A stretch of DNA of 64,000 nucleotides from Roseburia sp. (lineage in GTDB: Bacteria > Bacillota > Clostridia > Lachnospirales > Lachnospiraceae), in assembly GCA_017937095.1 (NCBI GenBank), contig JAGBEG010000010.1, positions 310,001 to 374,000 on the forward strand, given 5' to 3'. This document shows, piece by piece, positions 1 through 64,000 of this stretch (its first letter is position 1; each line of letters opens with the position of its first letter). The position numbers were made by a program, and so were the translations under genes. Below the pieces are notes generated by a model. That model was not told the origin of the DNA and searched no databases. It saw only the letters and a list, made by a program, of their open reading frames with translations.

Positions 1-240
1 AATATGGTCAACACCGATAAGATCATCAGCATTATTTCTTCCGATTCCGCGCCGGCAAAGCGCCTGATCCAGAAGGGCAAGGAGCAGGAGACCTTAATTG
101 ACGCGACGCAGGGCAGGCGGACGAAGAGTGTCATATTTACGGAGAATAACAAAATCATTTTATCAGCATTACAGCCGGAGACACTTGCCGGCAGATTTAA
201 CGGTAATGCCGCAGAGGTTTGTGATGACGCGAAAGAATAA
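1..240 (+). CDS. remA: Extracellular matrix regulator RemA (DUF370), 5' end cut off by window
   Basis: RemA is a small DNA-binding protein that activates matrix and osmoprotection genes in Bacillus; in Clostridia its targets are largely unknown. The visible part contains the family core: I-S-I-I-S-S-D-S-A-P-A-K-R, then DATQGRRT and ILSALQPET. Bacillus RemA has about 10 more residues before the first Met seen here, and the codon before that Met (Asn) is also conserved, so the real start lies left of the window and the ATG at 4 is internal. The stop overlaps the gmk start by 17 bases. The remA-gmk-rpoZ order is typical of Firmicutes. Family call is firm; function in this organism is inferred. 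Confidence 0.9.
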   Translation, partial: NMVNTDKIISIISSDSAPAKRLIQKGKEQETLIDATQGRRTKSVIFTENNKIILSALQPETLAGRFNGNAAEVCDDAKE

Positions 241-868
241 AGGAATTTTGACAGTGGTATCCGGTTTTTCCGGTGCGGGAAAAGGTACGATCATGAAGGA
301 ACTGCTCGCAAAGTATGGGCAGAATTACGCGCTTTCCATATCGGCGACAACGCGTGCGCCAAGACCCGGCGAGACGGACGGCGTGGAGTATTTTTTTAAG
401 AGCCGCGGGGAGTTTGAACAGATGATCGCGGACGGCGAGCTGATTGAATATGCGCAGTATGTAGGCAATTATTACGGCACGCCGAAGGCATATGTCAAAA
501 AGCAGCTTGAGGCTGGAAGGGACGTTATTTTAGAGATTGAGATTCAGGGCGCGCTTAAGGTGCGAAAGCAGTTTCCGGACGCGCTGCTGCTCTTTGTGAC
601 GCCGCCTAGCGCCGATGAATTAAAAAAGCGTCTCATCGGGCGCGGCACAGAGTCCATGGAAGTCATCGAGAACCGTCTGGCGCGGGCGCTTGAGGAGGCA
701 GAGGGACTGGAGGAGTACGATTATCTGGTGGTCAACGATGTGCTTGAAGAGTGCGTCGAGGAAGTTCACGGGATCATCCAGAATGAGCGCTACCGCGTAT
801 CGCGCAATGCAGATAATATCAGAGAAATGAGAGAAGAGCTGAAAGGCTTCACGCATCGGCAGGACTAA
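224..868 (+). CDS. gmk: Guanylate kinase
   Basis: Converts GMP plus ATP to GDP in the cytosol, in purine salvage and (p)ppGpp control. The P-loop is at about residues 14-22 (GFSGAGKGT), followed by the GMP-binding segment SATTRAPRPGE and the YYGTPK motif. I start at the ATG at 224, giving 214 residues, the usual size. The same frame is open upstream to 98, but that would add 42 unrelated residues read through remA. The start lies within the 3' end of remA, with AGAGG just upstream, so the two genes are probably translationally coupled. It is followed 30 bases later by rpoZ. Confidence 0.96.
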   Translation: MTRKNKGILTVVSGFSGAGKGTIMKELLAKYGQNYALSISATTRAPRPGETDGVEYFFKSRGEFEQMIADGELIEYAQYVGNYYGTPKAYVKKQLEAGRDVILEIEIQGALKVRKQFPDALLLFVTPPSADELKKRLIGRGTESMEVIENRLARALEEAEGLEEYDYLVVNDVLEECVEEVHGIIQNERYRVSRNADNIREMREELKGFTHRQD

Positions 869-898
869 TAGCCGTCCGCGCAGGAAAGGAGATTTATT

Positions 899-1147
899 AT
901 GATACATCCATCTTATGTAGAGTTAATGAAGGTAGTCAACGACGGAGTGGAAATCGGCGAGGAGCCGGTAGTCAACAGCCGTTATTCAATCGTGATCGCG
1001 ACTGCAAAGCGCGCGCGTCAGATTATCGCAGGAGACGAACCGATGGCGGATAAGGTTACCTGTCCGAAGCCATTGTCGATTGCGGTCGAAGAGCTGTATG
1101 AGGGAAAGGTCAAGATCGTCCCGGAAGCAGCAGAGGAAGAGGAATAG
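899..1147 (+). CDS. rpoZ: RNA polymerase omega subunit
   Basis: Omega helps assemble and stabilise the beta' subunit of RNA polymerase. The 82-residue product starts MIHPSYVELM and carries the conserved NSRYSIVIATAKRARQI helix, followed by an acidic Glu-rich tail (ends EAAEEEE). A clean AAAGGAG ribosome site precedes the ATG. It follows gmk directly, the standard gmk-rpoZ arrangement, and a strong intrinsic terminator sits about 25 bases past its stop, so remA-gmk-rpoZ appears to end as a transcription unit here. Confidence 0.93.
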   Translation: MIHPSYVELMKVVNDGVEIGEEPVVNSRYSIVIATAKRARQIIAGDEPMADKVTCPKPLSIAVEELYEGKVKIVPEAAEEEE

Positions 1148-1171
1148 GCAGTTTGATATACATGAATCAGG

Positions 1172-1199
1172 AAAGGATGATAGGTCTATCATCCTTTTT
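1172..1199 (+). terminator. Rho-independent terminator after rpoZ
   Basis: Perfect 11-bp stem (AAAGGATGATA at 1172-1182 with TATCATCCTTT at 1187-1197), GGTC loop, and a T run to 1199. It ends the remA-gmk-rpoZ unit, though rimO begins only 30 bases later and may be reached by readthrough. Confidence 0.9.
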
Positions 1200-1228
1200 G
1201 GCGTTCATTTAGAATGATGGAGACAAGA

Positions 1229-2569
1229 ATGAAGTTATTATTTATTTCCCTGGGTTGTGACAAGAATCTTGTGGACACTGAGTTCATGCTGGGCATGATC
1301 CGGGACGCAGGCGGCATCGGCGGCGAACCGATCGTGATGACGGACGATGAGTATGAAGCGGACATCATCATCATCAATACCTGCTGTTTTATTAACGACG
1401 CCAAGGAGGAGAGCATCAACACGATCCTTGAGATGGCAGAGCATAAGAAGGACGCCGCGCTAAAGGCGCTGATCGTGACCGGATGTCTTGCACAGCGCTA
1501 TCAGGATGAGATTCGAAAGGAAATCCCGGAGGTCGATGCGATTCTCGGTACGAACTCCTATGAGGATATTGTCAATGCAATCAAAAAGGCGGTGTCCGGC
1601 GAGTTCTACGAGAATTTTAAGACGCTCGAGGGATTGCCGCACATTACGACAAAGCGGAGCGTGACGACGGGAGGACATTTCGCACATCTTAAGATTGCGG
1701 AGGGCTGCAACAAGCGCTGTACCTACTGTATCATCCCTTATATCCGGGGCAGTTACCGGAGCGTTCCGATGGAGGAGCTTATCGAACAGGCGAAGGAGCT
1801 TGTCGCGGGCGGCGTCAAAGAACTGATTCTTGTCGCACAGGAGACGACGCTTTACGGAATCGACCTTTATGGAGAGAAATCGCTTCACAAGCTTCTTAAT
1901 GCATTAAGCGAGATCCCGGGGCTTTTCTGGATACGTGTTATGTATTGCTATCCGGAAGAAATTTACGATGAACTGATCGATACCATTGCAACGAATGAGA
2001 AGGTCTGTCATTATCTGGATCTGCCGATCCAGCACGCCAGCGATGCAATGTTAAAGCGCATGGGACGGCGCACGGGCAAGGATGATCTCGTTTCCATCAT
2101 CACAAAACTGCGGGAGCGCATTCCCGATATTGCGCTGCGCACAACGCTGATCTGCGGTTTCCCGGGGGAGACGGAGGAGATGCATGAGGAACTGATGCAG
2201 TTTATCAACGACATGGAGTTCGACCGTTTAGGCGCATTTACCTATTCGCCGGAGGAGGGAACGCCCGCGGCGGAGTTTCCCGACCAGCTTTCTGAGGAGG
2301 TAAAGAAGGAGTGGCAGGCAGATGTCATGGAGCTTCAGGAGGAAATCATTTCCGATAAGAATGAGGAGATGACAGGCAGAGAGCTTTATGTATTTATCGA
2401 GGGCAAGGTGAGCGATGAGAACGCCTATATCGGACGCACCTACCGGGATGCGCCGGATGTGGACGGCTACATTTTTATCAACACAGATGAGGAACTGATG
2501 ACCGGTGACATTGTACGTACCCGCGTGACCGGGGCGTATGAATATGATCTGATAGGAGAATTGATATGA
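1229..2569 (+). CDS. rimO: Ribosomal protein S12 methylthiotransferase RimO
   Basis: Radical-SAM enzyme that adds a methylthio group to the conserved Asp of ribosomal protein S12. The N-terminal UPF0004 domain has three cluster Cys (about 10, 52-53 and 86), the radical-SAM CxxxCxxC is at about 160/164/167 (CNKRCTYC), and a TRAM domain closes the protein. I choose the ATG at 1229 because GGAG lies 6 bases upstream and the product then starts MKLLFISLGCDKN like the family; an in-frame ATG at 1214 has no ribosome site. It overlaps pgsA by 4 bases (ATGA), so the two are coupled. The MiaB paralogue is the main alternative, but the start and the SLGCDKN motif favour RimO. Confidence 0.93.
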   Translation: MKLLFISLGCDKNLVDTEFMLGMIRDAGGIGGEPIVMTDDEYEADIIIINTCCFINDAKEESINTILEMAEHKKDAALKALIVTGCLAQRYQDEIRKEIPEVDAILGTNSYEDIVNAIKKAVSGEFYENFKTLEGLPHITTKRSVTTGGHFAHLKIAEGCNKRCTYCIIPYIRGSYRSVPMEELIEQAKELVAGGVKELILVAQETTLYGIDLYGEKSLHKLLNALSEIPGLFWIRVMYCYPEEIYDELIDTIATNEKVCHYLDLPIQHASDAMLKRMGRRTGKDDLVSIITKLRERIPDIALRTTLICGFPGETEEMHEELMQFINDMEFDRLGAFTYSPEEGTPAAEFPDQLSEEVKKEWQADVMELQEEIISDKNEEMTGRELYVFIEGKVSDENAYIGRTYRDAPDVDGYIFINTDEELMTGDIVRTRVTGAYEYDLIGELI

Positions 2570-3108
2570 ATTTACCAAACAAATTAACGATTATGCGTGT
2601 GATCCTGATTCCGTTTTTTGTATTTTTCCTGCTCGCGCCTTATTTTGAAGGGTATGGAAATTACATTGCGGTAGCCATCTTTATCGTGGCAAGCCTCACG
2701 GACCTGCTGGACGGAAAGATTGCGAGAAAGTACAATCTTGTGACGAATTTCGGCAAATTTATGGACCCTCTGGCAGATAAGCTTTTAGTGTGCTCGGCGA
2801 TGATCTGTCTGATCGAGCTTGACCGTCTGGCGTCATGGATCGTCATTGTGATTATCGCGCGCGAGTTCATCATCAGCGGTTTCCGTCTGGTGGCATCTGA
2901 CAACGGCGTTGTGATTGCCGCAAGCTACTGGGGCAAGTTCAAGACGACCTTCCAGATGCTCATGGTCATCGTGCTGATTCTTGACATCCCGCATCCTGCA
3001 TTTGAGATTCTGGGCGTTGTCCTGACGTATGTTGCGCTGATTCTGACAATTGTCTCGCTGATTGATTATATCGCAAAGAATAAGGATGTATTAAAAGAGC
3101 AGAAATAA
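2566..3108 (+). CDS. pgsA: CDP-diacylglycerol-glycerol-3-phosphate 3-phosphatidyltransferase
   Basis: Makes phosphatidylglycerol phosphate, the committed step to phosphatidylglycerol and cardiolipin, in the cytoplasmic membrane. The CDP-alcohol phosphotransferase signature D-x2-DG-x2-AR-x8-G-x3-D-x3-D is complete at about residues 46-71 (starts DLLDG, ends DPLAD). There are about five hydrophobic helices in 180 residues, the usual length. The start codon overlaps the rimO stop. A rimO-pgsA-cinA order is common in Firmicutes. Confidence 0.94.
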   Translation: MNLPNKLTIMRVILIPFFVFFLLAPYFEGYGNYIAVAIFIVASLTDLLDGKIARKYNLVTNFGKFMDPLADKLLVCSAMICLIELDRLASWIVIVIIAREFIISGFRLVASDNGVVIAASYWGKFKTTFQMLMVIVLILDIPHPAFEILGVVLTYVALILTIVSLIDYIAKNKDVLKEQK

Positions 3109-3177
3109 ATCGGTAATAGTAACAGCAAAATGAGACAGAGCTGTCTTCGGATGGCAGACGATGGAAAGGAAAATAAA

Positions 3178-3708
3178 TTGTCGGTAAGAAAAAGTTTCGG
3201 CATAGAGCCGGTGGAGGAATCCTTAGAATATCTTGTTTATAAGTTGTTGAAGGAACGTCATTATACTTTAACTACCGCAGAATCTGCGACGGGCGGAATG
3301 ATCGCGTCGACGCTTATCAATGTGCCGGGGATTTCTGAGTTTTTTACGGAAGGCTACGTCACATATTCGGATGCTGCAAAGGTGAAGATGATTCATGTAA
3401 ATCCGGAGACGATTGAAAAATACGGCGTGGTGAGCAGCGAGACAGCCTGCGATATGGCAAGGTCTGCCGCCGGGACTGCCGGATGCGACGCGGCGCTCTC
3501 CGTGACAGGCGTCGCAGGACCGGACGGCGGCACGAAGGAGTGTCCGGTAGGGCTTATGTATATCGGCTGCTATCTGAAGGGAAAGACAGTGACAGAGCGT
3601 TATGTGTTCGAGCGAAACAGCCGGAGAGAGCGGCGGGAGGCTGCCACCGAGGCGGCGCTTTGTCTGTTGATCGCAATGCTTAAGGAGGATTCATTATGCG
3701 AATCATAG
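3178..3708 (+). CDS. CinA C-terminal domain, nicotinamide-nucleotide amidohydrolase type (PncC)
   Basis: This domain deamidates nicotinamide mononucleotide in the pyridine nucleotide cycle. The family core is present: TTAESATGGMIA near the start, GYVTYSDAAK, GVVSSETA and VTGVAGPDGGTKE. Firmicutes usually have full-length CinA of about 410 residues with an N-terminal MoaB-like domain; that domain is missing here. The start is uncertain: ATGs at 3130 and 3151 lack ribosome sites, while a TTG at 3178 has GGAAAGGA 7 bases upstream and gives 176 residues, close to stand-alone PncC. The first residues still resemble the linker of full CinA, which suggests loss of the N-terminal half. It overlaps rsmD by 13 bases. 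Confidence 0.8.
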   Translation: MSVRKSFGIEPVEESLEYLVYKLLKERHYTLTTAESATGGMIASTLINVPGISEFFTEGYVTYSDAAKVKMIHVNPETIEKYGVVSSETACDMARSAAGTAGCDAALSVTGVAGPDGGTKECPVGLMYIGCYLKGKTVTERYVFERNSRRERREAATEAALCLLIAMLKEDSLCES

Positions 3709-4247
3709 CGGGAACGGCGCGGAGTCTGCCGCTTAAGACGGCGGAAGGGCTGGACACCAGACCGACGACCGACCGGATCAAGGAGACATTATTCAATATC
3801 ATACAGGATGAGATACCGGGCAGTTATTTCCTTGATCTGTTCGCCGGAAGCGGGCAGATCGGACTTGAGGCGGTAAGCCGCGGCGCGCGTTATGCAGTCT
3901 TTGTGGACAGCGGCAAGAAGCCCGTTGCCTGCATTGAGGAGAATATCCGTTTTACGAAGTTCACAAAAGAGACGAAGGTCTATCCGACGGAGGTGCTTAG
4001 TGCGCTCCGCGCGATGGAGGGGAAATACCAGTTCGATATTATCTTTATGGACCCTCCCTACAAGAAGGGCATTGAGCAGGAAGTGCTTCGTTATCTGGCA
4101 TCGTCTTCACTGCTGAAAGAGGATACGCTGATCATCGTGGAAGCGGCGCTCGATACGGATTTTTCGTATCTCTCTGAATTTGGGCTGGAGTTTGTGCGGC
4201 TGAAAACCTATAAGACAAACGAACACGCATTTATCCGAAGAAAATAG
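3696..4247 (+). CDS. rsmD: 16S rRNA (guanine(966)-N(2))-methyltransferase RsmD
   Basis: Methylates G966 of 16S rRNA using S-adenosylmethionine. The product has 183 residues: the SAM-binding loop DLFAGSGQIGLEA at about 47-59 and the catalytic DPPY at 119-122. It overlaps the CinA gene and is followed by coaD, matching Bacillus ylbH-ylbI. A GGAGG site lies within the end of the CinA gene. Confidence 0.94.
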   Translation: MRIIAGTARSLPLKTAEGLDTRPTTDRIKETLFNIIQDEIPGSYFLDLFAGSGQIGLEAVSRGARYAVFVDSGKKPVACIEENIRFTKFTKETKVYPTEVLSALRAMEGKYQFDIIFMDPPYKKGIEQEVLRYLASSSLLKEDTLIIVEAALDTDFSYLSEFGLEFVRLKTYKTNEHAFIRRK

Positions 4248-4305
4248 ACGTGGTTCTGAATGAACATTTTTCGGCAGAGCATTTTGCCAAAACAGGAGGA
4301 AACCT

Positions 4306-4791
4306 ATGAAACGAGCAATTTACCCGGGAAGCTTTGACCCTCTGACCCTTGGACATGTAGATATCATCGAGCGCGCGTCGAGAATCGTGGACGAGCTGGT
4401 GGTCGGCGTGCTCAACAACAGCGCAAAAAATTCGTTGTTTTCTCTGGACGAACGTGTTAGTATGATAAAAGAGATGACGGATTCTATGCCGAACGTCACG
4501 GTATCGTCCTTTGACGGCTTGTTAGTTGATTATATGAAGGAAATCGACGCGACGATCATTGTGAGAGGACTCCGGGCTGTGACCGACTTCGAATACGAGC
4601 TTCAGATCGCGCAGACGAATCATGTGGAGAATCCCGATGTCGAGACGATTTTTCTGACGACAAGCCTGCAGTATTCTTATTTAAGCTCAACGATTGTCAA
4701 GGAATTTGCATCCTACGGCGGCGATCTTACGAAGTTTGTTCCGGCAAGATTCATTGACAGAATATACGAGAAATATCACATCTCAAAATAA
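4306..4791 (+). CDS. coaD: Pantetheine-phosphate adenylyltransferase
   Basis: Transfers AMP to 4'-phosphopantetheine, the fourth step of coenzyme A synthesis. The nucleotidyltransferase T/HxGH motif is present ([10 protein letters not shown] near residue 8), and so are [12 protein letters not shown] and the C-terminal [11 protein letters not shown]. The length of 161 residues is standard. Its neighbours rsmD and, inverted, ylbJ mirror the Bacillus ylbH-ylbI-ylbJ locus. Confidence 0.96.
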
Positions 4792-4801
4792 GGAGAAGCT
4801 T

Positions 4802-5422
4802 ATGGCAAGTAGAATAGAACAGATTATAGAAGAGATTGAGGAGTATATTGACAATTGTAAGCCGCAGACATTTTCTTCTTCTAAGATCATTGTGAACCGG
4901 GAAGAGATGGAAGAGCTGTTAAATGAGCTTCGTGTCAAGACTCCGGAGGAAATCAAGCGCTACCAGAAGATTATCAGTAATAAGGAAGCTATTTTAGCTG
5001 ACGCGCAGGCGAAGGCGGATGCGATTATCGCACAGGCACAGGTCAAGACGGACGAGCTTGTCAGCGAGCATCAGATCATGCAACAGGCATATGCGCAGGC
5101 GAATGAGGTCGTCATGATTGCAACGAAGCAGGCGCAGGAGATTCTGGACAACGCGACAAATGACGCCAATAATATCCGCATGGGCGCGATGCAGTACACC
5201 GACGATATCCTGCGGAATCTCGAGAATACGATTTCTCATTCCATGGATGCGGCGAAGGCGCGCCACGATGCATATATGAGCTCTTTACAGGGCTTCCTTG
5301 ACGTGGTGACGACGAACCGTGCAGAACTGAATCCGACAGCCGAGGAACCGGCGCCAAAGAAAGAAGAGCCGAAGGCGGAGGAGCTTCCGAAGATTGAGAT
5401 CACTTCGGATATGCTGGGCTAG
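4802..5422 (+). CDS. Coiled-coil protein, ATP-synthase-subunit-like annotation class
   Basis: A 206-residue soluble protein with no clear catalytic motif. After a short N-terminal segment (MASRIEQIIEEIEEYID), residues 60-180 are a long Ala/Gln/Glu-rich helix with heptad character, and the last 30 residues are a Pro/Glu/Lys linker ending KIEITSDMLG. Such proteins are often named V-type or F-type ATPase subunit by coil similarity, but no ATPase genes lie nearby, so I do not accept that. The N-terminal part recalls DivIVA-like scaffolds only weakly. It sits 10 bases after coaD with an AGGAG site, a neighbourhood seen across Lachnospiraceae. Function unknown. Confidence 0.75.
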   Translation: MASRIEQIIEEIEEYIDNCKPQTFSSSKIIVNREEMEELLNELRVKTPEEIKRYQKIISNKEAILADAQAKADAIIAQAQVKTDELVSEHQIMQQAYAQANEVVMIATKQAQEILDNATNDANNIRMGAMQYTDDILRNLENTISHSMDAAKARHDAYMSSLQGFLDVVTTNRAELNPTAEEPAPKKEEPKAEELPKIEITSDMLG

Positions 5423-5514
5423 TGTAGTGATACATTTACTTCCAACTAATGAAGTAGGATGAGTTTTGGTCTGCAAGGCAGCACCGTCCGGTCCTGCAGA
5501 GGAGACAGTGCATG

Positions 5515-6438
5515 TCAGAGCGGAAACAGGAGTGTGACGCAGGCTGCAAGAGCCCCGGACACTGCGGTAAGCAGCAGCTTTGCGAGGCAGTACTTTTTCA
5601 GTGACAACCCGGTGCCGCAGATCATGGAATTTGTCTGCGCGATACCGGAGAGACCGCCGAATGCGGTAAAAGCCATTGCAAGGATGTATTGCGTCTTCTG
5701 GTCTAAGCCGGAGGCAGGGAGCATGCCGATTCCGTTGGTAAGCTCGGTAAATCCGGTGAGCACGAGCCTGGCAATGGGAGGAAGCGGAAGCTTTCCTGTC
5801 ATCGAGGCGATCATGGAAAACAGCATAATATAGCCACCGAGTCTGGTCAATGTTTCAAAACCATTCATGATACCGGCATCTATGATTTTAAAATTCATTT
5901 GAGATCCTGATGCCGGTATTTTTTCTGCCATGGCCGTGCGCGTATTTTTTTCACCGCAGACAAGCAGAAGGAGAAGCGGCGGCACATACAAAATCAGCAG
6001 GCTTATGACGGAAAGCTGCGGCAGTTTCAACTGACCGCACAGGATAAAGCTCGTGATAAAGACAGGGCTGATATTGTTGGTGACGACGAAGAGAAGATCC
6101 GCTTCCTTTTTTTTTAATCTGTCGCACTTTAACAGTTCCGCGCAGTTCTTGCTTCCCATCGGAAAGCCGAAGAGAAATCCGGTGAGGAGTACGAAAGCGC
6201 CGTTGTCGCTGACGGGAAACACCTTCTTTAGGAGCGGCGAAAACAGCCGGTTGATATATTGCAGATAATTGGAATAGATTAAAACATTTGAAAGAATCGC
6301 AAAGGGAAGCAGCGTCGGGAGAACCCGCTCATACCACAGAAGTAACCCCTTCGCCGCGGCTTCTACCGCGTCTTTCGGGAAGAACAGTATGTAACCGGTA
6401 AAAATCATTAAAGATAAGAATATCATTTTCTTTTTCAT
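5515..6438 (-). CDS. ylbJ: Sporulation integral membrane protein YlbJ-like (nucleoside-recognition/Gate domain)
   Basis: A 307-residue membrane protein with about eight hydrophobic segments. Family marks are the early YERVLPTLLPFAILSN, then LLTGFLFGFPMGSKN, TNNISPVFI and the C-terminal FGGLSGIAQTNSM repeat of the Gate fold. In Bacillus YlbJ is made in the mother cell and is needed for spore cortex and heat resistance; no other sporulation gene is in this window, so that role is inferred. In Bacillus the gene runs with coaD; here it is reversed relative to coaD and diverges from pepD with only 30 bases between. No strong ribosome site is visible before the ATG. Confidence 0.82.
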   Translation of the reverse strand: MKKKMIFLSLMIFTGYILFFPKDAVEAAAKGLLLWYERVLPTLLPFAILSNVLIYSNYLQYINRLFSPLLKKVFPVSDNGAFVLLTGFLFGFPMGSKNCAELLKCDRLKKKEADLLFVVTNNISPVFITSFILCGQLKLPQLSVISLLILYVPPLLLLLVCGEKNTRTAMAEKIPASGSQMNFKIIDAGIMNGFETLTRLGGYIMLFSMIASMTGKLPLPPIARLVLTGFTELTNGIGMLPASGLDQKTQYILAMAFTAFGGLSGIAQTNSMICGTGLSLKKYCLAKLLLTAVSGALAACVTLLFPL

Positions 6439-6468
6439 ACTAAACTATATTATTAACAGGAGGCTTCT

Positions 6469-7932
6469 ATGAGTAAATTGGAGGAATTAAAAGGATTGCA
6501 GTTACAGTCGCAGAAGGTATTTGACTATTTTGAGCAGATAGCCGCGATACCGCACGGCTCGAGGAATACGAAGAAAATCAGCGATTACCTTGTAAATTTT
6601 GCAAAAGAGCACGACCTTGTCTCTTACCAGGATGAAGCGAACAATGTCATCATCGTACAGGAGGCGACGGCAGGCTATGAGGATGCAGATACGATCATCA
6701 TTCAGGGGCATATGGACATGGTGTGCGAGAAGGAGAACGGTTGTGACATCGACTTTGAGAAAGACGGCTTAAGGCTCTATGTGGACGGTGATTTTCTGAA
6801 AGCGGAGGGAACGACGCTCGGAGGCGATGACGGTATTGCTGTTGCCTATGCGCTTGCTATCATGGGCTCGCCGGAGATTGCGCATCCGCGCCTTGAGGTC
6901 GTGATTACGGTTGACGAAGAGATTGGCATGTTAGGCGCTGAGGAAATCGATCTTTCCATGTTAAAGGGGCATAAGCTGCTAAATATCGACTCCGATGTGG
7001 AGGGGCATTTCCTGACGAGCTGCGCGGGCGGTATGACGGTCGAGACGGTGATTCCGGTAGAGCATATCACACAGAAAGGGCTTCCGGTAACGCTTACCGT
7101 CACAGGTCTGTGCGGCGGTCACTCGGGAAGCGAAATTGACAAGGAGCACGCGAATGCCAACATCGTGATGGGACGCGTGTTAAAATATGTTTCCGACCGC
7201 ATCGAGCTTGGCGTGACGGCGCTTGCCGGAGGCTTAAAGGACAATGCGATTCCGCGCGAGTGCGTGGCAGAGCTTTTGATACCGGAGGAGAAAAAAGAGG
7301 AGTTCCTTTCCTGTACCCGGAAGGTGGAAGCAGAGCTTAAGAAGGAATTTGCGTCGGCGGATGCGGGAATCTGCCTTGTGGTGGAATTTGGCGAAACGAA
7401 GCAGACAGAAATTCTTTCCTACAACGCGATGGCACGTGTGATCTTTTATCTGCGCAACGTGCCAAACGGCGTGCAGCATATGAGCCAGGTCATGACCGGA
7501 CTGGTCGAGACGTCCTTAAATCTCGGTATTCTGGAGTTGAAAGAGGACGGCTTGTATGCCACCTCTTCGGTCAGAAGCAGCGTGTCGACCAGAAAAGAGG
7601 ACTTACGAGACCGTCTGGAGCATATCGCAGAGTTTTTGGGCGGCGAGATTTCCGTGAGCGGAGACTATCCGGCATGGGAATATAAGGCGGATTCCGAAAT
7701 CAGAGATACCATCAGCGCCGTATACGAGGAGCTGTTTGGGGAGGAGCCGGTATTCGAGGCGATTCATGCGGGGCTGGAGTGCGGTATTCTCTCCGGCAAG
7801 ATCAAGGATCTGGACTGCGTTTCCTTCGGACCGAATAATTATGATATTCACACGCCAAAGGAGCGCCTTTCTATTTCCTCTACGGAGAAGGTATGGAAGC
7901 TTTTGGTAGAATTTTTAAGAAGAAGTAAATAA
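6469..7932 (+). CDS. pepD: Aminoacyl-histidine dipeptidase (PepD, M20 family)
   Basis: Zinc exopeptidase cleaving Xaa-His and other dipeptides in the cytosol. Metal-site motifs are visible in order: HMDMVCEK near residue 83, GGDDGIAVAY near 118, the catalytic VDEEIGMLG near 148, and GLCGGHSGSEI near 220, with a C-terminal ECGI segment. At 487 residues it is full length for the family. GGAGG precedes the ATG. Its promoter probably lies inside the divergent ylbJ gene because the gap is too short. Confidence 0.93.
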   Translation: MSKLEELKGLQLQSQKVFDYFEQIAAIPHGSRNTKKISDYLVNFAKEHDLVSYQDEANNVIIVQEATAGYEDADTIIIQGHMDMVCEKENGCDIDFEKDGLRLYVDGDFLKAEGTTLGGDDGIAVAYALAIMGSPEIAHPRLEVVITVDEEIGMLGAEEIDLSMLKGHKLLNIDSDVEGHFLTSCAGGMTVETVIPVEHITQKGLPVTLTVTGLCGGHSGSEIDKEHANANIVMGRVLKYVSDRIELGVTALAGGLKDNAIPRECVAELLIPEEKKEEFLSCTRKVEAELKKEFASADAGICLVVEFGETKQTEILSYNAMARVIFYLRNVPNGVQHMSQVMTGLVETSLNLGILELKEDGLYATSSVRSSVSTRKEDLRDRLEHIAEFLGGEISVSGDYPAWEYKADSEIRDTISAVYEELFGEEPVFEAIHAGLECGILSGKIKDLDCVSFGPNNYDIHTPKERLSISSTEKVWKLLVEFLRRSK

Positions 7933-7954
7933 AGCAGAGAAATAAAAGGAAGCT

Positions 7955-8797
7955 ATGAATTTAAGACATATCCGTTTGTTACTGTTACTGTTTGCCGCGA
8001 TATTGTGGAATGTTCTTCTGACCGGATATATCGAGGAGAGGACACTGCAGATAAACTGTTTTTCCTATGAGATTGCTTACCGGAATCTCAGGGATCATCA
8101 GGTGGGCGAAGAAGTGTTTGACGCTTTTTATGAGGCGGCGGATGCGGATATGGAGAAGTTCTCGGAGCTGCTTGCGATGTATTTTGCGACCGGGGATACG
8201 GTGACGGATGTGGATGTCCTCGAAAGAGACATTGCATTTGTCAAAAAGTATAAACGGGAGGATTTCGATTGTATCAAGGGATATGTCTATGCCGTCTGGA
8301 ACGACCTTGCGCGGTTCCCGGTAGGAGCGGTGCAGTCGGATGAGGAAGCGACGGTGAATTTCTCGGATAGCTGGATGCAGAGCCGTACCTTCGGCGGCGA
8401 CAGAGGGCACGAGGGCTGCGATATCATGGCTTCGGTCGATACGCGGGGAATTTATCCTGTCTACAGTGCGACGGACGGCGTCGTCGAGCAGATCGGCTGG
8501 CTGCGTCTCGGCGGTTACCGGATCGGAATAAGGAGCGAATCCGGCGCTTATTTTTACTATGCGCATCTCGCGGAATATGCGAAGGAGTTCGAAATCGGCG
8601 AGGAGGTTTCTGCAGGAACGTTTCTCGGCTATATGGGCGACACCGGCTACAGCGATGTGCCGGGAACGACGGGAAATTTTCCGGTGCATCTGCATTTCGG
8701 CGTCTATTTAAACGACCGCGACGGGAAGGAGTTCTCCGTCAATTCCTACCCGGTGGCACGCTATCTGTGGGAACGGCAAAAGAAGCAATTAGAATAA
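7955..8797 (+). CDS. M23 (LytM-type) peptidoglycan endopeptidase, membrane anchored
   Basis: Predicted zinc endopeptidase that cuts peptide crosslinks of the cell wall. Residues 6-24 form an uncleaved signal anchor (IRLLLLLFAAILWNVLLTG). The LytM domain covers about 125-275 and keeps all ligands: H-x3-D in GHEGCDIM, YYAHL, and the HxH in HLHFGVYL, so it should be active. Residues 25-120 have no recognised fold. It is 23 bases after pepD and 13 before the pseudouridine synthase, so probably co-transcribed. The physiological target is not evident. Confidence 0.88.
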   Translation: MNLRHIRLLLLLFAAILWNVLLTGYIEERTLQINCFSYEIAYRNLRDHQVGEEVFDAFYEAADADMEKFSELLAMYFATGDTVTDVDVLERDIAFVKKYKREDFDCIKGYVYAVWNDLARFPVGAVQSDEEATVNFSDSWMQSRTFGGDRGHEGCDIMASVDTRGIYPVYSATDGVVEQIGWLRLGGYRIGIRSESGAYFYYAHLAEYAKEFEIGEEVSAGTFLGYMGDTGYSDVPGTTGNFPVHLHFGVYLNDRDGKEFSVNSYPVARYLWERQKKQLE

Positions 8798-8810
8798 AGG
8801 AGAAGCGTCT

Positions 8811-9611
8811 ATGGCACTTCGGCTGGACAAATATCTGACGGAGCTTGGAATCGGCACAAGAAGCGAGGTCAAAAAACTGATTCGGGCAAAGCAGATTACG
8901 GTAAACGGCGAGCCTGCCGTAAAACCTGAGATGAAGGTCAACGAGCAGAGCGATAAGGTATGTCTTCGCGGGGAAGAGCTTACCTACGCGTCATATGAAT
9001 ATTATCTTTTTTATAAGCCTGCGGGCTGTGTTTCTGCGACAGAGGACACAGTGCACCGGACCGTCATGGATTATCTGACGGACACGGTGCGGAGCGATCT
9101 TTTCCCGGTCGGAAGACTCGATATCGACACGGAGGGACTGCTTCTTATTACAAACGACGGCGCGCTTGCGCATGAACTGCTTTCCCCGGCGAAGCACGTC
9201 GCAAAGACGTATTATGCGAGAGTTGCCGGGAAGGTCACCCAGGAAGATGTCAACCTTTTTGAAAAAGGGGTTGATATCGGAGAGGACAAGCTCACAAAGC
9301 CCGCAAAGCTTGTGATTTTGTCAAATGACACGCCTTATGCGGACGCAGGAAAAAGTTTGCCGGAGAACGGAGAGTGCAGGAAAATTCTGCCCGGGGAAAT
9401 ACCGGAGGATGGGATTCTCTCGGAAATCGAGCTGACGATCACCGAGGGAAAGTTTCATCAGGTCAAGCGGATGTTTGAGGCGGTCGGAAAGAAGGTCGTC
9501 TATTTAAAACGTCTTTCGATGGGACCTCTCGTATTGCCGGAGGAACTTGCGCCGGGAGAGTACCGCCCGCTCAACGAGCAGGAGCTTGCCGCGCTAAAAT
9601 CGAGACAATAA
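8811..9611 (+). CDS. RsuA-family 16S rRNA pseudouridine synthase
   Basis: Has an N-terminal S4 RNA-binding domain (RLDKYLTELGIGTRSEVKKL) and the RsuA/RluB/RluE catalytic core with GRLDIDTEGLLLITNDG, where the Asp is the nucleophile. Likely product: pseudouridine in the small-subunit rRNA (RsuA, Psi516), although RluB or RluF-type substrates cannot be excluded from sequence. About 20 extra residues (around 170-195, rich in Pro, Gly and Glu) interrupt the core before LTITEGKFHQVKRM. Its last codons and stop fall in the first unit of a 19-bp tandem repeat. Confidence 0.88.
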   Translation: MALRLDKYLTELGIGTRSEVKKLIRAKQITVNGEPAVKPEMKVNEQSDKVCLRGEELTYASYEYYLFYKPAGCVSATEDTVHRTVMDYLTDTVRSDLFPVGRLDIDTEGLLLITNDGALAHELLSPAKHVAKTYYARVAGKVTQEDVNLFEKGVDIGEDKLTKPAKLVILSNDTPYADAGKSLPENGECRKILPGEIPEDGILSEIELTITEGKFHQVKRMFEAVGKKVVYLKRLSMGPLVLPEELAPGEYRPLNEQELAALKSRQ

Positions 9612-9666
9612 GATGCAGATGAGATAATAAACTGCAGATGAGACAATAAGATGCAGATGAGATAAA
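9602..9666 (+). repeat. 19-bp direct tandem repeat, about 3.4 copies
   Basis: Units start at 9602, 9621, 9640 and (partial) 9659. The consensus is GAGAYAATAARMTGCAGAT. Unit 1 includes the stop codon of the pseudouridine synthase gene; the array ends about 25 bases before the YgiQ start. Units 1 and 3 are identical, unit 2 differs at three sites. Probably slipped-strand expansion. Confidence 0.9.
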
Positions 9667-9691
9667 ATGAAAGAAGATTCAGGAGTAAGCA

Positions 9692-11728
9692 ATGAGCAAC
9701 GGTTTTTTGCCAATCAGCAGATTGGATATGGAAGAGCAGGGAATAAAGCAACTGGATTTTGTCTATGTGATCGGAGATGCCTATGTGGATCATCCCTCGT
9801 TCGGACATGCCATTATCTCGAGGATTTTGGAGGCGCACGGCTATAAGGTCGGTATCATTTCACAGCCTGATTGGAAGGATAAGGATTCTGTCAGTATTCT
9901 GGGCGAGCCGCGTCTCGGTTTTCTTGTGTCCGCGGGAAATATGGACTCGATGGTAAATCATTATTCCGTGTCTAAAAAGCGAAGGGCGGCGGATGCATTT
10001 ACCCCGGGCGGGGAGATGGGAAAACGACCGGATTATGCGACGATTGTCTACTGCAATCTGATTCGTCAGACCTACAAACATACGCCAATTATCATTGGCG
10101 GAATCGAGGCGAGCCTGCGCAGATTGGCGCACTACGATTACTGGTCGAATAAGCTGAAACGTTCGATTCTTCTGGATTCCGGCGCGGATCTGATTTCCTA
10201 CGGAATGGGTGAGAGGAGCATCGTAGAGATTGCGGATGCCTTAGACAGCGGACTTGCTGTGTCGGATATTACATTTGTCAATGGAACGGTCTATAAGACC
10301 AGAAAACGCGAGGATATCTACGATGCAATCGAACTTCCACATTATGAGGAACTGCTTGCAGATAAGGCGGTCTATGCGAAAAGCTTTTATACACAGTACT
10401 GCAACACCGATCCTTTTGTTGCAAAGCGCCTGTTTGAGACATATGACAACAAAATGTTCGTCGTGCAGAATCCTCCGGCGAAGCCGCTTTCACAGAGCGA
10501 GATGGATCAGGTCTATGCGCTGCCGTATCAGCGCACCTATCATCCGAGCTACGAGGAGAAAGGTGGCGTCCCCGCCATTGAAGAGGTTCGTTTTTCGCTT
10601 GTCAGCAACCGCGGATGTTACGGAGGATGCAGTTTTTGCGCACTCACCTTTCATCAGGGGCGCATCATTCAGACGCGGAGCCACGAATCGATTCTTGCGG
10701 AGGCAGAGAAGATGGTCTGGGAGCCGGATTTTAAGGGGTATATTCATGATGTGGGCGGTCCGACCGCGAATTTCAGAGCGCCTGCGTGCGACAAGCAGAT
10801 GACGAAGGGTGTCTGTCCCAACAGGCAGTGCCTCTTCCCGACGCCGTGCAAGAACCTTAAGGTAGATCATTCGGATTACCTGAAGCTGCTGCGAAAACTG
10901 CGTGAACTGCCGAACGTTAAGAAGGTATTTATCCGTTCGGGAATCCGTTTTGATTATCTGATTTATGATGAGGACAGGACATTTCTCAGGGAGCTGTGCG
11001 AACATCATGTCAGCGGACAACTCAAGGTGGCGCCGGAGCACATTTCAAACGCTGTCTTAGAGAAGATGGGAAAGCCCGGTGTCGAGGTCTATAAAAGGTT
11101 CGTTGCGGCATATCAGGACATGAATAAGAAGCTTGACAAGAAGCAGTATCTCGTGCCTTATCTGATGTCCTCGCATCCGGGCTCTACCTTAAAGGAGGCT
11201 GTGGAGCTGGCGGAGTTTCTGCGCGATCTTGGCTATATGCCGGAGCAGGTGCAGGATTTTTACCCGACGCCGTCTACGATATCCACCTGTATGTACTACA
11301 CGGGGCTTGATCCCCGCACCATGCAGCCGGTCTATGTGGCGGTCAATCCGCATGAAAAGGCAATGCAGCGCGCCTTAATCCAGTACCGCAACCCGAAGAA
11401 TTACGATCTGGTCGTGGAAGCGCTGAAAGAGGCGGGGCGGACGGACCTGATCGGCTTTGATAAGAAATGTCTGGTGCGCCCGCGTAACATCGGTTACGGC
11501 AGGCAGGGCGCGGGCGGCAAAAATGCATCTGCAAAAGGCACAGGCAGAGCCGCGGGCGGACAGAAGAATGCACCGCAGAGACACGGAAATACGTCAGGAC
11601 CGGGTAAAAACAATGCACAGGGACGCGGCGGAAACGGACGCGCTGTACAGGAGCATGGCGGAAATCATAGTGCAGGTACGAAAAAGAAAACCATCCGCAA
11701 TGTGCATCGCAAAAAGACCGGAAAGTAA
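9692..11728 (+). CDS. YgiQ family radical SAM protein
   Basis: A 678-residue member of the UPF0313/YgiQ family. The N-terminal half is the cobalamin-like domain of unknown role, followed by the radical-SAM cluster Cys309, Cys313 and Cys316 (CYGGCSFC), then [11 protein letters not shown] and the DUF3362 C-terminal domain. The reaction is unknown. The last 75 or so residues are a low-complexity tail rich in Gly, Asn, Lys, Arg and His, ending in [15 protein letters not shown], as seen in many YgiQ proteins; it may bind RNA (inference). It is 11 bases before the RluA-type gene. Confidence 0.9.
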
Positions 11729-11739
11729 AGGAGGCGGAT

Positions 11740-12930
11740 ATGCGGGAATTTCGCATTCAGGACAATGAGGCGGGACAGCGCTTTGACAAATATTTAAAGA
11801 AGCTTCTTTCCGAAGCGCCGGGCAGTTTTGTATACAAGATGCTGCGCAAGAAGAACATTACCTTAAACGGAAAGAAAGCGGACGGAACAGAGAAGCTTGC
11901 GGGCGGGGATCTGGTCAGGCTGTTTCTCGCGGATGACACCTTTGAGAAATTTTCGGGAAGGGATAAAGTTTCTGCGCGTTATGAGAGCCTTAAGAGCCTG
12001 GGAGAACCGGAAGGTACTGGAAGCTCTCCGAAGGAATTTCCGGGCGATCCGGAAGCTTCCTATAGTGCCTCGAAATGTACATTAAGCGGTTCAGAAGATA
12101 CATTAAATGCTTCGAAGAACGCATTAAGATGTTCAGAAGGTACATTAAGTTCATCAAAGAGCACATTAAGGGAATCGAAAGCTGCATCAACAAAGAAGAA
12201 TCCACGCACCATGCATGGTACATACGAGAGCGTCCTTCCGGTACTTTATGAGGATAACGACATCCTTATTGTAAACAAACCTTCGGGAATGCTTTCACAG
12301 AAGGCAAAGCCGACGGATCTTTCTGCGAACGAATACATCCTGCATTATCTGATTGAAAAGGGGGAACTGACCGAGGAGACGATGCAGACTTTTATGCCGT
12401 CTATTTGCAACCGGCTCGACCGCAATACCTCAGGGATTCTGATTGCAGGAAAGACCTTAAAGGGGCTTCAGGAGACGGCGGACGCTTTAAAGGAGCGCAC
12501 GGTTTTAAAGTATTACCGCTGTATCGTAAAGGGTGAACTGAACGAAAAGGCTTATATCAGGGGATGGCTCACAAAAGAGGAAAGGACGAATAAGGTGACG
12601 GTCTCTAAGGCAGCGCCGCAGGGAAAGGATGCACAGCCGATCGAGACGGAGTATCGTCCGGTTCATGTGAAAAACGGCTATACAGAGCTGGAAGTGCATC
12701 TGATCACCGGACGTTCCCATCAGATTCGCGCGCATCTTTCTTCTATCGGTCATCCGATTATCGGTGATCCCAAGTACGGAGATCAGAAGGTGAATGCATA
12801 TTTTCGAAGGGAATGTAAGATTACGTCTCAGATGCTTCATGCATACCGGATTGTGCTTGCCGGTCAAAGAGAGATTGTTGCGCCCTGCGGAGAAGAATTT
12901 GTGCGGGTGCGAAAGATGCTTGGATTCTGA
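11740..12930 (+). CDS. RluA-family pseudouridine synthase with repeat-bearing linker
   Basis: An S4-like N-terminal domain (residues 1-75: FDKYLKKLLSEAPGSFVYKM) is followed by a disordered linker, then the RluA catalytic domain from about 165 with LYEDNDILIVNKPSGML and the active-site NRLDRNTSGIL, and ends with GRSHQIRAHL. Such enzymes modify 23S rRNA or tRNA uridines; the specific site is unclear. The unusual part is the linker of about 75 residues (87-160), Ser-rich and containing five tandem 7-residue repeats. A second RluA-family gene (RluD type) lies at 47.0 kb. Confidence 0.88.
   Translation: MREFRIQDNEAGQRFDKYLKKLLSEAPGSFVYKMLRKKNITLNGKKADGTEKLAGGDLVRLFLADDTFEKFSGRDKVSARYESLKSLGEPEGTGSSPKEFPGDPEASYSASKCTLSGSEDTLNASKNALRCSEGTLSSSKSTLRESKAASTKKNPRTMHGTYESVLPVLYEDNDILIVNKPSGMLSQKAKPTDLSANEYILHYLIEKGELTEETMQTFMPSICNRLDRNTSGILIAGKTLKGLQETADALKERTVLKYYRCIVKGELNEKAYIRGWLTKEERTNKVTVSKAAPQGKDAQPIETEYRPVHVKNGYTELEVHLITGRSHQIRAHLSSIGHPIIGDPKYGDQKVNAYFRRECKITSQMLHAYRIVLAGQREIVAPCGEEFVRVRKMLGF
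12070..12174 (+). repeat. 21-bp in-frame tandem repeat, 5 copies, in RluA-type gene
   Basis: Five 21-bp units begin at 12070, 12091, 12112, 12133 and 12154. Each encodes a Ser-(Lys/Glu)-x-(Thr/Ala)-Leu-x-x heptad: SKCTLSG, SEDTLNA, SKNALRC, SEGTLSS, SKSTLRE. Ser-Lys and Ser-Glu units alternate, so the higher-order period is 42 bp. Lies in the linker between the S4-like and catalytic domains. Confidence 0.9.
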
Positions 12931-12963
12931 TACTTTTCAGGGAAAGTAACGATGTTGTATAGA

Positions 12964-13494
12964 CATAATTCTTATTATGCCTATATAGCATACCTCACAT
13001 TCCGAATGGAGAATGGCTGCGGCGTTTCAGTCGCAAAATCCGGCATTTCTAGCGAGCCGTTTCACGCATCCTGTGATATTTCATGTCTTTCCAATGGTGA
13101 ACACTTCCGCCTGGATGTGTTCGTGGACGATAAGACAATATTTAAGCACTTTCATGCGCCGCTTGGCGGGCTTTCGCGCAAAACATAACCGCGTCATCCG
13201 ATGTTTGAGACATCATCTGCCACTCATTTTAATCGCAGATGGTGTCGAGTTTCGGATGACGCGGTTTTATCGTGATTTTGTAAGGAAGCCCCGCCTAGCG
13301 GCGCTAGGAAGTGCGCTCTATTGTCTTTCGCCCATCGAAACACATCGGCGGACTGTTCACGCAGTGCAAAGACACGAAATCCGATGCGTGAAATCCGGCT
13401 CGAAGAAATGACAGGATTTTGACTCCAATGAAAACGCCACATTCCATTCTCATTCTGGAATGTGGCATATGTTATGCGCATAATAAGAATTATG
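12964..13494. repeat. 531-bp imperfect palindrome (long inverted repeat) in convergent gap
   Basis: This fills the 612-base gap between two convergent genes. Its ends are a perfect 17-bp inverted repeat (CATAATTCTTATTATGC at 12964-12980, complement at 13478-13494). The arms stay alignable inward for about 240 bases: shared blocks include CACATTCC, AAAATCC, CATTTCT, TTTCACGCATC, GTGTCTTT and GCGCCGCT. At the centre CCGCGTCATCCG (13189-13200) pairs with 13253-13264, and GACATCATCTGC pairs with GCAGATGGTGTC with one G-U. Short open frames of 78-132 codons run through it on both strands but lack good ribosome sites and family resemblance. Could be a folded RNA, a non-autonomous mobile repeat, or two inverted copies of a family repeat. 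Confidence 0.85.
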
Positions 13495-13542
13495 CACTAA
13501 GAAAACATAAAAGCCCATGGAGAGAATCAAAACCAATCTGCA

Positions 13543-13920
13543 TCAGAGCTTTCCGGTGCTCGCATTGATATGACGCTTGATTGCGTCGAAGCTCTCCGTA
13601 CTCACGTCATGTTCAATCTTGCAGGCGTCCTCAGCAGCGATTTTGGGATCGACGCCGAGCATCGTAAGCCAGTTTGAGAGAATGGTATGGCGCTCATAAA
13701 TCTTTTCTGCAACGGCAAGCCCGGCGTCGGTAAGGTGGATATATCCCTCGGGGCTGACTGTGATATAGCCGTTTTCGCGCAGATTCTTCATTGCGACACT
13801 CACGCTTGGCTTTTTGAAATTCATTTCATTGGCAATATCGACGGAACGAACATTTCCTAATCTATGATTCAGGACCAGAATCGTTTCCAGGTAATTCTCG
13901 TTTGACTCATTCATAACCAT
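13543..13920 (-). CDS. DtxR/MntR-family metal-dependent transcriptional regulator
   Basis: A 125-residue winged-helix repressor. The N-terminal HTH covers about 5-65 (NYLETILVLNHRLGNVRSVDIA, then KPSVSVAMKNL as recognition helix), followed by a dimerisation and metal-binding segment with the usual E/H-rich pattern (KIYERHTIL, EDACKIEHDVS). Length and composition fit the short MntR type without an SH3 domain. I start at 13920, where GGAGG lies 8 bases upstream; an upstream TTG at 13941 would include the ribosome site. The regulated metal transporter is not nearby. Manganese or iron as co-repressor cannot be told apart from sequence. Confidence 0.88.
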   Translation of the reverse strand: MVMNESNENYLETILVLNHRLGNVRSVDIANEMNFKKPSVSVAMKNLRENGYITVSPEGYIHLTDAGLAVAEKIYERHTILSNWLTMLGVDPKIAAEDACKIEHDVSTESFDAIKRHINASTGKL

Positions 13921-13991
13921 CTGGTATACCTCCATTTGCAATACTTACTGTGACGGATAAAATTCACAGAAATTTCCTTCTCATAGTAAAA

Positions 13992-14020
13992 AGTATACCA
14001 TAACGGGCGGTTTTTGACAA
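13992..14020 (-). promoter_or_regulatory. Sigma-A promoter for the MntR-like gene
   Basis: On the minus strand TTGTCA (14020-14015), 17-base spacer, TATACT (13997-13992). Transcript start would be near 13985, giving a leader of about 65 bases. It diverges from the promoter at 14035-14063. Confidence 0.7.
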
Positions 14021-14034
14021 AGGGAATATTTTTA

Positions 14035-14063
14035 TTGTCTGTGCAGGAAGAATACTATATAAT
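14035..14063 (+). promoter_or_regulatory. Sigma-A promoter for the zinc-ribbon repeat protein
   Basis: TTGTCT (14035-14040), 17-base spacer, TATAAT (14058-14063). Start site would be near 14070 with a leader of about 34 bases to the ATG at 14104, which has an AGGAGG site. Confidence 0.75.
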
Positions 14064-14103
14064 AGAAACGAAATTTGAAAAACGCAAGATATAGGAGGAT
14101 GTT

Positions 14104-14982
14104 ATGAACAGATGTAAGAAATGCGGCGCAGAGCTGGCGGAGGACGCGAAGTTCTGCAGTGTCTGCGGTACTGCGGCAGAGCAGGAAAAGAGCGCAGGCG
14201 CACAGGAAAGCGCTAATGGAGCAGAGCCAGAAGCACAGGTGTTCGGAGCGGGCACGCAGAATGAAGCAGCGGCGACGGAAGCACAGGTGTTCGGAGCGGG
14301 CGCGCAGAATGAAGCAGCGGCGACGGAAGCACAGCAGTTTGGGGCAGGCACACAGGCGAATGGAAGTCAGCAGTTTGGAGCAGGCGCACAGACGAACGGA
14401 AGTCAGCAGTTTGGAGCAGGCGCACAGATGAACGGAAATCAGCAGTTCGGAAACGGCGCACAGACGAACGGAAGTCAGCAGTTCGGAGCAGGTGCGCAGA
14501 TGAACGGAAATCAGCAGTTCGGAAACAGCGCGCAGGCGAACGGAAGTCAGCAGTTCGGAGCAGGCGCACAGTTCCAGCAGGCAGCGCCGAAGGAAACCGC
14601 AGCAGCGTATTACGCAAAGCAGCCGTATATGCCGCCGGCTGATGACGCACAGGCGAACAAGGGTGTGGCTGTCTGCGGATATTTTGGTCTGCTTTGGATC
14701 GTTCCGCTTGTTACAACGGCGAAGCATTCCCCATTTGCGAAGTTCCATGCAAATCAGGCGCTTATGGTATTCCTCACCTCGATCGCGACATGGGTTGCGG
14801 TGTGGCTTCTGAAACTGATTCTTTTCGCGCTTTTCTCATGGAGAGTATATGCTCTGACAAGATTTCTTTCTTTTGCGGCGGGTGTATTCACTCTGATTCT
14901 TAGTGTTGTAGGCATTGTATATGCGGCGCAGGGCAAGATGAAAGAACTTCCGGTCATCGGACAGTTCCATCTTATTAAATAA
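14104..14982 (+). CDS. Zinc-ribbon membrane protein with Gln/Gly/Asn-rich tandem repeats
   Basis: A 292-residue protein in three parts. Residues 1-25 are a zinc ribbon (CKKCGAELAEDAKFCSVCG). Residues 43-160 are low complexity with tandem repeats of a Q-Q-F-G-x-G-A-Q-x-N-G-S type. Residues 183-285 form a membrane domain with three hydrophobic helices and the start KGVAVCGYFGLLWIVPL, KFHANQALMVF, resembling the DUF4870/Tic20-like family. The zinc ribbon and repeats should be cytosolic, or the topology reversed; this is not determinable here. Similar zinc-ribbon plus DUF4870 proteins are common in Clostridia and of unknown function. It has its own promoter. Confidence 0.85.
   Translation: MNRCKKCGAELAEDAKFCSVCGTAAEQEKSAGAQESANGAEPEAQVFGAGTQNEAAATEAQVFGAGAQNEAAATEAQQFGAGTQANGSQQFGAGAQTNGSQQFGAGAQMNGNQQFGNGAQTNGSQQFGAGAQMNGNQQFGNSAQANGSQQFGAGAQFQQAAPKETAAAYYAKQPYMPPADDAQANKGVAVCGYFGLLWIVPLVTTAKHSPFAKFHANQALMVFLTSIATWVAVWLLKLILFALFSWRVYALTRFLSFAAGVFTLILSVVGIVYAAQGKMKELPVIGQFHLIK
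14230..14577 (+). repeat. Coding tandem repeats (48-bp x2 then 36-bp x about 7)
   Basis: Two 48-bp units start about 14230 (EAQVFGAGTQNEAAAT type); then 36-bp units start at 14329, 14365, 14401, 14437, 14473, 14509 and 14545, each coding 12 residues such as QQFGAGAQTNGS. Within the 36-bp part, GAGAQ and GNGAQ or GNSAQ versions alternate, giving a 72-bp super-period. Confidence 0.9.
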
Positions 14983-15007
14983 GAGATACATACGGAAATC
15001 ACAAAGC

Positions 15008-15060
15008 GGCTGCCGCATTAACGCATAGCAGAAGAGGTGTTAATGTGACAGCCCCTTTCA
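15008..15060 (+). terminator. Long hairpin, probable terminator before recU
   Basis: GGCTG (15008-15012) and CATTAAC (15016-15022) pair with GTTAATG (15039-15045) and CAGCC (15049-15053), a long near-perfect stem. It is followed only by CCCTTTCA, a weak T run, so termination efficiency is uncertain. Confidence 0.5.
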
Positions 15061-15102
15061 GGGTTAAAACAGCAGATATGCAGTAAAATATACGGAGGAA
15101 CT

Positions 15103-15636
15103 ATGGCGACCTGGAATTCAAGAGGTTTGCGCGGCTCCACGCTGGAGGAATTTATCAACCGCACAAACGAAAAATATCTGGAAAGCGGGCTGGCGCTCAT
15201 ACAAAAGATACCGACGCCGATTACGCCGATCAATATTGATAAGGAGACCAGACATATTACACTGGCATATTTCGACCAGAAGAGTACGGTTGACTATATA
15301 GGTGCGGTGCAGGGGATTCCGGTGTGCTTTGACGCCAAAGAGTGCAATACGGATACGTTCCCCCTTCAGAATATCCATGAGCATCAGGTAACGTTCATGG
15401 AGAATTTCGAACAGCAGGGCGGAATCGCCTTTTTCCTGTTAAGCTTTACGAAGCGGGACGAATTTTATTATCTGCGCCTCAGAAAACTGCTTGAGTTCTG
15501 GAAACGCGCTGCGGACGGAGGAAGAAAGAGCTTTCGTTACGAGGAACTCGAACCGGAATTTTTCCTGCCGAAGGGCAGAGGCGTGCTGGTGCCGTATCTG
15601 GATGCGCTCCAGAAAGATTTGCTTACGAGGGATTGA
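15103..15636 (+). CDS. recU: Holliday junction resolvase RecU
   Basis: RecU cuts four-way junctions in recombination repair and chromosome segregation in Firmicutes. The 177-residue product matches the family throughout: RGSTLEEFINRTNEKYLESG near the start, IQKIPTPI, AYFDQKSTVDYIGAVQG, the catalytic FDAKE, FPLQNIHEHQ and the C-terminal LLEFW. In Bacillus it is about 206 residues and paired with ponA; here ponA is absent from view and the next gene is hisZ. The stop codon lies inside the -35 box of the his promoter. Confidence 0.9.
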   Translation: MATWNSRGLRGSTLEEFINRTNEKYLESGLALIQKIPTPITPINIDKETRHITLAYFDQKSTVDYIGAVQGIPVCFDAKECNTDTFPLQNIHEHQVTFMENFEQQGGIAFFLLSFTKRDEFYYLRLRKLLEFWKRAADGGRKSFRYEELEPEFFLPKGRGVLVPYLDALQKDLLTRD

Positions 15637-15661
15637 CAATTCATGGGATTTCCCATATAAT
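15633..15661 (+). promoter_or_regulatory. Consensus sigma-A promoter of the his operon
   Basis: Perfect TTGACA (15633-15638), 17-base spacer, perfect TATAAT (15656-15661). The -35 overlaps the recU stop. The start site should be near 15668, leaving a leader of about 173 bases before hisZ. Confidence 0.88.
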
Positions 15662-15667
15662 ATACAA

Positions 15668-15840
15668 AGTTTCATTTGCTATCATGCTACCGAATTATCA
15701 CACTGACGCGTTAAAGTGCCGGGCGAACGGCAACGCAGAAATAATCCATATTGCAGAAGCAGTCTGCCGGAAAGCTGCATAGCCGCCGGATGTCAGATAA
15801 AGCAGATGAAATATGACAGATACCGGATGGGAGAAGGTTT
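15668..15840 (+). other. 5' leader of the his operon, function unknown
   Basis: About 173 transcribed bases before hisZ. I see no T-box core, no run of His codons and no T-rich terminator. It contains a GTGCCGGGCGAACGGCA stretch able to form a short hairpin and an AGAAGG ribosome site just before the ATG. A leader this long often has a regulatory role, but none can be named. Confidence 0.45.
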
Positions 15841-17025
15841 ATGAAAAGACAATTATTACATACACCAGAGGGCGTGCGGGATATTTATAATGAAGAGTAC
15901 GAGAAGAAGCTGATTTTGCAGGATAATTTACACCAGATGCTGCGTCAGTATGGGTATCATCCGATTCAGACGCCGACCTTTGAGTTTTTTGATATTTTTG
16001 GGCGTGAAATCGGAACGACCCCGTCGAAGGATTTGTATAAGTTCTTTGACAGGGAGGGCAACACATTGGTGCTCAGACCGGATATCACACCGTCGATTGC
16101 CCGCTGTGCGGCGAAGTATTTCGGCGAGGAGGATATGCCGATCCGTCTGTGCTATATGGGAAATACGTTTATCAATAACAACAGCTATCAGGGACGCTTA
16201 AAGGAGAGTACCCAGCTTGGTGCAGAGCTTCTGGGAGATCCTTCCGTGGATGCGGACGCAGAGATTCTTTCCATGGTCGTAGCGTGCCTTAAGACTGCGG
16301 GACTCCGCGATTTCCAGATCAGTGTCGGTCATGCGGACTTCTTCGGCGGACTGATGGAGGCGGCAGGACTTTTAGAGGAACAGGAGGAGGAGCTCCGCGC
16401 GCTCATTTCCAATAAGAATTTCTTCGGCGTGGAGGAGTTCGTTGAGACTTTAAGCCTCGACGCGGACTTAAAGAAGCTTTTTGGAATGTTGGGGAATCTC
16501 TATACTGGCTCGGATGAACTGCTTGAGGCAAAGAAATGCGCGAGCGCGTATCCGCGCATTCTTGCGGCAATCGAGGAACTTGAAGAACTTCGGGCGATAC
16601 TTGAAGTCTATGAGGTATCGCGTTATATCTCCTTTGAGCTTGGAACGATCAGCAATTACCAGTATTATACCGGCATTATCTTTGCGGGATATACCTTCGG
16701 AAGCGGAGAACCGATCGTAAAGGGCGGACGTTATGACAAGCTGCTCACCTATTTCGGAAAAGATTCGGCTTCCATCGGTTTCGCGTTTGTGATCGACCAG
16801 CTCATGGCAGCGCTGCAGCGGCAGAAGGTTGACATACCGGTCGAACACCAGACGAAGCTTATCGTCTATCATCCGGAAAGCCGCTTGGAGGCGATTTCAC
16901 ATGCGAAAGAGCTGCGGGGAATGGGCGGCTGCGTGGAGCTTGTACTGTGGGATAGCGCAAAGTCCAAAGAGGACTATATCGCTTATGCAAAAAGGAATCA
17001 GATTACGGAAGTGCGTTTTCTGTAG
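15841..17025 (+). CDS. hisZ: ATP phosphoribosyltransferase regulatory subunit HisZ
   Basis: HisZ resembles histidyl-tRNA synthetase but lacks aminoacylation activity; it forms a complex with short HisG and confers feedback control by histidine. The 394-residue product has class-II motif 2 (RPDITPSIARCAAKYF) and motif 3 like regions (GGRYDKLLTYFG), but lacks the C-terminal anticodon domain signature of HisS. Being immediately upstream of a short HisG supports HisZ over HisS. First gene of the operon. Confidence 0.93.
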   Translation: MKRQLLHTPEGVRDIYNEEYEKKLILQDNLHQMLRQYGYHPIQTPTFEFFDIFGREIGTTPSKDLYKFFDREGNTLVLRPDITPSIARCAAKYFGEEDMPIRLCYMGNTFINNNSYQGRLKESTQLGAELLGDPSVDADAEILSMVVACLKTAGLRDFQISVGHADFFGGLMEAAGLLEEQEEELRALISNKNFFGVEEFVETLSLDADLKKLFGMLGNLYTGSDELLEAKKCASAYPRILAAIEELEELRAILEVYEVSRYISFELGTISNYQYYTGIIFAGYTFGSGEPIVKGGRYDKLLTYFGKDSASIGFAFVIDQLMAALQRQKVDIPVEHQTKLIVYHPESRLEAISHAKELRGMGGCVELVLWDSAKSKEDYIAYAKRNQITEVRFL

Positions 17026-17040
17026 GAAAGGAATAGATTC

Positions 17041-17697
17041 ATGGAAGATATGAGATACCTCACCTTTGCGCTCGGCAAGGGAAGACTTGCAAAAAAGACA
17101 TTGGAAATGTTCGAGAAAATCGGCATCACCTGCGAGGAGATGAAGGATAAAGATACGAGAAAGCTGATCTTCGTCAATGAGGAGTTAAAGCTTCGTTTTT
17201 TCCTCTCGAAGGGACCGGACGTACCTACTTATGTGGAATACGGCGCGGCGGATATCGGAATCGTCGGCAAGGACACGATTCTTGAGGAAGGACGCAATAT
17301 TTATGAGGTCCTCGACTTAGGGTTTGGAAAATGCAGGATGTGTATCTGCGGTCCGAAGAGTGCCGGGGAGCTCTTGCAGCATCACGAGCTGATTCGCGTG
17401 GCGACGAAATACCCGCATATCGCGAAGGACTATTTCTATAATAAGAAGCATCAGACCGTAGAAATCATCAAGCTGAACGGTTCGATTGAGCTTGCGCCGA
17501 TTGTAGGGCTGTCCGAGGTTATCTGCGACATTGTGGAGACAGGTTCTACCTTAAAGGAAAACGGTCTGGTCGTCTTAGAGGAGGTGTGCCCGCTTTCCGC
17601 GCGCATGGTCGTCAATCAGGTGAGCATGAAGATGGAAAATGAGCGGATCACGAAGCTGATCTCCGACTTGAAAACAGTCTTAAATGAGCAGTCATAG
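17041..17697 (+). CDS. hisG: ATP phosphoribosyltransferase catalytic subunit, short form
   Basis: First committed step of histidine synthesis: ATP plus PRPP to phosphoribosyl-ATP. The 218 residues lack the C-terminal regulatory ACT-like domain of long HisG, so it needs HisZ, encoded 15 bases upstream. Visible motifs: ALGKGRLAKK, AADIGIVGKD, and the PRPP-binding EVICDIVETGSTLKENGL. Confidence 0.95.
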   Translation: MEDMRYLTFALGKGRLAKKTLEMFEKIGITCEEMKDKDTRKLIFVNEELKLRFFLSKGPDVPTYVEYGAADIGIVGKDTILEEGRNIYEVLDLGFGKCRMCICGPKSAGELLQHHELIRVATKYPHIAKDYFYNKKHQTVEIIKLNGSIELAPIVGLSEVICDIVETGSTLKENGLVVLEEVCPLSARMVVNQVSMKMENERITKLISDLKTVLNEQS

Positions 17698-17742
17698 GGA
17701 GCAGAAGCCTGCCTGCGCAGGGCAGAAAGGAAGGATACGGAT

Positions 17743-19038
17743 ATGAGAATCTTAAAGCTGACAAAAGATACGCAGACGAATATATTGGAAAGTCTCTTAA
17801 AGAGAAGCCCGAACTCTTACGGGGAGTATGAGGGACGTGTGAACGCGATCATAGAGGATGTGCGCGCGAACCGCGACGCGGCGATTTTTTCTTATACGAA
17901 GCAGTTCGACAAAGCGGATATTAACGCGGACAATATCCGTGTGACGGAGGAAGAGATTAAGGAGGCGTACGAACTGGTCGATCCAAAACTTTTGGAGGTC
18001 ATCCGCAAGGCGCTTGTCAATATCCGCGATTATCACGCGAAGCAGCGCCAGTTCTCCTGGTTCGACTCGGAGGAATCCGGCATCATCTTAGGGCAGAAGG
18101 TGACGGCGCTTGCAAACGTCGGCGTCTACGTGCCGGGCGGCAAGGCGGTTTATCCGTCTTCGGTATTGATGAACGTGATTCCGGCAAAGGTGGCGGGCGT
18201 GAAGAATATCGTCATGACGACGCCGCCGGGAGCGGACGGCAAGGTATATCCATCTACGCTTGTCGCGGCAAACGAGGCAGGCGTTGACGCCATCTATAAG
18301 GTGGGCGGCGCGCAGGCGATTGCGGCGCTCGCGTTTGGAACGGAGAGCATCCCGAAGGTCGATAAGATCGTAGGACCGGGCAACATCTACGTTGCACTTG
18401 CGAAAAAGGCGGTATTCGGCTATGTCAGCATAGATTCCATTGCCGGACCGAGCGAGATTTTAGTCCTTGCGGATGAGACGGCAAATCCGCGCTTTGTGGC
18501 GGCGGACTTACTGTCGCAGGCGGAGCATGACGAGATGGCGTCCGCAATCATGATTACGACAAGCCAGACGCTTGCCGAGCAGACTGCGGCAGAGATTGAC
18601 AAGTTCGTCGCAGAGCTTTCCAGAAAGGAAATCATCACGAAGTCTCTGGAGAACTACGGCTATATCCTTGTGGCTGACACGATGGAAGATGCGATTGAGA
18701 CGGTAAATGAAATCGCCTCCGAGCACTTGGAGCTTGTGACGAAGAATCCGTTTGAGACGATGACGAAGATCCGCAATGCGGGAGCGATTTTTATCGGGGA
18801 GTACTCCTCCGAACCGCTCGGGGATTATTTCGCAGGACCGAACCACGTGCTTCCGACCAACGGCACGGCGAAGTTCTTTTCCCCGCTTAGCGTGGACGAT
18901 TTCATCAAGAAGTCGAGCATCATTTCCTACTCGAAGGAAGCGCTGGAAGCGGTATATCAGGACATTGCGCAGTTCGCAGAGTGCGAGAAGCTGACGGCGC
19001 ATGCCAATTCCGTGCGCGTGCGTTTTGAGGAAAAATAA
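17743..19038 (+). CDS. hisD: Histidinol dehydrogenase
   Basis: NAD-dependent oxidation of histidinol to histidine, the last two steps. Family marks in order: VGVYVPGGKAVYPSSVLM, YKVGGAQAIAALAFGTES, KIVGPGNIYVALAKK, DSIAGPSEILVLAD, zinc-ligand region LLSQAEHDEMA, and SEHLEL. 431 residues is standard. Confidence 0.96.
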   Translation: MRILKLTKDTQTNILESLLKRSPNSYGEYEGRVNAIIEDVRANRDAAIFSYTKQFDKADINADNIRVTEEEIKEAYELVDPKLLEVIRKALVNIRDYHAKQRQFSWFDSEESGIILGQKVTALANVGVYVPGGKAVYPSSVLMNVIPAKVAGVKNIVMTTPPGADGKVYPSTLVAANEAGVDAIYKVGGAQAIAALAFGTESIPKVDKIVGPGNIYVALAKKAVFGYVSIDSIAGPSEILVLADETANPRFVAADLLSQAEHDEMASAIMITTSQTLAEQTAAEIDKFVAELSRKEIITKSLENYGYILVADTMEDAIETVNEIASEHLELVTKNPFETMTKIRNAGAIFIGEYSSEPLGDYFAGPNHVLPTNGTAKFFSPLSVDDFIKKSSIISYSKEALEAVYQDIAQFAECEKLTAHANSVRVRFEEK

Positions 19039-19045
19039 AGACGGA

Positions 19046-19086
19046 GCGCAAAAGTAATTTCTTTTTTGCGCGATTCGTAATATAAT
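19046..19086 (+). promoter_or_regulatory. Hairpin and possible -10 between hisD and hisB
   Basis: GCGCAAAA (19046-19053) pairs with TTTTGCGC (19064-19071). A TATAAT at 19081-19086 follows, with only a poor -35 (TTTCTT) 17 bases upstream. Could be a processing hairpin, weak terminator or internal promoter; none is secure. Confidence 0.35.
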
Positions 19087-19138
19087 AGAATCTGGAAGTT
19101 TCGGAATACGGGAGAATGGACAGGAGGAACAGGTTTTT

Positions 19139-19726
19139 ATGAGCAGAACGGCTGACTATGTACGAAAGACCAAAGAGACGGATATTACCTTAAGCCTTGA
19201 TCTTGACGGAAACGGCGTCAGTGATGTGAATACGGGAATTGGATTCTTCGACCACATGCTGGAGGGATTCGCGAGACATGGTTTCTTTGATCTTGCGGTA
19301 AGTGCCGAGGGAGATCTTGCAGTGGACTGCCATCACACCATCGAGGACACGGGCATCGTGCTCGGAAATGCGATTAAGAAGGCGGTCGGTGACAAGAAGG
19401 GCATTAGACGTTACGGAAGCTGTATTCTGCCGATGGACGAGACGTTAGTCCTTTGTGCCGTCGATTTGTCCGGCCGTCCGTATCTCTCGTTTGACGCGGC
19501 TTTCACGGTGGAGAAGGTCGGTTATATGGACACGGAGATGGTGAAGGAATTTTTCTACGCCATATCCTACACAGCGGGAATGAATCTGCACATCAAGGTG
19601 CTGACCCCGGGCAACAATCATCACATGATTGAGGCGATGTTCAAGGCGTTTGCGAGGGCATTGGATGAGGCGACCTCATTTGATCCGCGGAGTACGGATA
19701 TCTTATCCACCAAAGGCAGTTTATAG
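19139..19726 (+). CDS. hisB: Imidazoleglycerol-phosphate dehydratase
   Basis: Dehydrates imidazole glycerol phosphate in histidine synthesis. The 195-residue single-domain form shows the metal-binding repeats GFFDHMLEGFARHGFFDL, VDCHHTIEDTGIVLG, and NNHHMIEAMFKAFARAL. Acts downstream of HisF and HisH, which are not in this window. Confidence 0.96.
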   Translation: MSRTADYVRKTKETDITLSLDLDGNGVSDVNTGIGFFDHMLEGFARHGFFDLAVSAEGDLAVDCHHTIEDTGIVLGNAIKKAVGDKKGIRRYGSCILPMDETLVLCAVDLSGRPYLSFDAAFTVEKVGYMDTEMVKEFFYAISYTAGMNLHIKVLTPGNNHHMIEAMFKAFARALDEATSFDPRSTDILSTKGSL

Positions 19727-19747
19727 AGAAAGGTATGAATCAGGGTT

Positions 19748-21028
19748 ATGGAGCAGAAGAATATCGTTGCGACGATTTATCTAAAAAACGGGCAGGCAGT
19801 AAAAGCGATCGACGATCCGACGCCGATGCCGGACGTCATTGAGCTTGCACGCCTTTATAATGACAACGGTGTTGACAAGATTATCGTGTTCGATCTCTCG
19901 GATGACGACGAGGAGCATGAGAAGAATATTCACACGATCAAGGACATTAACCGCAATGTCGAGATTAAGGTGTGTGCGGGCGGCAACATCAACCGTATGG
20001 AGGACATTAAGAAGTTCATCTACGCAGGCTGTCTTCAGGTCATCGTAAACGGTGCGAAGCCGGGCAGCATGGAGCTGGCGGAAGAGGCGAGCAAGCGTTT
20101 CGGCAAGGAGCGTATTCTGGTATCGGTCGAGAACGTGGACTTTGTGTTCAAGCATCAGAAGGAGATGAATGAGTATTTTCACGAGCTTCTGGTTTTAAAC
20201 ACGAAGGTGCTCGAGGCAATTGAGAACCTCACGGATGTGCCGTACGTCGTATATTTTGACCAGTGTGATTATGAGAAGATCATCGAGGTATTAAAGCGCA
20301 AGAATACAAGAGGGATTGCGGGCTGCTTTATCAACGATCCGAACACGGACGTTATGGAAATCAAGTCCCAGCTTTCCTCGGGCGGCATCAAGATGGATAA
20401 TTTCGAGCCTGCCTTAAAGTGGGAGGAGCTTAAGAAAAATTCCGACGGTCTTGTTCCGGTCATCGTACAGGATTACCGGACGGATGAAGTGCTGATGCTT
20501 GCCTACATGAATGAGGAAGCATTCTATACCACGATCAATATCGGCAAGATGACTTATTACAGCAGAAGCCGTCACGAGCTTTGGACGAAGGGAATGACCT
20601 CCGGGCATATCCAGTTCGTGAAGTCGCTGACTGCTGACTGTGATTATGATACGATTTTAGCAAAGGTTTCACAGGTCGGCGTTGCCTGTCACACCGGAAA
20701 TCCGACCTGCTTCTTCCATGAGATCGTGAAGAAGGAGTACATCGAGAAGAATCCGCTGAAGGTCATGGAGGACGTCTACAGTATTATCCTCGACCGCAAG
20801 GCGCATCCGAAGGAAGGTTCTTACACGAATTATCTGTTTGATAAGGGCATCGACAAGATTTTAAAGAAGGTCGGCGAGGAGGCAACCGAGATCGTGATTG
20901 CAGCCAAGAATCCCGATCCTGAGGAAATCAAATACGAGATTTCGGATTTCCTCTATCACATGATGGTGCTTATGGCTGAAAAAGGAGTTACATGGGAGGA
21001 CATCACACAGGAACTGTCGCAGCGGTAA
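19748..21028 (+). CDS. hisIE: HisIE fusion with degenerate N-terminal HisA/HisF-like barrel
   Basis: A 426-residue three-part protein. Residues 1-210 resemble a HisA/HisF (beta-alpha)8 barrel (VVFDLSDDDEE type strand, CAGGNI, VIVNGAKPGS), but the first catalytic Asp is Tyr11 (TIYLKNG instead of xxDLKDG) and the second is replaced by Glu near 128 (VSVENV). Residues 223-330 are HisI cyclohydrolase (DCDYD 298-302, zinc Cys in GVACHTG and CF). Residues 341-420 are HisE pyrophosphohydrolase (GEEATEIVIAAKN). The barrel is probably structural or regulatory. The family with this layout is known in Lachnospiraceae; the role of the barrel is not. Confidence 0.9.
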   Translation: MEQKNIVATIYLKNGQAVKAIDDPTPMPDVIELARLYNDNGVDKIIVFDLSDDDEEHEKNIHTIKDINRNVEIKVCAGGNINRMEDIKKFIYAGCLQVIVNGAKPGSMELAEEASKRFGKERILVSVENVDFVFKHQKEMNEYFHELLVLNTKVLEAIENLTDVPYVVYFDQCDYEKIIEVLKRKNTRGIAGCFINDPNTDVMEIKSQLSSGGIKMDNFEPALKWEELKKNSDGLVPVIVQDYRTDEVLMLAYMNEEAFYTTINIGKMTYYSRSRHELWTKGMTSGHIQFVKSLTADCDYDTILAKVSQVGVACHTGNPTCFFHEIVKKEYIEKNPLKVMEDVYSIILDRKAHPKEGSYTNYLFDKGIDKILKKVGEEATEIVIAAKNPDPEEIKYEISDFLYHMMVLMAEKGVTWEDITQELSQR

Positions 21029-22089
21029 AGCCGAGGCGATGGGCTTATATTGATTATCTGCGCGTTATTGCTACGGTGTTTGTCATTTTCGGACACACCG
21101 TAGCGGTCGCGAGAACTTATGCAGCGCCCGGAACGCTGCTTTTTCAGGTATTGGAGATTTTTAATTTCATATTTTCCTCCTGTAATCTGATGTTTGTCAT
21201 GATCAGCGGAGCGCTGCTTCTGCCGGTTCGCGGGGAACGCTGCAGGGATTTTTTTGCGCGCCGTTTTTCCAGGGTGCTCATCCCGATGCTGGTCTACTAT
21301 ATTCTGTACGTATGCGCGAAGGAAGGAATCGGGCAGATGCATCCGTCCCAGTGGGGACTTATGCTAAAACGCATCCTTACCGGACCGCCGGAGGAGGCGC
21401 CGCATTTCTGGCTGGTGTATGTGATCATCTGGCTTTATGTGCTGACGCCGTTTCTGCGGTATCTGGTGCAGAATATTCCGGATGAGGTCATGGACGGCGT
21501 GATGATCGTCATTTTTCTTGTAAATGCGCTTAGCACTTACACGCCGTTATTTGGTATCGACCTGCATTTGTCGGGAATTGTAGATTCCTTTGCGGGCGTT
21601 TTTCTGCTTGGGTATTATCTCGCAGAGAAAAGCAGCAGACGGGTGGAAAACGTATTTCTTGCGGGCGGTATCATATCCTTTTTTATTACCTGCTATATCA
21701 TAACAAATCTTGGGTGGTACGATGCGTACATCTATAACAACGCGCCTACGATGATGCTGTTTGCGGCGGCACAGTTCGTGCTGGTGAAGCGGATCGCGGC
21801 GGGAGGCGAAAGAACGCCTGCATTTGTACGCATGATCGGAAAATACAGCTATTCCATTCTGTTGATCCACTGGGGCGTGCTGCATTTCGGCGTCAAGCAG
21901 GTGCTCCACGTGGACGTGATGATGGGCGGCGTCTGGGGCGGCTGCATTCTGATGGCGGTGCTGACCTTTATCGGCTCCTTTGCGGGGGCGGTGATTCTGG
22001 ACTACACGCTGATTCTATGGGTGAGAAAGGGCTTAGGCGCGCTTGGAAGCCTCATTTGTGCCGTAAAGAAGAAAATACTTCGTGTGTAG
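20992..22089 (+). CDS. Acyltransferase 3 family membrane protein
   Basis: About ten hydrophobic segments, and the family start YIDYLRVIATVFVIFGH with the catalytic His in FGH. Such proteins O-acetylate or O-acylate cell-surface sugars (OatA, WecH types). The C-terminal IGKYSYSILLIHWG is typical. The ATG is 37 bases inside hisIE with AAAGGAG 6 bases upstream, indicating coupling to hisIE although no functional link with histidine is obvious. Substrate unknown. 365 residues, without an extracellular SGNH domain. Confidence 0.85.
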   Translation: MGGHHTGTVAAVKPRRWAYIDYLRVIATVFVIFGHTVAVARTYAAPGTLLFQVLEIFNFIFSSCNLMFVMISGALLLPVRGERCRDFFARRFSRVLIPMLVYYILYVCAKEGIGQMHPSQWGLMLKRILTGPPEEAPHFWLVYVIIWLYVLTPFLRYLVQNIPDEVMDGVMIVIFLVNALSTYTPLFGIDLHLSGIVDSFAGVFLLGYYLAEKSSRRVENVFLAGGIISFFITCYIITNLGWYDAYIYNNAPTMMLFAAAQFVLVKRIAAGGERTPAFVRMIGKYSYSILLIHWGVLHFGVKQVLHVDVMMGGVWGGCILMAVLTFIGSFAGAVILDYTLILWVRKGLGALGSLICAVKKKILRV

Positions 22090-22163
22090 GAGATACATGT
22101 TTCTTAAGTCTTTTTCATATAGTAGAAGAGAAGAACGGACATAAGGCGGAAGACAGGGTGGTT

Positions 22164-22502
22164 ATGACGGATTACGCGAAGGAGCGCAGAGCGTATGTCT
22201 CGCAGGTGCGCAGTTCCTTTGAGCAGGATATGGATGATATGCAGGCACGGATGCGTGGACGTGTCCGGGGACTGGAACAGGAGCAGGAACAGCGCGGCAG
22301 GGACAGCCTTTGGATGCGTGTCCGGTTTGGCACGGCTGTTTTCCTGTTCCTGCTTTTTTTCTTTTGGCAGGACAGCGGGAAGGAATTGTGCGGTGTGACG
22401 CCTGCGAAAATGATTGACATGATTGAGGATAATCGGTATGATACAATCTTGCAGGAGTATGATATCGTGCTGAAGGATGCGATACATACGGATATCGAGT
22501 GA
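22164..22502 (+). CDS. Hypothetical single-pass membrane protein
   Basis: 112 residues. An N-terminal charged, Gln/Glu/Arg-rich helical region (residues 1-52) is followed by one hydrophobic span (RFGTAVFLFLLFFFWQ, about 55-72) and a C-terminal soluble tail with MIDMIEDNRYDTILQEYD. I use the ATG at 22164, preceded by AGGGTGG, not the longer frame read from inside the acyltransferase gene. It precedes the radical-SAM gene by 12 bases. No family recognised. Confidence 0.7.
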   Translation: MTDYAKERRAYVSQVRSSFEQDMDDMQARMRGRVRGLEQEQEQRGRDSLWMRVRFGTAVFLFLLFFFWQDSGKELCGVTPAKMIDMIEDNRYDTILQEYDIVLKDAIHTDIE

Positions 22503-22514
22503 AAGGATACGGGA

Positions 22515-24377
22515 ATGACAAAATTAGCTTTATCCGATGAGATACTGATGAAAATTGATAAGCCGGCGCGCTACATCGGAAATGAACTCAACAGCGTAAA
22601 GAAGAACAAGGACGAGGTGGCGGTTCGTTTTGTGATGTGCTTTCCGGATGTATATGAGATCGGCATGTCGCATCTGGGCATCCAGATTTTATACGATATG
22701 TTCAATAAGCGTGAGGATGTATGGTGCGAGCGGGTCTACTCGCCGTGGCCGGATCTCCACGCAATCATGAAAGAACAGAAGATTCCGCTGTTTGCGCTGG
22801 AATCACAGGAGCCGGTAAAGAATATGGATTTCCTCGGTATTACCATCCAGTACGAGATGTGTTATACCAATATTCTGCAGATTCTGGATTTAAGCCAGAT
22901 CCCTTTGCTTGCGTCAGAACGCGACGAGAGCGTACCGATCGTTATCGGCGGAGGTCCCTGTGCTTACAACCCGGAGCCGATTGCAGACTTTTTTGATATT
23001 TTTTATCTGGGCGAGGGCGAGATACAGTATGACGCGCTGCTTAATTTGTATAAGAAAATGCGGGCAGAGGGAAAGAGCCGGGCGGAATTTCTGCACGAGG
23101 CGGCGAAGATTCCGGGCATGTACGTGCCCTCTCTCTATGAGGTCACTTATAAGGAAGACGGCACGATCGGGCGGTTTGCGCCGATTGCAGAGGATATTCC
23201 GGCGACTGTCACCAAACAGCTTGTGCTGGATATGACGGAAGCAGTCTACCCCGAGAAGCCGGTTGTCCCGTTCATCAAGGCGACGCAGGATCGTGTTGTC
23301 TTAGAGATTCAGCGCGGCTGTATCCGCGGCTGCCGTTTCTGTCAGGCGGGCATGGTCTACCGCCCGGTGCGCGAGAAGAACGTGGAGCGCCTAAAATCGC
23401 TTGCAGTTCAGATGTTAAAGTCAACCGGACATGAAGAGATTTCCCTCAGCTCCTTAAGCTCTTCGGATTACAGTCAGTTGGAAGAGCTTGTGGAATTTCT
23501 GATCGAAGAATGTAAGGAAAAGAGAGTCAATATTTCGCTGCCGTCGCTTCGCATCGACGCGTTTTCTCTCGACGTCATGAGCAAGGTGCAGGATATCAAA
23601 AAGAGCAGCTTAACGTTCGCGCCGGAGGCGGGCTCGCAGAGACTTCGCGACGTCATCAATAAGGGACTGACCGAGGAGGTCATTTTAAACGGCGCGCAGA
23701 TGGCGTTTGAGGGCGGCTGGAACAAGGTAAAATTCTACTTTATGCTCGGGCTTCCGACCGAGACAGAGGCGGATATGCGCGCGATTGCGGAGCTTGCAAA
23801 CGAGACGGCAGCGCGCTACTATGACACAGTTCCCAAGGAGAAGCGGAACGGAAAGTGTCAGATCACGATCAGCACCTCGTTTTTCGTGCCAAAACCGTTT
23901 ACGCCGTTCCAGTGGGCGAGAATGTACCCGCCGGAGGATTATATCGGACGTGCGAAGGTCGTAAACGATACCGTGAAGGAGCAGTTAAACCGCAAGAGCA
24001 TCAAGTACAACTGGCATGAGGCGGACGTGACGGTGCTCGAGGGCGTGCTGGCGCGCGGTGACCGGAAAGTGGGACAGGCAATCTTAAAGGTCTACGAGAA
24101 GGGCGGCATCTTTGACGCGTGGTCGGAGTTCTTCGATTACCAGAGATGGCTCGACGCGTTTGCGGAGTGCGGCATCGATCCGGATTTCTATACGATGCGG
24201 GAGCGTTCTTTGGATGAGATTTTCCCGTGGGATTTCATTGACACGGGTGTGACAAAGGAATTTTTAAAGCGCGAGTGGAACAACGCCATGGCACAGTCGG
24301 TGACGCCGAACTGCAGAATGCGTTGTTCCGGCTGCGGAGTGCGCAAGTTCGGAGGAGGTGTCTGCTATGAAAATTAG
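22515..24377 (+). CDS. TIGR03960-family B12-binding-like radical SAM protein
   Basis: A 620-residue protein with an N-terminal B12-binding-like domain (FPDVYEIGMSHLGIQILY) and a radical-SAM cluster at Cys269, Cys273 and Cys276 (CIRGCRFC). The C-terminal motif NCRMRCSGCG adds three Cys. The family is nearly always adjacent to a TIGR03936 (DUF2344) partner, as here. Its substrate is unknown; proximity to RNase E/G and ribosomal genes hints at RNA or ribosome modification (inference). Confidence 0.92.
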   Translation: MTKLALSDEILMKIDKPARYIGNELNSVKKNKDEVAVRFVMCFPDVYEIGMSHLGIQILYDMFNKREDVWCERVYSPWPDLHAIMKEQKIPLFALESQEPVKNMDFLGITIQYEMCYTNILQILDLSQIPLLASERDESVPIVIGGGPCAYNPEPIADFFDIFYLGEGEIQYDALLNLYKKMRAEGKSRAEFLHEAAKIPGMYVPSLYEVTYKEDGTIGRFAPIAEDIPATVTKQLVLDMTEAVYPEKPVVPFIKATQDRVVLEIQRGCIRGCRFCQAGMVYRPVREKNVERLKSLAVQMLKSTGHEEISLSSLSSSDYSQLEELVEFLIEECKEKRVNISLPSLRIDAFSLDVMSKVQDIKKSSLTFAPEAGSQRLRDVINKGLTEEVILNGAQMAFEGGWNKVKFYFMLGLPTETEADMRAIAELANETAARYYDTVPKEKRNGKCQITISTSFFVPKPFTPFQWARMYPPEDYIGRAKVVNDTVKEQLNRKSIKYNWHEADVTVLEGVLARGDRKVGQAILKVYEKGGIFDAWSEFFDYQRWLDAFAECGIDPDFYTMRERSLDEIFPWDFIDTGVTKEFLKREWNNAMAQSVTPNCRMRCSGCGVRKFGGGVCYEN

Positions 24378-25101
24378 AATCCGTTTTCGAAAATACGGTG
24401 TGATGAAGTTCATCGGACATCTCGATATCATGCGCTATTTTCAAAAGGCGATGCGCAGGGCGGAAATCGATATCTGTTATTCGGAGGGCTTCTCCCCGCA
24501 CCAGATCATGTCGTTTGCGGCGCCGCTCGGCGTCGGCATCACGAGCGACGGCGAATATTTAGACATTGAGGTGCATGAGACGCGTTCCTCGAAAGAATCG
24601 CTTCGTGCGTTGAATGAGACGATGGTAGAGGGCGTGGAATGCACGGAGTATGTGAAGCTTGCGGACAATGCGAAGACGGCGATGTCGATCGTGGCGGCGG
24701 CTGATTATGACCTTTACTTTAAGGAAGGGTACGAGCCGCCTGTAACGCTGGAAGCATTCCGGCAGGGACTTCTTGACTTTTTCGTGACTCCCAAGGAGGT
24801 GCTTATCACAAAGCAGACGAAAAAGAGCGAGAAGGTCATGGACTTAAAGAAGCTCGTGTATGAATTTCGTGTGGAGGAGCGAAGGAGGGAAGACGGTGTG
24901 TGCGTTCCTTCCTTCTACCTCATGGTGTCTACGGGAAGTACGGACAATGTAAAGCCTGAGATGGTCGTAGAGGCGCTGTTTGGCGCGATGGGACTGTCCT
25001 ATGAGCCAAATGCCATTCAGATTCACAGAAGGGATGTGTACGCGGCGGCAGCGGACGGCAGCTATGTTTCCCTCGGAAGCATGGGAATACAGATTGACTG
25101 A
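24367..25101 (+). CDS. TIGR03936 (DUF2344) protein, partner of the radical SAM protein
   Basis: 244 residues beginning MKIRIRFRKYGVMKFIGHLD, then SEGFSPHQIMSFAAPLGVGI, the family signature. Function unknown; in some genomes it is fused to the upstream radical-SAM protein, supporting a joint role. I start at 24367, since GGAGGAGGTG lies 6 bases upstream; an ATG at 24358 overlaps that site. It overlaps the upstream gene by 11 bases. Confidence 0.9.
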   Translation: MKIRIRFRKYGVMKFIGHLDIMRYFQKAMRRAEIDICYSEGFSPHQIMSFAAPLGVGITSDGEYLDIEVHETRSSKESLRALNETMVEGVECTEYVKLADNAKTAMSIVAAADYDLYFKEGYEPPVTLEAFRQGLLDFFVTPKEVLITKQTKKSEKVMDLKKLVYEFRVEERRREDGVCVPSFYLMVSTGSTDNVKPEMVVEALFGAMGLSYEPNAIQIHRRDVYAAAADGSYVSLGSMGIQID

Positions 25102-25124
25102 CGTATGAGTAGAGGTGTTCGTGG

Positions 25125-26366
25125 ATGAATCGTTATATTATCACCAGAGAGACGATCAAAGGGCAGGAATATGTTATTTCTGCCCTTTATGATGAAAAAA
25201 AACGGATGCTCGAGGTGCTGCCGGAGCCCGTTGGCGGAGCCTCACTGCTTGGAAATATTTATATCGGAAAAGTAGAGAATATCGTGAAAAACTTAAACGC
25301 AGCGTTTGTGAAGATTACACCCGATCAGCGCTGTTATCTTCCGCTCGAGGAGCTGAAGCATCCCGTCTTTACGAAGAAGGTTTCAGCGAAAAAGGAACTT
25401 GTGCAGGGGGATGAGCTTCTGGTTCAGGTGGAACGTGAAGCGTTAAAGACGAAGGAGCCTGCCGTCACAGCGAACTTAAGCCTGACGGGCAAATATGTCG
25501 TCTTAACGACCGGAAATCACAGGATCGGCGTCTCCTCGAAGCTGCCGAAGGAGAAGCGGGAGCATTTTAAAGAGCTGCTTTCGGCGGAGGCGCGCGATTA
25601 CGGAATCATCGTCCGCACCAATGCGGCAAATGTAACGGAAGAAGAGGTCCTTAAAGAACTTGAGGAACTTGAAGCGCGTTATCAGAGCCTCGTGGAATCT
25701 GCGCAGTTTAAGACCTGTTACAGCCTCTTGTATCAGGAGCCGCCGGAGTGCCTTAAGCACTTAAGGGATCTGCGGGAAGATATGTTAGAGGAGATCGTGA
25801 CCGATGATCCCGCCCTTTTTGAAGAGGTCTGTGCGGAATATGGAATCGGCAGGGATGCGCTTATGACAAAGGGAAGCGTACCTGTTCCGGTATCGGAGGT
25901 CGTGCCGAAGGAGGGCGTTCGCATCCGGCATCACGATGATCCCGGAATCACGCTCTCTGCGCTCTATGGTGTAAGTGCGCAGCTAAAGGACGCCATAAGC
26001 GAGCGTGTGTGGCTGAAATCGGGCGCATATCTTATCATCCAGCCGACGGAGGCAATGACCGTCATCGACGTGAATACGGGCAAAAATATGGCGAAAAAAG
26101 AGGTGCAGGAGAATTTCCTTCGGGTCAACAAGGAAGCTGCGGAGGAAATCGCAAGACAGCTTCGGCTTCGCAACTTATCCGGCATCATTGTCGTAGATTT
26201 TATGAATTTAAAGTCGGAGGAAGCGAAGGCGGAACTGTTGTCGCACTTTCGCGCGGCATTAAGAAACGACCCCGTTCCCACGCAGCTTGTCGATATGACA
26301 AAGCTCGGGCTGGTCGAGGTGACGCGCAAGAAGGTTAAGAAATCGCTGCGGGAAGTGATTGGCTAA
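25125..26366 (+). CDS. rng: Ribonuclease E/G family protein
   Basis: Single-strand-specific endoribonuclease for rRNA and mRNA processing. The N-terminal S1 domain (GNIYIGKVENIVKNLNAAFVKI) leads into the catalytic domain with the metal Asp315 (TVIDVNTGK) and Asp358 (IIVVDFMN), at nearly the same positions as in E. coli RNase E. It is 413 residues, shorter than RNase G, and I see no CPxC zinc-link, so the oligomeric form may differ. It lies just upstream of a terminator, in a locus followed by rplU. Confidence 0.9.
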   Translation: MNRYIITRETIKGQEYVISALYDEKKRMLEVLPEPVGGASLLGNIYIGKVENIVKNLNAAFVKITPDQRCYLPLEELKHPVFTKKVSAKKELVQGDELLVQVEREALKTKEPAVTANLSLTGKYVVLTTGNHRIGVSSKLPKEKREHFKELLSAEARDYGIIVRTNAANVTEEEVLKELEELEARYQSLVESAQFKTCYSLLYQEPPECLKHLRDLREDMLEEIVTDDPALFEEVCAEYGIGRDALMTKGSVPVPVSEVVPKEGVRIRHHDDPGITLSALYGVSAQLKDAISERVWLKSGAYLIIQPTEAMTVIDVNTGKNMAKKEVQENFLRVNKEAAEEIARQLRLRNLSGIIVVDFMNLKSEEAKAELLSHFRAALRNDPVPTQLVDMTKLGLVEVTRKKVKKSLREVIG

Positions 26367-26406
26367 GTGGGCAAAGGGCGTATTTTAAGGCTTAAGGTGA
26401 AGCTTT

Positions 26407-26437
26407 GAGTGGAAGGGCGATTTCCACTCTGATTTTT
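26407..26437 (+). terminator. Rho-independent terminator after rng
   Basis: GAGTGGAA (26407-26414) pairs with TTCCACTC (26422-26429); GGGCGAT loop; TGATTTTT follows. It closes the unit that includes the radical-SAM pair and rng. Confidence 0.88.
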
Positions 26438-26443
26438 GCTGCA

Positions 26444-26472
26444 TGGACAATCCGCAAGGTTCATGCTAAAAT
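26444..26472 (+). promoter_or_regulatory. Sigma-A-like promoter for the HExxH gene
   Basis: TGGACA (26444-26449), 17-base spacer, TAAAAT (26467-26472). It lies just past the rng terminator and would give a leader of about 28 bases to the ATG at 26507. Confidence 0.6.
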
Positions 26473-26506
26473 ATATAAATAAGAAATCAAACGGGGAGGG
26501 AAGCCT

Positions 26507-27001
26507 ATGATAGGAGCGGTAAATACGGGAAGTCCGTTAAATGCAGTAAGTGCGGTGAGTGCGGCAGGCAGGGTGAACAGTGTTGCAGAGGCGAAAGATC
26601 TGCATATGTCACAGTCCGAGATCAGATCACTGGAGCGTTCGGGGCAGATCGAGTGCGAGACCTGCAAGAACCGGAAATATCAGGACGGCTCCGATGAGAT
26701 GGTGTCCTTTAAGGCACCCGGACATATTTCTCCGTCCGCTTCGGCTGCACGCGTCATGGGGCATGAGAGAGAGCATGTTGCAAACGCCAATGCGAAAGCG
26801 GCATCCGATGAGAATTCAACGCTCGTTCAGGCAAGCGTGACGCTGCATACCTCCGTGTGCCCGGAGTGCGGCAGATCCTATGTCTCCGGCGGCGAGACGA
26901 CGACGCAGATCAAGTATCAGGAAGAGACGTCCTACGGACAGAACTTTAAGAATTATGACGCACCGCAGGTCATTGGACAGAATGTAGACTTAAGCGCATG
27001 A
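26507..27001 (+). CDS. Putative HExxH metalloprotease-like protein (SprA-related)
   Basis: 164 residues. The motif GHEREHV near residue 85 matches HExxH of zinc metallopeptidases and the SprA-related family. Two Cys pairs (CETCKN near 50, CPECGRSY near 115) could bind zinc or form a ribbon. No signal peptide is seen; the first 25 residues are Ala/Ser/Val-rich. Activity unproven. The gene overlaps the next one by 4 bases (ATGA), so the two are probably expressed together. Confidence 0.68.
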   Translation: MIGAVNTGSPLNAVSAVSAAGRVNSVAEAKDLHMSQSEIRSLERSGQIECETCKNRKYQDGSDEMVSFKAPGHISPSASAARVMGHEREHVANANAKAASDENSTLVQASVTLHTSVCPECGRSYVSGGETTTQIKYQEETSYGQNFKNYDAPQVIGQNVDLSA

Positions 27002-28737
27002 GAATGAGAAAATATATTATTTTATGCGGAATTATTTTAAGCAGCCTGTTTGCTGTGGGCTGCGGGGAGGAGGCATCCGGGAAGGATGTCTTTTCTGCTA
27101 TTTCAGATTTAGCCGAAAATGCGGGAACAGAACAGCGGATGGAGTTTAGGGAGCCTGCGATTGAGGAGCGGACGCGCGTCCTGTTAGAAAAGCCGGAAGG
27201 CGTGATCATGAAAGCGGATGTTCTGACGATTACGGAATTTGGATTTGATATCTGGGAGACAGAGCATCCTTCCGTTACCGCACCGTTTCTTGATTTGCAG
27301 TGGTACCGGAATCTGGAAAGCGTGTCGTTGCCGTCCTGTGATATGAAGAGCATGGAGGACGTTGAGAAGCTTACCTCTTTGCGCGAACTTTGGGTGAACA
27401 ACAATGAGATTACAGACATAGAGCAGGTGAGAGGGCTTACCGGTCTTACATCCTTTTCCTGTGATGGAAATCCGGTTGCTGATTATTCGCCGATCAGTGA
27501 ACTGGTAAATTTAGAACATCTTGGTATCGGGCATAACGGCGCGGCATATACAGATCTTTCGCCGCTTTGTAAACTCACAAAGTTAAAAAGTCTGTATGCA
27601 CCGTGGTGCGGCGTCTCGGATATCTCTGTTTTAAGCGGACTCACAGAATTGGAGGAGCTGAGGCTGTCCCGCAATGAGATTACGGATATCAGCGCGCTTA
27701 AGGGTCTTAGAAAGCTGACAACTCTTCAGCTTGAACAGAATGAGATTTCAGATATCAGCGCATTGGAAGGACTTGACAAGCTGACACTTCTGTGGCTCTA
27801 TCACAATAAGATTACAGATATCGAGCCGCTTTATGGGCTTCCCGCACTCAACAATTTAACATTGGACGGCAATGAGATTCCGGGGGAGGATCTTGCAGCG
27901 TTTTATGAGGAGAAACGGGGCGAAAACTTCACGGTGTCGATAGACGGCAGGCTGCGGGAGGATATGCCGGAATTTACGTTTGAACTGACTACATATTATG
28001 ATTTGCAGTCAGGGTATTATCCCGTGCAGACGATTGTGGTGCGCGACGGTGATACCATGCTTCAGACGATTTCCATACCGGAGCTTGCGATGTTTGGGCA
28101 AACCGCTTCCCGTGATACCGATACGCTCGGCTTTACGCTTGAGGATGTGAATTTTGACGGGTATCAGGATATCCGTCTGTATGACACGCCGAACGGGAAT
28201 TACAGAGAGGAATGGATTTATCTTGTGTGGAATCCGGCGGCAAACCGATTTGAACAGGATAAGAGGTTGAACGAGATATCGCTCGCCCGGTTCGATCAGG
28301 AGAAGCAGCTTGTTTACGGGCTGGAGCGCGGAGGCGCAGCCTATCATTATTTCTCGACCTATCAATATATCAATGGCGAAATCGTGAAAATCCGCTACGA
28401 GGAGGAAGAAGCCCTATATCTGATGGATGGGCCAATTAAGCAGTATTACAATATGGCAGGAGTAAAGACCGCTGCCGAGTTCTTCTGCGGCGTTTACCAT
28501 CATGTGATGGAACGAAATGAAGCTACGGGAGAATTGGAGACGATCTTAGAGGAATATATTTTTTACCCGGTTGTTTCAGAGGATGGGGATGATACAGAGG
28601 ATGGAAATGATACAGAGGAATCAGAGCAGAATGGGGAGGAGCTGCATGTGGACGTTTCCTCAGAGCTGGGACAGAAGATTGGGAGGAAGTTAAAAGATAT
28701 AGACAGCTTTTCTTTTCACTGGGAGAGAAAAATATAA
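26998..28737 (+). CDS. Leucine-rich repeat lipoprotein
   Basis: A 579-residue surface protein. A lipoprotein signal peptide precedes a lipobox LFAVGC, so Cys about 22 is the lipidated residue. Residues about 110-290 hold at least seven internalin-type LRRs (for example LEELRLSRNEITDISALKG). Residues 320-520 form a beta-rich domain with VNFDGYQDIRLYD, like XAC2610-type proteins. The C-terminus has an acidic Asp/Glu/Asn stretch. Probable ligand binding at the envelope; partner unknown. The start overlaps the upstream gene; an ATG at 27004 is an alternative. Its 3' end carries part of a 12-bp tandem repeat. Confidence 0.85.
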   Translation: MRMRKYIILCGIILSSLFAVGCGEEASGKDVFSAISDLAENAGTEQRMEFREPAIEERTRVLLEKPEGVIMKADVLTITEFGFDIWETEHPSVTAPFLDLQWYRNLESVSLPSCDMKSMEDVEKLTSLRELWVNNNEITDIEQVRGLTGLTSFSCDGNPVADYSPISELVNLEHLGIGHNGAAYTDLSPLCKLTKLKSLYAPWCGVSDISVLSGLTELEELRLSRNEITDISALKGLRKLTTLQLEQNEISDISALEGLDKLTLLWLYHNKITDIEPLYGLPALNNLTLDGNEIPGEDLAAFYEEKRGENFTVSIDGRLREDMPEFTFELTTYYDLQSGYYPVQTIVVRDGDTMLQTISIPELAMFGQTASRDTDTLGFTLEDVNFDGYQDIRLYDTPNGNYREEWIYLVWNPAANRFEQDKRLNEISLARFDQEKQLVYGLERGGAAYHYFSTYQYINGEIVKIRYEEEEALYLMDGPIKQYYNMAGVKTAAEFFCGVYHHVMERNEATGELETILEEYIFYPVVSEDGDDTEDGNDTEESEQNGEELHVDVSSELGQKIGRKLKDIDSFSFHWERKI

Positions 28738-28769
28738 ATTTCCTGATAAATTTTCCGATAAATTTCCTG
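28734..28769 (+). repeat. 12-bp tandem repeat, 3 copies
   Basis: ATAAATTTCCTG at 28734, ATAAATTTTCCG at 28746 and ATAAATTTCCTG at 28758. It includes the stop codon of the LRR gene and ends 10 bases before the rplU -35, so it could act as an AT-rich upstream element. Confidence 0.85.
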
Positions 28770-28779
28770 TAAAAAATAG

Positions 28780-28808
28780 TTGACGTAATTATTTCCATAT
28801 GCTATGAT
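28780..28808 (+). promoter_or_regulatory. Sigma-A promoter for rplU operon
   Basis: TTGACG (28780-28785), 17-base spacer, TATGAT (28803-28808). The start site near 28815 leaves a leader of about 94 bases, which contains the L21-type structure. Confidence 0.8.
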
Positions 28809-28866
28809 AACGAAGTATGCCGCACAGTGAGGTCTGAAAGTCCGTCCAATTATATTTTATGAGAGG

Positions 28867-28908
28867 ATGGCACCACAACTGGCGAGTAATGATAATAGGA
28901 GGTGCCAT
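28867..28908 (+). promoter_or_regulatory. Ribosomal L21-type leader hairpin covering the rplU ribosome site
   Basis: ATGGCACC (28867-28874) is perfectly complementary to GGTGCCAT (28901-28908), which overlaps the AGGAGG ribosome site and touches the ATG at 28909. Folding would hide the start, fitting feedback control as described for the L21 leader in Firmicutes. The regulator (probably L21 itself) is inferred. Confidence 0.7.
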
Positions 28909-29214
28909 ATGTACGCAATTATAGCAACAGGTGGTAAACAGTACAAAGTATCCGAAGGCGATATCATTACCATTGAGAAGCTTGGTAAAGAAGCTGGCGA
29001 GAAAGTAACTTTCGATCAGGTCTTAGCTGTATCTGACAACGGAATGAAGGTTGGTTCTGATGTAGCGAACGCATCTGTAGAGGCGTCTGTCGTAAAAGAG
29101 GGCAGAGGCAAGAAGGTTATTGTTTACAAGTACAAGAGAAAGACCGGCTATCACAAGAAGAACGGTCACAGACAGGCGTTTACACAGGTTAAGATTGAGA
29201 AGATCAACGCTTAA
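28909..29214 (+). CDS. rplU: 50S ribosomal protein L21
   Basis: A 101-residue subunit of the 50S ribosome beginning [18 protein letters not shown], with [24 protein letters not shown] at the end. I start at 28909, preceded by AGGAGG, not at the in-frame ATG at 28867, which lies inside the leader hairpin. First gene of a ribosomal operon that continues to rsfS. Confidence 0.97.
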
Positions 29215-29247
29215 TCAGTCTTTTTTCAGAAAAGATGGGAAATTGTT

Positions 29248-29577
29248 ATGACAAAGATAACGGTTTTCAGAAACCGTGACGGAGAGTATCTTGGCTTTGA
29301 CTGTCTGGGACATGCCGGATATGCGAAAGAGGGAGAGGATATTGTATGCGCGGGCATTTCAGCCCTGACGATCAATACTATCAATTCCCTTGGAATGTAT
29401 ACGGCGGAGAAGTTTGAGACAGAGGCGGATGAGGAGAGCGGCGAGATTCGCGTACGCTTTGAGCATCCTGCCGGACATGATGCCGAATTGCTTATGAAGT
29501 CGCTGGTTTTAGGCTTGCAGGGAATACAGAATACTTATGGGAATGATTATATCGTTCTGAATTTTAAGGAGGTGTAG
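29248..29577 (+). CDS. prp: Ribosomal processing cysteine protease Prp
   Basis: A 109-residue protease that removes the N-terminal extension of L27. The catalytic pair is at the family positions, His22 in GHAGYA and Cys34 in DIVCAGIS. It lies between L21 and L27, as in Firmicutes, and ends just before the rpmA start. Its substrate is the neighbour rpmA. Confidence 0.95.
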   Translation: MTKITVFRNRDGEYLGFDCLGHAGYAKEGEDIVCAGISALTINTINSLGMYTAEKFETEADEESGEIRVRFEHPAGHDAELLMKSLVLGLQGIQNTYGNDYIVLNFKEV

Positions 29578-29580
29578 GAC

Positions 29581-29865
29581 ATGTTGAATATGAACCTTCA
29601 GTTTTTTGCTCATAAAAAGGGAGTTGGTTCTACAAAGAACGGCCGTGACTCTGAGTCCAAGAGATTAGGAGCCAAGAGAGCAGACGGACAGTTCGTTAAG
29701 GCTGGTAACATTTTATACAGACAGCGCGGAACGAAGATTCATCCGGGTGTAAATGTAGGCATCGGCGGCGATGACACATTATTCGCTCTGACGGATGGTA
29801 TCTTAAGATTCGAGAGAAAAGGAAGAGACAAGAAGCAGGCTTCCGTATATCCAGTAGCTGAGTAA
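29581..29865 (+). CDS. rpmA: 50S ribosomal protein L27, Prp-cleaved precursor
   Basis: The 94-residue precursor starts [17 protein letters not shown]. The Prp site lies between Phe9 and Ala10, as in Staphylococcus, and the mature protein begins with Ala-His-Lys-Lys-Gly near the peptidyl-transferase centre. GGAGGTG is 7 bases before the ATG at 29581, supporting this start over the Met4. Confidence 0.97.
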
Positions 29866-29879
29866 TAAGATGCAATGTG

Positions 29880-29932
29880 GACCCGACTATGAGCAGCCAT
29901 TTTCATGGATGCGGCAAGTAGCCGGGTCTTAT
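29880..29932 (+). terminator. Hairpin between rpmA and obgE
   Basis: GACCCG-CTA (29880-29889, one mismatch) pairs with TAG-CGGGTC (29919-29928); an inner GCCAT/ATGG pair adds to it. It is followed by TTATT only, so it may be an attenuator rather than a strong terminator, tuning obgE against L27. Confidence 0.5.
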
Positions 29933-29954
29933 TGTGTATTTGAGGTAGAATATC

Positions 29955-31238
29955 ATGTTTGCAGACAGAGCAACAATTATCATAAAATCAGGAAAAGGCG
30001 GCGATGGTCATGTGAGCTTCCGCCGTGAGAAATATGTGCCGGACGGCGGTCCGGACGGCGGTGACGGCGGAAAGGGCGGCGACATTATTTTTGAGGTGGA
30101 CGACGGATTAAATACGCTGACCGATTACAGACACCGCAGGAAGTTCGCGGCACAGCCCGGTGAGGAAGGCGGCAAGAAGAACTGTCACGGAAAGAACGGC
30201 GCCGACCTCATCTTAAAGGTTCCGGCAGGAACGGTCATCAAGGATGCGGAATCGGACAAGGTCATTGCGGATATGTCGGGCGACAACCGCAGACAGATTA
30301 TCCTGCACGGCGGCAGGGGCGGTCTTGGAAATCAGCACTTTGCGACCTCCACAATGCAGGCGCCAAAATACGCGCAGCCGGGCGGAGAGGCAATCGAACT
30401 GGAAATTCGTCTCGAACTCAAGGTCATTGCGGATGTAGGGCTTGTGGGCTTCCCGAACGTCGGGAAATCCACGCTGCTCTCCCGTGTGACGAATGCACAG
30501 CCGAAGATTGCGAATTACCATTTCACCACCTTGCAGCCGAATCTCGGCGTGGTTGACCTTGACGGGGCAAACGGGTTTGTGATTGCCGACATTCCGGGAC
30601 TTATCGAGGGGGCGTCGGAAGGCGTCGGGCTTGGACTGGAATTTCTGCGCCACATCGAGCGAACCAAGGTCATGATTCATATGGTGGATGCGGCAGGCAC
30701 GGAAGGCCGTGATCCGATCGCCGATATCAGGGCAATCAATAAGGAGCTTGCGGCGTATGATCCCGAGCTTTTGAAGAAACCGCAGGTCATCGCGGCGAAT
30801 AAAATAGATGCGATTTACGGCGACGAGAATGAGGTCATTGCGGCGCTTCGGGAGGAGTTCGAGAAGGACGGCATCAAGGTATTTCCGATTTCTGCGGTGA
30901 GCGGAAAGGGGTTAAAGGAGCTGCTTTATCATGTGAACGAGCTGCTCTCCACCTGCAGCAAGGAGCCGGTAGTCTACGAGCAGGAATTTGACCCGGCACT
31001 CCGTTTCTTTAAAGACGAGCCGTATACGATCACCCGTGCCGACGACGCGGCATTTGTCGTGGAGGGACCGAAGATCGACAAGATGCTCGGTTACACGAAT
31101 ATCGACTCCGAGAAAGGCTTTTTGTTCTTCCAGAAGTTCTTAAAGGAGCAGGGCATCTTAAAGGAGCTTGAGAAGATGGGCATTCAGGACGGCGATACCG
31201 TGCGGATGTATGGAAATGAATTTGACTATTACAAATAA
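29955..31238 (+). CDS. obgE: GTPase ObgE/CgtA
   Basis: Ribosome-assembly and stress GTPase. The Gly-rich Obg domain covers residues 1-158, then the G domain with G1 GFPNVGKST, the G3 region DIPGLIEGA and NKID, and the C-terminal OCT domain. 427 residues is normal. It binds 50S assembly intermediates and (p)ppGpp. It follows the L21/L27 genes as in most bacteria. Confidence 0.96.
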   Translation: MFADRATIIIKSGKGGDGHVSFRREKYVPDGGPDGGDGGKGGDIIFEVDDGLNTLTDYRHRRKFAAQPGEEGGKKNCHGKNGADLILKVPAGTVIKDAESDKVIADMSGDNRRQIILHGGRGGLGNQHFATSTMQAPKYAQPGGEAIELEIRLELKVIADVGLVGFPNVGKSTLLSRVTNAQPKIANYHFTTLQPNLGVVDLDGANGFVIADIPGLIEGASEGVGLGLEFLRHIERTKVMIHMVDAAGTEGRDPIADIRAINKELAAYDPELLKKPQVIAANKIDAIYGDENEVIAALREEFEKDGIKVFPISAVSGKGLKELLYHVNELLSTCSKEPVVYEQEFDPALRFFKDEPYTITRADDAAFVVEGPKIDKMLGYTNIDSEKGFLFFQKFLKEQGILKELEKMGIQDGDTVRMYGNEFDYYK

Positions 31239-31312
31239 AAACTATCTGCTATAGAAGCGGATGGATAATGTGTCCCGGCGTAAAAGCCAGGGATGCATGG
31301 AAAGGGAAAGTT

Positions 31313-31609
31313 ATGGAATTGACAAGTAAGCAGCGCGCTTATCTCGGCGGATGCGCGAGCACCATCGATTCAATTTTTCAGATTGGAAAAGCTTCTCTGA
31401 CGCCGGAAATGATTACTGCGCTTGACGAGGCTTTGGAAAAAAGAGAACTGATCAAGATCTCCGTACTGAAAAACTGTGCGGATGATCCGAGAGAAATCGC
31501 GGCAGTGACTGCGGAGCGCACACATTCGGTCGTCGTAAAGGTCATCGGCAAGAAGATTATCCTGTTCCGTCAGGCGAAGAAAAATTCCAAATTTGAGCTG
31601 CCGAAGTAG
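31313..31609 (+). CDS. yhbY: RNA-binding protein YhbY (CRM domain)
   Basis: A 98-residue CRM-domain protein associated with pre-50S particles. Signature: LTSKQRAYLGGCASTIDSIFQIGKASLTPEM, then the GIGKKIILFR core (KVIGKKIILFRQAKK). I start at 31313, with GGGA just upstream; an earlier ATG at 31268 would add 15 unlike residues. Lies between obgE and nadD as in Bacillus (yqeI). Confidence 0.93.
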   Translation: MELTSKQRAYLGGCASTIDSIFQIGKASLTPEMITALDEALEKRELIKISVLKNCADDPREIAAVTAERTHSVVVKVIGKKIILFRQAKKNSKFELPK

Positions 31610-31657
31610 CGCTGGATTGGAGAAAAGCATAGACCCGGATATGGGGTAGGAGATTGC

Positions 31658-32263
31658 ATGAATAAGAAGATCGGGATTCTCGGAGGTTCTTTTGATCCGA
31701 TTCATATGGGACATCTGAATATTGCAGAGAGCGCTTACCGGGAATTTGCACTCGATGAGGTGTGGTTTATTCCGGCGGGACATTCTCCGAATAAGAATGA
31801 GGGGGAAATGACGCCCGCTACGGCACGTGTGGACATGACGGAGCTTGCCATTGCACCGTATGCCTGTTTTAAGCTTTCACGCATAGAAGTGGAGGCGGAA
31901 GGGACAAGCTATACCTACCGGACACTCACAAGGCTAAAGGAGCAGTATCCCGATACGCAGTTTTATTTTATCATGGGAGCGGATTCGCTGGATTATTTTG
32001 ACCAGTGGAGGCATCCGGAGATCATTTGCCAGAAGGCAATCGTGCTCGCTGCTGTGCGGGATGATATGGATATTGCCTGTATTGAGGCAAAAATTGCGGC
32101 AATTCAGACACTTTTTCCGGCAGAAATCTACCCGGTTCATGGAGGGCGTACGGAAGTTTCTTCGACGCAGCTTCGCAAAATGTTAAGAGCAGGAGAAAAT
32201 CCACCCATGCTGCCGGACGCAGTATTTCGTTATATCAGGGAGCGGCATCTGTATGGATGTTAG
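31658..32263 (+). CDS. nadD: Nicotinate-nucleotide adenylyltransferase
   Basis: Makes nicotinic acid adenine dinucleotide from NaMN and ATP for NAD synthesis. The nucleotidyltransferase motif GGSFDPIHMGHLNIA lies at the start and the C-terminal VSSTQLRKMLRAG. 201 residues is typical. Fits the obgE-yhbY-nadD-yqeK-rsfS order of Firmicutes. Confidence 0.95.
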   Translation: MNKKIGILGGSFDPIHMGHLNIAESAYREFALDEVWFIPAGHSPNKNEGEMTPATARVDMTELAIAPYACFKLSRIEVEAEGTSYTYRTLTRLKEQYPDTQFYFIMGADSLDYFDQWRHPEIICQKAIVLAAVRDDMDIACIEAKIAAIQTLFPAEIYPVHGGRTEVSSTQLRKMLRAGENPPMLPDAVFRYIRERHLYGC

Positions 32264-32327
32264 CGTGGCAGGTTAAGGATCAAATTGTTTATGTACTGGT
32301 TTTGGAAAATAATGAGGGCATTGAGTT

Positions 32328-32900
32328 ATGGAAACAAACGAGATTCGCAAGCGTTTAAAGAAGGAATTGGACAAGGGGCGTTATGAGCATACAAAAGGAG
32401 TTATGTACACTGCCGGATGCCTTGCTATGGCGTACGAATACCCGATAGAACCGGCAATGCTGGCGGGTTTATTGCATGACTGCGCGAAGTGCATTCCGAA
32501 TGCGGAGAAAATCAGGCTGTGTGAAAAGCATGACATTCCGATCACCCCGGTGGAGTATGAAAGTCCGTTCCTGCTTCATGCAAAGCTCGGCGCATATCTC
32601 GCAGAAACAATTTACGAGGTGAAAGACCCGGAAATACTGCATGCAATTAAGGTGCACACGACCGGAGCCGCGGATATGAGTATGCTCGATAAGATTATCT
32701 ATATTGCGGACTTCATCGAACCGGGCAGAGATAAAGCGTCTGATCTTCCCAAGGTCAGAAAGCTTGCATTTGAGGATCTTGATGCCTGTATGGCGGAAAT
32801 TCTCTGCGACACTCTAAAATACCGGGCGCAGGTCGGCGGGCCGATCGACCCTGCCACACAGCTTGCGTATGAATTTTACCGGCAGTATCGTCGGAATTAA
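32328..32900 (+). CDS. yqeK: HD-domain hydrolase YqeK
   Basis: Bis(5'-nucleosyl)-tetraphosphatase family; Ap4A is probably cleaved symmetrically to ADP. The HD motif is in LLHDCAKCIP near residue 50, with a second His pair in IKVHTTGA and IADFIEPGR. 190 residues. Adjacent to nadD. Confidence 0.93.
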   Translation: METNEIRKRLKKELDKGRYEHTKGVMYTAGCLAMAYEYPIEPAMLAGLLHDCAKCIPNAEKIRLCEKHDIPITPVEYESPFLLHAKLGAYLAETIYEVKDPEILHAIKVHTTGAADMSMLDKIIYIADFIEPGRDKASDLPKVRKLAFEDLDACMAEILCDTLKYRAQVGGPIDPATQLAYEFYRQYRRN

Positions 32901-32988
32901 GTAATGGAAAGCGGAAGATATCCGTAGTTCGTGCGTGGCGACTATGGTGTATGGACGCCGCTTATCATGTGAAAAGGAGAAGCATAAT

Positions 32989-33336
32989 ATGACATCGAAA
33001 GAATATTGTAAAGTGGCGGTCGCCGCATTGGAAGACCGCAAGGCGGAAGATGTAAAGGTCATTGATATTCAGGAAATTTCGCCGCTGGCGGATTATTTTG
33101 TGATTGCAAACGGAACAAACCAGAACCAGATTCAGGCAATGCGTGACGCCTGCGAGGAAGCGCTGTACAAAGCGGGCTTAAAAATTAAGCAGATCGAGGG
33201 AAATTCCAATTCCACCTGGATTCTGATGGACTACGGCGATATCATCGTCCATATCTTCTCGAAGGAGGACCGCCTGTTCTATGACTTAGAGCGTATCTGG
33301 AGAGACGGAAAAGTGATAGATGCGGGTGAACTGTAG
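32989..33336 (+). CDS. rsfS: Ribosome silencing factor RsfS
   Basis: Binds ribosomal protein L14 and blocks subunit joining during starvation. 115 residues with the core DYFVIANGTNQNQIQAMRD and GDIIVHIFSKEDRLFYDLERIW. I start at 32989, with AAAAGGAG upstream. Last gene of the ribosomal operon; a strong terminator follows. Confidence 0.94.
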   Translation: MTSKEYCKVAVAALEDRKAEDVKVIDIQEISPLADYFVIANGTNQNQIQAMRDACEEALYKAGLKIKQIEGNSNSTWILMDYGDIIVHIFSKEDRLFYDLERIWRDGKVIDAGEL

Positions 33337-33343
33337 AATTTGT

Positions 33344-33390
33344 AATCAGAGAGCTGGTCGCTTTAAAAAGTGGCCGGCTCTCTGATTTTC
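33344..33390 (+). terminator. Terminator after rsfS, left flank of the A+T-rich module
   Basis: AATCAGAGAGCTGGTC (33344-33359) pairs with GGCCGGCTCTCTGATT (33372-33387, one G-U) and T-rich bases follow. Its 38-base core is about 74% identical to the hairpin at 39591-39637 on the other side of the module. Confidence 0.9.
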
Positions 33391-33446
33391 TATGTCTAAA
33401 ATTGTCAATAAAAGAAAAAAGGTTATTGTACAAGGAGAAAGCGAAC

Positions 33447-34118
33447 ATGATTGATGTATATTATGCGGAAGATGATGAAGTGATTGCACAGTCCGTCAAA
33501 GAATATCTGGAACAGCAAAATTGCAAAGTGACAGTTTTTGGAACAATAAACGATATCAGAAAAGCGTTGGGGAGCCATCTTCCCTCTATTCTTTTATTGG
33601 ACTGGAATATGCCGGACGGACAGGGAAATAAATTATGCCGCCTCGTTCGTGAAAAATGGACTGATTTACCAATTATCTTTTTGACCGTCCGTGGAGATTC
33701 GCATGATATTATCGCTGGTTTTCAGAACGGTACAGACGACTATGTTGTTAAACCATTTGAACTTGCAATCCTCTATTCCCGTATGCTTGCGCTGTTGCGC
33801 AGGGCAGGAAAGACAAACGGGACAAAGCTGTTCTGCGATAATTTGACATTGGATAAAGAAAAAATGGCTGTTTACTATGAACAGGAAGAAATCCAGGTAA
33901 GTCAACCAGAATATCAGTTGCTTTTGTTGATGATGGAAAATAAAGGAAAGACCATTACAAGGCAACAGCTATTAGAACAGATTTGGGACAGCAACGGAAA
34001 TTATGTGAATGATAATACTTTGACAGTTACCATGAAACGGTTGAGAGAAAAGCTGCACAATCCGCCTTGTCTGAAAACAATCCGCAGTTTTGGCTACCGT
34101 ATGGAGGACAGCGTATGA
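33447..34118 (+). CDS. OmpR-family response regulator
   Basis: 223 residues: receiver domain with phospho-acceptor Asp52 (LLLDWNMPDG), acidic pocket EDD near 8-10, and VKPFE Lys; C-terminal winged-helix DNA-binding domain with the usual NDNTLTVTMKRLREKL helix. Overlaps the kinase by 4 bases (ATGA). I start at 33447, where AAGGAG is upstream. Likely controls the ABC transporter downstream. This module is richer in A+T than its surroundings. Confidence 0.92.
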   Translation: MIDVYYAEDDEVIAQSVKEYLEQQNCKVTVFGTINDIRKALGSHLPSILLLDWNMPDGQGNKLCRLVREKWTDLPIIFLTVRGDSHDIIAGFQNGTDDYVVKPFELAILYSRMLALLRRAGKTNGTKLFCDNLTLDKEKMAVYYEQEEIQVSQPEYQLLLLMMENKGKTITRQQLLEQIWDSNGNYVNDNTLTVTMKRLREKLHNPPCLKTIRSFGYRMEDSV

Positions 34119-35302
34119 ACGAAAGAAAAAGGAAAAAAGTAATGCTTGCATTTTCGATAGGATTTATTTTCCTTTGTATGGTCTGTATATCGGCGTTCTG
34201 GCTTCATTCCTATCGGCAGGCTGCGTTTGAACACATTTCAGCATTTTGTGAAATTCTCATGGAAGCCGACCCGAAAGCGGAGCAACAGGTGCTTTCTGCC
34301 TTAAAAGAATATCATTCTCTCACAGAGCAGGAGATAAACGGGAACGATTTTCTTTCACAGTATGGGTACAGTGTTTCTGAATTTTGTAAAGGACTTCCAT
34401 TCAATATTCCTGTTTTTTTATTTGCACTCTTTTTCGTGTTGTCCTGTCTGTTTTTCATTTCAGCAAGGAGTACAGATAAGCAGAATCGCAAACGAATTGC
34501 CGAATTGACAGACTATCTGGAACAAGTCAATCTGGGAACTGGTGGAACCGTCATACAAACACAAGAGGACGATTTTTCTCATTTACAGGACGAAATATAT
34601 AAGACAGTCACAATGCTTTATCAGACAAAAGAAGCAGCAATCACCGCAAGGAAAAGGTTCGCTGAAAATCTTGAAAATATTGCCCACCAACTCAAAACGC
34701 CTATTACAGCAGCTTTTCTCTCTTTGCAGCTTATGGAAAAGACCGACTCGGGCGATTATGCAAAACAAATTGAAAAGCAGTTAAAACAATTAAACCGTCT
34801 GGAAGAATCCCTGCTCGCGCTTTCTAAAATTGACGCAGGAACTTTATTACTAAATTATACAAAGGTAGATATTTACACAGCACTAAATCTGGCAGCAGAT
34901 AATTTGAATGATTTGCTCCGAAAAGAAAATATTTTTGTTGAGATTCCAGATAAAGGCTGTATTGAATTTTCCGGTGATCTGGAATGGACCATGGAAGCAC
35001 TTATCAATCTTCTGAAAAACTGTATGGAACATTCTAAGCCAGGCGGAAGTATTCATTGTGATTATACAGGAAATCCCTTATATGCAGAAATTCTAATTTG
35101 GGACGAGGGTGCAGGCTTTGACCCGGAGGACATACCACACCTTTTTGAACGCTTTTACCGTGGAAAGCGTGCTGTAGGTAACGGAATCGGAATCGGGCTG
35201 GCACTTGCCAGGTCTGTTTTTGAATTGCAAAATGGGACAATTACAGCCCATAATCTGCAAGCTGGCGGTGCCTGCTTTGAAATAAGAGTGTACAGTCACT
35301 GA
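34115..35302 (+). CDS. Sensor histidine kinase, two transmembrane segments
   Basis: 395 residues. TM segments at about 9-30 and 97-116 flank an extracellular loop of about 65 residues. The phospho-acceptor is His191 in AHQLKTPITAAF; ATPase boxes are NLLKNCMEH (N), WDEGAGFD (G1) and GIGIGLALA (G2). The loop is longer than in BceS-type intramembrane sensors, so direct sensing of a ligand or peptide is possible. Start codon overlaps the regulator stop. Confidence 0.92.
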   Translation: MNERKRKKVMLAFSIGFIFLCMVCISAFWLHSYRQAAFEHISAFCEILMEADPKAEQQVLSALKEYHSLTEQEINGNDFLSQYGYSVSEFCKGLPFNIPVFLFALFFVLSCLFFISARSTDKQNRKRIAELTDYLEQVNLGTGGTVIQTQEDDFSHLQDEIYKTVTMLYQTKEAAITARKRFAENLENIAHQLKTPITAAFLSLQLMEKTDSGDYAKQIEKQLKQLNRLEESLLALSKIDAGTLLLNYTKVDIYTALNLAADNLNDLLRKENIFVEIPDKGCIEFSGDLEWTMEALINLLKNCMEHSKPGGSIHCDYTGNPLYAEILIWDEGAGFDPEDIPHLFERFYRGKRAVGNGIGIGLALARSVFELQNGTITAHNLQAGGACFEIRVYSH

Positions 35303-35326
35303 GATGTCACTTTTCTTTGCTATACT
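35295..35326 (+). promoter_or_regulatory. Extended -10 promoter with candidate response-regulator sites
   Basis: GTCAC occurs at 35295-35299 and 35306-35310, an 11-bp step (one helical turn), typical of OmpR-family direct repeats. Ten bases after the second lies TGC-TATACT, an extended -10 (35318-35326), with no good -35. The repeat sits where a -35 would be, which fits activation by the upstream regulator. Confidence 0.5.
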
Positions 35327-35370
35327 ACATCAGGGCTGAACAATACCAGCCCATGAAAGGAGAAAGCGAC

Positions 35371-36051
35371 ATGGAAATACTAAGATGTGAAGGTGTCAGA
35401 AAAATATATGGTTCTGGAGATCGTCAGGTAGTTGCATTAGACCACATTGATTTATCCGTGGAAAAGGGGGAATTTGTAGCAATTGTAGGAGCGTCCGGTT
35501 CGGGAAAATCTACGCTTCTGCATATTCTGGGTGGCGTGGATAAGCCCACAGAGGGAAAAGTTGTAATTGAGGAAACCGACATATCCAAAATGAACCCGAC
35601 ACAGGCTGCCATTTTCAGACGCAGGAAAGTGGGTCTGGTCTATCAGTTTTATAATCTTATTCCAACACTCACTGTCCGAAAAAATATTCTCATGCCGCTT
35701 ATGCTGGATAAGAGAAAGCCGAATCAGGACTACTTTGAACAAGTTGTAAACTCTTTAGGTATCGCCCCTAAATTGGACTTTCTTCCCAATCAGTTATCCG
35801 GAGGGCAGCAACAACGGGCAGCGATTGCCCGGTCTTTGATTTATCGCCCGGCTCTCCTGCTTGCCGATGAGCCGACAGGAAACCTTGACCGAAAAAACGG
35901 GGAAGAAATTATAGATATGCTGAAATTGTCAAACCGTAATCTAAAGCAGACAATTCTTTTGATTACCCATGATGAAAAAGTCGCATTGGAAGCAGACCGT
36001 ATTATCACTGTAGAAGACGGGCGTATCATCAGCGACCAGAAACGGAGGTAA
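35371..36051 (+). CDS. ABC transporter ATP-binding protein
   Basis: 226 residues of the MacB/LolD/FtsE class. Walker A GASGSGKST at 40-48, Q-loop LVYQFYNL, signature LSGGQQQR, Walker B LLLADEP and H-loop THD. I start at 35371, with AAAGGAG upstream. Encodes the motor for the permease 5 bases downstream. Context (two-component system plus FtsX permease) recalls bacitracin or peptide-resistance modules, but the substrate is unknown. Confidence 0.93.
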   Translation: MEILRCEGVRKIYGSGDRQVVALDHIDLSVEKGEFVAIVGASGSGKSTLLHILGGVDKPTEGKVVIEETDISKMNPTQAAIFRRRKVGLVYQFYNLIPTLTVRKNILMPLMLDKRKPNQDYFEQVVNSLGIAPKLDFLPNQLSGGQQQRAAIARSLIYRPALLLADEPTGNLDRKNGEEIIDMLKLSNRNLKQTILLITHDEKVALEADRIITVEDGRIISDQKRR

Positions 36052-36056
36052 GCAAA

Positions 36057-38252
36057 ATGTGGAAAGATTATTCGGTAGGATTTATCAAGAAGAACAAGGC
36101 TTCCAGTTTGTCCGTTATTGTAGCTGCGTTTATATCTGCCCTGTTCTTATCCTTATTATGCTGCCTGTTCTTCAGTTTCTGGTGTTACGAGATGGAACGG
36201 ATTGTTTTGGAAGAGGGCGATTGGCAAGGGCGCATCACAGGAATATTTGATGAGGACGATATATTACTCATTCAAAACTTTGCAAATGTAGAAAAAGCTG
36301 AAATCAATGAGGACTTATCTGATCATCAAAATATCGTGATTGATGTTTATTTCCAGAATATGAGGTCAATATACCACGATATGCCATTGATTGCAGAAAA
36401 GCTGGAAGTACCGGATCATGCGGTATCTTATCACGAATTGCTTTTATCAAGATATTTGATACATGACCCGCAGGACGCAGAACCGCCATTGTTGGTAGCG
36501 TTTTATCTGGTAATTCTTATATTGGTATCAATTTCTCTGATTTTGATTATACATAACTCGTTTGCGGTATCTATGAACGCCCGTGTTCATCAGTTTGGTA
36601 TTTTTTCCAGCATAGGAGCAACACCGGGGCAGATTCGTACCTGCCTGCTGCAGGAGGCGGCGGCTCTTAGCATTGTGCCGATTTTAGCCGGAAGTTTTAT
36701 TGGTATTGCGCTTAGTTTTGGAGTAATACAGCTTATCAATATGCTTGCAGCCGGAATGTCCGGGCGGCATGAAGCGGTTTTTACATACCATCCCCTCATT
36801 TTTGCAATTACAATTCTGGCTGCACTCTTGACAGTATTTATTTCTGCATGGCTGCCTGCAAGAAAATTGAGCAAATTGACACCGCTTGCGGCAATACAAA
36901 ATAGCGGGGAATTGCAGCTTAAAAAGAAAAAAAGTTCCCGTATTTTATCTATTCTGTTTGGAATGGAGGGCGAATTGGCTGGAAATGCGTTAAAGGCACA
37001 GAAAAAAGCCTTACGGACTTCCACACTTTCATTGACGTTTTCTTTTTTAGGATTTACGTTGATGTTGTGTTTTTTTACTCTTTCCGGTATCAGTACGAAT
37101 CATACCTATTTTGAGAGGTATCAGGACGCATGGGATATCATGGTAACGGTAAAAGATACCGGCATAGAAAATGTTACATTGGAGGAAGAAATCTCAAATG
37201 ACAGCGCAAGTGCTATAATCTATCAAAAGGCAGACGCACTCAGCATTGTCCCGGAAGCAAATATCAGTGATGAAGTAAACGGCTTAGGCGGTCTGGAACG
37301 GATAGCAGGAAATTCTATCCGCAGGACAGAGGGATTTTATTATATAAAAAGTCCTATCGTCATTATGGACGATAACAGTTTTATGGAATACTGCGAGCAG
37401 ATAGGCATAGAACCGGAGGTGGCGGGAAGCATTGTACTGAATCAGATTTGGGATAGCATAAACAGCAATTTCCGATACAAAGAATATATCCCGTATCTCT
37501 TAGAAGACCAAAAAACAATCACTCTGCAAAACAGAAACCAGACAGAGAATGCCGCCGCAATTCCGGTCCTCTGCTATGCACAGGAAGCTCCCCTTTTAAG
37601 AGAGGAATATGATAATTATGCGCTGGTTTGCTTTATTCCTCTATCTGTCTGGAAGCAGATAGCCGACGTGATAGGAAATACCGAAGCAGACACTTATATT
37701 CGTGTGCTGGCAAAAGAAAACCGGACACTTTCTGAATTGAATATGTTGGAGGAAAAACTTTCAGACATCGTTGGTAAAAACTATTCTTTTGAGATGGAAA
37801 ACCGTATTCAGGAAAGGTTAGACAATGATAACACCTTGAAAGGATATATGCTGATGATCGGAAGTTTATGTGTTCTACTTGCTGTAATTGGATTGGCAAA
37901 CGTATTTTCCAATACACTGGGCTTTATCCGGCAGAGGAAAAGAGAATTTGCAAGATATATGTCTGTTGGAATGACACCAAAGGGCATGAGAAAAATGTTC
38001 TTTATTGAATCTCTTGTAATTGCGGGGCGTCCCATTCTGATTACATTGCCGCTTACAGTGTTATCCGTAGGCTTTATGATAACTGCAAGCCATCTGAACC
38101 CAATGGAATTTCTGGCTGAAGCTCCGATTGTTCCAATCGTGATATTCTGTCTGGCAATTTTCGGATTTGTAGCACTTGCATATTATATAGGCGGCAAAAA
38201 AATACTGAAAAGTAATTTCGTCGAAGCGTTGCGAAGCGATTACATAATATAA
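36057..38252 (+). CDS. FtsX-type ABC transporter permease
   Basis: 731 residues with an N-terminal membrane helix (12-38), an extracytoplasmic part, then FtsX-like helices near 147-270 and again at the C-terminus (600-725). Motifs PARKLSKLTPLAAIQ and RQRKREFARYMSVGMTPKGMRKM are the coupling-type repeats. A large extracellular region of about 250 residues (345-595) lies between the halves. The layout is related to BceB/MacB permeases but not a clean BceB. Works with the upstream ATPase. Confidence 0.9.
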   Translation: MWKDYSVGFIKKNKASSLSVIVAAFISALFLSLLCCLFFSFWCYEMERIVLEEGDWQGRITGIFDEDDILLIQNFANVEKAEINEDLSDHQNIVIDVYFQNMRSIYHDMPLIAEKLEVPDHAVSYHELLLSRYLIHDPQDAEPPLLVAFYLVILILVSISLILIIHNSFAVSMNARVHQFGIFSSIGATPGQIRTCLLQEAAALSIVPILAGSFIGIALSFGVIQLINMLAAGMSGRHEAVFTYHPLIFAITILAALLTVFISAWLPARKLSKLTPLAAIQNSGELQLKKKKSSRILSILFGMEGELAGNALKAQKKALRTSTLSLTFSFLGFTLMLCFFTLSGISTNHTYFERYQDAWDIMVTVKDTGIENVTLEEEISNDSASAIIYQKADALSIVPEANISDEVNGLGGLERIAGNSIRRTEGFYYIKSPIVIMDDNSFMEYCEQIGIEPEVAGSIVLNQIWDSINSNFRYKEYIPYLLEDQKTITLQNRNQTENAAAIPVLCYAQEAPLLREEYDNYALVCFIPLSVWKQIADVIGNTEADTYIRVLAKENRTLSELNMLEEKLSDIVGKNYSFEMENRIQERLDNDNTLKGYMLMIGSLCVLLAVIGLANVFSNTLGFIRQRKREFARYMSVGMTPKGMRKMFFIESLVIAGRPILITLPLTVLSVGFMITASHLNPMEFLAEAPIVPIVIFCLAIFGFVALAYYIGGKKILKSNFVEALRSDYII

Positions 38253-38301
38253 CAACTTTGAATATATATTTTTTTACTTTAATTGAAAGGAGTGTGATTG
38301 T

Positions 38302-38481
38302 ATGAAAAAAGTATGGATAGTGGTTTCGGTTATAGCAATCATAGCTTTACTGAACGGTATTGTCTATTTGGTTGAAGGCATTGACTTAAGAGGTGTTAGT
38401 GGAGTTAATTATGGGCGAGTTATATTTCCTCTGTTGATTGGAATAGGGGCTGTTTACGCTTTGATGAAAGGCAGAAACTAA
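38302..38481 (+). CDS. Small membrane protein, 59 residues
   Basis: A short gene with GAAAGGAG 10 bases before the ATG. The product has two hydrophobic segments (residues 4-23: VWIVVSVIAIIALLNGIVYL; 40-54: FPLLIGIGAVYALMK) joined by GIDLRGVSGVNYG. It follows the permease by 49 bases and is probably a small accessory subunit. No family recognised. A weak hairpin (CCCGTCT 38488-38494 with AGACGGG 38515-38521) follows. Confidence 0.65.
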   Translation: MKKVWIVVSVIAIIALLNGIVYLVEGIDLRGVSGVNYGRVIFPLLIGIGAVYALMKGRN

Positions 38482-38654
38482 TATTTACCCGTCTGATTCT
38501 TTTATACTCTGGGTAGACGGGCAGCCATGTGTGGTCGGGGAGAGGGCGAACTTTTGTACAAAGCGCTTTCCGCTTTGAAGGATGATATTTGCACAAAAAT
38601 CGTATGTAAACGATTCGTAGAGTCCATACATTTTAGCAGTAAACGACACATCGG

Positions 38655-38683
38655 TTGCTGGTATAAGCCAACTGACTTATACT
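38655..38683 (+). promoter_or_regulatory. Promoter with palindrome upstream of the HTH gene
   Basis: TTGCTG (38655-38660), 17-base spacer, TATACT (38678-38683). GTATAAG (38661-38667) and CTTATAC (38676-38682) form a perfect 7-bp inverted repeat covering the spacer and -10, a likely operator for self-control. The gap 38482-38703 otherwise holds only a hairpin (CAAAGCG at 38559-38565 with CGCTTTG at 38571-38577). Confidence 0.45.
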
Positions 38684-38703
38684 GGAGATCAGGAGGTGAT
38701 GAA

Positions 38704-39546
38704 ATGGACGCAATGAAATTTGGCTCGTTTGTTGCCAGAGCCAGAAAAGATAAAAATATGACACAGGCAGAACTGGCGGCAAAAATAAAAGTGACCGACA
38801 AAGCGGTAAGCCGTTGGGAACGTGGATTGGGCTTTCCGGATATAAATACGCTTGAGCCATTGGCGGAGGCTTTGGGCGTAAGCGTTCTCGAACTGATGAA
38901 ATCAGAAAAAATTGAAACAGAAGACATCCAATGTGAGGATGCAGCGCTAATATTGAAAGATACGATACAAGAGGCAAGTAGTCAAAGACTTCTAAACAAA
39001 AAGCAATATCAGATGATTGCCATTGGAATGACCGTCTTATTTTTGATAATTAGTGTAGTGCTGATCTTTACATTGACCCGCAGCAGATATGTTCCCCTCA
39101 TACAATGTGAGGATTTTGCGCAGAGGGCAAATGTTGAAAGTATTCTTGCAAGGGAAGGAATTTCATACAGAATATTATCAGATGATTTGACGGTTACGGT
39201 TTTGGATGAGTATCGTTCAAGTGCGAACATGGCTTTAGGGGCAGAGGATATCAGGTGTGCTGCGTATACATCAGATAATGATGTTCAAGTTGCAATACAG
39301 CTTAAAGATGATATAGTCGCATGCTTTGATGAAATAAAGAATGTTGCTGTTAATATTTATACGCTCTCTGATGAGGAAAAGTGCGTAAGTTTAGTGTTGG
39401 AATTGCAAGCTGATTTGCCAACCGAAAAAGTAGAGTATCTGGTCGCTGCTGTTTCGGGGACAACAGGAAGTAAGAATGCTGACAATATCCTAATTCTTGA
39501 TACAGATGGGAATGTTCTTTATTCAGGAGATAGTTATAAGGATTGA
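38704..39546 (+). CDS. XRE-type HTH regulator with transmembrane helix and FliF/YscJ-like domain
   Basis: 280 residues in three parts. Residues 6-62 are a classical HTH (ARKDKNMTQAELAAKIKVT, SRWERGLGFPDI). Residues 104-125 are a transmembrane helix. Residues 128-183 and 195-275 resemble the ring-building domains of FliF/YscJ: YVPLIQCEDFAQRANVESIL with EGISYRI, and later ADLPTEKVEYLVAAVSG with ILILDTDGNVLYSG. The DNA-binding part should be cytosolic and the ring-like part outside or in the membrane interface. No flagellar gene is in view. I start at 38704, preceded by AGGAGGTGAT. Function unknown. Confidence 0.8.
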   Translation: MDAMKFGSFVARARKDKNMTQAELAAKIKVTDKAVSRWERGLGFPDINTLEPLAEALGVSVLELMKSEKIETEDIQCEDAALILKDTIQEASSQRLLNKKQYQMIAIGMTVLFLIISVVLIFTLTRSRYVPLIQCEDFAQRANVESILAREGISYRILSDDLTVTVLDEYRSSANMALGAEDIRCAAYTSDNDVQVAIQLKDDIVACFDEIKNVAVNIYTLSDEEKCVSLVLELQADLPTEKVEYLVAAVSGTTGSKNADNILILDTDGNVLYSGDSYKD

Positions 39547-39590
39547 TAATAAAGGACGAGAAATTTGATAAGGAAACTGTTCTTAGATAC

Positions 39591-39637
39591 AACAGAGAGC
39601 TGACCACTTTTGGAAGTGATTGACTCTCTGTTTCTGT
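39591..39637 (+). terminator. Bidirectional terminator, right flank of the A+T-rich module
   Basis: AACAGAGAG (39591-39599) pairs with CTCTCTGTT (39624-39632), with an inner CACTT/AAGTG stem and TTGG loop, then TCTGTTT. It serves the HTH gene and perhaps the convergent TIGR04076 gene. Similar in sequence to the hairpin at 33344-33390. Confidence 0.85.
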
Positions 39638-39642
39638 TTACA

Positions 39643-39954
39643 TCAATCCCTAAGCTGCTCAAGCTTAAAAATCACCGGACGCACACCGTCAGAGCAGCAT
39701 TCAACTGTGACACCGGGTGTCTTATACCACGTGTTATCAATATCAAGTCCTCCGGCAAGTACGCTGATAGCACGGTAAATATCTATCCATGCCCAAGGGC
39801 AGAAGCCCTCCGGCATCTGTGCACCGCCTTCATAAATAAAGGTATCGCCCACTTCAAGCTCCGGACAGTCACCGGCAGCACGTCCTTCAGCCAGAAATTC
39901 GTCTGCCAATTCAGGATAGAACTCTTTCTTTAATACTGTAATCTTAACGCGCAA
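39643..39954 (-). CDS. TIGR04076 family protein
   Basis: 103 residues with family pattern KITVLKKEFYPELADEF, EVGDTFIYEGG, PEGFCPWAWIDIY and CCSDGVRPVIFKLE. The conserved Cys residues (CPWAW, ECCSDG) suggest metal binding or redox, but the function is unknown. It starts at a TTG (39954) with GGAGG 8 bases upstream. Downstream of lexA on the same strand. Confidence 0.85.
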   Translation of the reverse strand: MRVKITVLKKEFYPELADEFLAEGRAAGDCPELEVGDTFIYEGGAQMPEGFCPWAWIDIYRAISVLAGGLDIDNTWYKTPGVTVECCSDGVRPVIFKLEQLRD

Positions 39955-40041
39955 AACAGTGACCTCCCTGCTAAGAAAAACTTAAAGAAAAAAGATGATG
40001 TTAAATTCAATAGATACCTTACAGCTTGATACGTCTGCAAA

Positions 40042-40659
40042 TCAGGACAGAAAACGGAAGATGCCGAACACCTTCCCCAGAATCTGGCAGTCCTCAACGA
40101 TAATCGGCTCCATGGTATCGTTCTCCGGCTGCAGGCGGAAATGACCGTTTTCCTTATAAAAAGTCTTCACCGTAGCGGAGTCCTCCACAAGGGCAACTAC
40201 AATATCGCCGTTACGGGCGTCAGACTGTCTCTGGACGAGAATCTTATCGCCGTCATAGATACCGACATTAATCATGCTTTCCCCCTTGACCTTAAGCATG
40301 AAAGTCTCTGCGTTCGGTAAGAACTCTGTTGGAATCGGGAAATAATTCTCAATATTCTCAACAGCTAAAAGGGGCTGTCCGGCAGCGACGCTGCCGATAA
40401 TAGGAACATTCACGACTTCGCGGCGGGTCAGATTAAAATTGTCATCTATAATCTCGATTGCACGGGGCTTCGTCGGATCGCGTCTGATATATCCGTTCTT
40501 CTCAAGCGTCTCAAGATGTGAATGAACGGAAGAGGTAGACTTTAAGTCAACCGCCTCGCAGATTTCACGGACTGCAGGTGGATATCCCTTATTCAGAATC
40601 TCCTGCTTAATGTATTCGAGAATCTCTCTCTGCTTATTGCTGATCTTGCCATATGCCAT
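40042..40659 (-). CDS. lexA: SOS repressor LexA
   Basis: 205 residues. The N-terminal winged HTH ([20 protein letters not shown]) precedes the self-cleavage site Ala93-Gly94 (VAAGQPL) and the S24 catalytic dyad Ser128 (KGESMI) and Lys165 (TVKTF). RecA-stimulated cleavage would induce the SOS genes. I start at 40659, with AGGAGG upstream, not at the longer upstream frame. Divergent from the yneA-like gene across an operator-rich region. Confidence 0.96.
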
Positions 40660-40703
40660 ATAGCTACCTCCTGGTATCTGAAATCTACATTTTCTCTGAA
40701 TCC

Positions 40704-40756
40704 AGTGTAACATATATTTTTCGAAAATGCAAACATATATTCCGAAAATTTGTTCG
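40704..40756 (-). promoter_or_regulatory. lexA promoter with LexA box
   Basis: Minus strand TTGCAT (40732-40727), 17-base spacer, TACACT (40709-40704). Upstream at 40756-40743 lies CGAACAAATTTTCG, one base off the Firmicutes LexA consensus half-site arrangement, suggesting self-control. Confidence 0.65.
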
Positions 40757-40765
40757 AATTTCTTC

Positions 40766-40842
40766 TTGACAAACGAGTGTTCTGGTATTATGATAACAAC
40801 ATAAACAAACGTTCGCAACAAACGTTCGCAACAAATGTTCGT
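40766..40842 (+). promoter_or_regulatory. yneA-like promoter with LexA boxes
   Basis: TTGACA (40766-40771), 17-base spacer, TATGAT (40789-40794), close to consensus. AACGAGTGTTCT (40772-40783) lies in the spacer. Three 13-bp tandem units (40804-40842) AACAAACGTTCGC, the same again, and AACAAATGTTCGT each carry AAC-N4-GTTCG. The right half-sites match the LexA box, the left lacks the CG. Confidence 0.65.
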
Positions 40843-40865
40843 GTTATATACATAGGAGGTTTTTT

Positions 40866-41192
40866 ATGAGAGGCAGAAGAGCAGCAGCCAGAAATCAACA
40901 GTTTTTATTAGGTCTACTCGTGGTTTCCTTAATTGTAATCGGTTCGCTTCTTTTTGGAACCATTAAGACACAGGCAGCCCCGGCAGAGACTTCGTACAAA
41001 TATTATACCAGTGTACAGATAGAGCGGGGCGATACGCTCTGGAATATTGCGGGTAACTATATAACAGATGAGTATGACAGCATGGAGGAGTATATTGCAG
41101 AGATCTGTGAATTGAATCATATTTCAGCAGAGGATATCCATACCGGAGGATATCTGACGATTCCGTATTATTCGAATGAAGTTCTGGATTAG
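40866..41192 (+). CDS. YneA-like LysM membrane protein, SOS cell-division inhibitor candidate
   Basis: 108 residues: a charged N-terminus, a transmembrane anchor (residues 13-35, FLLGLLVVSLIVIGSLLFGT), and a LysM domain (about 49-103, VQIERGDTLWNIAGNY and IHTGGYLTIPYY). Same size and layout as Bacillus YneA, which inhibits division during SOS, and the same divergent position beside lexA. Function is inferred from context; sequence identity to YneA is low outside the LysM. Confidence 0.78.
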   Translation: MRGRRAAARNQQFLLGLLVVSLIVIGSLLFGTIKTQAAPAETSYKYYTSVQIERGDTLWNIAGNYITDEYDSMEEYIAEICELNHISAEDIHTGGYLTIPYYSNEVLD

Positions 41193-41307
41193 CCGGAATG
41201 AAAGCATTTGAAGCAGCTAAGGATGACTGCGCTATATAACGCGTGTGTTATACTTGGGCAATTTTATGTTTCCTGCACTGGGACAATTTGCCGTTTCCTC
41301 CGTTTGG

Positions 41308-41336
41308 TTGTGTTTTTTCGCCAGATACGTTATAAT
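41308..41336 (+). promoter_or_regulatory. Promoter for the PlsC-like gene
   Basis: TTGTGT (41308-41313), 17-base spacer, TATAAT (41331-41336). Transcript start near 41343 confirms that translation does not begin at the upstream ATG at 41208. Confidence 0.68.
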
Positions 41337-41372
41337 ATACAGGAAAGATTTTACGGAGGATATGTGTTTGGT

Positions 41373-42107
41373 ATGATAAAGTTTATCTATGTAATATTAA
41401 TGAATCTTTTCAGAGCACCTTATATGATACCTAAGATGCGCAGGGAGGCGGACCATCCTGAGAAGTATTCCGAGGAGGAGCGCTATGAGCTGGCGCGTCA
41501 TGTGATTCGTCTGATGAAGGTCACTGGCGCGATTCATACGAAGGCATATGGAACAGAGAATCTTCCGGAGGAGGGCGGATATATGATGTATCCGAACCAT
41601 CAGGGAAAATATGACGCACTTGGCATTATCTATACACACAGAAAGCCCTGTTCACTTGTGATGGACAAGGCAAAATCAAACACCATCCTTGTGAAGGAGT
41701 TTGTCGATCTGGTACAGGGAAAGCGCCTCGACAAGAAGGATGTGCGTCAGGCTCTTACGATTATCAATGAAGTCTCTGAGGAAGTAAAGGCGGGAAAACG
41801 CTATATTTTGTTCCCGGAAGGGGGATATGATTTCAATAACAGAAATCATGTCTGCGATTTCAAAGCAGGAAGCTTTAAGATTGCACTTAAGACGAAAGCG
41901 CCGATTATTCCTGTGGCGCTGATTGATTCCTATAAGGTGTTCAACAGCTTCTGGCTTGGTCCTGTCACGACGCAGGTGCACTATTTAAAACCGATTATGT
42001 ATGATGAATATGGAAAGCTAAAGACACAGGAGATTGCAGCTTTGGTCAGAGACCGTATTCAGGAAAAGATTGACGAGATATTACCGCCAATAAGCGCTCC
42101 GGTATAA
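41373..42107 (+). CDS. 1-acyl-sn-glycerol-3-phosphate acyltransferase family protein
   Basis: PlsC-like: the acyl-acceptor motif NHQGKYDAL (NHxxxxD) and FPEGGYDF are present. 244 residues, with a hydrophobic N-terminus (MIKFIYVILMNLF). Substrate probably lysophosphatidic acid, but related lipids are possible. Start is uncertain: ATG at 41373 has GGAGG 13 bases upstream, GTG at 41364 has it 4 bases upstream. A terminator overlaps its 3' end. Confidence 0.88.
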   Translation: MIKFIYVILMNLFRAPYMIPKMRREADHPEKYSEEERYELARHVIRLMKVTGAIHTKAYGTENLPEEGGYMMYPNHQGKYDALGIIYTHRKPCSLVMDKAKSNTILVKEFVDLVQGKRLDKKDVRQALTIINEVSEEVKAGKRYILFPEGGYDFNNRNHVCDFKAGSFKIALKTKAPIIPVALIDSYKVFNSFWLGPVTTQVHYLKPIMYDEYGKLKTQEIAALVRDRIQEKIDEILPPISAPV

Positions 42108-42131
42108 AAGATGCCAGGGCGCTTTTTCTTT
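42093..42131 (+). terminator. Terminator overlapping the end of the PlsC-like gene
   Basis: AGCGCTCCGG (42093-42102) pairs with CCAGGGCGCT (42114-42123) with one mismatch and one G-U, followed by TTTTCTTT. The left arm is in the coding sequence. Confidence 0.8.
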
Positions 42132-42172
42132 ATAGGGAATGCTCCCTTATGTTCCTGGGAGGAGGATGAATA

Positions 42173-43492
42173 ATGGAACAGATGTCTTTGTTTGATGACA
42201 GGAAAGTAAATGCGCCATTGGCGAGCCGATTGCGTCCGGAATGTCTGGAAGATTTTGTAGGACAGGAACATCTTTTGGGAAAAGGGAGGATGCTGCGTCA
42301 GTTGATCGAGCGGGATCAGATATCCTCCATGATTTTCTGGGGACCACCCGGAGTGGGTAAGACGACGCTTGCAAGCATTATCGCCAGACGGACCAAATCC
42401 GATTTTATCAATTTCAGTGCGGTTACCAGCGGTATCAAGGAAATTAAAGAGGTCATGCATCAGGCGGAAACCAGCAGGATGATGGGAATCCGGACAGTCT
42501 TGTTTGTTGATGAGATTCACCGTTTTAACAAGGCTCAACAGGATGCATTCCTGCCATTTGTAGAAAAGGGGAGCATTATTCTGATCGGTGCGACGACAGA
42601 GAATCCGTCCTTTGAGGTAAATGCGGCGTTGCTTTCGCGCTGCAAAGTGTTTGTTTTGCGGGCGCTTGAAGAAAAGGATCTGGTTCGCCTTTTAAAACAT
42701 GCGCTAGAAAGTCCAAACGGCTTCGGCAGTCAGCAGATACATATGACAGAGACGCAGCTTGGGGCAATTGCGCAGGTCGCAAACGGGGACGCGCGCATGG
42801 CTCTTAATACGTTGGAAATGGCAGTGCTAAACGGTGAGCTTGATGAGAACGGAACTATCACTGTGACGGATGAAGGGATGGAGCAGTGTATCAGCAGGAA
42901 ATCATTACTTTATGACAAGAATGGGGAGGAACATTATAATCTCATTTCAGCACTTCATAAATCGATGCGGAATTCAGATCCGGACGCGGCGGTCTACTGG
43001 ATGCAGCGGATGCTTGAGGGCGGAGAAAATCCACTCTATATTGCAAGACGTCTGATCCGGTTCGCAAGTGAAGATATTGGTCTGGCGGACAGCCAGGCGC
43101 TTGGAATTGCAGTCGCGGCATATCAGGCATGCCATTTTAACGGAATGCCCGAGTGTGATGTAAATCTTGCACAGGCGGTCGTGTATCTTTCGATGGCGCC
43201 CAAGTCGAATGCCCTGTATGTGGCGTGTGAGGAAAGCAAGAAGGATATCCGTACCATGCGCACAGAGCCTGTTCCGCTTCAAATCTGTAATGCGCCGACG
43301 AAGCTCATGGAGGAACTTGATTACGGAAAAGGGTATGCGTATGCGCACGATTATGAGAATAAGCTTACAAAGATGCAGTGTCTGCCTGATTCGTTGAAAG
43401 ACAAAGAATATTACCGCCCGACTGCGCAGGGTGCAGAGGAGGCGGTAAAAGAACGGCTGGATGCTATTCGGAAATGGAAACGTTCGCCCTGA
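42173..43492 (+). CDS. rarA: Replication-associated recombination protein RarA (MgsA, AAA ATPase)
   Basis: 439 residues. Walker [10 protein letters not shown] near residue 62, sensor [11 protein letters not shown], the MgsA-type C-terminal domain with [10 protein letters not shown] and [12 protein letters not shown]. Acts at stalled replication forks and with SSB. GGAGG 7 bases before the ATG. Last plus-strand gene before the strand switch at 43.5 kb. Confidence 0.95.
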
Positions 43493-43525
43493 TGTCTTGC
43501 CAGATACATTTTGCTGTTTATGATT

Positions 43526-44575
43526 TCAGATGTCACGCAGCTTCACATATTTTGCAGCACTTCGTCTGCGGTCGTCGTCAATGGCAGCATAGTGTTTTCT
43601 GGTCGTATTAACATCTTTATGTCCGAGCACATCCGCAACGAGGTAGATATCGCCCGTTTCGCGATAAAGCGATGTGCCGTAGGTGCTGCGGAGCTTATGC
43701 GGTGTGATGTGCTTTAAACTGGTGACGAGTTTGGAATATTTCTTTACCATATTTTCTACGGAGCGTACACTGATACGGCGGTTCTGCAGGGAGAGGAACA
43801 GGGCGTTGATGCTGCCGTCCTCTGCAGTGATTTTCTGACGTTCTGTCATGTAGTCGAGCAGAGCCGCCCGGACTTCTTCGCCGAAGTATACGACAACCTC
43901 TGCGCCTCCTTTTCGATGAATTTTAATACCGTTGTTGCGGAAGTCGACATCTTCCATATCCAGACCAACGCACTCGGAAACACGGATTCCTGTACCGAAA
44001 AGAAGCGTCATCATAGCGAGATCTCTCGTTCTGGTACGATCGTGATATTTCTGCTGGCGAGGCGTTAAGCTTTCTCCGGATTCGACTTCGTCTAAAAGGC
44101 GCGCGACCTCATCGACGTCAAGACGTATGATATTTTTTTCATGGATTTTAGGCATATCAACTTTGATCGCCGGGTCATTTTGGATCAGTTCATTTTTGAA
44201 GAAATAGCGGTAAAAGGAGCGGAGGGACGCAAGTTTTCGTTTGATACCGCGTTCATCGTTGGTGTGTTCCACGCCGTCTTTTTCATAGTATTTCAGGTAA
44301 GAAAGATATTCCTCAATATCCATTGGCGTAATCTGATCCAAGATGGACAGCGGAAATTCACGGATTTCCATTTTCTGACAGAGCGGATTTACGGTATGCA
44401 GATAATCAAAAAAGCACCCTATATCATAAGCGTAGGCAATTCTCGTTCTGGACGAGGTCGTAGGCTCAATACCGATGAAGAACTGCCGGCAGAATGGAGG
44501 AAGTTCTTCCAGTAGTTTTCTAAGCTTCACCTCATTTTTGACATTTACATTTTCGTAATAAGCTTTTTCTTTCAT
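43526..44575 (-). CDS. Tyrosine recombinase, XerC/XerD-like
   Basis: 349 residues with an N-terminal SAM-like core-binding domain (30-130) and the catalytic domain. Catalytic residues: Arg198 (GTGIRVSE), Lys222, His293 and Arg296 (HKLRSTYG), His319 (GHKDVNTT) and Tyr329 (KHY). I start at 44575, with AAAGGAG upstream. Adjacent to a TtcA-like gene. No attachment site or phage gene is seen nearby, and it looks chromosomal (XerD-like) rather than integrase, though dif was not located. Confidence 0.88.
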   Translation of the reverse strand: MKEKAYYENVNVKNEVKLRKLLEELPPFCRQFFIGIEPTTSSRTRIAYAYDIGCFFDYLHTVNPLCQKMEIREFPLSILDQITPMDIEEYLSYLKYYEKDGVEHTNDERGIKRKLASLRSFYRYFFKNELIQNDPAIKVDMPKIHEKNIIRLDVDEVARLLDEVESGESLTPRQQKYHDRTRTRDLAMMTLLFGTGIRVSECVGLDMEDVDFRNNGIKIHRKGGAEVVVYFGEEVRAALLDYMTERQKITAEDGSINALFLSLQNRRISVRSVENMVKKYSKLVTSLKHITPHKLRSTYGTSLYRETGDIYLVADVLGHKDVNTTRKHYAAIDDDRRRSAAKYVKLRDI

Positions 44576-44603
44576 TTTGGTTCTCCTTTCTGTATGGGAT
44601 ATC

Positions 44604-45377
44604 TTAGGCTGTGCGTGGCGGCCATCCGGGAATATTTCCTTCTGTGATGGCATGAAATAATCGTTTTTTGGCGCCGGGGTGTTCTAAATTAATCTGACGA
44701 ATCAGATTCTTGACATATTCCCGTTGGGTGCTTCCGTCTACAGGGCAAGGATTCTTTACTACGGGAAGCTTCATTTTATTCTGAAAACCCTTGATCTCAG
44801 CTTCCGAAACATACATCAGTGGACGAATGACCGTAAGATTGGTTCGGTCAAGGTGAGTTTTAGGCGGAAACGAATAAAAGCGTCCCTCGAATATCATGGA
44901 TAAGAAGGCTGTCTCGATTATATCGTCCATGTGATGTGCGTAAGCGATTTTGTTGCAGCCAAGCCGCATTGCCTTTTCATTTAATGCGCCTTTGCGCAGG
45001 CGGGCACAGAGCGAGCAGGGCGTTTTTCCTGCATGTCCGCCAGAAGTGCTGCTTAAGAGAGCCTTCTGGGTCGATGAATCATCTTCTTTAAAGAGAATCT
45101 GGGCAATCTCGGTTGTAACGATGTGATAGGGAATCTCCAGTTCATTGCACAGAAGCATAATGGGAGAGAGGTCAAAGTTTCCATATCCCAGATCGACCGT
45201 AATTGCCGTGAGGGTAAAGTGTTTTGGATAAAAACGCTTAAGAGAGGCGAGCGCATATAGAAGAGTGAGAGAGTCCTTCCCGCCGGAAATACCGACTGCA
45301 ATATGATCGTCTGGCGCAATCATTTCATAATTGTCGACTGCCTGTCTTGTATAACTCAAAAGCCGTTTTAGTTCCAT
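44604..45377 (-). CDS. TtcA/TilS-family PP-loop tRNA-thiolation protein
   Basis: 257 residues. The PP-loop SGGKDSLTLL near 36-46, central CSLCARLRKGAL Cys pair, and ending with the family VKNPCPVDGST and EHPGAKKRLFHAI. TtcA 2-thiolates cytidine 32 of tRNA; some Clostridia homologues may act on other bases. I start at 45377, with GGAGG upstream. Probably co-transcribed with the recombinase gene downstream. Confidence 0.88.
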   Translation of the reverse strand: MELKRLLSYTRQAVDNYEMIAPDDHIAVGISGGKDSLTLLYALASLKRFYPKHFTLTAITVDLGYGNFDLSPIMLLCNELEIPYHIVTTEIAQILFKEDDSSTQKALLSSTSGGHAGKTPCSLCARLRKGALNEKAMRLGCNKIAYAHHMDDIIETAFLSMIFEGRFYSFPPKTHLDRTNLTVIRPLMYVSEAEIKGFQNKMKLPVVKNPCPVDGSTQREYVKNLIRQINLEHPGAKKRLFHAITEGNIPGWPPRTA

Positions 45378-45487
45378 AAAAGCCTCCGAAAAGATTGAAA
45401 TAGTAGCCAAAAATATTTATAATAACCGGGACAGATTATTTTTTGATTGTTCTGTTAAAATTTTAACAAAAGGAGCGTACTAGTTAT

Positions 45488-45937
45488 ATGAAATTTGTTG
45501 TTCAGCGTGTTACCCATGCTTCCTGCACTGTAGATGAAAAAATCACCGGAGAAATCGGTAAGGGTTTTCTTGTCCTGATTGGCATTTCAAATACAGATAC
45601 CACACAGATTGCAGATAAAATGATAAAAAAACTACTTGGGCTTCGTATATTTGAAGATGCCCAGGGAAAAACAAATCTGTCGCTTCAGGATGTGGAGGGC
45701 AGCCTGCTTTTAATTTCGCAATTTACGTTATATGCAGACTGCAGGAAGGGAAATCGTCCTTCCTTTATCAATGCCGGCAAACCCGATCTTGCAAACAAAT
45801 TATACGAATATATCATCGCCCGCTGTAAGGAACAGATTCCCGGTACTGCGTGTGGAATCTTTGGCGCAGACATGAAAATATCGCTATTGAACGATGGGCC
45901 TTTTACTATTTTGCTGGATTCCGAAGAAATCTGTTAA
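45488..45937 (+). CDS. dtd: D-aminoacyl-tRNA deacylase
   Basis: 149 residues, beginning [16 protein letters not shown]; the [17 protein letters not shown] motif and the Gly-Pro motif region ([11 protein letters not shown]) are visible. It hydrolyses D-amino acids from tRNA. A GGAG site is about 12 bases before the ATG, longer than usual. It is divergent from the TtcA-like gene. Confidence 0.94.
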
Positions 45938-46207
45938 AACTGTATATAAGGCGGAATAGTTATCGAAAACGTCGGGCTTGTGGGATTGATGATCACCGCA
46001 TATTCTTATAAAAATATTATATCATTGCATGGTGATGATTGCAAGCATTTATTCATTAAACTTGTGTTTAGCGAATAGTTATGTCATTGTTGATTGTCCT
46101 CTCTTTTTAACGCCGGAGATTCTGGCTTAATCTGCGGCGGCTAAAGCTTATCGTGCTTATCCATATCGTATAGAGAGAAAGAAAATCAAATTACTTGAAT
46201 TATCGCA

Positions 46208-46257
46208 CAAAAAAACACCCCGATGCTTACCGCGTTCATCCGCAGCTTTCATCGGGG
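46208..46257 (-). terminator. Bidirectional terminator after the kinase-like gene
   Basis: CCCCGATG (46218-46225) pairs with CATCGGGG (46250-46257). On the minus strand a run of T follows (A run 46209-46215 on plus); on the plus strand TTTT follows, so it may also stop dtd transcripts. Confidence 0.85.
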
Positions 46258-46263
46258 TTTTGC

Positions 46264-46309
46264 TTATTCTTATCAGTTTTATTCTTATCAGTTTATAAAA
46301 TTTATAAAA
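46264..46309. repeat. 15-bp tandem repeat x2 and 9-bp repeat x2
   Basis: TTATTCTTATCAGTT at 46264-46278 and 46279-46293, then TTTATAAAA at 46292-46300 and 46301-46309. It abuts the stop of the kinase-like gene at 46315. Confidence 0.8.
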
Positions 46310-46314
46310 TACAT

Positions 46315-46950
46315 TTATTTTGCAGCATCCATGATTTCACGGAACTTTAAGATCATTTCAACGCAGCCGTCGACGCCGAGTTTGCCGGAATCCAATGTCA
46401 GATGATAGCTCTGGGAATCTCCCCATTTCTTGCTGGTATAATAATTGTAATAGCTTGCACGCTGCTTATCCTGCTTGGCAATCATGTCTTTTGCCTTGCT
46501 TTCTGTGATATTGCCGCGTTTGCTTACAAGCTTGATTCTTTTTTCCATATCTGCATGAATGAAAATGTTGATGCAGTCAGGATTGTCCGCTAACGCATAA
46601 TCAGCGCATCTGCCGACGATAACGCAGGATTCCTTTGCCGCAATCTTTTTGATACTGTCGAACTGTGCCAGAAATACTTTGTGGTTCAACGGCATATCCA
46701 GAAACGGTGCGGAACTGTAGCCGTTCATAGAATAAGTATCCATCACCAGTGAATATAGAAAGCTGTTGGTCGGTTTCTCGTCATGATTCTCGAAGATTTC
46801 CTCACAGAAACCGCTCTCTTTCGCGGCGTGCTGCAGCAATTCCTTATCATACAGCTTGATTCCAAGCCGCTCTGCAAGCTTTTCTCCGACTTCCTTTCCG
46901 CCGCTGCCAAATTCCCGCCCAATGGTATAGATTTTGTTGCCCATATGCAT
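46315..46950 (-). CDS. Cytidylate kinase-like family protein
   Basis: 211 residues with a P-loop variant near the start (GREFGSGGKEVGEKLA), DKELL, and VGRCADYAL in the middle and KRASYYNYYTSKKWGDSQSY at the end. This is the Cytidylate_kin2 group, distinct from Cmk; the substrate is not established. It is probably not essential cmk, because the fold's LID motifs differ. Start may be 46950 or 46944; SD AAAGGCGGG lies 4 or 10 bases before them. Confidence 0.82.
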   Translation of the reverse strand: MHMGNKIYTIGREFGSGGKEVGEKLAERLGIKLYDKELLQHAAKESGFCEEIFENHDEKPTNSFLYSLVMDTYSMNGYSSAPFLDMPLNHKVFLAQFDSIKKIAAKESCVIVGRCADYALADNPDCINIFIHADMEKRIKLVSKRGNITESKAKDMIAKQDKQRASYYNYYTSKKWGDSQSYHLTLDSGKLGVDGCVEMILKFREIMDAAK

Positions 46951-47019
46951 CCCGCCTTTCCCAATTTCTATACCAATATTATAATACTTTTTGCCGCAAA
47001 GGGAAAGAATTAATTGAAG

Positions 47020-47943
47020 TCAGCGCAAATCTCTTAATATTTTTTCAAAATATTCCGGCAAGGGCGCGGTGACCTCCATATATTCTTTCGTCCGCGGATG
47101 CAGGAAGCCGATTGTCATTGCATGGAGTGTCTGGCCCTGCAGCTTATATGGACTTTTTCCGCTGGAATACAGAGTGTCGCCAAGCAGCGGATGGCCAATG
47201 CTTGCCATGTGTACGCGGATCTGATGCGTGCGTCCTGTTTCCAGTGCAAATTCCATGTAAGTATAGCGTTCAAACCGTTCCAGCACTTTGTAGTGTGTGA
47301 CGGCGCGCTTCCCGTTTTTCTCATTGATTGCCATTTTCTTGCGGTCTATGGGATGGCGTCCGATTGGCGCATCAATTGTGCCCTCGTCGGCTTTTACAAC
47401 GCCGCAGACGATGCCGCGATATCTGCGGTTGACGGAATGCTCCTTGATCTGTTCCGCGATAAAAACGTGGCTTTCATCGTTCTTGCACACAATGAGCGAG
47501 CCCGTGGTGTCCATATCGATGCGGTGGACGATTCCCGGACGGATTTCTCCGTTGATGCCGGATAAGCTGTCTTTGCAATGGTACATGACCGCATTCACGA
47601 GCGTGCCGGAATAATGTCCTGCAGACGGATGTACGACCATGCCCTTTGGCTTATTTACGACGAGAAGGTCATCATCTTCGTACAGAATCGCAAGCGGAAT
47701 ATCTTCCGGGAGAATCGGCGTCGCCACAGCGTCTGGGATTTCGACGGAAATCACATCGTCCGCCTTAAGGCGGTAGCCGTTTTTCTGCTGACATCCGTCG
47801 ACGGTCACATGCCCATCCCTGATTAATTTCTGAAAAAAGGAGCGCGACTGTGCGGCATCCGTCTCACTGAAAATGAGATTCAGATACCGGTCCAGACGCT
47901 CTCCCTCGTATTCGATTCCTGCCTCAAATGTCTCTGTTTTCAT
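47020..47943 (-). CDS. RluD-type 23S rRNA pseudouridine synthase
   Basis: 307 residues: an S4 domain (RLDRYLNLIFSETDAAQSRS), then LLVVNKPKGMVVHPSAGH and catalytic Asp in VHRIDMDTTGSLI, ending with GRTHQIRVHMASIGHPLLGD. Modifies U1911/1915/1917 type sites, inferred. I start at 47943, with AAGAGG upstream. Follows lspA by 4 bases, the classical lspA-rluD pair. Confidence 0.93.
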   Translation of the reverse strand: MKTETFEAGIEYEGERLDRYLNLIFSETDAAQSRSFFQKLIRDGHVTVDGCQQKNGYRLKADDVISVEIPDAVATPILPEDIPLAILYEDDDLLVVNKPKGMVVHPSAGHYSGTLVNAVMYHCKDSLSGINGEIRPGIVHRIDMDTTGSLIVCKNDESHVFIAEQIKEHSVNRRYRGIVCGVVKADEGTIDAPIGRHPIDRKKMAINEKNGKRAVTHYKVLERFERYTYMEFALETGRTHQIRVHMASIGHPLLGDTLYSSGKSPYKLQGQTLHAMTIGFLHPRTKEYMEVTAPLPEYFEKILRDLR

Positions 47944-47947
47944 ATAC

Positions 47948-48463
47948 CTACCTCTTAGACGGGAAAATAACTTCGAAATCCGCTTCCTTATAATAGAAAA
48001 GGCAAAGACCGAACAAAAGAAATGCGGCGACGACGACATAAATATCCGCCACATTAAAAATCGGGAAATCGATCAATATAAAATAGAAGAAATCAACGAC
48101 ATAGCCCTGCATGATCCGGTCGATAAAATTGCCGATGGCGCCTGCGAGAAAAAGCACTGCCGTGATGTCCAGCCAGCGAAAACGACGCTGATTGGGAATG
48201 CGCCAGAGGTAGATATAAACGATGATTGCACAGACAATTACTGTCATCGGAATGAGAAACGCCAGCTTATTCTGCATCATACCAAACGCCGAACCGCGAT
48301 TTTCCAGATAACGCAGTTCAAACACTCCGTCCCAGATAATAAAAGGCTCCTGATTCATCAAATGTGCCACTGCGAGCCGTTTGGTAAGCTGATCCAGCAA
48401 AACGAGAACGGCGGCGCAGACTGCGCCGATGATTCCCTTTTTTATCATAAAATGCTTTTCCAT
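47948..48463 (-). CDS. lspA: Lipoprotein signal peptidase
   Basis: Cleaves the signal peptide of prolipoproteins after lipidation. 171 residues with four hydrophobic helices; the catalytic Asp pair lies in GNFIDRIMQGYVVDF and FNVADIYV. I start at 48463, with AAAGGA 6 bases upstream. It should process lipoproteins such as the LRR protein and the carboxypeptidase in this window. Confidence 0.94.
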   Translation of the reverse strand: MEKHFMIKKGIIGAVCAAVLVLLDQLTKRLAVAHLMNQEPFIIWDGVFELRYLENRGSAFGMMQNKLAFLIPMTVIVCAIIVYIYLWRIPNQRRFRWLDITAVLFLAGAIGNFIDRIMQGYVVDFFYFILIDFPIFNVADIYVVVAAFLLFGLCLFYYKEADFEVIFPSKR

Positions 48464-48593
48464 AAATATCCTTTCTGCCCCCAATATTCAATACCGCTAA
48501 AAAACATGCGTAGCATCCACTACATATACACGGCATCCCTCATGTATGCGTCATCATTACATATGCCCAGCAATCTTTACCATACATAATACA

Positions 48594-49685
48594 TTACTTA
48601 CATACATAGGCGATTGCATCCAGAATCTGGGCATCGGTAAGCTCCCGGTAGATATAGGACGTTCCGATTGACGACAGCAGAATGAATTTTACCTGCTTCC
48701 CGACCATCTTCTTGTCCGATTTCGAAGCGGCAAGCACAGCCTCCGGCGCAATGCCGTTCACTTCGCTCTGGAAGCCGAAATGCTTAAGGCAATCCCGGAT
48801 ACCGTCAAATTCTTCTTCCGTAATATTTCCAAGCCGCCAGGAAAGATATGATGCGGCAATCATGCCAAGTCCCACGCATTCCCCGTGATAAAGTGAGAAA
48901 TCACACAGCTTTTCGATGGCGTGGCCAATTGTGTGACCAAAATTAAGAAGCGCCCGATCGCCCTTCTCCGTGGGATCGATTTCAACTACCTCGCGCTTGA
49001 TATCGCAGCTTCGCGCAACCATTTCCTCTACAATTTCCGGCTGCAGAGAAAGTATGTCATCGTGATGCCCATTCAGCCATTCATAGAAGGCGGCGTCCTT
49101 AATCAGTCCATGCTTGATGATCTCGCCCATACCGGAAACAATCTGTTTTTGCGGCAGGCTCTTTAATACGGAAAGGTTCATATAAACTAATTTCGGCTGA
49201 TAAAATGCGCCGACCATATTTTTGTACTGCTGGAAATCTACACCTGTCTTGCCGCCGATGCTGCTGTCTACCTGTGATAAAAGCGTTGTCGGCACCTGAA
49301 TGAAGTCAATGCCGCGCAGATAGGTCGCAGCCGTAAAACCGCACAGATCGCCGACAACGCCGCCGCCTAAGGCAACGAGCAGATCCCTGCGATCAAAATG
49401 CGCCTCGATCAGCGTTTCATAAAGCCCATAGACCGTCTCAAGATTCTTATTTGCTTCTCCGGCAGGAAACGTATGGACAATGACCGTCTCAAAAGCTTCC
49501 CCTAAGAGCGTCTGTACCTCTTTGGCATAGAGCGGTTCCACATTGGAATCTGTTACAATGCAGACGCGCTGCTCCTTTTGATAACCAAGCGCCGTAAGAC
49601 AGGACACCAGTCTGGAAAAATCCTGCATCAGCTCAATTGTATATATGACATGTCCCTCTGATTTGACAGAAATTGATCTTGGCAT
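48594..49685 (-). CDS. aroB: 3-dehydroquinate synthase
   Basis: Second step of the shikimate pathway. 363 residues with NAD-binding and zinc-site motifs: ALGGGVVGDLCGFTAA, PTTLLSQVDSSIGGKTGV, GMGEIIKHGLI and the FGHTIGHAIE. I start at 49685, with AAAGGAG upstream. It is an isolated aromatic gene among envelope genes. Confidence 0.95.
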   Translation of the reverse strand: MPRSISVKSEGHVIYTIELMQDFSRLVSCLTALGYQKEQRVCIVTDSNVEPLYAKEVQTLLGEAFETVIVHTFPAGEANKNLETVYGLYETLIEAHFDRRDLLVALGGGVVGDLCGFTAATYLRGIDFIQVPTTLLSQVDSSIGGKTGVDFQQYKNMVGAFYQPKLVYMNLSVLKSLPQKQIVSGMGEIIKHGLIKDAAFYEWLNGHHDDILSLQPEIVEEMVARSCDIKREVVEIDPTEKGDRALLNFGHTIGHAIEKLCDFSLYHGECVGLGMIAASYLSWRLGNITEEEFDGIRDCLKHFGFQSEVNGIAPEAVLAASKSDKKMVGKQVKFILLSSIGTSYIYRELTDAQILDAIAYVCK

Positions 49686-49736
49686 TTGTGTTTCTCCTTT
49701 CGCGTCATCCGTATCTTCCAAGATACCGGAGAATCG

Positions 49737-50489
49737 TTAGTTTTTGTAGAGGTCATAACGGATTTTAAGGCGTCCTTTGCCCGTCTCTCCGTATTCTTCG
49801 CGGTAAATAAAGCGTCCAAACCCACGTGCGGACACGATATCGTCGGCATGACAGGCGGCAGTTGGATTCTGTGTTAATCTGCCGTTGATAAACACCTTAT
49901 CCTGACGAATCAGCTCCGATGCCTGACTGCGCGACAGCTTGTACACACATGCGAGGACTGCATCCAGACGGTTCGAGGTGATAATGCCTTCTTTTCGCTC
50001 AAATTCCTGCGTAACCTTAAGGTCCGATGGATCACATTCCGTAAGCGTTACGAGCGTGTGGCGGATTTTCTCAAGATGTTCCATAAAATAGCCGGCAATA
50101 CTCTCCTCGCACAGGAGATAGTACTCTCCTTTTCCGACGATAATATCTCCAAGCTTGCTGCGGTCGACGCCGAGCTGCATGATGGAGCCTAAGATATCGC
50201 GATGCCCCAGTTGTTCGGCGAATTTCGGATAAGCCGGCACAATCTTTAGCGCAGTGATCGGATATTCCCAGTCATAATAAAGAGCATCAGGAAGAAATGC
50301 GATCATCTGACGCTCTGCAAAGGGAACACCGCCGAAACTCTCCGTTCGCGTTTCAAAGAGCTTTTCGGACTGGTGATAAATATTCAGTTCATTTAAATTA
50401 AGGAAATCGCTGAATAAAACGATTCCCTTCCGGTTCGCCTGCCGGGAAAGATCCAGCAAGCGTTTCTTGCAAAGTTCCTGTTCGTTCAT
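49737..50489 (-). CDS. ylmH: YlmH S4-domain RNA-binding protein
   Basis: 250 residues; the C-terminal S4 domain (RLDAVLACVYKLSRSQASELIRQDKVFING) follows an N-terminal domain of the YlmH type. YlmH is now known to assist ribosome quality control (RqcH-dependent tailing) in Bacillus; that role is family knowledge, not shown here. It follows sepF by 2 bases. The Bacillus ylmG is absent between them. Confidence 0.92.
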   Translation of the reverse strand: MNEQELCKKRLLDLSRQANRKGIVLFSDFLNLNELNIYHQSEKLFETRTESFGGVPFAERQMIAFLPDALYYDWEYPITALKIVPAYPKFAEQLGHRDILGSIMQLGVDRSKLGDIIVGKGEYYLLCEESIAGYFMEHLEKIRHTLVTLTECDPSDLKVTQEFERKEGIITSNRLDAVLACVYKLSRSQASELIRQDKVFINGRLTQNPTAACHADDIVSARGFGRFIYREEYGETGKGRLKIRYDLYKN

Positions 50490-50491
50490 AC

Positions 50492-51031
50492 TTAATAATC
50501 TGTCTGCACTCCCCTCGCCTGGAACGAATCGACCAGACTTAAGAAGTCTCCTGAAATATCGACGGATGCCGGGGTGATAATAAATATGTAGTTGGAAATC
50601 TTCTGAAGGTTTCCGCTGATTGCAAAGCAGGAACCGGACGTAAAGTCAATAATACGCTGTGCAATCTCGACGTCGAGTCCCTCAACATTCAGTACAACCG
50701 TCCGGTTGTTGAGCAGGGTCTCGGTAATCTCCCGCGCATCCTCCACGGAAGTTGGCTTAATGACACAGACCTCCATACCGGAAGGATTCGGCTTCTTGAC
50801 CGGACGAATCGGCGTCACTTTCGGCGTCGTCTTCGGCTGCTTCTCGCGGAAGGAGCGGTCATCCTCGTAGTCGTCCTCGTAAGCCTCCTTCTTCTCTTTG
50901 CGGAAGGAGCTCTTTTGCTTTACCGGTTCATCCTCGTAATCATCCTCATAGTCATAATCCTCATTGTAAAAATCATCTTCGTCATCCGGATTGAGACGCA
51001 TGATATTTAAAAATTTATCCAGAACTCCCAT
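50492..51031 (-). CDS. sepF: Cell division protein SepF
   Basis: 179 residues: an N-terminal amphipathic membrane anchor (MGVLDKFLNIMRL), an acidic disordered region of Asp/Glu/Tyr repeats (residues 20-60), and the SepF beta/alpha domain from about 85 (VCVIKPTSVEDAREITETLL) that polymerises and binds FtsZ. The acidic repeats with EDDYED are unusually long. Order yggS-sepF-ylmH is the standard one. Confidence 0.94.
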   Translation of the reverse strand: MGVLDKFLNIMRLNPDDEDDFYNEDYDYEDDYEDEPVKQKSSFRKEKKEAYEDDYEDDRSFREKQPKTTPKVTPIRPVKKPNPSGMEVCVIKPTSVEDAREITETLLNNRTVVLNVEGLDVEIAQRIIDFTSGSCFAISGNLQKISNYIFIITPASVDISGDFLSLVDSFQARGVQTDY

Positions 51032-51045
51032 TCTTCACTCCTAAG

Positions 51046-51747
51046 TCACACATTGCTTTTCTTATAATTTCTTTCACCGAAAATACCGGTACCCACACGT
51101 ACCATGGTCGCGCCCTCTTCAATCGCAACCTCGTAATCTCCGGTCATACCCATGGACAGAATTTCCATAGATACATTATCTATGTTTTTATGTGTTATGT
51201 CAACAGATAATTGCTTTATTTTGCGAAAATACAACCGATTTTCTTCGGGGTCCGTGACATAAGGTGCAATCGTCATAAGCCCCTTAATCTGTACATTTTC
51301 AAGCTTGGAAATGTCTTCCACAAGAAGGATGGCGTCCTCTGCCGAGGTGCCGAATTTCGACTCCTCTCCCGCGATGTTTACCTCCACAAGAATCGGAACT
51401 TTGATATTCCGTTTTTTCGCCTGAATATTGATCTCCTCCGCCAGACGGTAAGTGTCTACCGAATGGATCAGTGCAACCTTTCCGACGATATACTTGACCT
51501 TATTGCGCTGCAAATGTCCGATCATGTGCCAGTGAATGTCGGATGGCATCTGCTCCATCTTGTCGCACAGCTCCTGTACCTTGTTTTCTCCGAAATGGCG
51601 CGTGCCTGTATCATAGATTTCCTGCAGCATTTCCACCGGTTTTGTCTTGCTGACAGCAATTAATGTCACCTCGTCGCGCGAGCGTCCGGCACGCTTGCAT
51701 GCCGCCTCGATATGTTCTTCGACATTTTTTAAATTCTCTTTTAACAT
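51046..51747 (-). CDS. yggS: YggS-family pyridoxal-phosphate-binding protein
   Basis: 233 residues. The PLP Lys lies in LIAVSKTKP, with HWHMIGHLQRNK and GMTGDYEVAIEEGATMVRVGTGIFGER. Homeostasis of PLP; no enzyme activity is known. First of the ylmE-sepF-ylmH set. Confidence 0.95.
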   Translation of the reverse strand: MLKENLKNVEEHIEAACKRAGRSRDEVTLIAVSKTKPVEMLQEIYDTGTRHFGENKVQELCDKMEQMPSDIHWHMIGHLQRNKVKYIVGKVALIHSVDTYRLAEEINIQAKKRNIKVPILVEVNIAGEESKFGTSAEDAILLVEDISKLENVQIKGLMTIAPYVTDPEENRLYFRKIKQLSVDITHKNIDNVSMEILSMGMTGDYEVAIEEGATMVRVGTGIFGERNYKKSNV

Positions 51748-51792
51748 TTTAAATTCTCCATTCTTTATTAAAACATGATTTTATTTGACTAA

Positions 51793-53211
51793 TTATTTTA
51801 CCAGATCATTCTCATGTATCTTTGTCCCGTCAAGGGCAATATGATCATAAAGCGCAATTCCGTAGGTAGTTCCGGTACGCACAATCGCGTACTCCTCATT
51901 CTGATACAGAATATCGATCTGCTTGAATACCGCGTAGCCCTTATTGATATTGTAGACGCCCTTTAGCGACGCTGTCTGCGTGCCGATCCGGTAGGTCGCG
52001 GAGGAATCGGATTTCAGAATGGTATCGTCCGGTGAAACCTGTTCCCCGTCGATGTAATAACACTCGTCCGTCTCATAATAGATGGTAGGCGCAACAAATT
52101 CCGTAATCTGCTTGCCATTCTTATCCTGGCTCTGAATCAGGATTCCGTCACTGTCGGAATCTCCGCCTTTCATGAAATACTCCTTGGGAATGGTGTAAAA
52201 TTCTTTTTCCGTAATGGCGGAATTGGGAATCTTAAGACCAGTCTCCTCCGTGAGCAGTAATTCCACTTCGACGTAGCGCTCCTTCGCATAGCGGATCATG
52301 GAACTTTGCAGGGAAAGAATCAGATAATTCTGCCCCTCACGTTCGGTGAGCGTGTATGTCGCGTAGGCTTTCTTATCATCCTTTACAAAACGAAGCTGCA
52401 GCGTATCGTCGTCCGCGAGACGTGCTGCCGTTTCCGCACTGATGGGAAGCACAATATCCCAATATTCGCTTTTGATCAGCTTATAGAGCGGATCTCCGGC
52501 ATTCACCTGAGAAAGATTCTGGATATTTGTGCGGCTGTAGGAAGCTTCATCGAACATGGCGGATGTAAACGTCTCTGTCGTGACATCCTCATAGCCATCC
52601 GTGTAATAAACTACGACGCCCGGCTGGTCTGCATTTACCATGTGGAAGGTATTGCCTGCCTGCGCGTTTGCGGCATAGTCTGTAATGCTGCCAAGTGCGG
52701 CAAGACTTAAGGATTCCGTCAGGGCTGAGTCGACATTTTCTTTGAAGGAGTACACATTATAAAAGCTTCCTGCCTGATAGGTCAGTTGAAATTCCTGGAT
52801 CATCTCTTCAATTTCCGTCAGATCGTCCGCATTGAGTGCAGAGGAATCCTGACTCGCTTCATTGATCTGCCGTGAGACATCGCCGTTCTCATCTACGGAA
52901 CAGACAAGATTGCCGCTGCCGACCTTCGAAGTCTCCCGCACGTAAAAATTGGGCGCTCCGCTGACGGATGCATAATAGACCTGTTCGTCGCGCAGAATCA
53001 AACCGCGGTAGATATTATTCTCCGCCATCGTTCCCTGCTCTACCTCGTAGACAGAAATATGCTCCGTCGTCATATAAGAGAAGACATTAAATACCAGATA
53101 AATAAAAATGATAATAAAAATAATGACTCCAATATTTATACTGAAAGGTTTTCGATATCGCACTACCTTTTTATTTTTGCTCAAAAGATTGTCCGCCTTT
53201 TTTTTATTCAA
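51793..53211 (-). CDS. HlyD-like membrane fusion protein
   Basis: 472 residues. A membrane helix at about 25-48 (INIGVIIFIIIFIYLVFNVF) is followed by an extracytoplasmic part with a barrel/lipoyl-like hairpin, coiled region and beta-rich C-terminus. It belongs to the HlyD_D23-like group often next to yggS-sepF in Clostridia. No transport partner is adjacent. The start is a TTG without a good ribosome site at 53211; a TTG at 53184 has GGCGG 8 bases upstream and may be the real one. Confidence 0.75.
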   Translation of the reverse strand: MNKKKADNLLSKNKKVVRYRKPFSINIGVIIFIIIFIYLVFNVFSYMTTEHISVYEVEQGTMAENNIYRGLILRDEQVYYASVSGAPNFYVRETSKVGSGNLVCSVDENGDVSRQINEASQDSSALNADDLTEIEEMIQEFQLTYQAGSFYNVYSFKENVDSALTESLSLAALGSITDYAANAQAGNTFHMVNADQPGVVVYYTDGYEDVTTETFTSAMFDEASYSRTNIQNLSQVNAGDPLYKLIKSEYWDIVLPISAETAARLADDDTLQLRFVKDDKKAYATYTLTEREGQNYLILSLQSSMIRYAKERYVEVELLLTEETGLKIPNSAITEKEFYTIPKEYFMKGGDSDSDGILIQSQDKNGKQITEFVAPTIYYETDECYYIDGEQVSPDDTILKSDSSATYRIGTQTASLKGVYNINKGYAVFKQIDILYQNEEYAIVRTGTTYGIALYDHIALDGTKIHENDLVK

Positions 53212-53311
53212 CGCTTTTATTTTATCATTTTACTGCTTCAAAAACAACTTTTCACGCGTATAAAAATCAGATTTCAGCAGAATACTAATAGAGAAAAAGG
53301 AGGCATCAGAA

Positions 53312-53524
53312 ATGAATACAAATTGGTTGGACTATACATTGCTTACACTGGTTATTATTGGGGCAATCAACTGGGGACTGATCGGCTTCTTCCGTTTTGA
53401 CCTTGTGGCATTTATCTTCGGAGATATGTCGTGGTTCTCGCGCATTATCTATGCCATTGTCGGTATCGGAGGGCTTTATCTGATCAGCCTGTTCGGCAGA
53501 ATACGTTCCATCAATCAGGCATAG
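53312..53524 (+). CDS. DUF378 membrane protein
   Basis: 70 residues with two hydrophobic helices; family start WLDYTLLTLVIIGAINWGLIGFF. Function unknown. AAAGGAG lies 9 bases before the ATG. Isolated plus-strand gene; a bidirectional terminator follows. Confidence 0.9.
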   Translation: MNTNWLDYTLLTLVIIGAINWGLIGFFRFDLVAFIFGDMSWFSRIIYAIVGIGGLYLISLFGRIRSINQA

Positions 53525-53555
53525 CAGAAAACGCCTGTGCGTACTGCTCCGAAAG

Positions 53556-53585
53556 AAAAAGTGCTGTAATCCTACAGCACTTTTT
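53556..53585. terminator. Bidirectional terminator after the DUF378 gene
   Basis: AAAAAGTGCTGTA (53556-53568), ATCC loop, TACAGCACTTTTT (53573-53585). The A and T runs suit both strands, ending the DUF378 gene and the convergent P-loop gene. Confidence 0.92.
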
Positions 53586-53631
53586 GCATGTGAAACAAAT
53601 ACCGTATATTGTTACGGAAATAAAATCTGAA

Positions 53632-54054
53632 TTACAAGGAAAGGACGATCTTAGCTTTGGCACAGTCAGGAAGCTTTGCCTCATTCTTTGATACGCTCAA
53701 AACAAACTTTACATTGTACTTCTCACTGATGATATCTAACTTCTGAATCGCATGGCAGATCTCGTCGTCCGTCTCGATGCAGGCAATCGTAAGAAAACTG
53801 TCGAGATACATCTCTTCGAGATCATTGTCCTGTGATACGATACCGCAGATAAAACCAAGAAATTCATCACAATTATCAAGCGGATAGTCTGTCACATTGA
53901 TGAGACGAATCTTATTGTTCAGCTCATACATATGCTTCTGGCTCTTATCAAGATACACGATGTTGCCGGATGCAGAAGCAACGGAAGCGTTTACTTTGTC
54001 TAACAGTTCTTTTGTCTTGCCTTTTCCCTTTTCTCCTGAAATAATCTCTATCAT
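53632..54054 (-). CDS. P-loop protein of unknown function
   Basis: 140 residues. Walker A at residues 7-14 (GEKGKGKT) in IEIISGEKGKGKTKELL, DSFLTIACIE as possible Walker B, and VKFVLSVSKNE at the end. Resembles small ATPases annotated PilT- or thymidine-kinase-like in Lachnospiraceae, with no established role. I start at 54054, with GGAGGG 8 bases upstream, not at 54060. No obvious partner among neighbours. Confidence 0.75.
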   Translation of the reverse strand: MIEIISGEKGKGKTKELLDKVNASVASASGNIVYLDKSQKHMYELNNKIRLINVTDYPLDNCDEFLGFICGIVSQDNDLEEMYLDSFLTIACIETDDEICHAIQKLDIISEKYNVKFVLSVSKNEAKLPDCAKAKIVLSL

Positions 54055-54170
54055 GGTCATTCCCTCCTGCGAATGCTGCCCTATACGAAGTATTCGTGAA
54101 TATGTATAAAAGCAGTTGATTTTATAAAATAATTATAGTATATATGCACAGAAAGTGCAATAGCGTTTTA

Positions 54171-55157
54171 TCAGTTTGCATAGCCCGCGAGCATTTCATT
54201 CATCAGCAGATAGAGATTGGATCTGCCGTCCGCCTTAAAGACGATCGAGATAATCGGCTGATTGGCGGCATTATAGGAATACAGCACGAGACAGTAGCCC
54301 GCATCTCCGGTCGTTCCGGTCTTGCCGCCGACGACAGTAAATCCTTCCGGCGCCTCGGTCGCACCCGTTAAATACTGGTTCGTATTCTCCCAGGTATGCT
54401 CTTCAAGCTCTCCCTGCGCGTTTGTATACGCAGTGTCATAGGATTTCGTGCTGATAAGATCGACAAACGTCTCGTTTTCCAACGCCCTGTTAAAGATCAG
54501 ATACATATCATAGACGGTTGTATAATGATTCTCGTCCGGGAGTCCGTTCGGATTGACAAAATGGGAACGGGTCGCGCCTATTGCGGTCGCTTCCTCATTC
54601 ATAAGCGCGGCAAAGGAATCCACATCCCCTGAAATATATTCCGCGATTGCCACCGCCGCGTCGTTGCCGCTGCGGAGCATAAGACCGTACAGTAAATCCC
54701 GCATGGAAATGACGTCTCCCGCTTTCAGATTGCAGACGGAAGAATCGGAAGCCTGATCGACGGCATTTTCGCTGACTGTTACAAGGGTATCCAGATCGTC
54801 ACAATATTTTAAGGCAATATATGCTGTCAGAATCTTTGTCGTGCTCGCCGGATACAGCTTTTCAAAGAGATTCTTTGCGTAGACGACGCTGTTTGTGGCA
54901 AGATTAAAGGTACCCGCGCCCTCCGCCACCTCGGAATGCGTTCCGTCCGTGCCGATGGAAACGTTTTCAGCCACACACAGATCGCTGGCAAAATAGGTTT
55001 TCTCCGCCGCTGTCTCAGTCTGGGAAAGACCTACGGTCTGTGTTGTCTGATAAATATCATACGGTGTTTCCAGTGCAGACGCATCCGTGCCGCATCCGCC
55101 AGTCATAAGCAGTGATGCCGCAAGCAGTATGCCGATAAGCTTATTTGTACATTTCAC
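54171..55157 (-). CDS. D-alanyl-D-alanine carboxypeptidase, lipoprotein
   Basis: 328 residues. A lipobox LMTGGCG near residue 21 indicates a lipidated anchor, replacing the C-terminal helix of DacA. The catalytic Ser-x-x-Lys is in YPASTTKI, SxN in RSGNDAA and KTG in VGGKTGTTG. Removes the terminal D-Ala of peptidoglycan stem peptides. The start overlaps mgsA by 17 bases. Follows the rodA-mgsA genes. Confidence 0.92.
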
Positions 55158-55536
55158 GCCACTCTAAGTCTCCTCTGTCCAATGATTTGATCAGCAGTTC
55201 CGCTGTCGCAAGGTTCGTCGCAAGCGGTATATTGTGCGTATCACAGATGCGGACGACATTGTTGACGTCCGGCTCATGAGACTTTGGCGTCAGCGGATCG
55301 CGAAGGAAAATAACGAGGTCGATCTCATTGTGCTCAATCTGTGCGCCAAGCTGCTGTGCACCGCCCAGATGCCCTGCAAGGTACTTGTGAATATTTAAAT
55401 TGGTCACTTCCTCGATCAATCTTCCGGTCGTTCCTGTCGCATAAAGTTCGTTCTTGCATAAAATCCCCCGATATGCAATACAAAAATTCTGCATTAATTT
55501 TTTCTTTGAGTCATGTGCAATTAATCCTATGTTCAT
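55141..55536 (-). CDS. mgsA: Methylglyoxal synthase
   Basis: 131 residues with the family start [15 protein letters not shown] and [12 protein letters not shown]-like ([12 protein letters not shown]), [12 protein letters not shown], and [12 protein letters not shown]. Converts dihydroxyacetone phosphate to methylglyoxal, a glycolytic overflow route. Located between rodA and the carboxypeptidase, a known Firmicutes placement. Confidence 0.94.
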
Positions 55537-55557
55537 AATAGTAAGCCCCCCCTGATG

Positions 55558-56661
55558 TTAATATTTTTTCGGCTGCAGACCGACATTTAGCACCAGCCCG
55601 ATGCCGATATATAATGACCACAGTGATGTAAGACCATAGCTGACAAAAGGCAGCGTGACGCCGGTATTCGGCATCAGACCTGTAGCAACACTGATGTTTA
55701 CGATACTCTGAAATCCAATGAGCGCGGCCATACCGCAGCAGATGAGTCTGCCTGCCGCATCTTTTGCTTTTCTAGCAATAAATATACACTCAATCGTTAT
55801 GAAAAGCAAGAGAATTATAATTGCCGCAGTGCCCACAAAGCCCAATTCTTCGCCTGCTACGGCGAAAATAAAATCGTTCTGCGGCTCCAAAATGAATTTG
55901 CCGTTCTTGACGGAAGTCGGGTCGTCGTTTCCAAGCCCCTTTCCCCAGAGAAGCCCGGAACCGATCGCCATAATGGAATTTTGCTGCTGGTAGGCGATAT
56001 CCGGATATTTCTCCGGATAAAGCCATCCCATGATTCGCCCGAGCTGATAGCTGTGGATGAACGGAAATTTATCCTGGATAATCAGCGTTAAGACGATAAA
56101 AAAACTCGGAACACACACCGCCAGCACGCCGACGACAATCTTGTAGCTGAGTCCCGCAGCAAAAAGGAGCGCTGCGAAGATAAGCGCCAGAACAATTGTC
56201 GTGGACAGATTCGGCTGCATCAAAATCAGCGCGAGCGGAATGCCGATCAATACAAAAGAACAGAACAGCACTTTAAGGGAACTGATCTTCTCCTCATGTT
56301 TCATAAAATAATATGCAAAAAACAATATCATAAGTATCTTGACAAGCTCGGAGGGCTGGAATTGAAAACCGCCGATCCGAAACCACCGCTGCGCGCCCTT
56401 GCTCGACTCTCCTGCCACAATGACAAGACCAAGCAGCGCAATCGCAAAGAAGTAAATGAGCCATGAGAACCGGAGAATAAAGCTGTAATCAATTAACGAG
56501 ACTACAAGCATAATTGCAAGTCCCGAAATCATACCGATAAGCTGCTTTTTCTGGTCGCCCGGGCTCGCGCTTCCCACGAGAAGAACGCCGATGGTATTTA
56601 ATACCGCCACAAGCATGATTAATATGAATTTATAGTTCTTTAGTTTGTATTGTTTGAACAT
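55558..56661 (-). CDS. rodA: SEDS peptidoglycan polymerase RodA
   Basis: 367 residues with about ten membrane helices. SEDS marks: GAQRWFRIGGFQFQPSELVKI, GRIMGWLYPE, GKGLGNDDPTSV, DFIFAVAGEELGFVG and PFVSYGLTSL. Works with PBP2 (encoded 1.7 kb upstream on this strand) in sidewall synthesis. FtsW or SpoVE are alternatives; the position beside mre and min genes favours RodA. Confidence 0.93.
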   Translation of the reverse strand: MFKQYKLKNYKFILIMLVAVLNTIGVLLVGSASPGDQKKQLIGMISGLAIMLVVSLIDYSFILRFSWLIYFFAIALLGLVIVAGESSKGAQRWFRIGGFQFQPSELVKILMILFFAYYFMKHEEKISSLKVLFCSFVLIGIPLALILMQPNLSTTIVLALIFAALLFAAGLSYKIVVGVLAVCVPSFFIVLTLIIQDKFPFIHSYQLGRIMGWLYPEKYPDIAYQQQNSIMAIGSGLLWGKGLGNDDPTSVKNGKFILEPQNDFIFAVAGEELGFVGTAAIIILLLFITIECIFIARKAKDAAGRLICCGMAALIGFQSIVNISVATGLMPNTGVTLPFVSYGLTSLWSLYIGIGLVLNVGLQPKKY

Positions 56662-56678
56662 GCGACTCTCTCTTCATA

Positions 56679-56900
56679 TCACGCTTTTTCACGCAATTTA
56701 TAATCTTTTAAAATAATCTTGATCTCTACGTTCTCCGGCTCGATATCCACGTATTTTGTAATGACGGCGCCGATTTCATGACGAATCTGCGCTAAAGTAT
56801 CGTCGTCCAACTGCTTTTTCCGCGTGTCGATCATGAGCTTTAGACGTTCTTTTGCCACACCGCCGCTTCTATGACACATATCACACCGGCTTTCTGGCAT
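56679..56900 (-). CDS. minE: Cell division topological specificity factor MinE
   Basis: The core GGVAKERLKLMIDTRKKQ, EIGAVITKYVDIEPENVEI matches MinE, which drives MinD off the membrane at mid-cell. The N-terminus is odd: from ATG 56900 the product starts MPESRCDMCHRSGGVAKERL, with no amphipathic membrane-targeting helix. ATG at 56879, just after the minD stop, is the alternative (66 residues). The start is unsettled; overlaps minD by 20 bases if 56900. Confidence 0.82.
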   Translation of the reverse strand: MPESRCDMCHRSGGVAKERLKLMIDTRKKQLDDDTLAQIRHEIGAVITKYVDIEPENVEIKIILKDYKLREKA

Positions 56901-57684
56901 TGCTCTTCCAGAAAATTCTGGAAAAAATGCTCTTGTGACGAAGGTAATCGGGAATCTCGACCTCTTCACCGGTAAGGCGTCTTGCAATATTCTGATAGCA
57001 CGCCTCGGAAACCGTGTGCTTTCCCATAACAGGCTCGCCGTGATTCTGCGAGATGATGACCGCTTCGTCCTCAAGTACGACGCCGAGCGGTTCCAGTTCT
57101 AACAGTTCGCAGATATCGGGAATATCAAGCATATTGCCGTCCTTTACCATCTGTTTGCGGAAACAGTTGACCAAAAGCGAAATTTTAGGCGTTTTCTGCC
57201 GCTTTAAGAGCTGGATGACACAGTCGGCATCGTGAATTGCCGCAATCTGCGGCGTTGTCACAACGATAACGGTATCTGCGTCAAATGTCGCGAGCCGAAA
57301 GCCCTCGTCAATGCCGGCAGGACAATCAATCAGCACATAATCAAATTCCGCGCGCAGATCGTCAAGAAGCTGCTTCATCTGTTTTTCCTCCAGAACATTT
57401 CCGGCGTCCTTCGAACACGAGGATGGAATGATCCAGAGATTCGGATAGCGCTTGTCACGGATGAGCGCCTGCTTTACGCGGCATCTTCCGGTCAGCACAT
57501 CCACAAGGTTGTAGAGAATGCGGTTCTCTAATCCCATGACTACATCAAGGTTTCTCAAGCCGATATCGGTATCTACCAATACCACCTTTTTATCTAACAG
57601 TGAAAGTCCTACGCCTACGTTGGCTGTTGTAGTCGTCTTGCCAACGCCGCCTTTTCCTGAGGTAAAAGTAATGACTTCACCCAT
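56881..57684 (-). CDS. minD: Septum site-determining ATPase MinD
   Basis: 267 residues with the deviant Walker A KGGVGKTTTTANVG near residue 11, switch regions DTDIGLRNLD and DCPAGID, and a basic C-terminal amphipathic helix (SIFSRIFWKSNARKP). I start at 57684, with AGGAGG upstream. Recruits MinC to block FtsZ at the poles. Confidence 0.96.
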   Translation of the reverse strand: MGEVITFTSGKGGVGKTTTTANVGVGLSLLDKKVVLVDTDIGLRNLDVVMGLENRILYNLVDVLTGRCRVKQALIRDKRYPNLWIIPSSCSKDAGNVLEEKQMKQLLDDLRAEFDYVLIDCPAGIDEGFRLATFDADTVIVVTTPQIAAIHDADCVIQLLKRQKTPKISLLVNCFRKQMVKDGNMLDIPDICELLELEPLGVVLEDEAVIISQNHGEPVMGKHTVSEACYQNIARRLTGEEVEIPDYLRHKSIFSRIFWKSNARKPV

Positions 57685-57712
57685 TGGAAGACCTCCTGTT
57701 TTCTTGACCCTT

Positions 57713-58384
57713 TTAAGAAACGGGTCTGATATTAATAATACCGTCGCAGAGAAACGCCTGCTTCGCCTGCGAGGTCTTATTACGTTTGGAAAAGAAAGAG
57801 CTTTTTTCCTGAGAAACGGAAGCGCCGTACACGCCTGCAATATTGTACTGCTCAGGAAGAAATGTGAGCGCCGTGATAAATGCGTCTGCATTGCCGTCCA
57901 TGCCCGCGAAGGCACTGCCCATAAGGGAACCCAGTACAATAATATTGCCTTTTGATACTACAACCGCCTTGGAAGGGACGTCGCCGATAATGACGACGCT
58001 CTCATCCGTTTCCAGATGCTCTCCGGGCGCAAGGCTCCCATAATAAAAACAGCCCTTTGCCTTTTTCGGGGGAACAGCTTCTTTGCTGCGCTCCTGCTCT
58101 TCTATTTTTTGCTGTAAAATGGCGTCCCGTATTTCGTCATTCTCCACGATGCAGAGAATCTTGACGGTGGTATCAGTCATGATCGCGTCAACAATCTGAA
58201 ACTTTTCTGCATCGCTTAGTTCCCTGCCCTCAAAGGAAAGCGCAAACGCCGCATGGGCAAAGAACTTCTCAGAGTCTTTGAATTTCTTTCGGATTTCATC
58301 CAATAGATCTTCGTATGGCAGTTCGGGATCAAGTACCAGATTGATTCCGTTCTTGCTGCTTTTTATAATGACTGACTGACTCAT
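57713..58384 (-). CDS. minC: Septum site-determining protein MinC
   Basis: 223 residues. N-terminal FtsZ-inhibiting domain (SQSVIIKSSKNGINLVLDP) and C-terminal beta-helix (residues 110-223, GEHLETDESVVIIGDV, GNIIVLGSLMGSAFAG). Neighbours minD and PBP2. Confidence 0.93.
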   Translation of the reverse strand: MSQSVIIKSSKNGINLVLDPELPYEDLLDEIRKKFKDSEKFFAHAAFALSFEGRELSDAEKFQIVDAIMTDTTVKILCIVENDEIRDAILQQKIEEQERSKEAVPPKKAKGCFYYGSLAPGEHLETDESVVIIGDVPSKAVVVSKGNIIVLGSLMGSAFAGMDGNADAFITALTFLPEQYNIAGVYGASVSQEKSSFFSKRNKTSQAKQAFLCDGIINIRPVS

Positions 58385-58396
58385 AGAATGCCTCCG

Positions 58397-61231
58397 TTAA
58401 TCACTAAATTGATTCGAGGAAGAGTTGACGTCTTCTGCCTGGCCGCTTAGCAGCTCCTCTTCATCCTCTACGCCAAAATAATATGCAAACACATTGCGCG
58501 ATACCTCCGCAGCATTGTGGGAAGTATATCCGTATGGAATACGCGTCGCAATGGATATCTCCGGATTCTCATAAGGCGCATAGCCGACGAATAACGCATG
58601 GTTGGCACGCTTTGGATTTTCCTGCGCCGTACCGGTCTTGCCGGCGGCGGTAATCGGAAATCCGTCAAATTCAGAGGTGTTTTCGACCACCATACGCATT
58701 CCATAATGAATGGCGTTCCACTCTTCGCTGTTTAATACATCGACCGTGTTGCGCACGTTGGGTTCATATGTCTCAAGCAGATTGCCGTCCGCATCCTCAA
58801 TGTGGTCTAACAGCGTGTATTCATAGACAGTACCGCTGTTTGCCACTGCGGTGACATAGCGGGCAAGCTGCACGGTGGTATAGTTGTTGTTACTCTGTCC
58901 GATGGCAGCCATGACAGGGAACGAATCTGCAATCTGCGGTTCGGCTTCTTCGATTTCAATTCCGGTGCGCTCATCGAGTCCGAAAAGCGCTGCATATTTC
59001 TGGATTTTGGAGATACCAAGCTCATCGCTGTAGCTTGTCGTATAATTGTTGGTGGCAAGCCGGTATCCTACTTCATAGTAATAATAGTTGCAGGAATCAC
59101 GGAGCGCCTCGGAGACGTTGATTTCCCCGTGCGTACCGCCGGATGAGGTGAAGATCCAGCAGCGCGGGTGGTTGCTGATGTTCTCATAGACTCCCAGATC
59201 ACGGATACGCTCGCCAAGTGTAATAACGCCCTCGGAAAGCCCTGCGGTGGATGTCACCATCTTAAACGTAGATCCCGGCGCCGTCTGCTGCTGTGTCGCG
59301 TAGTTGTACTGTGGCAGGGATTTATCATCCTGCAGGCTGTTAAAGTACTCTGCGTCGACCGTGTTGGCAAGGCGGTTGCTGTCATAGCCCGGATAGCTCA
59401 CCATTGCAAGCAGCTCTCCTGTCTTTGCGTCTGTGACGACGCAGGAGCCGGAGCAGGGATCGAGCGCAAGCTGGGCAGGCGTGATATCCAGATTCCGGAT
59501 CTTCTCCTTCAGGAAAGTCACCGCTGTGACGCTTCCGTTGTTAAGCGAAGCAATTTCATCCTCGTCATAAGGCAGAACGCCCTGATCGAACAGAATCAGG
59601 CAAAGCTGCGTTCCCGAGATCGCGTCGCTCTTAATCAGATACTCGTAGATAATCTTGGAAAAATCGTTTTCATAGAACAGCTCTTCTAAGATATAAGTAC
59701 AGAGCGCGTCATATATTTCCGTGGAGTCGGAATATTTCTCCTCGACCGTAAATTGCGTGATATCGATCCAGTTCTTGGAAATCGCATGGCTTAAGTAATC
59801 CTTCGGGCTGATCGTACCCTGTTGCCAGTTCTGGTATACCTCGTCCGTCGTGTCGATATTGCTCTCAAGCAGAATACCGTTTCTCTTAAGACGGCGTATA
59901 ATATAGCTGAAATAGTCCTGCTCTTCCTCTCCAAGATCGGCAAAATTAATAGCAGCGGTTCCGTTAAGCTGCGACGAAAGCTGGCTCTTGACCGCATCCT
60001 GCCGCGATTCGAAAATCCGCAGAACGGACTGTTCCGCAGGCGAAGCGTCAACATCGGAAAAAGCGGTAAAGTCGATGACATTGTTGTTGATCAGCGCAAA
60101 ATAAACATCTGTGATCGGAATCGGTATGTCCGAAGAAGGATTGTCGATATTAGAGTAAACAATTCCTGCAATCTCCTGCTCTAAGAGGTCGTAGACAGCA
60201 ATCTGAAGCTCGCTGTCAAGCGAGAGATAGACATTCGCTCCCGCCCTCGGTTCTTCGCGCTCGATGACTTCGAGTGCCTTTCCCATGTAATCGACATAGA
60301 GCTTCTCATAGCCCTTCTCACCTTTTAGATAAGCGTCCATATACTGTTCAATACCGCCCTTTCCGACGATATCGTTTAAGGTATAGCTCTCGTCTGTCTC
60401 AGAGAGCTTTGCGTACTCCTCCGACGAAATCTTCCCGGTATAGCCTAAAATGGATGCAAAATATTCACTGTGATTGTACTTGCGGATCGTATCGTCAAGC
60501 ACCTCGACGCCCTGCAGTTCGGACGAGTGTTCTCCGATATACGCGACAGATTCCTCCGATACGTTGGTTGCAATTGTAGTTGTGATATACTTCTGATACG
60601 CGTTCTGTGCCATTGCAAAGCGGACGACGCAGATCTTATAGGTCATTTCGGTGTCATATTCCTCACTGATACCATAGCAGTTATCCGTAAGGTATTCCAT
60701 GACCTGTTCTACGGTTGCCTGCGAGGTGTCATAGCCGAGCCTTTTATCATATTCGAGATTATCATAGGACACCTCCCCGTAAACGTCTGCAAGAAAGCGT
60801 TTCCAGGAGGTTCCGGTGACATTGAACTCGTAGCTGCCGTTCTCCGTCAGATCGACCTTGAAATCGTTGATAATGCTGTCACCATTCGCCTCAAGCGCCG
60901 TGATGATCTGCGCAATCTCGGCATTCAGCGCGGTATTTTTCGCGTCTGTCGAACTGTAGGTACCGTTGTCCTCAATCGTAATGGAATATGCCAGTTCATT
61001 GTAGGCAAGCAGATTTCCGTTGCGGTCGTATATGTTGCCGCGGGTACTGTTTAAGGTGCGTTCCTTTACGATTCGCAATATGGAGTTGTCTTGATATTCC
61101 TGTCCGTTTACGACCTGCAGAAAGAAGACTCTCCACAGGAGAACTCCAAACAACAGCACCATGACGACTGTTGCAACTGCGAGCCGTGATTTTACGAACA
61201 TACGGAACACTTCTTTTATATTATCAAACAA
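58397..61231 (-). CDS. mrdA: Penicillin-binding protein 2 (MrdA), with large insertion
   Basis: About 944 residues, against about 630 in E. coli PBP2. An N-terminal membrane anchor (RLAVATVVMVLLFGVLLW) precedes the dimerisation domain (YDRNGNLLAYNE, GKGGIEQYMDAY). After LSLDSELQIAVYDLLEQEI there are about 235 extra residues (358-592), then the transpeptidase domain: SxxK at about 654-657 (PGSTFKMV), SCN, and AGKTGTAQ. Start is probably the TTG at 61231 (GGAG 11 bases upstream); a GTG at 61243 and ATG at 61201 are possible. Partner of RodA. Confidence 0.9.
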   Translation of the reverse strand: MFDNIKEVFRMFVKSRLAVATVVMVLLFGVLLWRVFFLQVVNGQEYQDNSILRIVKERTLNSTRGNIYDRNGNLLAYNELAYSITIEDNGTYSSTDAKNTALNAEIAQIITALEANGDSIINDFKVDLTENGSYEFNVTGTSWKRFLADVYGEVSYDNLEYDKRLGYDTSQATVEQVMEYLTDNCYGISEEYDTEMTYKICVVRFAMAQNAYQKYITTTIATNVSEESVAYIGEHSSELQGVEVLDDTIRKYNHSEYFASILGYTGKISSEEYAKLSETDESYTLNDIVGKGGIEQYMDAYLKGEKGYEKLYVDYMGKALEVIEREEPRAGANVYLSLDSELQIAVYDLLEQEIAGIVYSNIDNPSSDIPIPITDVYFALINNNVIDFTAFSDVDASPAEQSVLRIFESRQDAVKSQLSSQLNGTAAINFADLGEEEQDYFSYIIRRLKRNGILLESNIDTTDEVYQNWQQGTISPKDYLSHAISKNWIDITQFTVEEKYSDSTEIYDALCTYILEELFYENDFSKIIYEYLIKSDAISGTQLCLILFDQGVLPYDEDEIASLNNGSVTAVTFLKEKIRNLDITPAQLALDPCSGSCVVTDAKTGELLAMVSYPGYDSNRLANTVDAEYFNSLQDDKSLPQYNYATQQQTAPGSTFKMVTSTAGLSEGVITLGERIRDLGVYENISNHPRCWIFTSSGGTHGEINVSEALRDSCNYYYYEVGYRLATNNYTTSYSDELGISKIQKYAALFGLDERTGIEIEEAEPQIADSFPVMAAIGQSNNNYTTVQLARYVTAVANSGTVYEYTLLDHIEDADGNLLETYEPNVRNTVDVLNSEEWNAIHYGMRMVVENTSEFDGFPITAAGKTGTAQENPKRANHALFVGYAPYENPEISIATRIPYGYTSHNAAEVSRNVFAYYFGVEDEEELLSGQAEDVNSSSNQFSD

Positions 61232-61742
61232 ACTTACTTGCACTCCTTTTTTCGATGACTTCCAGCCGTTGGTTGATCTTTAGGATAATCACATACAAAA
61301 AGATGGTGATTACCATGGTATAGACGAGTTCCGGCATCATCAGATTCAGAAAATAATACCGGAAATCGTAGCGGTTGCGGAACAGAAACAGGAAAAAGTA
61401 AATAAACAGATTATAGCCCAGATCGCTGCCCGCAATCAGAAGCATCGGCAGCTTGATGTCCTCCGGATAGAACATTTTGCGGAAATATCCGTTGAAATAC
61501 CCGATATACATATACAACAGGGCATAAAATCCGAGAATATTTCCCCCGAAAATATCCAGAATCAGACCGCAGAAAAAGCCAATGTAAAGCCCCTCCTTCT
61601 TCCCGCGCATAAACCCGAACGCTGAAACGAGAATAATCAGCAGATTCGGTGAAATGGACGCAAAGGAAAGCGCGGAAAACACCGTCGTCTGAAGCAGATA
61701 ACAGATGATAATGATAATACAGACTGTAACTTTTCTTCTCAT
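61224..61742 (-). CDS. mreD: Rod shape-determining membrane protein MreD
   Basis: 172 residues, with about five hydrophobic helices; the start MRRKVTVCIIIIICYLLQTTVF and GFYALLYMYIGYFNGYF are family-typical. Links MreC with the membrane synthase. Overlaps PBP2 by about 8 bases. Confidence 0.9.
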   Translation of the reverse strand: MRRKVTVCIIIIICYLLQTTVFSALSFASISPNLLIILVSAFGFMRGKKEGLYIGFFCGLILDIFGGNILGFYALLYMYIGYFNGYFRKMFYPEDIKLPMLLIAGSDLGYNLFIYFFLFLFRNRYDFRYYFLNLMMPELVYTMVITIFLYVIILKINQRLEVIEKRSASKFV

Positions 61743-61754
61743 ACTCCTGTGAAC

Positions 61755-62612
61755 CTACTCCTCCGTTGTCTGCTTCTTGTTCAAAATGACAAGGACCTCT
61801 TCAATATGCTCAAAATCAACGGCAGGGGTGATTGTCCCGGATTTGGTCAGATTGTTCGAATCCGTCGTAAGGCTGCTGATATAGCCGATCAGAATGCCCT
61901 GCTGGTACTGGTCGGAAATATAGGAGGTCACGACCGGATCGCCCACTGCAACTTCATTGTCGCTGTCATTTAAATTCGAAAACTCAATGGTCATATTTTC
62001 GTTCATATTCTGAAGGCTGCCGCTGACAATCAGGTTATCCGAGGTCGTCGTCACCATACCGCTGACCTTGGTGGTATCGTTGATGATGGAAGTCACCTTC
62101 GCGTAATTCGGTCCGACGTCTGTGACGATTCCTACAAGACCACTGCCTGCAATGACATTCATATCCACTTCGATGCCGTCGTCCGATCCCTTGTCGATGG
62201 TGAAATAGGAAAACCAGTTGGTGCTGCTCTTGCCGATGACATTGGCAGCTACCTTCTCATAACTTGGGTATTTCTGGTCAAGCTCAAAAAGCTCTCTTAA
62301 GTTCTCAAGCTCATACTGTTCCAGATTCACCGTGTTAAGCTCCGCGGTAAGCTTGTCCACCTGGTTTTTTAATGCTTCATTCTCCGCCATGACCTCGCTT
62401 AAGTTCTTGAGATTATCCGTCTTCTCGGTAATCCATCCCCCGACCGTGTTAATGCCGCGCTGCATCGGGACAAACACATAGCCGGCAACGGTATTTAACG
62501 GTCCGCCCGAAATATTCAGCGTAAAACTTAACAGCATCGCGACAATGCATACGCCGGTCAGGATCATCAGTATATACTTGGGTGGCAGAACAAATTTGGG
62601 TTTTCGCTTCAT
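61755..62612 (-). CDS. mreC: Rod shape-determining protein MreC
   Basis: 285 residues: signal anchor (YILMILTGVCIVAMLLSF, 13-30), coiled coil (about 60-105, NLKNLSEVMAENEALKNQVD), and two beta domains with VIGKSSTNWFSYFTIDKGS and VVTSYISDQYQQGILIGYI. Scaffolds the elongation machinery outside the membrane. Confidence 0.94.
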   Translation of the reverse strand: MKRKPKFVLPPKYILMILTGVCIVAMLLSFTLNISGGPLNTVAGYVFVPMQRGINTVGGWITEKTDNLKNLSEVMAENEALKNQVDKLTAELNTVNLEQYELENLRELFELDQKYPSYEKVAANVIGKSSTNWFSYFTIDKGSDDGIEVDMNVIAGSGLVGIVTDVGPNYAKVTSIINDTTKVSGMVTTTSDNLIVSGSLQNMNENMTIEFSNLNDSDNEVAVGDPVVTSYISDQYQQGILIGYISSLTTDSNNLTKSGTITPAVDFEHIEEVLVILNKKQTTEE

Positions 62613-62620
62613 GATTTCCT

Positions 62621-63637
62621 CTATAACAATATCTTACTCTTCATACTGAACGCCAGATGCTTGTACTTGGCGTCGGAGACGATTTTTATAAGTCCGCGCA
62701 CAACGCACTCTTCCGGCTCCTCACAGGTATTGATCTCAATGCCTGTAATCTCACGGAACAACTGATCGAGATCATGGATCTGTGAGCTTCCGCCTGTAAT
62801 GTAGATGCCGGAGTGGATGATATCCTTCGCCAGCTCAGGCGGCGTCTTCTCCAGAATCATCTTAATGGAATTACAGATGGTATTGAGATTGTCCTTGATT
62901 GCCTCATAGACAACGGTGCCTGACATTTCCATCTCGATCGGCAGACCGCTTACAACGTCCCTGCCGACGACAACCATCGTATCCGTCTTGCCCGGGATGC
63001 CGGAGCCGAGCGTCTCTTTCATGCTCTGCGCCGTCTTCTGTCCGATGACGAGATTGTACTTGCGCTTCACGTAAGTGATGATCGATTCGTCGATCTTATT
63101 GCCGCCGGAGTGAAGCAGATCGCTTAGTACCAGACCGCCGAGCGAAATCACGGAAATCTCTGTCGTATCGGCGCCGATATCGACAATCATAATCCCCGTC
63201 GGCTCATTGACGTCAAGACCTAAGCCTACGGCATCCGCAATCGGCTTCTCACAGAGCAGAACGCTCTTTGGCTTTAGCTTGCTCTTGTAGAACATATCAA
63301 AGAACGCCTTTTTCTCTACCTCCGTGATATCTGTCGGAACCGCAACGATGAACTCTGCGCCGCGCAGCTTTCCTTTTGCGTGCGTCTCCAGATAAGTGTG
63401 AAGCATCGTCTGAAGATTGTTGAAATCTGCAATGACGCCTCCGACCACCGGAAACGTCACCTGAATGGTCTCCGGCGCTTTCTCGTACATCGCATATGCA
63501 TCGTCGCCGTATGCATAGATCTGGTCCTTGTTCACCAGTGCGATGGTGTTCTTTTCGTTCAAAATCTTATTGGATGCCTTGCAATAAATCTTCATATTGC
63601 ATGTACCAAGGTCAATACCATACACGTTATTCGTCAT
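62621..63637 (-). CDS. mreB: Rod shape-determining actin MreB
   Basis: 338 residues of the actin fold: phosphate loops GIDLGTCNMKIY and IVDIGADTTEISVISLGG, adenosine site ITGGSSQIHDLD. First actin-like gene of the mreBCD set. I start at 63637, with GGGAGAG upstream, since the frame open to 63697 has no site. Mbl is a possible paralogue name, but the mreCD partners favour MreB. It overlaps the radC stop by 11 bases. Confidence 0.93.
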   Translation of the reverse strand: MTNNVYGIDLGTCNMKIYCKASNKILNEKNTIALVNKDQIYAYGDDAYAMYEKAPETIQVTFPVVGGVIADFNNLQTMLHTYLETHAKGKLRGAEFIVAVPTDITEVEKKAFFDMFYKSKLKPKSVLLCEKPIADAVGLGLDVNEPTGIMIVDIGADTTEISVISLGGLVLSDLLHSGGNKIDESIITYVKRKYNLVIGQKTAQSMKETLGSGIPGKTDTMVVVGRDVVSGLPIEMEMSGTVVYEAIKDNLNTICNSIKMILEKTPPELAKDIIHSGIYITGGSSQIHDLDQLFREITGIEINTCEEPEECVVRGLIKIVSDAKYKHLAFSMKSKILL

Positions 63638-64000
63638 TGTTCTCTCCCTTATATATGATTCTTTTGCATTCCCGATAGCTATAGTAAGTGCGATCACCGA
63701 CGATAATGTGATCTGCCAGCGGAATCCCCAGAAGATTGCCGCACTCTGCTACTCTTCTTGTCGCCATGTCGTCCTCGGCGGAGGGCGTCGGATCGCCGCT
63801 CGGATGGTTGTGCAGCAGCACAAGCTGTACAGCGCCGTGGCTAAGTGCCGCAAGAAAAATCTCACGCGGCGGTACAAAGGCTGCGGTTGCGCTTCCGACG
63901 GTCAGCGTCACGTCCTCTAAGAGGCGGCATTTGGCGTCGAACAGCAGCGCCATCGTCTGTTCCTGCTTCTCATGGCGCAGACGCTCCATATAATAATCTG
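63627..64000 (-). CDS. radC: RadC family JAB-domain protein, 5' end cut off by window
   Basis: The 124 visible codons are the C-terminal JAB (MPN+) domain: HNHPSGDPTPSAEDD supplies the zinc ligands. Full RadC is about 225 residues, so about 100 residues including the helix-hairpin-helix lie right of the window. The frame stays open to the last base, and the codons before the first Met (Tyr-Tyr) fit the family. Adjacent to mreB, as in Bacillus (maf-radC-mreB). Confidence 0.92.
   Translation of the reverse strand, partial: DYYMERLRHEKQEQTMALLFDAKCRLLEDVTLTVGSATAAFVPPREIFLAALSHGAVQLVLLHNHPSGDPTPSAEDDMATRRVAECGNLLGIPLADHIIVGDRTYYSYRECKRIIYKGENNDE

What the first reader, a model, noticed from the sequence alone, without database searches (positions are those of the whole stretch)
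12964..13494. 531-bp imperfect palindrome in a convergent gap, no convincing gene
Seen: perfect 17-bp terminal inverted repeat, arms alignable for about 240 bp each, and a paired centre with a G-U that keeps the fold. Left and right arm read as degraded versions of the same text on opposite strands. Inference: it is either a long hairpin RNA or a non-autonomous mobile repeat; as a bidirectional transcript block it would also suit its place between convergent genes. No target-site duplication was seen.
Basis: partly seen in the sequence, partly recalled or inferred. Interest (0 to 1): 0.7.

Follow-up and report, generated by a model that had tools for sequence, protein, structure and literature searches.

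The report
Giant hairpin repeat between gene ends
A 531-base stretch between two genes of a gut bacterium is one copy of a family of giant hairpin-shaped DNA repeats found in several related genomes, most often where two genes end, and whose two halves keep matching each other as they evolve.

Summary
The palindrome is real (531 nt, 211 pairs; RNA fold -282.5 kcal/mol, z -22.5) and not a one-off. The window's genome holds 7 full copies and one centre-deleted copy. At least 52 places lie in same-genus genome G035, whose length equals that of the Roseburia hominis A2-183 chromosome. Six full copies lie in Roseburia sp. SUG84, one in G082, about ten loci in Roseburia sp. bin_11_LilbubCat. Searches of 397 family genomes, phages, plasmids and Rfam gave no further member.

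Copies lie mostly between convergent genes (41 convergent, 27 co-directional, 3 divergent of 71). In four related genomes the window's gap holds a short hairpin instead.

Arms stay 78-85% paired although copies of different genomes are 64-75% identical; compensatory changes are in excess. No consistent G-U preference on either strand appeared, so selection on one RNA strand is not supported.

Best reading: a non-autonomous, MITE-like giant palindrome that settles in or replaces terminator hairpins and whose hairpin form is maintained, probably at DNA level. No transposase or target duplication was found; mobility is inferred.

The parts
12964..13494 (.). whole palindromic element (window copy, locus L001)
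   Evidence: fold z -22.5; one 91% identical copy on the same contig and five more full or near-full copies in the genome at 74-77% identity
12964..12980 (+). left terminal inverted repeat, 17 bp, CATAATTCTTATTATGC
   Evidence: its first 16 bases recur, with up to 2 mismatches, at ends of copies in this genome and in G071
13478..13494 (-). right terminal inverted repeat, perfect complement of the left
12964..13186 (+). left arm
   Evidence: pairs with the right arm
13267..13494 (+). right arm
   Evidence: pairs with the left arm
13176..13276 (+). central 101-nt motif shared by the five genomes: two covarying stems, conserved internal loop and apical loop
   Evidence: alignment A1 of 36 copies
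13202..13209 (+). TGTTTGAG, 5' side of the conserved internal loop
   Evidence: 6 of its 8 columns invariant, one nearly so, one T or C in A1; the pattern that picked the copies asks for it loosely: 60 of 63 copies found by blastn have it
13246..13253 (+). CGAGTTTC, 3' side of the conserved internal loop
   Evidence: CGAG invariant in A1, with the same caveat of selection by pattern
13187..13266 (+). GC-rich apical hairpin flanked by AAAACATAA on the left and TTTTAT on the right; could act as a bidirectional terminator (inference)
   Evidence: stem; flanking A and T runs recur; not itself called by the simple scan, which reports three weak sites inside the element at 13260-13317
11740..12930 (+). 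upstream gene, RluA-type pseudouridine synthase, ends 33 nt before the element
   Evidence: PF00849
13543..13941 (-). convergent gene, DtxR-type metal-dependent repressor, ends 48 nt after the element
   Evidence: PF02742, PF01325

Best explanation
It is one copy of a family, which I found described nowhere, of giant (about 430-610 bp), non-coding, imperfectly palindromic interspersed repeats of Roseburia. Shown: dispersed copies that group by genome, bias to the gap between convergent genes, absence of the element with a short hairpin in its place in relatives, arm pairing retained while sequence diverges, and a conserved centre with covarying stems. Inferred: the elements spread as non-autonomous mobile DNA (a trans-acting transposase or recombinase, not found), insert in or replace the hairpin of an intrinsic terminator, and persist there because they can still end both convergent transcripts. 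The fold is kept mainly at DNA level, either because hairpin or cruciform DNA is the form that is mobilised, or because hairpin-templated repair keeps correcting one arm to the other.
For: Copies: 7 full + 1 centre-deleted in the own genome; 52 distinct full or near-full places in G035 from two searches that scored 40 of 99 and 40 of 104 candidates; 6 full and about 8 shorter in G071; 1 + 1 in G082; 9 matches of 150 nt or more and one of 106 nt in G481. Copies group by genome: 46 of 46 G035, 6 of 6 G071, 8 of 8 G481; the 7 of G000 include the G082 copy; support only 0.40 and 0.29 for G035 and G071. Place: 41 convergent, 27 co-directional, 3 divergent of 71 contexts called from longest ORFs, 2 more not placed; convergent and divergent gaps are equally many on a circular chromosome. 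Window locus: of 11 other loci carrying both genes I read 8 gaps, none with the palindrome, and G020, G035, G071, G078 have a short hairpin. Flanks outside the homologous part are palindromic at or above the 95th percentile of 1332 mismatched pairs in 17 of 37 copies. A full copy sits inside the centre of another in G035; short forms of the ends sit in terminator-like hairpins (L210, L213, L202). Pairing kept: arms 78-85% paired in 7 between-genome pairs that are 64-75% identical; two-sided arm changes keep a Watson-Crick pair in 91 of 104, 56 copies; central stems: 20 of 26 pairs with double changes, 191 such cells against 62 +/- 7 shuffled and 11-31 slid.
Against: No transposase-bearing relative: the one widely spaced inverted end-motif pair that I followed spans ordinary genes. 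No target-site duplication seen by eye; boundaries are fuzzy and copies diverged. A-tract plus matching GC stem on both sides was found in 14 of 37 copies (null 106 of 1332 mismatched, 10 of 740 shuffled), but only 5 of the 14 lie outside the shared part, and the window copy has none; it also has no terminator-like site in its flanks. 27 of 71 contexts are co-directional, with all 4 placed G071 copies. Two own-genome loci are occupied at the same gene pair in G035: old vertical inheritance, repeated choice of one site, or chance. Pair counts lean towards pairing because pairs were defined on the copy in question (compare 443 to 228). Two of the five covariation measures are less decisive: pairs with a double change 20 against 16.2 (6 of 500 shuffles), pair types 45 against 41.2 (29 of 500).
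Confidence: 0.55

Rival explanations
1. A structured non-coding RNA family: the long hairpin RNA, or its conserved 100-nt apex, is the product, and the dispersed copies are RNA genes.
For: Central stems covary while loops are conserved. In the centre, derived changes to G-T outnumber those to A-C 14 to 3, p 0.013.
Against: Over all paired columns of 37 copies G-T 403 and A-C 417 (inherited columns counted repeatedly); derived in the arms 70 and 100, p 0.026 the other way; consensus folds about equally good on both strands. No promoter-like site. Rfam: none at E up to 1 for the window copy; in 5 other loci two miRNA-precursor matches (E 1.9e-5 and 0.3) far below gathering, 42.8 of 140 and 25.4 of 90 bits.
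Confidence: 0.15
2. Overgrown terminators: each hairpin grew in place by repeated insertion or inverted duplication at its apex (Russian-doll growth), with no mobile unit of this size.
For: Outer parts differ between G035 copies while the inner core is shared; conservation rises towards the centre in G035 and G481; nested copy; short forms in terminator-like loops.
Against: In G000 and G071 conservation does not peak at the centre and the ends carry one shared motif. Centre-deleted copies show that short forms can also arise by decay.
Confidence: 0.13
3. Arm-to-arm correction only: the palindrome has no function, and quasipalindrome template switching during replication keeps the arms alike.
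For: No consistent strand bias; template switching is reported to fix stem pairing (PMC8794818, abstract and start of the introduction).
Against: Pair-restoring changes are not significantly clustered (23 neighbours against 19.8 expected, p 0.21); the asymmetric loop TGTYTGAG/CGAG, in a relaxed form, is kept in 60 of 63 blastn-found copies.
Confidence: 0.15

Closest known systems
YPAL / RU-2, Yersinia palindromic sequences (passages in PMC2229807; table rows in PMC2267715)
   Same: Intergenic, many copies, palindromic; targets span or adjoin areas of dyad symmetry (read). Overlap of targets with terminators is recalled, not read.
   Different: About 168 bp with target duplications of 3-26 bp (read); ours is 430-610 bp with none seen. 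No YPAL sequence was compared.
ERIC, NEMIS/Correia, RUP and other bacterial MITEs (passages in PMC2229807 and PMC10969869)
   Same: Terminal inverted repeats, intergenic, transcripts predicted as long stem-loops.
   Different: Described as about 100-200 bp; the table read lists target duplications and 5'-TA termini for several of them; neither was seen here.
REP palindromes as insertion targets (passages in PMC1525189)
   Same: Often between convergent genes; insertion at the palindromy axis reported for ISRm22.
   Different: Units of 21-65 bases; here the inserted thing itself is the palindrome.
Integron attC sites (search listing only; details recalled)
   Same: A DNA hairpin whose structure and unpaired bases matter more than its stem sequence.
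   Different: Much shorter, in cassette arrays served by an integrase (recalled); no integrase was looked for here.

Membership tests
Bacterial MITE | terminal inverted repeats | tested here: met
   17 bp perfect in the window copy; 16-base motif at ends of G000 and G071 copies; G035 copies have other ends
Bacterial MITE | multiple dispersed non-coding copies | tested here: met
   coding examined in the 7 full own-genome copies
Bacterial MITE | target-site duplication | tested here: inconclusive
   none seen by eye in flanks printed; no systematic test; boundaries unclear
Bacterial MITE | related autonomous element with transposase | tested here: inconclusive
   none by end-motif pattern in G000 and G071 with up to 2 mismatches, one candidate pair followed; other genomes not searched
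Bacterial MITE | empty sites in relatives | tested here: met
   window locus only, between species, not within one: G020, G035, G071, G078
YPAL | about 168 bp length | tested here: not met
   531 bp
YPAL | sequence homology | not tested
   no YPAL sequence was fetched
Intrinsic terminator | GC-rich stem followed by T-tract | tested here: inconclusive
   apical stem followed by TTTTAT, but not called by the scan, whose loop limit is 8
Rfam structured RNA | score above a family's gathering threshold | tested here: not met
   window copy and five further loci

The most novel reading that the evidence does not exclude
A mobile element whose transmitted form is a giant DNA hairpin: selection acts on the folded DNA itself, with helices free to change if both sides change and specific internal loops read by an unknown recombinase, and it inserts into the apex of other hairpins (terminators, and even its own kind), so that hairpins grow like nested dolls.
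Probability: 0.18. Interest if true: 0.85.

Novelty: new variant of a known kind. Interest (0 to 1): 0.6.

Why it matters
Bacterial palindromic repeats are described as about 100-200 bp (PMC2229807, passage); this family is three to five times longer and present at 52 or more places in a genome whose length matches that of a human gut symbiont, yet the passages that I found in its genome paper (five terms) mention only CRISPR repeats. Long palindromes are expected to be unstable in bacteria (recalled), so their retention raises a testable question: what keeps both arms matched, selection for a folded mobile form of DNA, replication-linked correction, or a role in ending convergent transcripts. 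The set of dispersed and cross-species copies makes that measurable.

Tried and rejected
Strand-specific RNA as the main reading: rejected on G-T against A-C counts; the G-U excess in RNAalifold structures is predictor bias, similar on both strands. Single-arm RNA structure: only short stems, mean z -0.55 inward and -0.25 outward for 40 of 86 arms. Loops more conserved than stems over the whole element: no, 0.743 against 0.736, p 0.82; the contrast holds only in the centre. Coding: open runs not conserved in strand or frame in 7 copies, although open runs of the 37 copies are on the whole longer than in shuffled sequence. A 'flip' of outer arms between L001 and L002/L003, in note 1, was my error: loci are not reoriented (corrected in note 2); the context counts do not depend on it, and one search listed three copies in the other orientation. 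The '7 full copies' in G071 of note 3 is wrong; it is 6. Autonomous element on G071 contig C66: ordinary genes. Lagging-strand bias in G035: none evident (17+/14- and 15+/8-, two fragments included, halves split at mid-chromosome on the assumption that base 1 is the origin). Empty outer shell in G035 by exact pattern: none. Four pattern hits in other phyla (L132, L136, L142, L145) show no blastn similarity to the family: chance. Paper searches for the family: no title or abstract start in the listings describes it; subscription journals are mostly missing. On re-checking I lowered the main confidence from 0.60 to 0.55, because only 5 of the 14 terminator-stem hits lie outside the shared part and the loop motif was partly selected by pattern.

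Full report
Observation. The 531 nt at 12964-13494 form one imperfect hairpin with perfect 17-bp ends; the fold energy is far outside shuffled sequence as RNA and as DNA. It lies 33 nt after the end of an RluA-type gene and 48 nt from the end of a convergent DtxR-type gene. It has no Rfam match at E up to 1, no promoter-like site, and no terminator-like site in its flanks; three weak terminator-like sites lie inside it, where shuffles give 0.9. Three ORFs overlapping it have no Pfam match.

Other copies. The own genome (24 contigs) has 7 full or near-full copies, the best 91% identical to the window copy and the others 74-77%, and one that lacks the centre. Of 60 relatives searched with the window copy, only the own genome and G035 matched. 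With a G035 copy as query, 4 of 62 same-genus genomes matched: G000, G035, G071, G082. With a G071 copy, 1 of 397 genomes of the family (334 genera) matched, the own genome; in the rows shown only 2 candidates per genome were scored, so weak members could be missed. G035's single contig has 3,592,125 bases, the length given for R. hominis A2-183 in the abstract of PMC4645204; the identity rests on that number. Two searches that scored 40 of 99 and 40 of 104 candidates give 52 distinct full or near-full places there. G071 has 6 full and about 8 shorter copies, G082 one full and one centre-deleted. An exact pattern for the centre found 17 stretches in the genome collection: 5 in Roseburia sp. 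SUG84, identical to G071 loci, 8 in Roseburia sp. bin_11_LilbubCat (G481), and 4 in unrelated organisms without similarity. G481 has 9 matches of 150 nt or more, one of 106 nt and three short ones, not counting self-inverse hits. No match in phages or plasmids by blastn at 1e-5, none in viral contigs by the exact pattern.

Place. Gene orientation, called from the longest ORFs beside each copy, gave 24 convergent, 12 co-directional and 2 divergent of 38, and 17, 15 and 1 of 33 more, with 2 further copies not placed. Convergent and divergent gaps are equal in number on a circular chromosome, so 41 to 3 is a strong lean. At the window's own locus, 20 loci with the DtxR-type gene were fetched; besides the own one, 11 also carry the RluA-type gene. 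I read the gap in 8 of these 11 and none holds the palindrome: G020, G035, G071 and G078 have a short hairpin, in the last three flanked by A and T runs like an intrinsic terminator; three gaps (L076, L079, L082) extend at most about 32 nt beyond the matches, and G034 has a 700-nt stretch without it. In some copies the DNA outside the shared part continues the palindrome: 17 of 37 by flank alignment. With a stricter rule (A-tract, GC stem, matching stem, T-tract) 14 of 37 pass, only 5 of them clearly outside the shared part (L004, L007, L041, L063, L067), and not the window copy. One G035 copy sits inside the centre of another. Short forms carrying only the ends sit in terminator-like hairpins (L210, L213, L202); they may be remnants or empty precursors. 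Two own-genome loci share both flanking genes with occupied G035 loci, and a third shares one; with so many occupied gaps that may be chance.

Evolution of the fold. Arms pair at 76-85% of columns (37 copies). Between genomes the elements are 64-75% identical over the central 420 nt while arms stay 78-85% paired (7 pairs of copies). Close copies (over 90% identical) differ mostly by one-sided changes; two-sided changes exceed independence at all distances with more than one pair of copies. [quoted passage not shown] 225 of 9246 paired positions were broken; of 1631 mismatched ones 200 were restored and 88 became other mismatches, where chance would restore one in three. These counts lean towards pairing because the pairs were defined on the copy in question. 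Restored pairs were not significantly clustered. The centre was aligned for 36 of the 68 copies found by a relaxed pattern (71 searched; 32 similar G035 copies left out): 23 invariant columns and 20 of 26 pairs with double changes. The pattern itself asks for a relaxed TGTYTGAG...CGAG, so part of this invariance is by selection; 60 of 63 copies found by blastn have it, the 8 G481 copies were found through it. Three of five covariation measures lie beyond all 500 shuffles, two less so.

RNA or DNA. If one RNA strand were selected, G-T should far exceed A-C on that strand (established knowledge). All paired columns give 403 and 417, but these counts repeat inherited columns. Derived changes give 70 and 100 in the arms and 14 and 3 in the centre, which disagree in sign. 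Consensus folding favours neither strand clearly. The centre may therefore be read as RNA (for example as a terminator), the arms hardly.

Mechanism. I favour a non-autonomous mobile palindrome that settles in terminator hairpins between gene ends, where harm is least, and stands in for them. The steps shown are dispersal, place, an alternative short hairpin at the window locus in relatives, and retention of pairing. The steps inferred are mobilisation in trans, choice of hairpins as target, and termination. No transposase, target duplication or transcript was seen.

Comparison. By kind it is nearest to YPAL, ERIC and NEMIS, described as about 100-200 bp (PMC2229807 passages); its length, the conserved centre and the long maintained arms set it apart. 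It is filed as a new variant of that kind, with target duplication and transposase inconclusive.

Noticed in passing
12079-12170: A 42-bp tandem repeat (2.2 copies) inside the RluA-type gene encodes a Ser/Lys/Leu-rich repeated stretch before the catalytic domain.
   Followed up: no
14230-14571: Tandem repeats of 48 and 36 bp inside a zinc-ribbon gene, coding a Gln/Gly/Ala-rich repeat.
   Followed up: no
L161:1152-2068 (G035 96651-97567): A full copy nested in the centre of another copy of opposite orientation.
   Followed up: partly
L213:560-640, L202:1460-1560, L210:3910-4090: Terminator-like hairpins with only a 16-bp or roughly 100-140-nt end piece of the element in the loop.
   Followed up: partly
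L211:430-520: A roughly 90-nt miniature form with both end motifs (2 mismatches each) in the own genome.
   Followed up: no
13084-13089 and 13132-13137 (left arm): Each arm keeps TGTCT and AGACA nearly invariant, able to pair within the arm as well as across.
   Followed up: partly

What the first reader, a model, noticed from the sequence alone, without database searches (positions are those of the whole stretch)
12964..13494. 531-bp imperfect palindrome in a convergent gap, no convincing gene
Seen: perfect 17-bp terminal inverted repeat, arms alignable for about 240 bp each, and a paired centre with a G-U that keeps the fold. Left and right arm read as degraded versions of the same text on opposite strands. 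Inference: it is either a long hairpin RNA or a non-autonomous mobile repeat; as a bidirectional transcript block it would also suit its place between convergent genes. No target-site duplication was seen.
Basis: partly seen in the sequence, partly recalled or inferred. Interest (0 to 1): 0.7.

Follow-up and report, generated by a model that had tools for sequence, protein, structure and literature searches.

The report
Dispersed giant DNA hairpin repeat family
A 0.5 to 0.8 kb self-complementary DNA repeat is scattered through some bacterial genomes, mostly just after genes and often where transcription terminators sit; its two halves change together so that they keep pairing, which suggests a mobile unit defined by its shape rather than by its end sequences.

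Summary
The palindrome is real and far beyond chance (RNA z -22.5, DNA z -21.4). It is not a one-off: the window's genome holds 8 copies, a congener at least 58, and covariance models find it in 12 genomes of one large family, 8 of 62 in the genus. In a sister genome 6 of 8 orthologous sites show both flanks adjacent without it, several with a terminator-like hairpin instead. Most copies lie at gene 3' ends; convergent gaps are over-represented (29 of 65, against 6 of 63 window gaps), but in four genomes only. The centre is conserved across genera, with fixed internal loops and strong covariation (42 of 48 pairs changed on both sides). The ends are not conserved, yet each copy's outer arms pair with each other. 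G-U is overall no commoner than A-C, so the constraint looks strand-symmetric: a DNA hairpin, or transcripts of both strands. No Rfam match; no transposase found inside; reverse transcriptase and Y1 transposase are each missing from some carriers. Best reading: a non-autonomous mobile hairpin (0.6), enzyme unknown. Template-switch arm correction contributes.

The parts
12915..13544 (.). full extent of arm complementarity of this copy (630 bp), including short host-flank stems
   Evidence: anchored arm alignment, L001 1452-2081; DNA fold
12964..12980 (+). left terminal 17-bp inverted repeat; CATAATTCTTATTATG-type ends are typical of G000 copies, other genomes have other ends
13478..13494 (-). 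right terminal 17-bp inverted repeat
13142..13311 (+). conserved centre, match to covariance models R1 (E 4.2e-36) and R2 (E 2.6e-34); the copy was in the training set of both
   Evidence: G000:C7:323142-323311
13153..13156 (+). left side of conserved 2x2 internal loop (C[GT]G in most copies; CATG here)
   Evidence: alignment A2; positions read off
13304..13307 (+). right side of the same loop, CTAG
   Evidence: alignment A2; positions read off
13202..13208 (+). left side of conserved internal loop TGTYTGA
   Evidence: alignment A2
13247..13251 (+). right side of that loop, GAGTT (not kept in the G151 copies)
   Evidence: alignment A2
11740..12930 (+). left convergent neighbour, RNA pseudouridine synthase
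   Evidence: PF00849
13543..13941 (-). right convergent neighbour, iron-dependent-repressor family regulator
   Evidence: PF02742, PF01325

Best explanation
It is one copy of a dispersed, non-autonomous hairpin element. Shown: the family is multicopy and patchy, orthologous sites lack it, it lies mostly at gene 3' ends, it has a conserved centre and covarying arms, and its outer arms are copy-specific but self-complementary. Inferred: it moves by a machinery supplied in trans that recognises the folded centre as DNA (hairpin on single-stranded DNA, or cruciform) rather than sequence at the ends, and it settles in or beside hairpins of bidirectional terminators. Inferred too: because the insert is self-complementary, the host terminator stem can still close over it from either direction, so the insertion is nearly harmless. 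Individual copies then decay; only well-paired copies seed new ones, and occasional template switching re-matches the arms.
For: Copies: 8 in G000, at least 58 core-bearing places in G035 (merging). Distribution: 8 of 62 genomes of the genus, own included; 3 further genomes of 397 in the family; 1 weak extra, G337, in 392 of the order: 12 in all. Empty sites in sister G020: both flanks adjacent without element for 6 of 8 G000 copies. At the window site 5 of the 6 relatives read (of 29 fetched) have the same convergent neighbour and no element. Terminator-like hairpins, judged by eye, at the empty allele: window site (G020, G072, G035), L002, L004, L005 (stem, no T run), L007. Placement: 29 convergent, 28 co-directional, 8 divergent of 65. 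Covariation: 555 doubly changed cells against 169.9 +- 11.8 shuffled and 62-105 when slid. Strand symmetry: GU 235 / AC 251 in 28 G035 copies, 50/55 in 7 G000 copies, 256/283 in 34 other loci; in 10 consensus sequences GU 37, AC 48, other mismatches 165, WC 1494. Close copies differ symmetrically: WC/GU 223, WC/AC 209, WC/other 195. Copy-specific paired outer arms.
Against: No mobilising enzyme found, no clear target-site duplication, no autonomous version: the one long gap between end motifs in G035 (7.1 kb) holds a lacZ-type operon. At L003 and L009 the empty allele is not a hairpin that the element splits; L002's old terminator stem is not kept around the element. G020 could have lost copies; only the window site was checked in other relatives. 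Convergent excess comes from G000, G035, G076 and G259 (28 of 45); the other genomes have 1 of 20, and 8 of 65 sites are divergent. Strand symmetry is not uniform by zone (GU 225 to AC 185 within 100 nt of the anchor, 112 to 200 at 100-200 nt), and on the RNAalifold structure GU exceeds AC, 118 to 61, though that method allows GU.
Confidence: 0.6

Rival explanations
1. A structured non-coding RNA family (3'UTR or independent RNA) that acts as RNA; the hairpin is kept because the transcript must fold. (Rival odds are not mutually exclusive.)
For: Conserved unpaired motifs and compensatory changes over genera; gene 3' ends are likely transcribed; GU 118 to AC 61 on the RNAalifold structure; mild GU excess near the centre, 225 to 185, and in deep comparisons, 2143 to 1628.
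Against: GU = AC overall in unbiased arm alignments and fewer GU than AC in consensus sequences; close copies show no wobble preference; no convincing Rfam match up to E 1 in 8 loci; copy number from 1 to 58 or more and empty sites look mobile; no promoter-like site in 12600-13900.
Confidence: 0.17
2. An ordinary MITE moved by a DDE or Y1 transposase, whose long arms are an extended terminal inverted repeat.
For: G000 copies share CATAATTCTTATTATG-type ends and many G035 copies share GATAAGTAATATTA ends, 44 forward and 45 reverse with up to 1 mismatch against 2 and 1 for the reversed control. Y1_Tnp is present in 5 of 8 multicopy carriers, with 7 matches in G035, the richest carrier.
Against: Ends differ between genomes and between G035 subfamilies while the centre is conserved, the reverse of a MITE; no transposase seen between ends in the places read; Y1_Tnp not found in G000, G076 and G259. 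DDE families were not searched.
Confidence: 0.15
3. Arms are kept alike only by replication template switching (quasipalindrome correction); the repeat has no structural function beyond having been copied around.
For: L087 of G386 has its left internal loop rewritten as an exact complement of the right arm, unlike 4 sibling copies; double changes are clustered, 33 adjacent against 8.1 expected, more than single changes, 345 against 183.5 (54 copy pairs); no overall wobble preference; mechanism published (PMC8794818, passages seen).
Against: It would erase the internal loops, which are instead conserved across genera; it does not explain dispersal or 3'-end placement.
Confidence: 0.15
4. A domesticated bidirectional terminator or insulator, duplicated because convergent genes benefit.
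For: Convergent excess in four genomes; terminator-like stems with A- and T-runs outside several copies, by eye; G000 L004 and G035 L011 lie between the same gene pair.
Against: Relatives have short terminators at the same sites; 36 of 65 sites are not convergent.
Confidence: 0.13

Closest known systems
MITEs (miniature inverted-repeat transposable elements)
   Same: non-coding, dispersed, terminal inverted repeats within a subfamily, empty sites in relatives
   Different: here the centre is conserved and the ends variable; no duplication seen; palindrome over the whole length
REP/BIME palindromes with REP-associated (Y1) transposases
   Same: palindromic and extragenic; palindromes are also known insertion targets of IS elements (PMC1525189, abstract seen)
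   Different: REPs are 20-40 bp (PMC3733652, search listing); here 0.5-0.8 kb; Y1 not found in some carriers
Integron attC sites (recalled, no call)
   Same: structure-conserved, sequence-variable hairpins recognised as folded single-stranded DNA
   Different: much longer here, no cassette seen; integrase not searched for
Group IIC introns (recalled, no call)
   Same: insert at intrinsic terminators
   Different: no ribozyme match in Rfam; RT not found in several carriers
Template-switch-maintained hairpins (PMC8794818, passages seen)
   Same: Watson-Crick arms, multi-base compensatory changes
   Different: here internal loops are conserved and the unit is dispersed

Membership tests
MITE | short, non-coding, no transposase inside | tested here: met
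   open frames of 174 codons in two copies noted
MITE | conserved terminal inverted repeats matching an autonomous element | tested here: inconclusive
   ends conserved only within subfamilies; no autonomous relative in the places read
MITE | target-site duplication | tested here: inconclusive
   none seen by eye in 8 G000 copies, no formal test
MITE | empty sites in relatives | tested here: met
   6 of 8 with both flanks adjacent in G020
REP/RAYT system | Y1 transposase in the carrier genome | tested here: inconclusive
   found in 5 of 8 multicopy carriers, not in G000 (94.6% complete), G076 (99%), G259 (76%); in 7 of the 14 other genomes searched. Old copies may outlive the enzyme
Retroelement mobilised by a reverse transcriptase | RT in the carrier genome | tested here: inconclusive
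   found in 3 of 8 multicopy carriers, not in G000, G076, G013, G259, G151; in 9 of the 14 other genomes searched. Same caveat
Structured RNA (Rfam-like) | conserved secondary structure with covariation | tested here: met
Structured RNA (Rfam-like) | wobble pairs favoured over A-C on one strand | tested here: not met
   overall; opposing figures (deep pairs; central 100 nt)
Structured RNA (Rfam-like) | transcript | not testable with these tools
   no expression data
Integron attC | integron integrase | not tested

The most novel reading that the evidence does not exclude
A mobile DNA element whose unit of movement is the hairpin itself: recognised through a conserved folded centre, landing in hairpin loops (terminators), and taking or leaving whatever palindromic stem surrounds it, so that outer arms differ from copy to copy yet pair within each copy. 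Limits of homology between copies are symmetric about the centre (within 6 nt on the two arms in 41.5% of 325 G035 copy pairs, against 18.4% on average and 24.6% at most in 1000 shuffles), as this predicts; the pairs are not independent.
Probability: 0.25. Interest if true: 0.85.

Novelty: new variant of a known kind. Interest (0 to 1): 0.64.

Why it matters
If right, bacteria carry a class of mobile DNA that searches for transposase genes or conserved ends would miss, that uses terminators as safe harbours, and that gives a natural test system for how long palindromes persist and are corrected in replicating chromosomes.

Tried and rejected
Named-genome scan for one central motif: 2 hits, in a Verrucomicrobia MAG and Saccharomonospora, which I take as chance because my own arithmetic expects about 2 (the tool says that the window's genome or near ones may be left out). 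Viral contigs 0. Plasmids and phages 0, one G035 copy as query.

Recurrent partner gene beside copies: 467 flank frames were clustered; the largest cluster (8 frames) was not identified, others looked by eye like ordinary chromosomal genes; I saw no partner. Replication-strand bias of the 46 CM hits in G035: 21 of 46 if the origin is at base 1, anywhere from 13 to 33 for other assumed origins, so uninformative. A CTGYCGC stem as a general terminator of these genomes: 0 in the window; in 278 kb of 81 other fetched loci one site only, and that is the L004 empty site itself, which might also be an element remnant. Autonomous copy: the 7.1-kb gap in G035 is a lacZ-type operon. Promoter-like sites in 12600-13900: 0, shuffles 1.8; terminator-like 3, shuffles 1.3.

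Rows dropped: of 38 G000/G035 copies held, L009, L025 and L026 lacked the centre anchor and were left out; L027 and L040 (arms short) were left out of the G035 rows; L020, L034, L036 and L042 (side branch) were left out of model R1. L091 was left out, and 3 copies at contig edges were not classified. Of 28 G035 copies only 16, in three subfamilies, entered; groups with fewer than 3 copies were skipped.

Limits: BLAST in G035 scored 40 of 87 candidates and the CM 46 of 1068, so copy numbers are lower bounds; multi-genome CM searches used stricter filters. The order sample did not list how many of its 392 genomes lie outside the family, 24 genomes of other families had no BLAST match. Copies are related, so counts of cells and pairs are not independent events. 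The ORF caller is crude and used 100 aa for the background and 80 aa for loci. Empty-site hairpins were judged by eye.

Full report
OBSERVATION. The window palindrome is as described and longer. Arms pair end to end (MFE -282.5, shuffles -148.1 +- 6.0, z -22.5; as DNA z -21.4), and complementarity continues to about 12915-13544, i.e. to the stop codons of a pseudouridine synthase gene and a convergent iron-dependent-repressor-type gene. No internal frame tested has a Pfam match (3 frames), and the 132-aa frame is not kept in the six other G000 copies examined; two copies do have an open frame of 174 codons, longer than in 200 shuffles, which I leave unexplained.

FAMILY. The window's genome (G000) has 8 copies: seven with the centre (the query and six at 75-92% identity), and one with the centre deleted, L008+L009. 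Congener G035 (one contig, 3.6 Mb) has at least 58 core-bearing places, 76 counting places with end motifs only (merged; the end motif has a small chance background, control 2 and 1). A covariance model of the centre (R1, 31 copies) found the family in 8 of 62 genomes of the genus, own included, and in G151, G259 and G386 of other genera among 397 of the family. A broader model (R2, 46 copies of 10 genomes) added one weak hit, G337, in 392 genomes of the order; every match was in the same family, but the listing does not say how many of the 392 lie outside it. G020, G061, G071 and G337 have single, partly weak matches. Rfam has nothing at gathering score in the window and nothing convincing up to E 1 in eight loci.

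PLACEMENT AND EMPTY SITES. With a crude ORF caller, 65 of 68 copies could be classified: 29 convergent, 28 co-directional, 8 divergent; the window itself has 6 convergent gaps of 63. The convergent excess comes from G000 (4 of 7), G035 (18 of 28), G076 (3 of 5) and G259 (3 of 5); the other seven genomes together have 1 of 20. In sister genome G020 both flanks are adjacent without the element for the window site, L002, L003, L005, L007 and L009; only the left flank was found for L004 and L006, with no element evident in the 160 bases shown. At the window site, G072, G035, G008 and G071 also have the same convergent neighbour and no element, while G061 has another gene (six of 29 fetched relatives read). 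By eye, the empty allele is a terminator-like hairpin at the window site, L002, L004, L005 (no T run) and L007, not at L003 (the element lies beside an intact terminator) or L009 (a gap of about 12 bp). Around L004 and L005 the host stem survives outside the element; at L002 it does not. L004 (G000) and L011 (G035) lie between the same two genes with opposite centre orientation, which suggests repeated use of one site.

ANATOMY. The centre (about 170 nt) is conserved over genera with unpaired motifs: CTTTCGTG opposite CTAGAAAG (a 2x2 loop), TGTYTGA opposite GAGTT, and GAACAAAAC opposite TTTGTGA. The helices between them covary: 92.0% of 2176 cells paired (67.7% shuffled), 42 of 48 pairs with changes on both sides, 555 doubly changed cells against 169.9 +- 11.8, and 36-45% pairing when slid. 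Outer arms are a different matter. In G035, 180-230 and 230-270 nt from the centre anchor, the left arm resembles the right arm of its own copy (score 37.0 and 25.6) more than the left arms of other copies (19.7 and 13.2). Beyond 270 nt the same-copy excess largely vanishes (p 0.24 at 270-310; stray values of 0.022 at 310-350 and 0.036 at 500-550) (26 copies). In G000 the zone just outside the shared ends shows the same (16.6 against 10.2 cross-copy, p 0.02, 7 copies), while 180-225 nt gives p 0.063. Homology between G035 copies tends to stop at equal distances on both arms (Spearman 0.64). L011 has more than 100 bp of such private, paired arm, too long for a host terminator stem alone.

RNA OR DNA. 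In an RNA helix G-U is tolerated and A-C is not (general knowledge). Here they are about equal: 50/55 (7 G000 copies) and 235/251 (28 G035 copies), 256/283 (34 further loci). By zone it is not uniform: summed over, GU 225 to AC 185 within 100 nt of the anchor and 112 to 200 at 100-200 nt; related copies share these states. In consensus sequences of 10 genome or subfamily groups, which remove recent decay, GU is 37, AC 48, and other mismatches 165, in which the fixed loops fall. Close copies (34 pairs under 20% divergence) show WC/GU 223 and WC/AC 209; deeper pairs accumulate compensated changes, transitions and transversions, 28% of changed pairs at 40-50% divergence, with a mild GU excess, 2143 against 1628. 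On the RNAalifold structure GU is 118 and AC 61, a result against my reading that I discount because that structure was selected with GU allowed. So a copy seems to decay freely, but lineages that keep spreading keep Watson-Crick arms, on either strand. That points to a DNA hairpin or cruciform, or to a need on both strands as expected between convergent genes. Template switching also acts: L087 shows one arm overwritten by the complement of the other, and double changes cluster; but it would not keep the loops.

MECHANISM. Shown: multicopy, orthologous sites without the element, mostly 3'-end placement, covariation, overall strand symmetry, private paired outer arms. Inferred: trans mobilisation through the folded centre, terminator hairpins as landing places, and harmlessness through stem closure. 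RVT_1 was found in 3 of 8 multicopy carriers (and 9 of 14 other genomes), Y1_Tnp in 5 of 8 (and 7 of 14), so neither is obligatory, unless lost or in missing sequence; G035, the richest carrier, does have 7 Y1 matches and 2 RVT_1. Other recombinases and DDE transposases were not searched.

KNOWN. It works somewhat like a MITE or a REP, but key tests of both fail or stay open; attC and group IIC comparisons are from memory. Seven paper searches listed nothing that I recognised as such a family, judged from titles and abstract starts; subscription papers and preprints are not covered. From PMC1525189 I saw the abstract, from PMC8794818 passages; other papers only as listings.

Noticed in passing
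L092 1018-8199 (G035:C1 about 2288955-2296065): Element ends 7.1 kb apart flank a beta-galactosidase-like gene with AraC-like regulators and a transporter-like gene (named by eye); an operon seems to have entered, or been carried between, element remnants.
   Followed up: partly
L087, centre: Left internal loop replaced by an exact complement of the right arm (32-bp perfect inner stem), unlike 4 sibling copies: a snapshot of template-switch arm correction.
   Followed up: partly
L020, L034, L036, L042, left arm near the centre: A small extra hairpin (GATGGCATAAATGCCATC type) inserted in one arm only, giving a side branch.
   Followed up: no
L008/L009 (G000:C19:104141-104544): Copy with the conserved centre deleted but both arms kept.
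   Followed up: no
L094, L096 (G035): About 125-bp and 210-bp derivatives holding only the two element ends.
   Followed up: no
L004 and L011: Element in the same convergent gap in two species, centre in opposite orientation; hotspot or inversion.
   Followed up: partly
L004, L005 (G000): Longest open frame of 174 codons inside the element, above 200 base shuffles; no test of coding was made.
   Followed up: no
window 14104-14982: Predicted protein with a zinc-ribbon-like start and a long degenerate Gln/Gly/Ala-rich tandem repeat (seen by eye).
   Followed up: no
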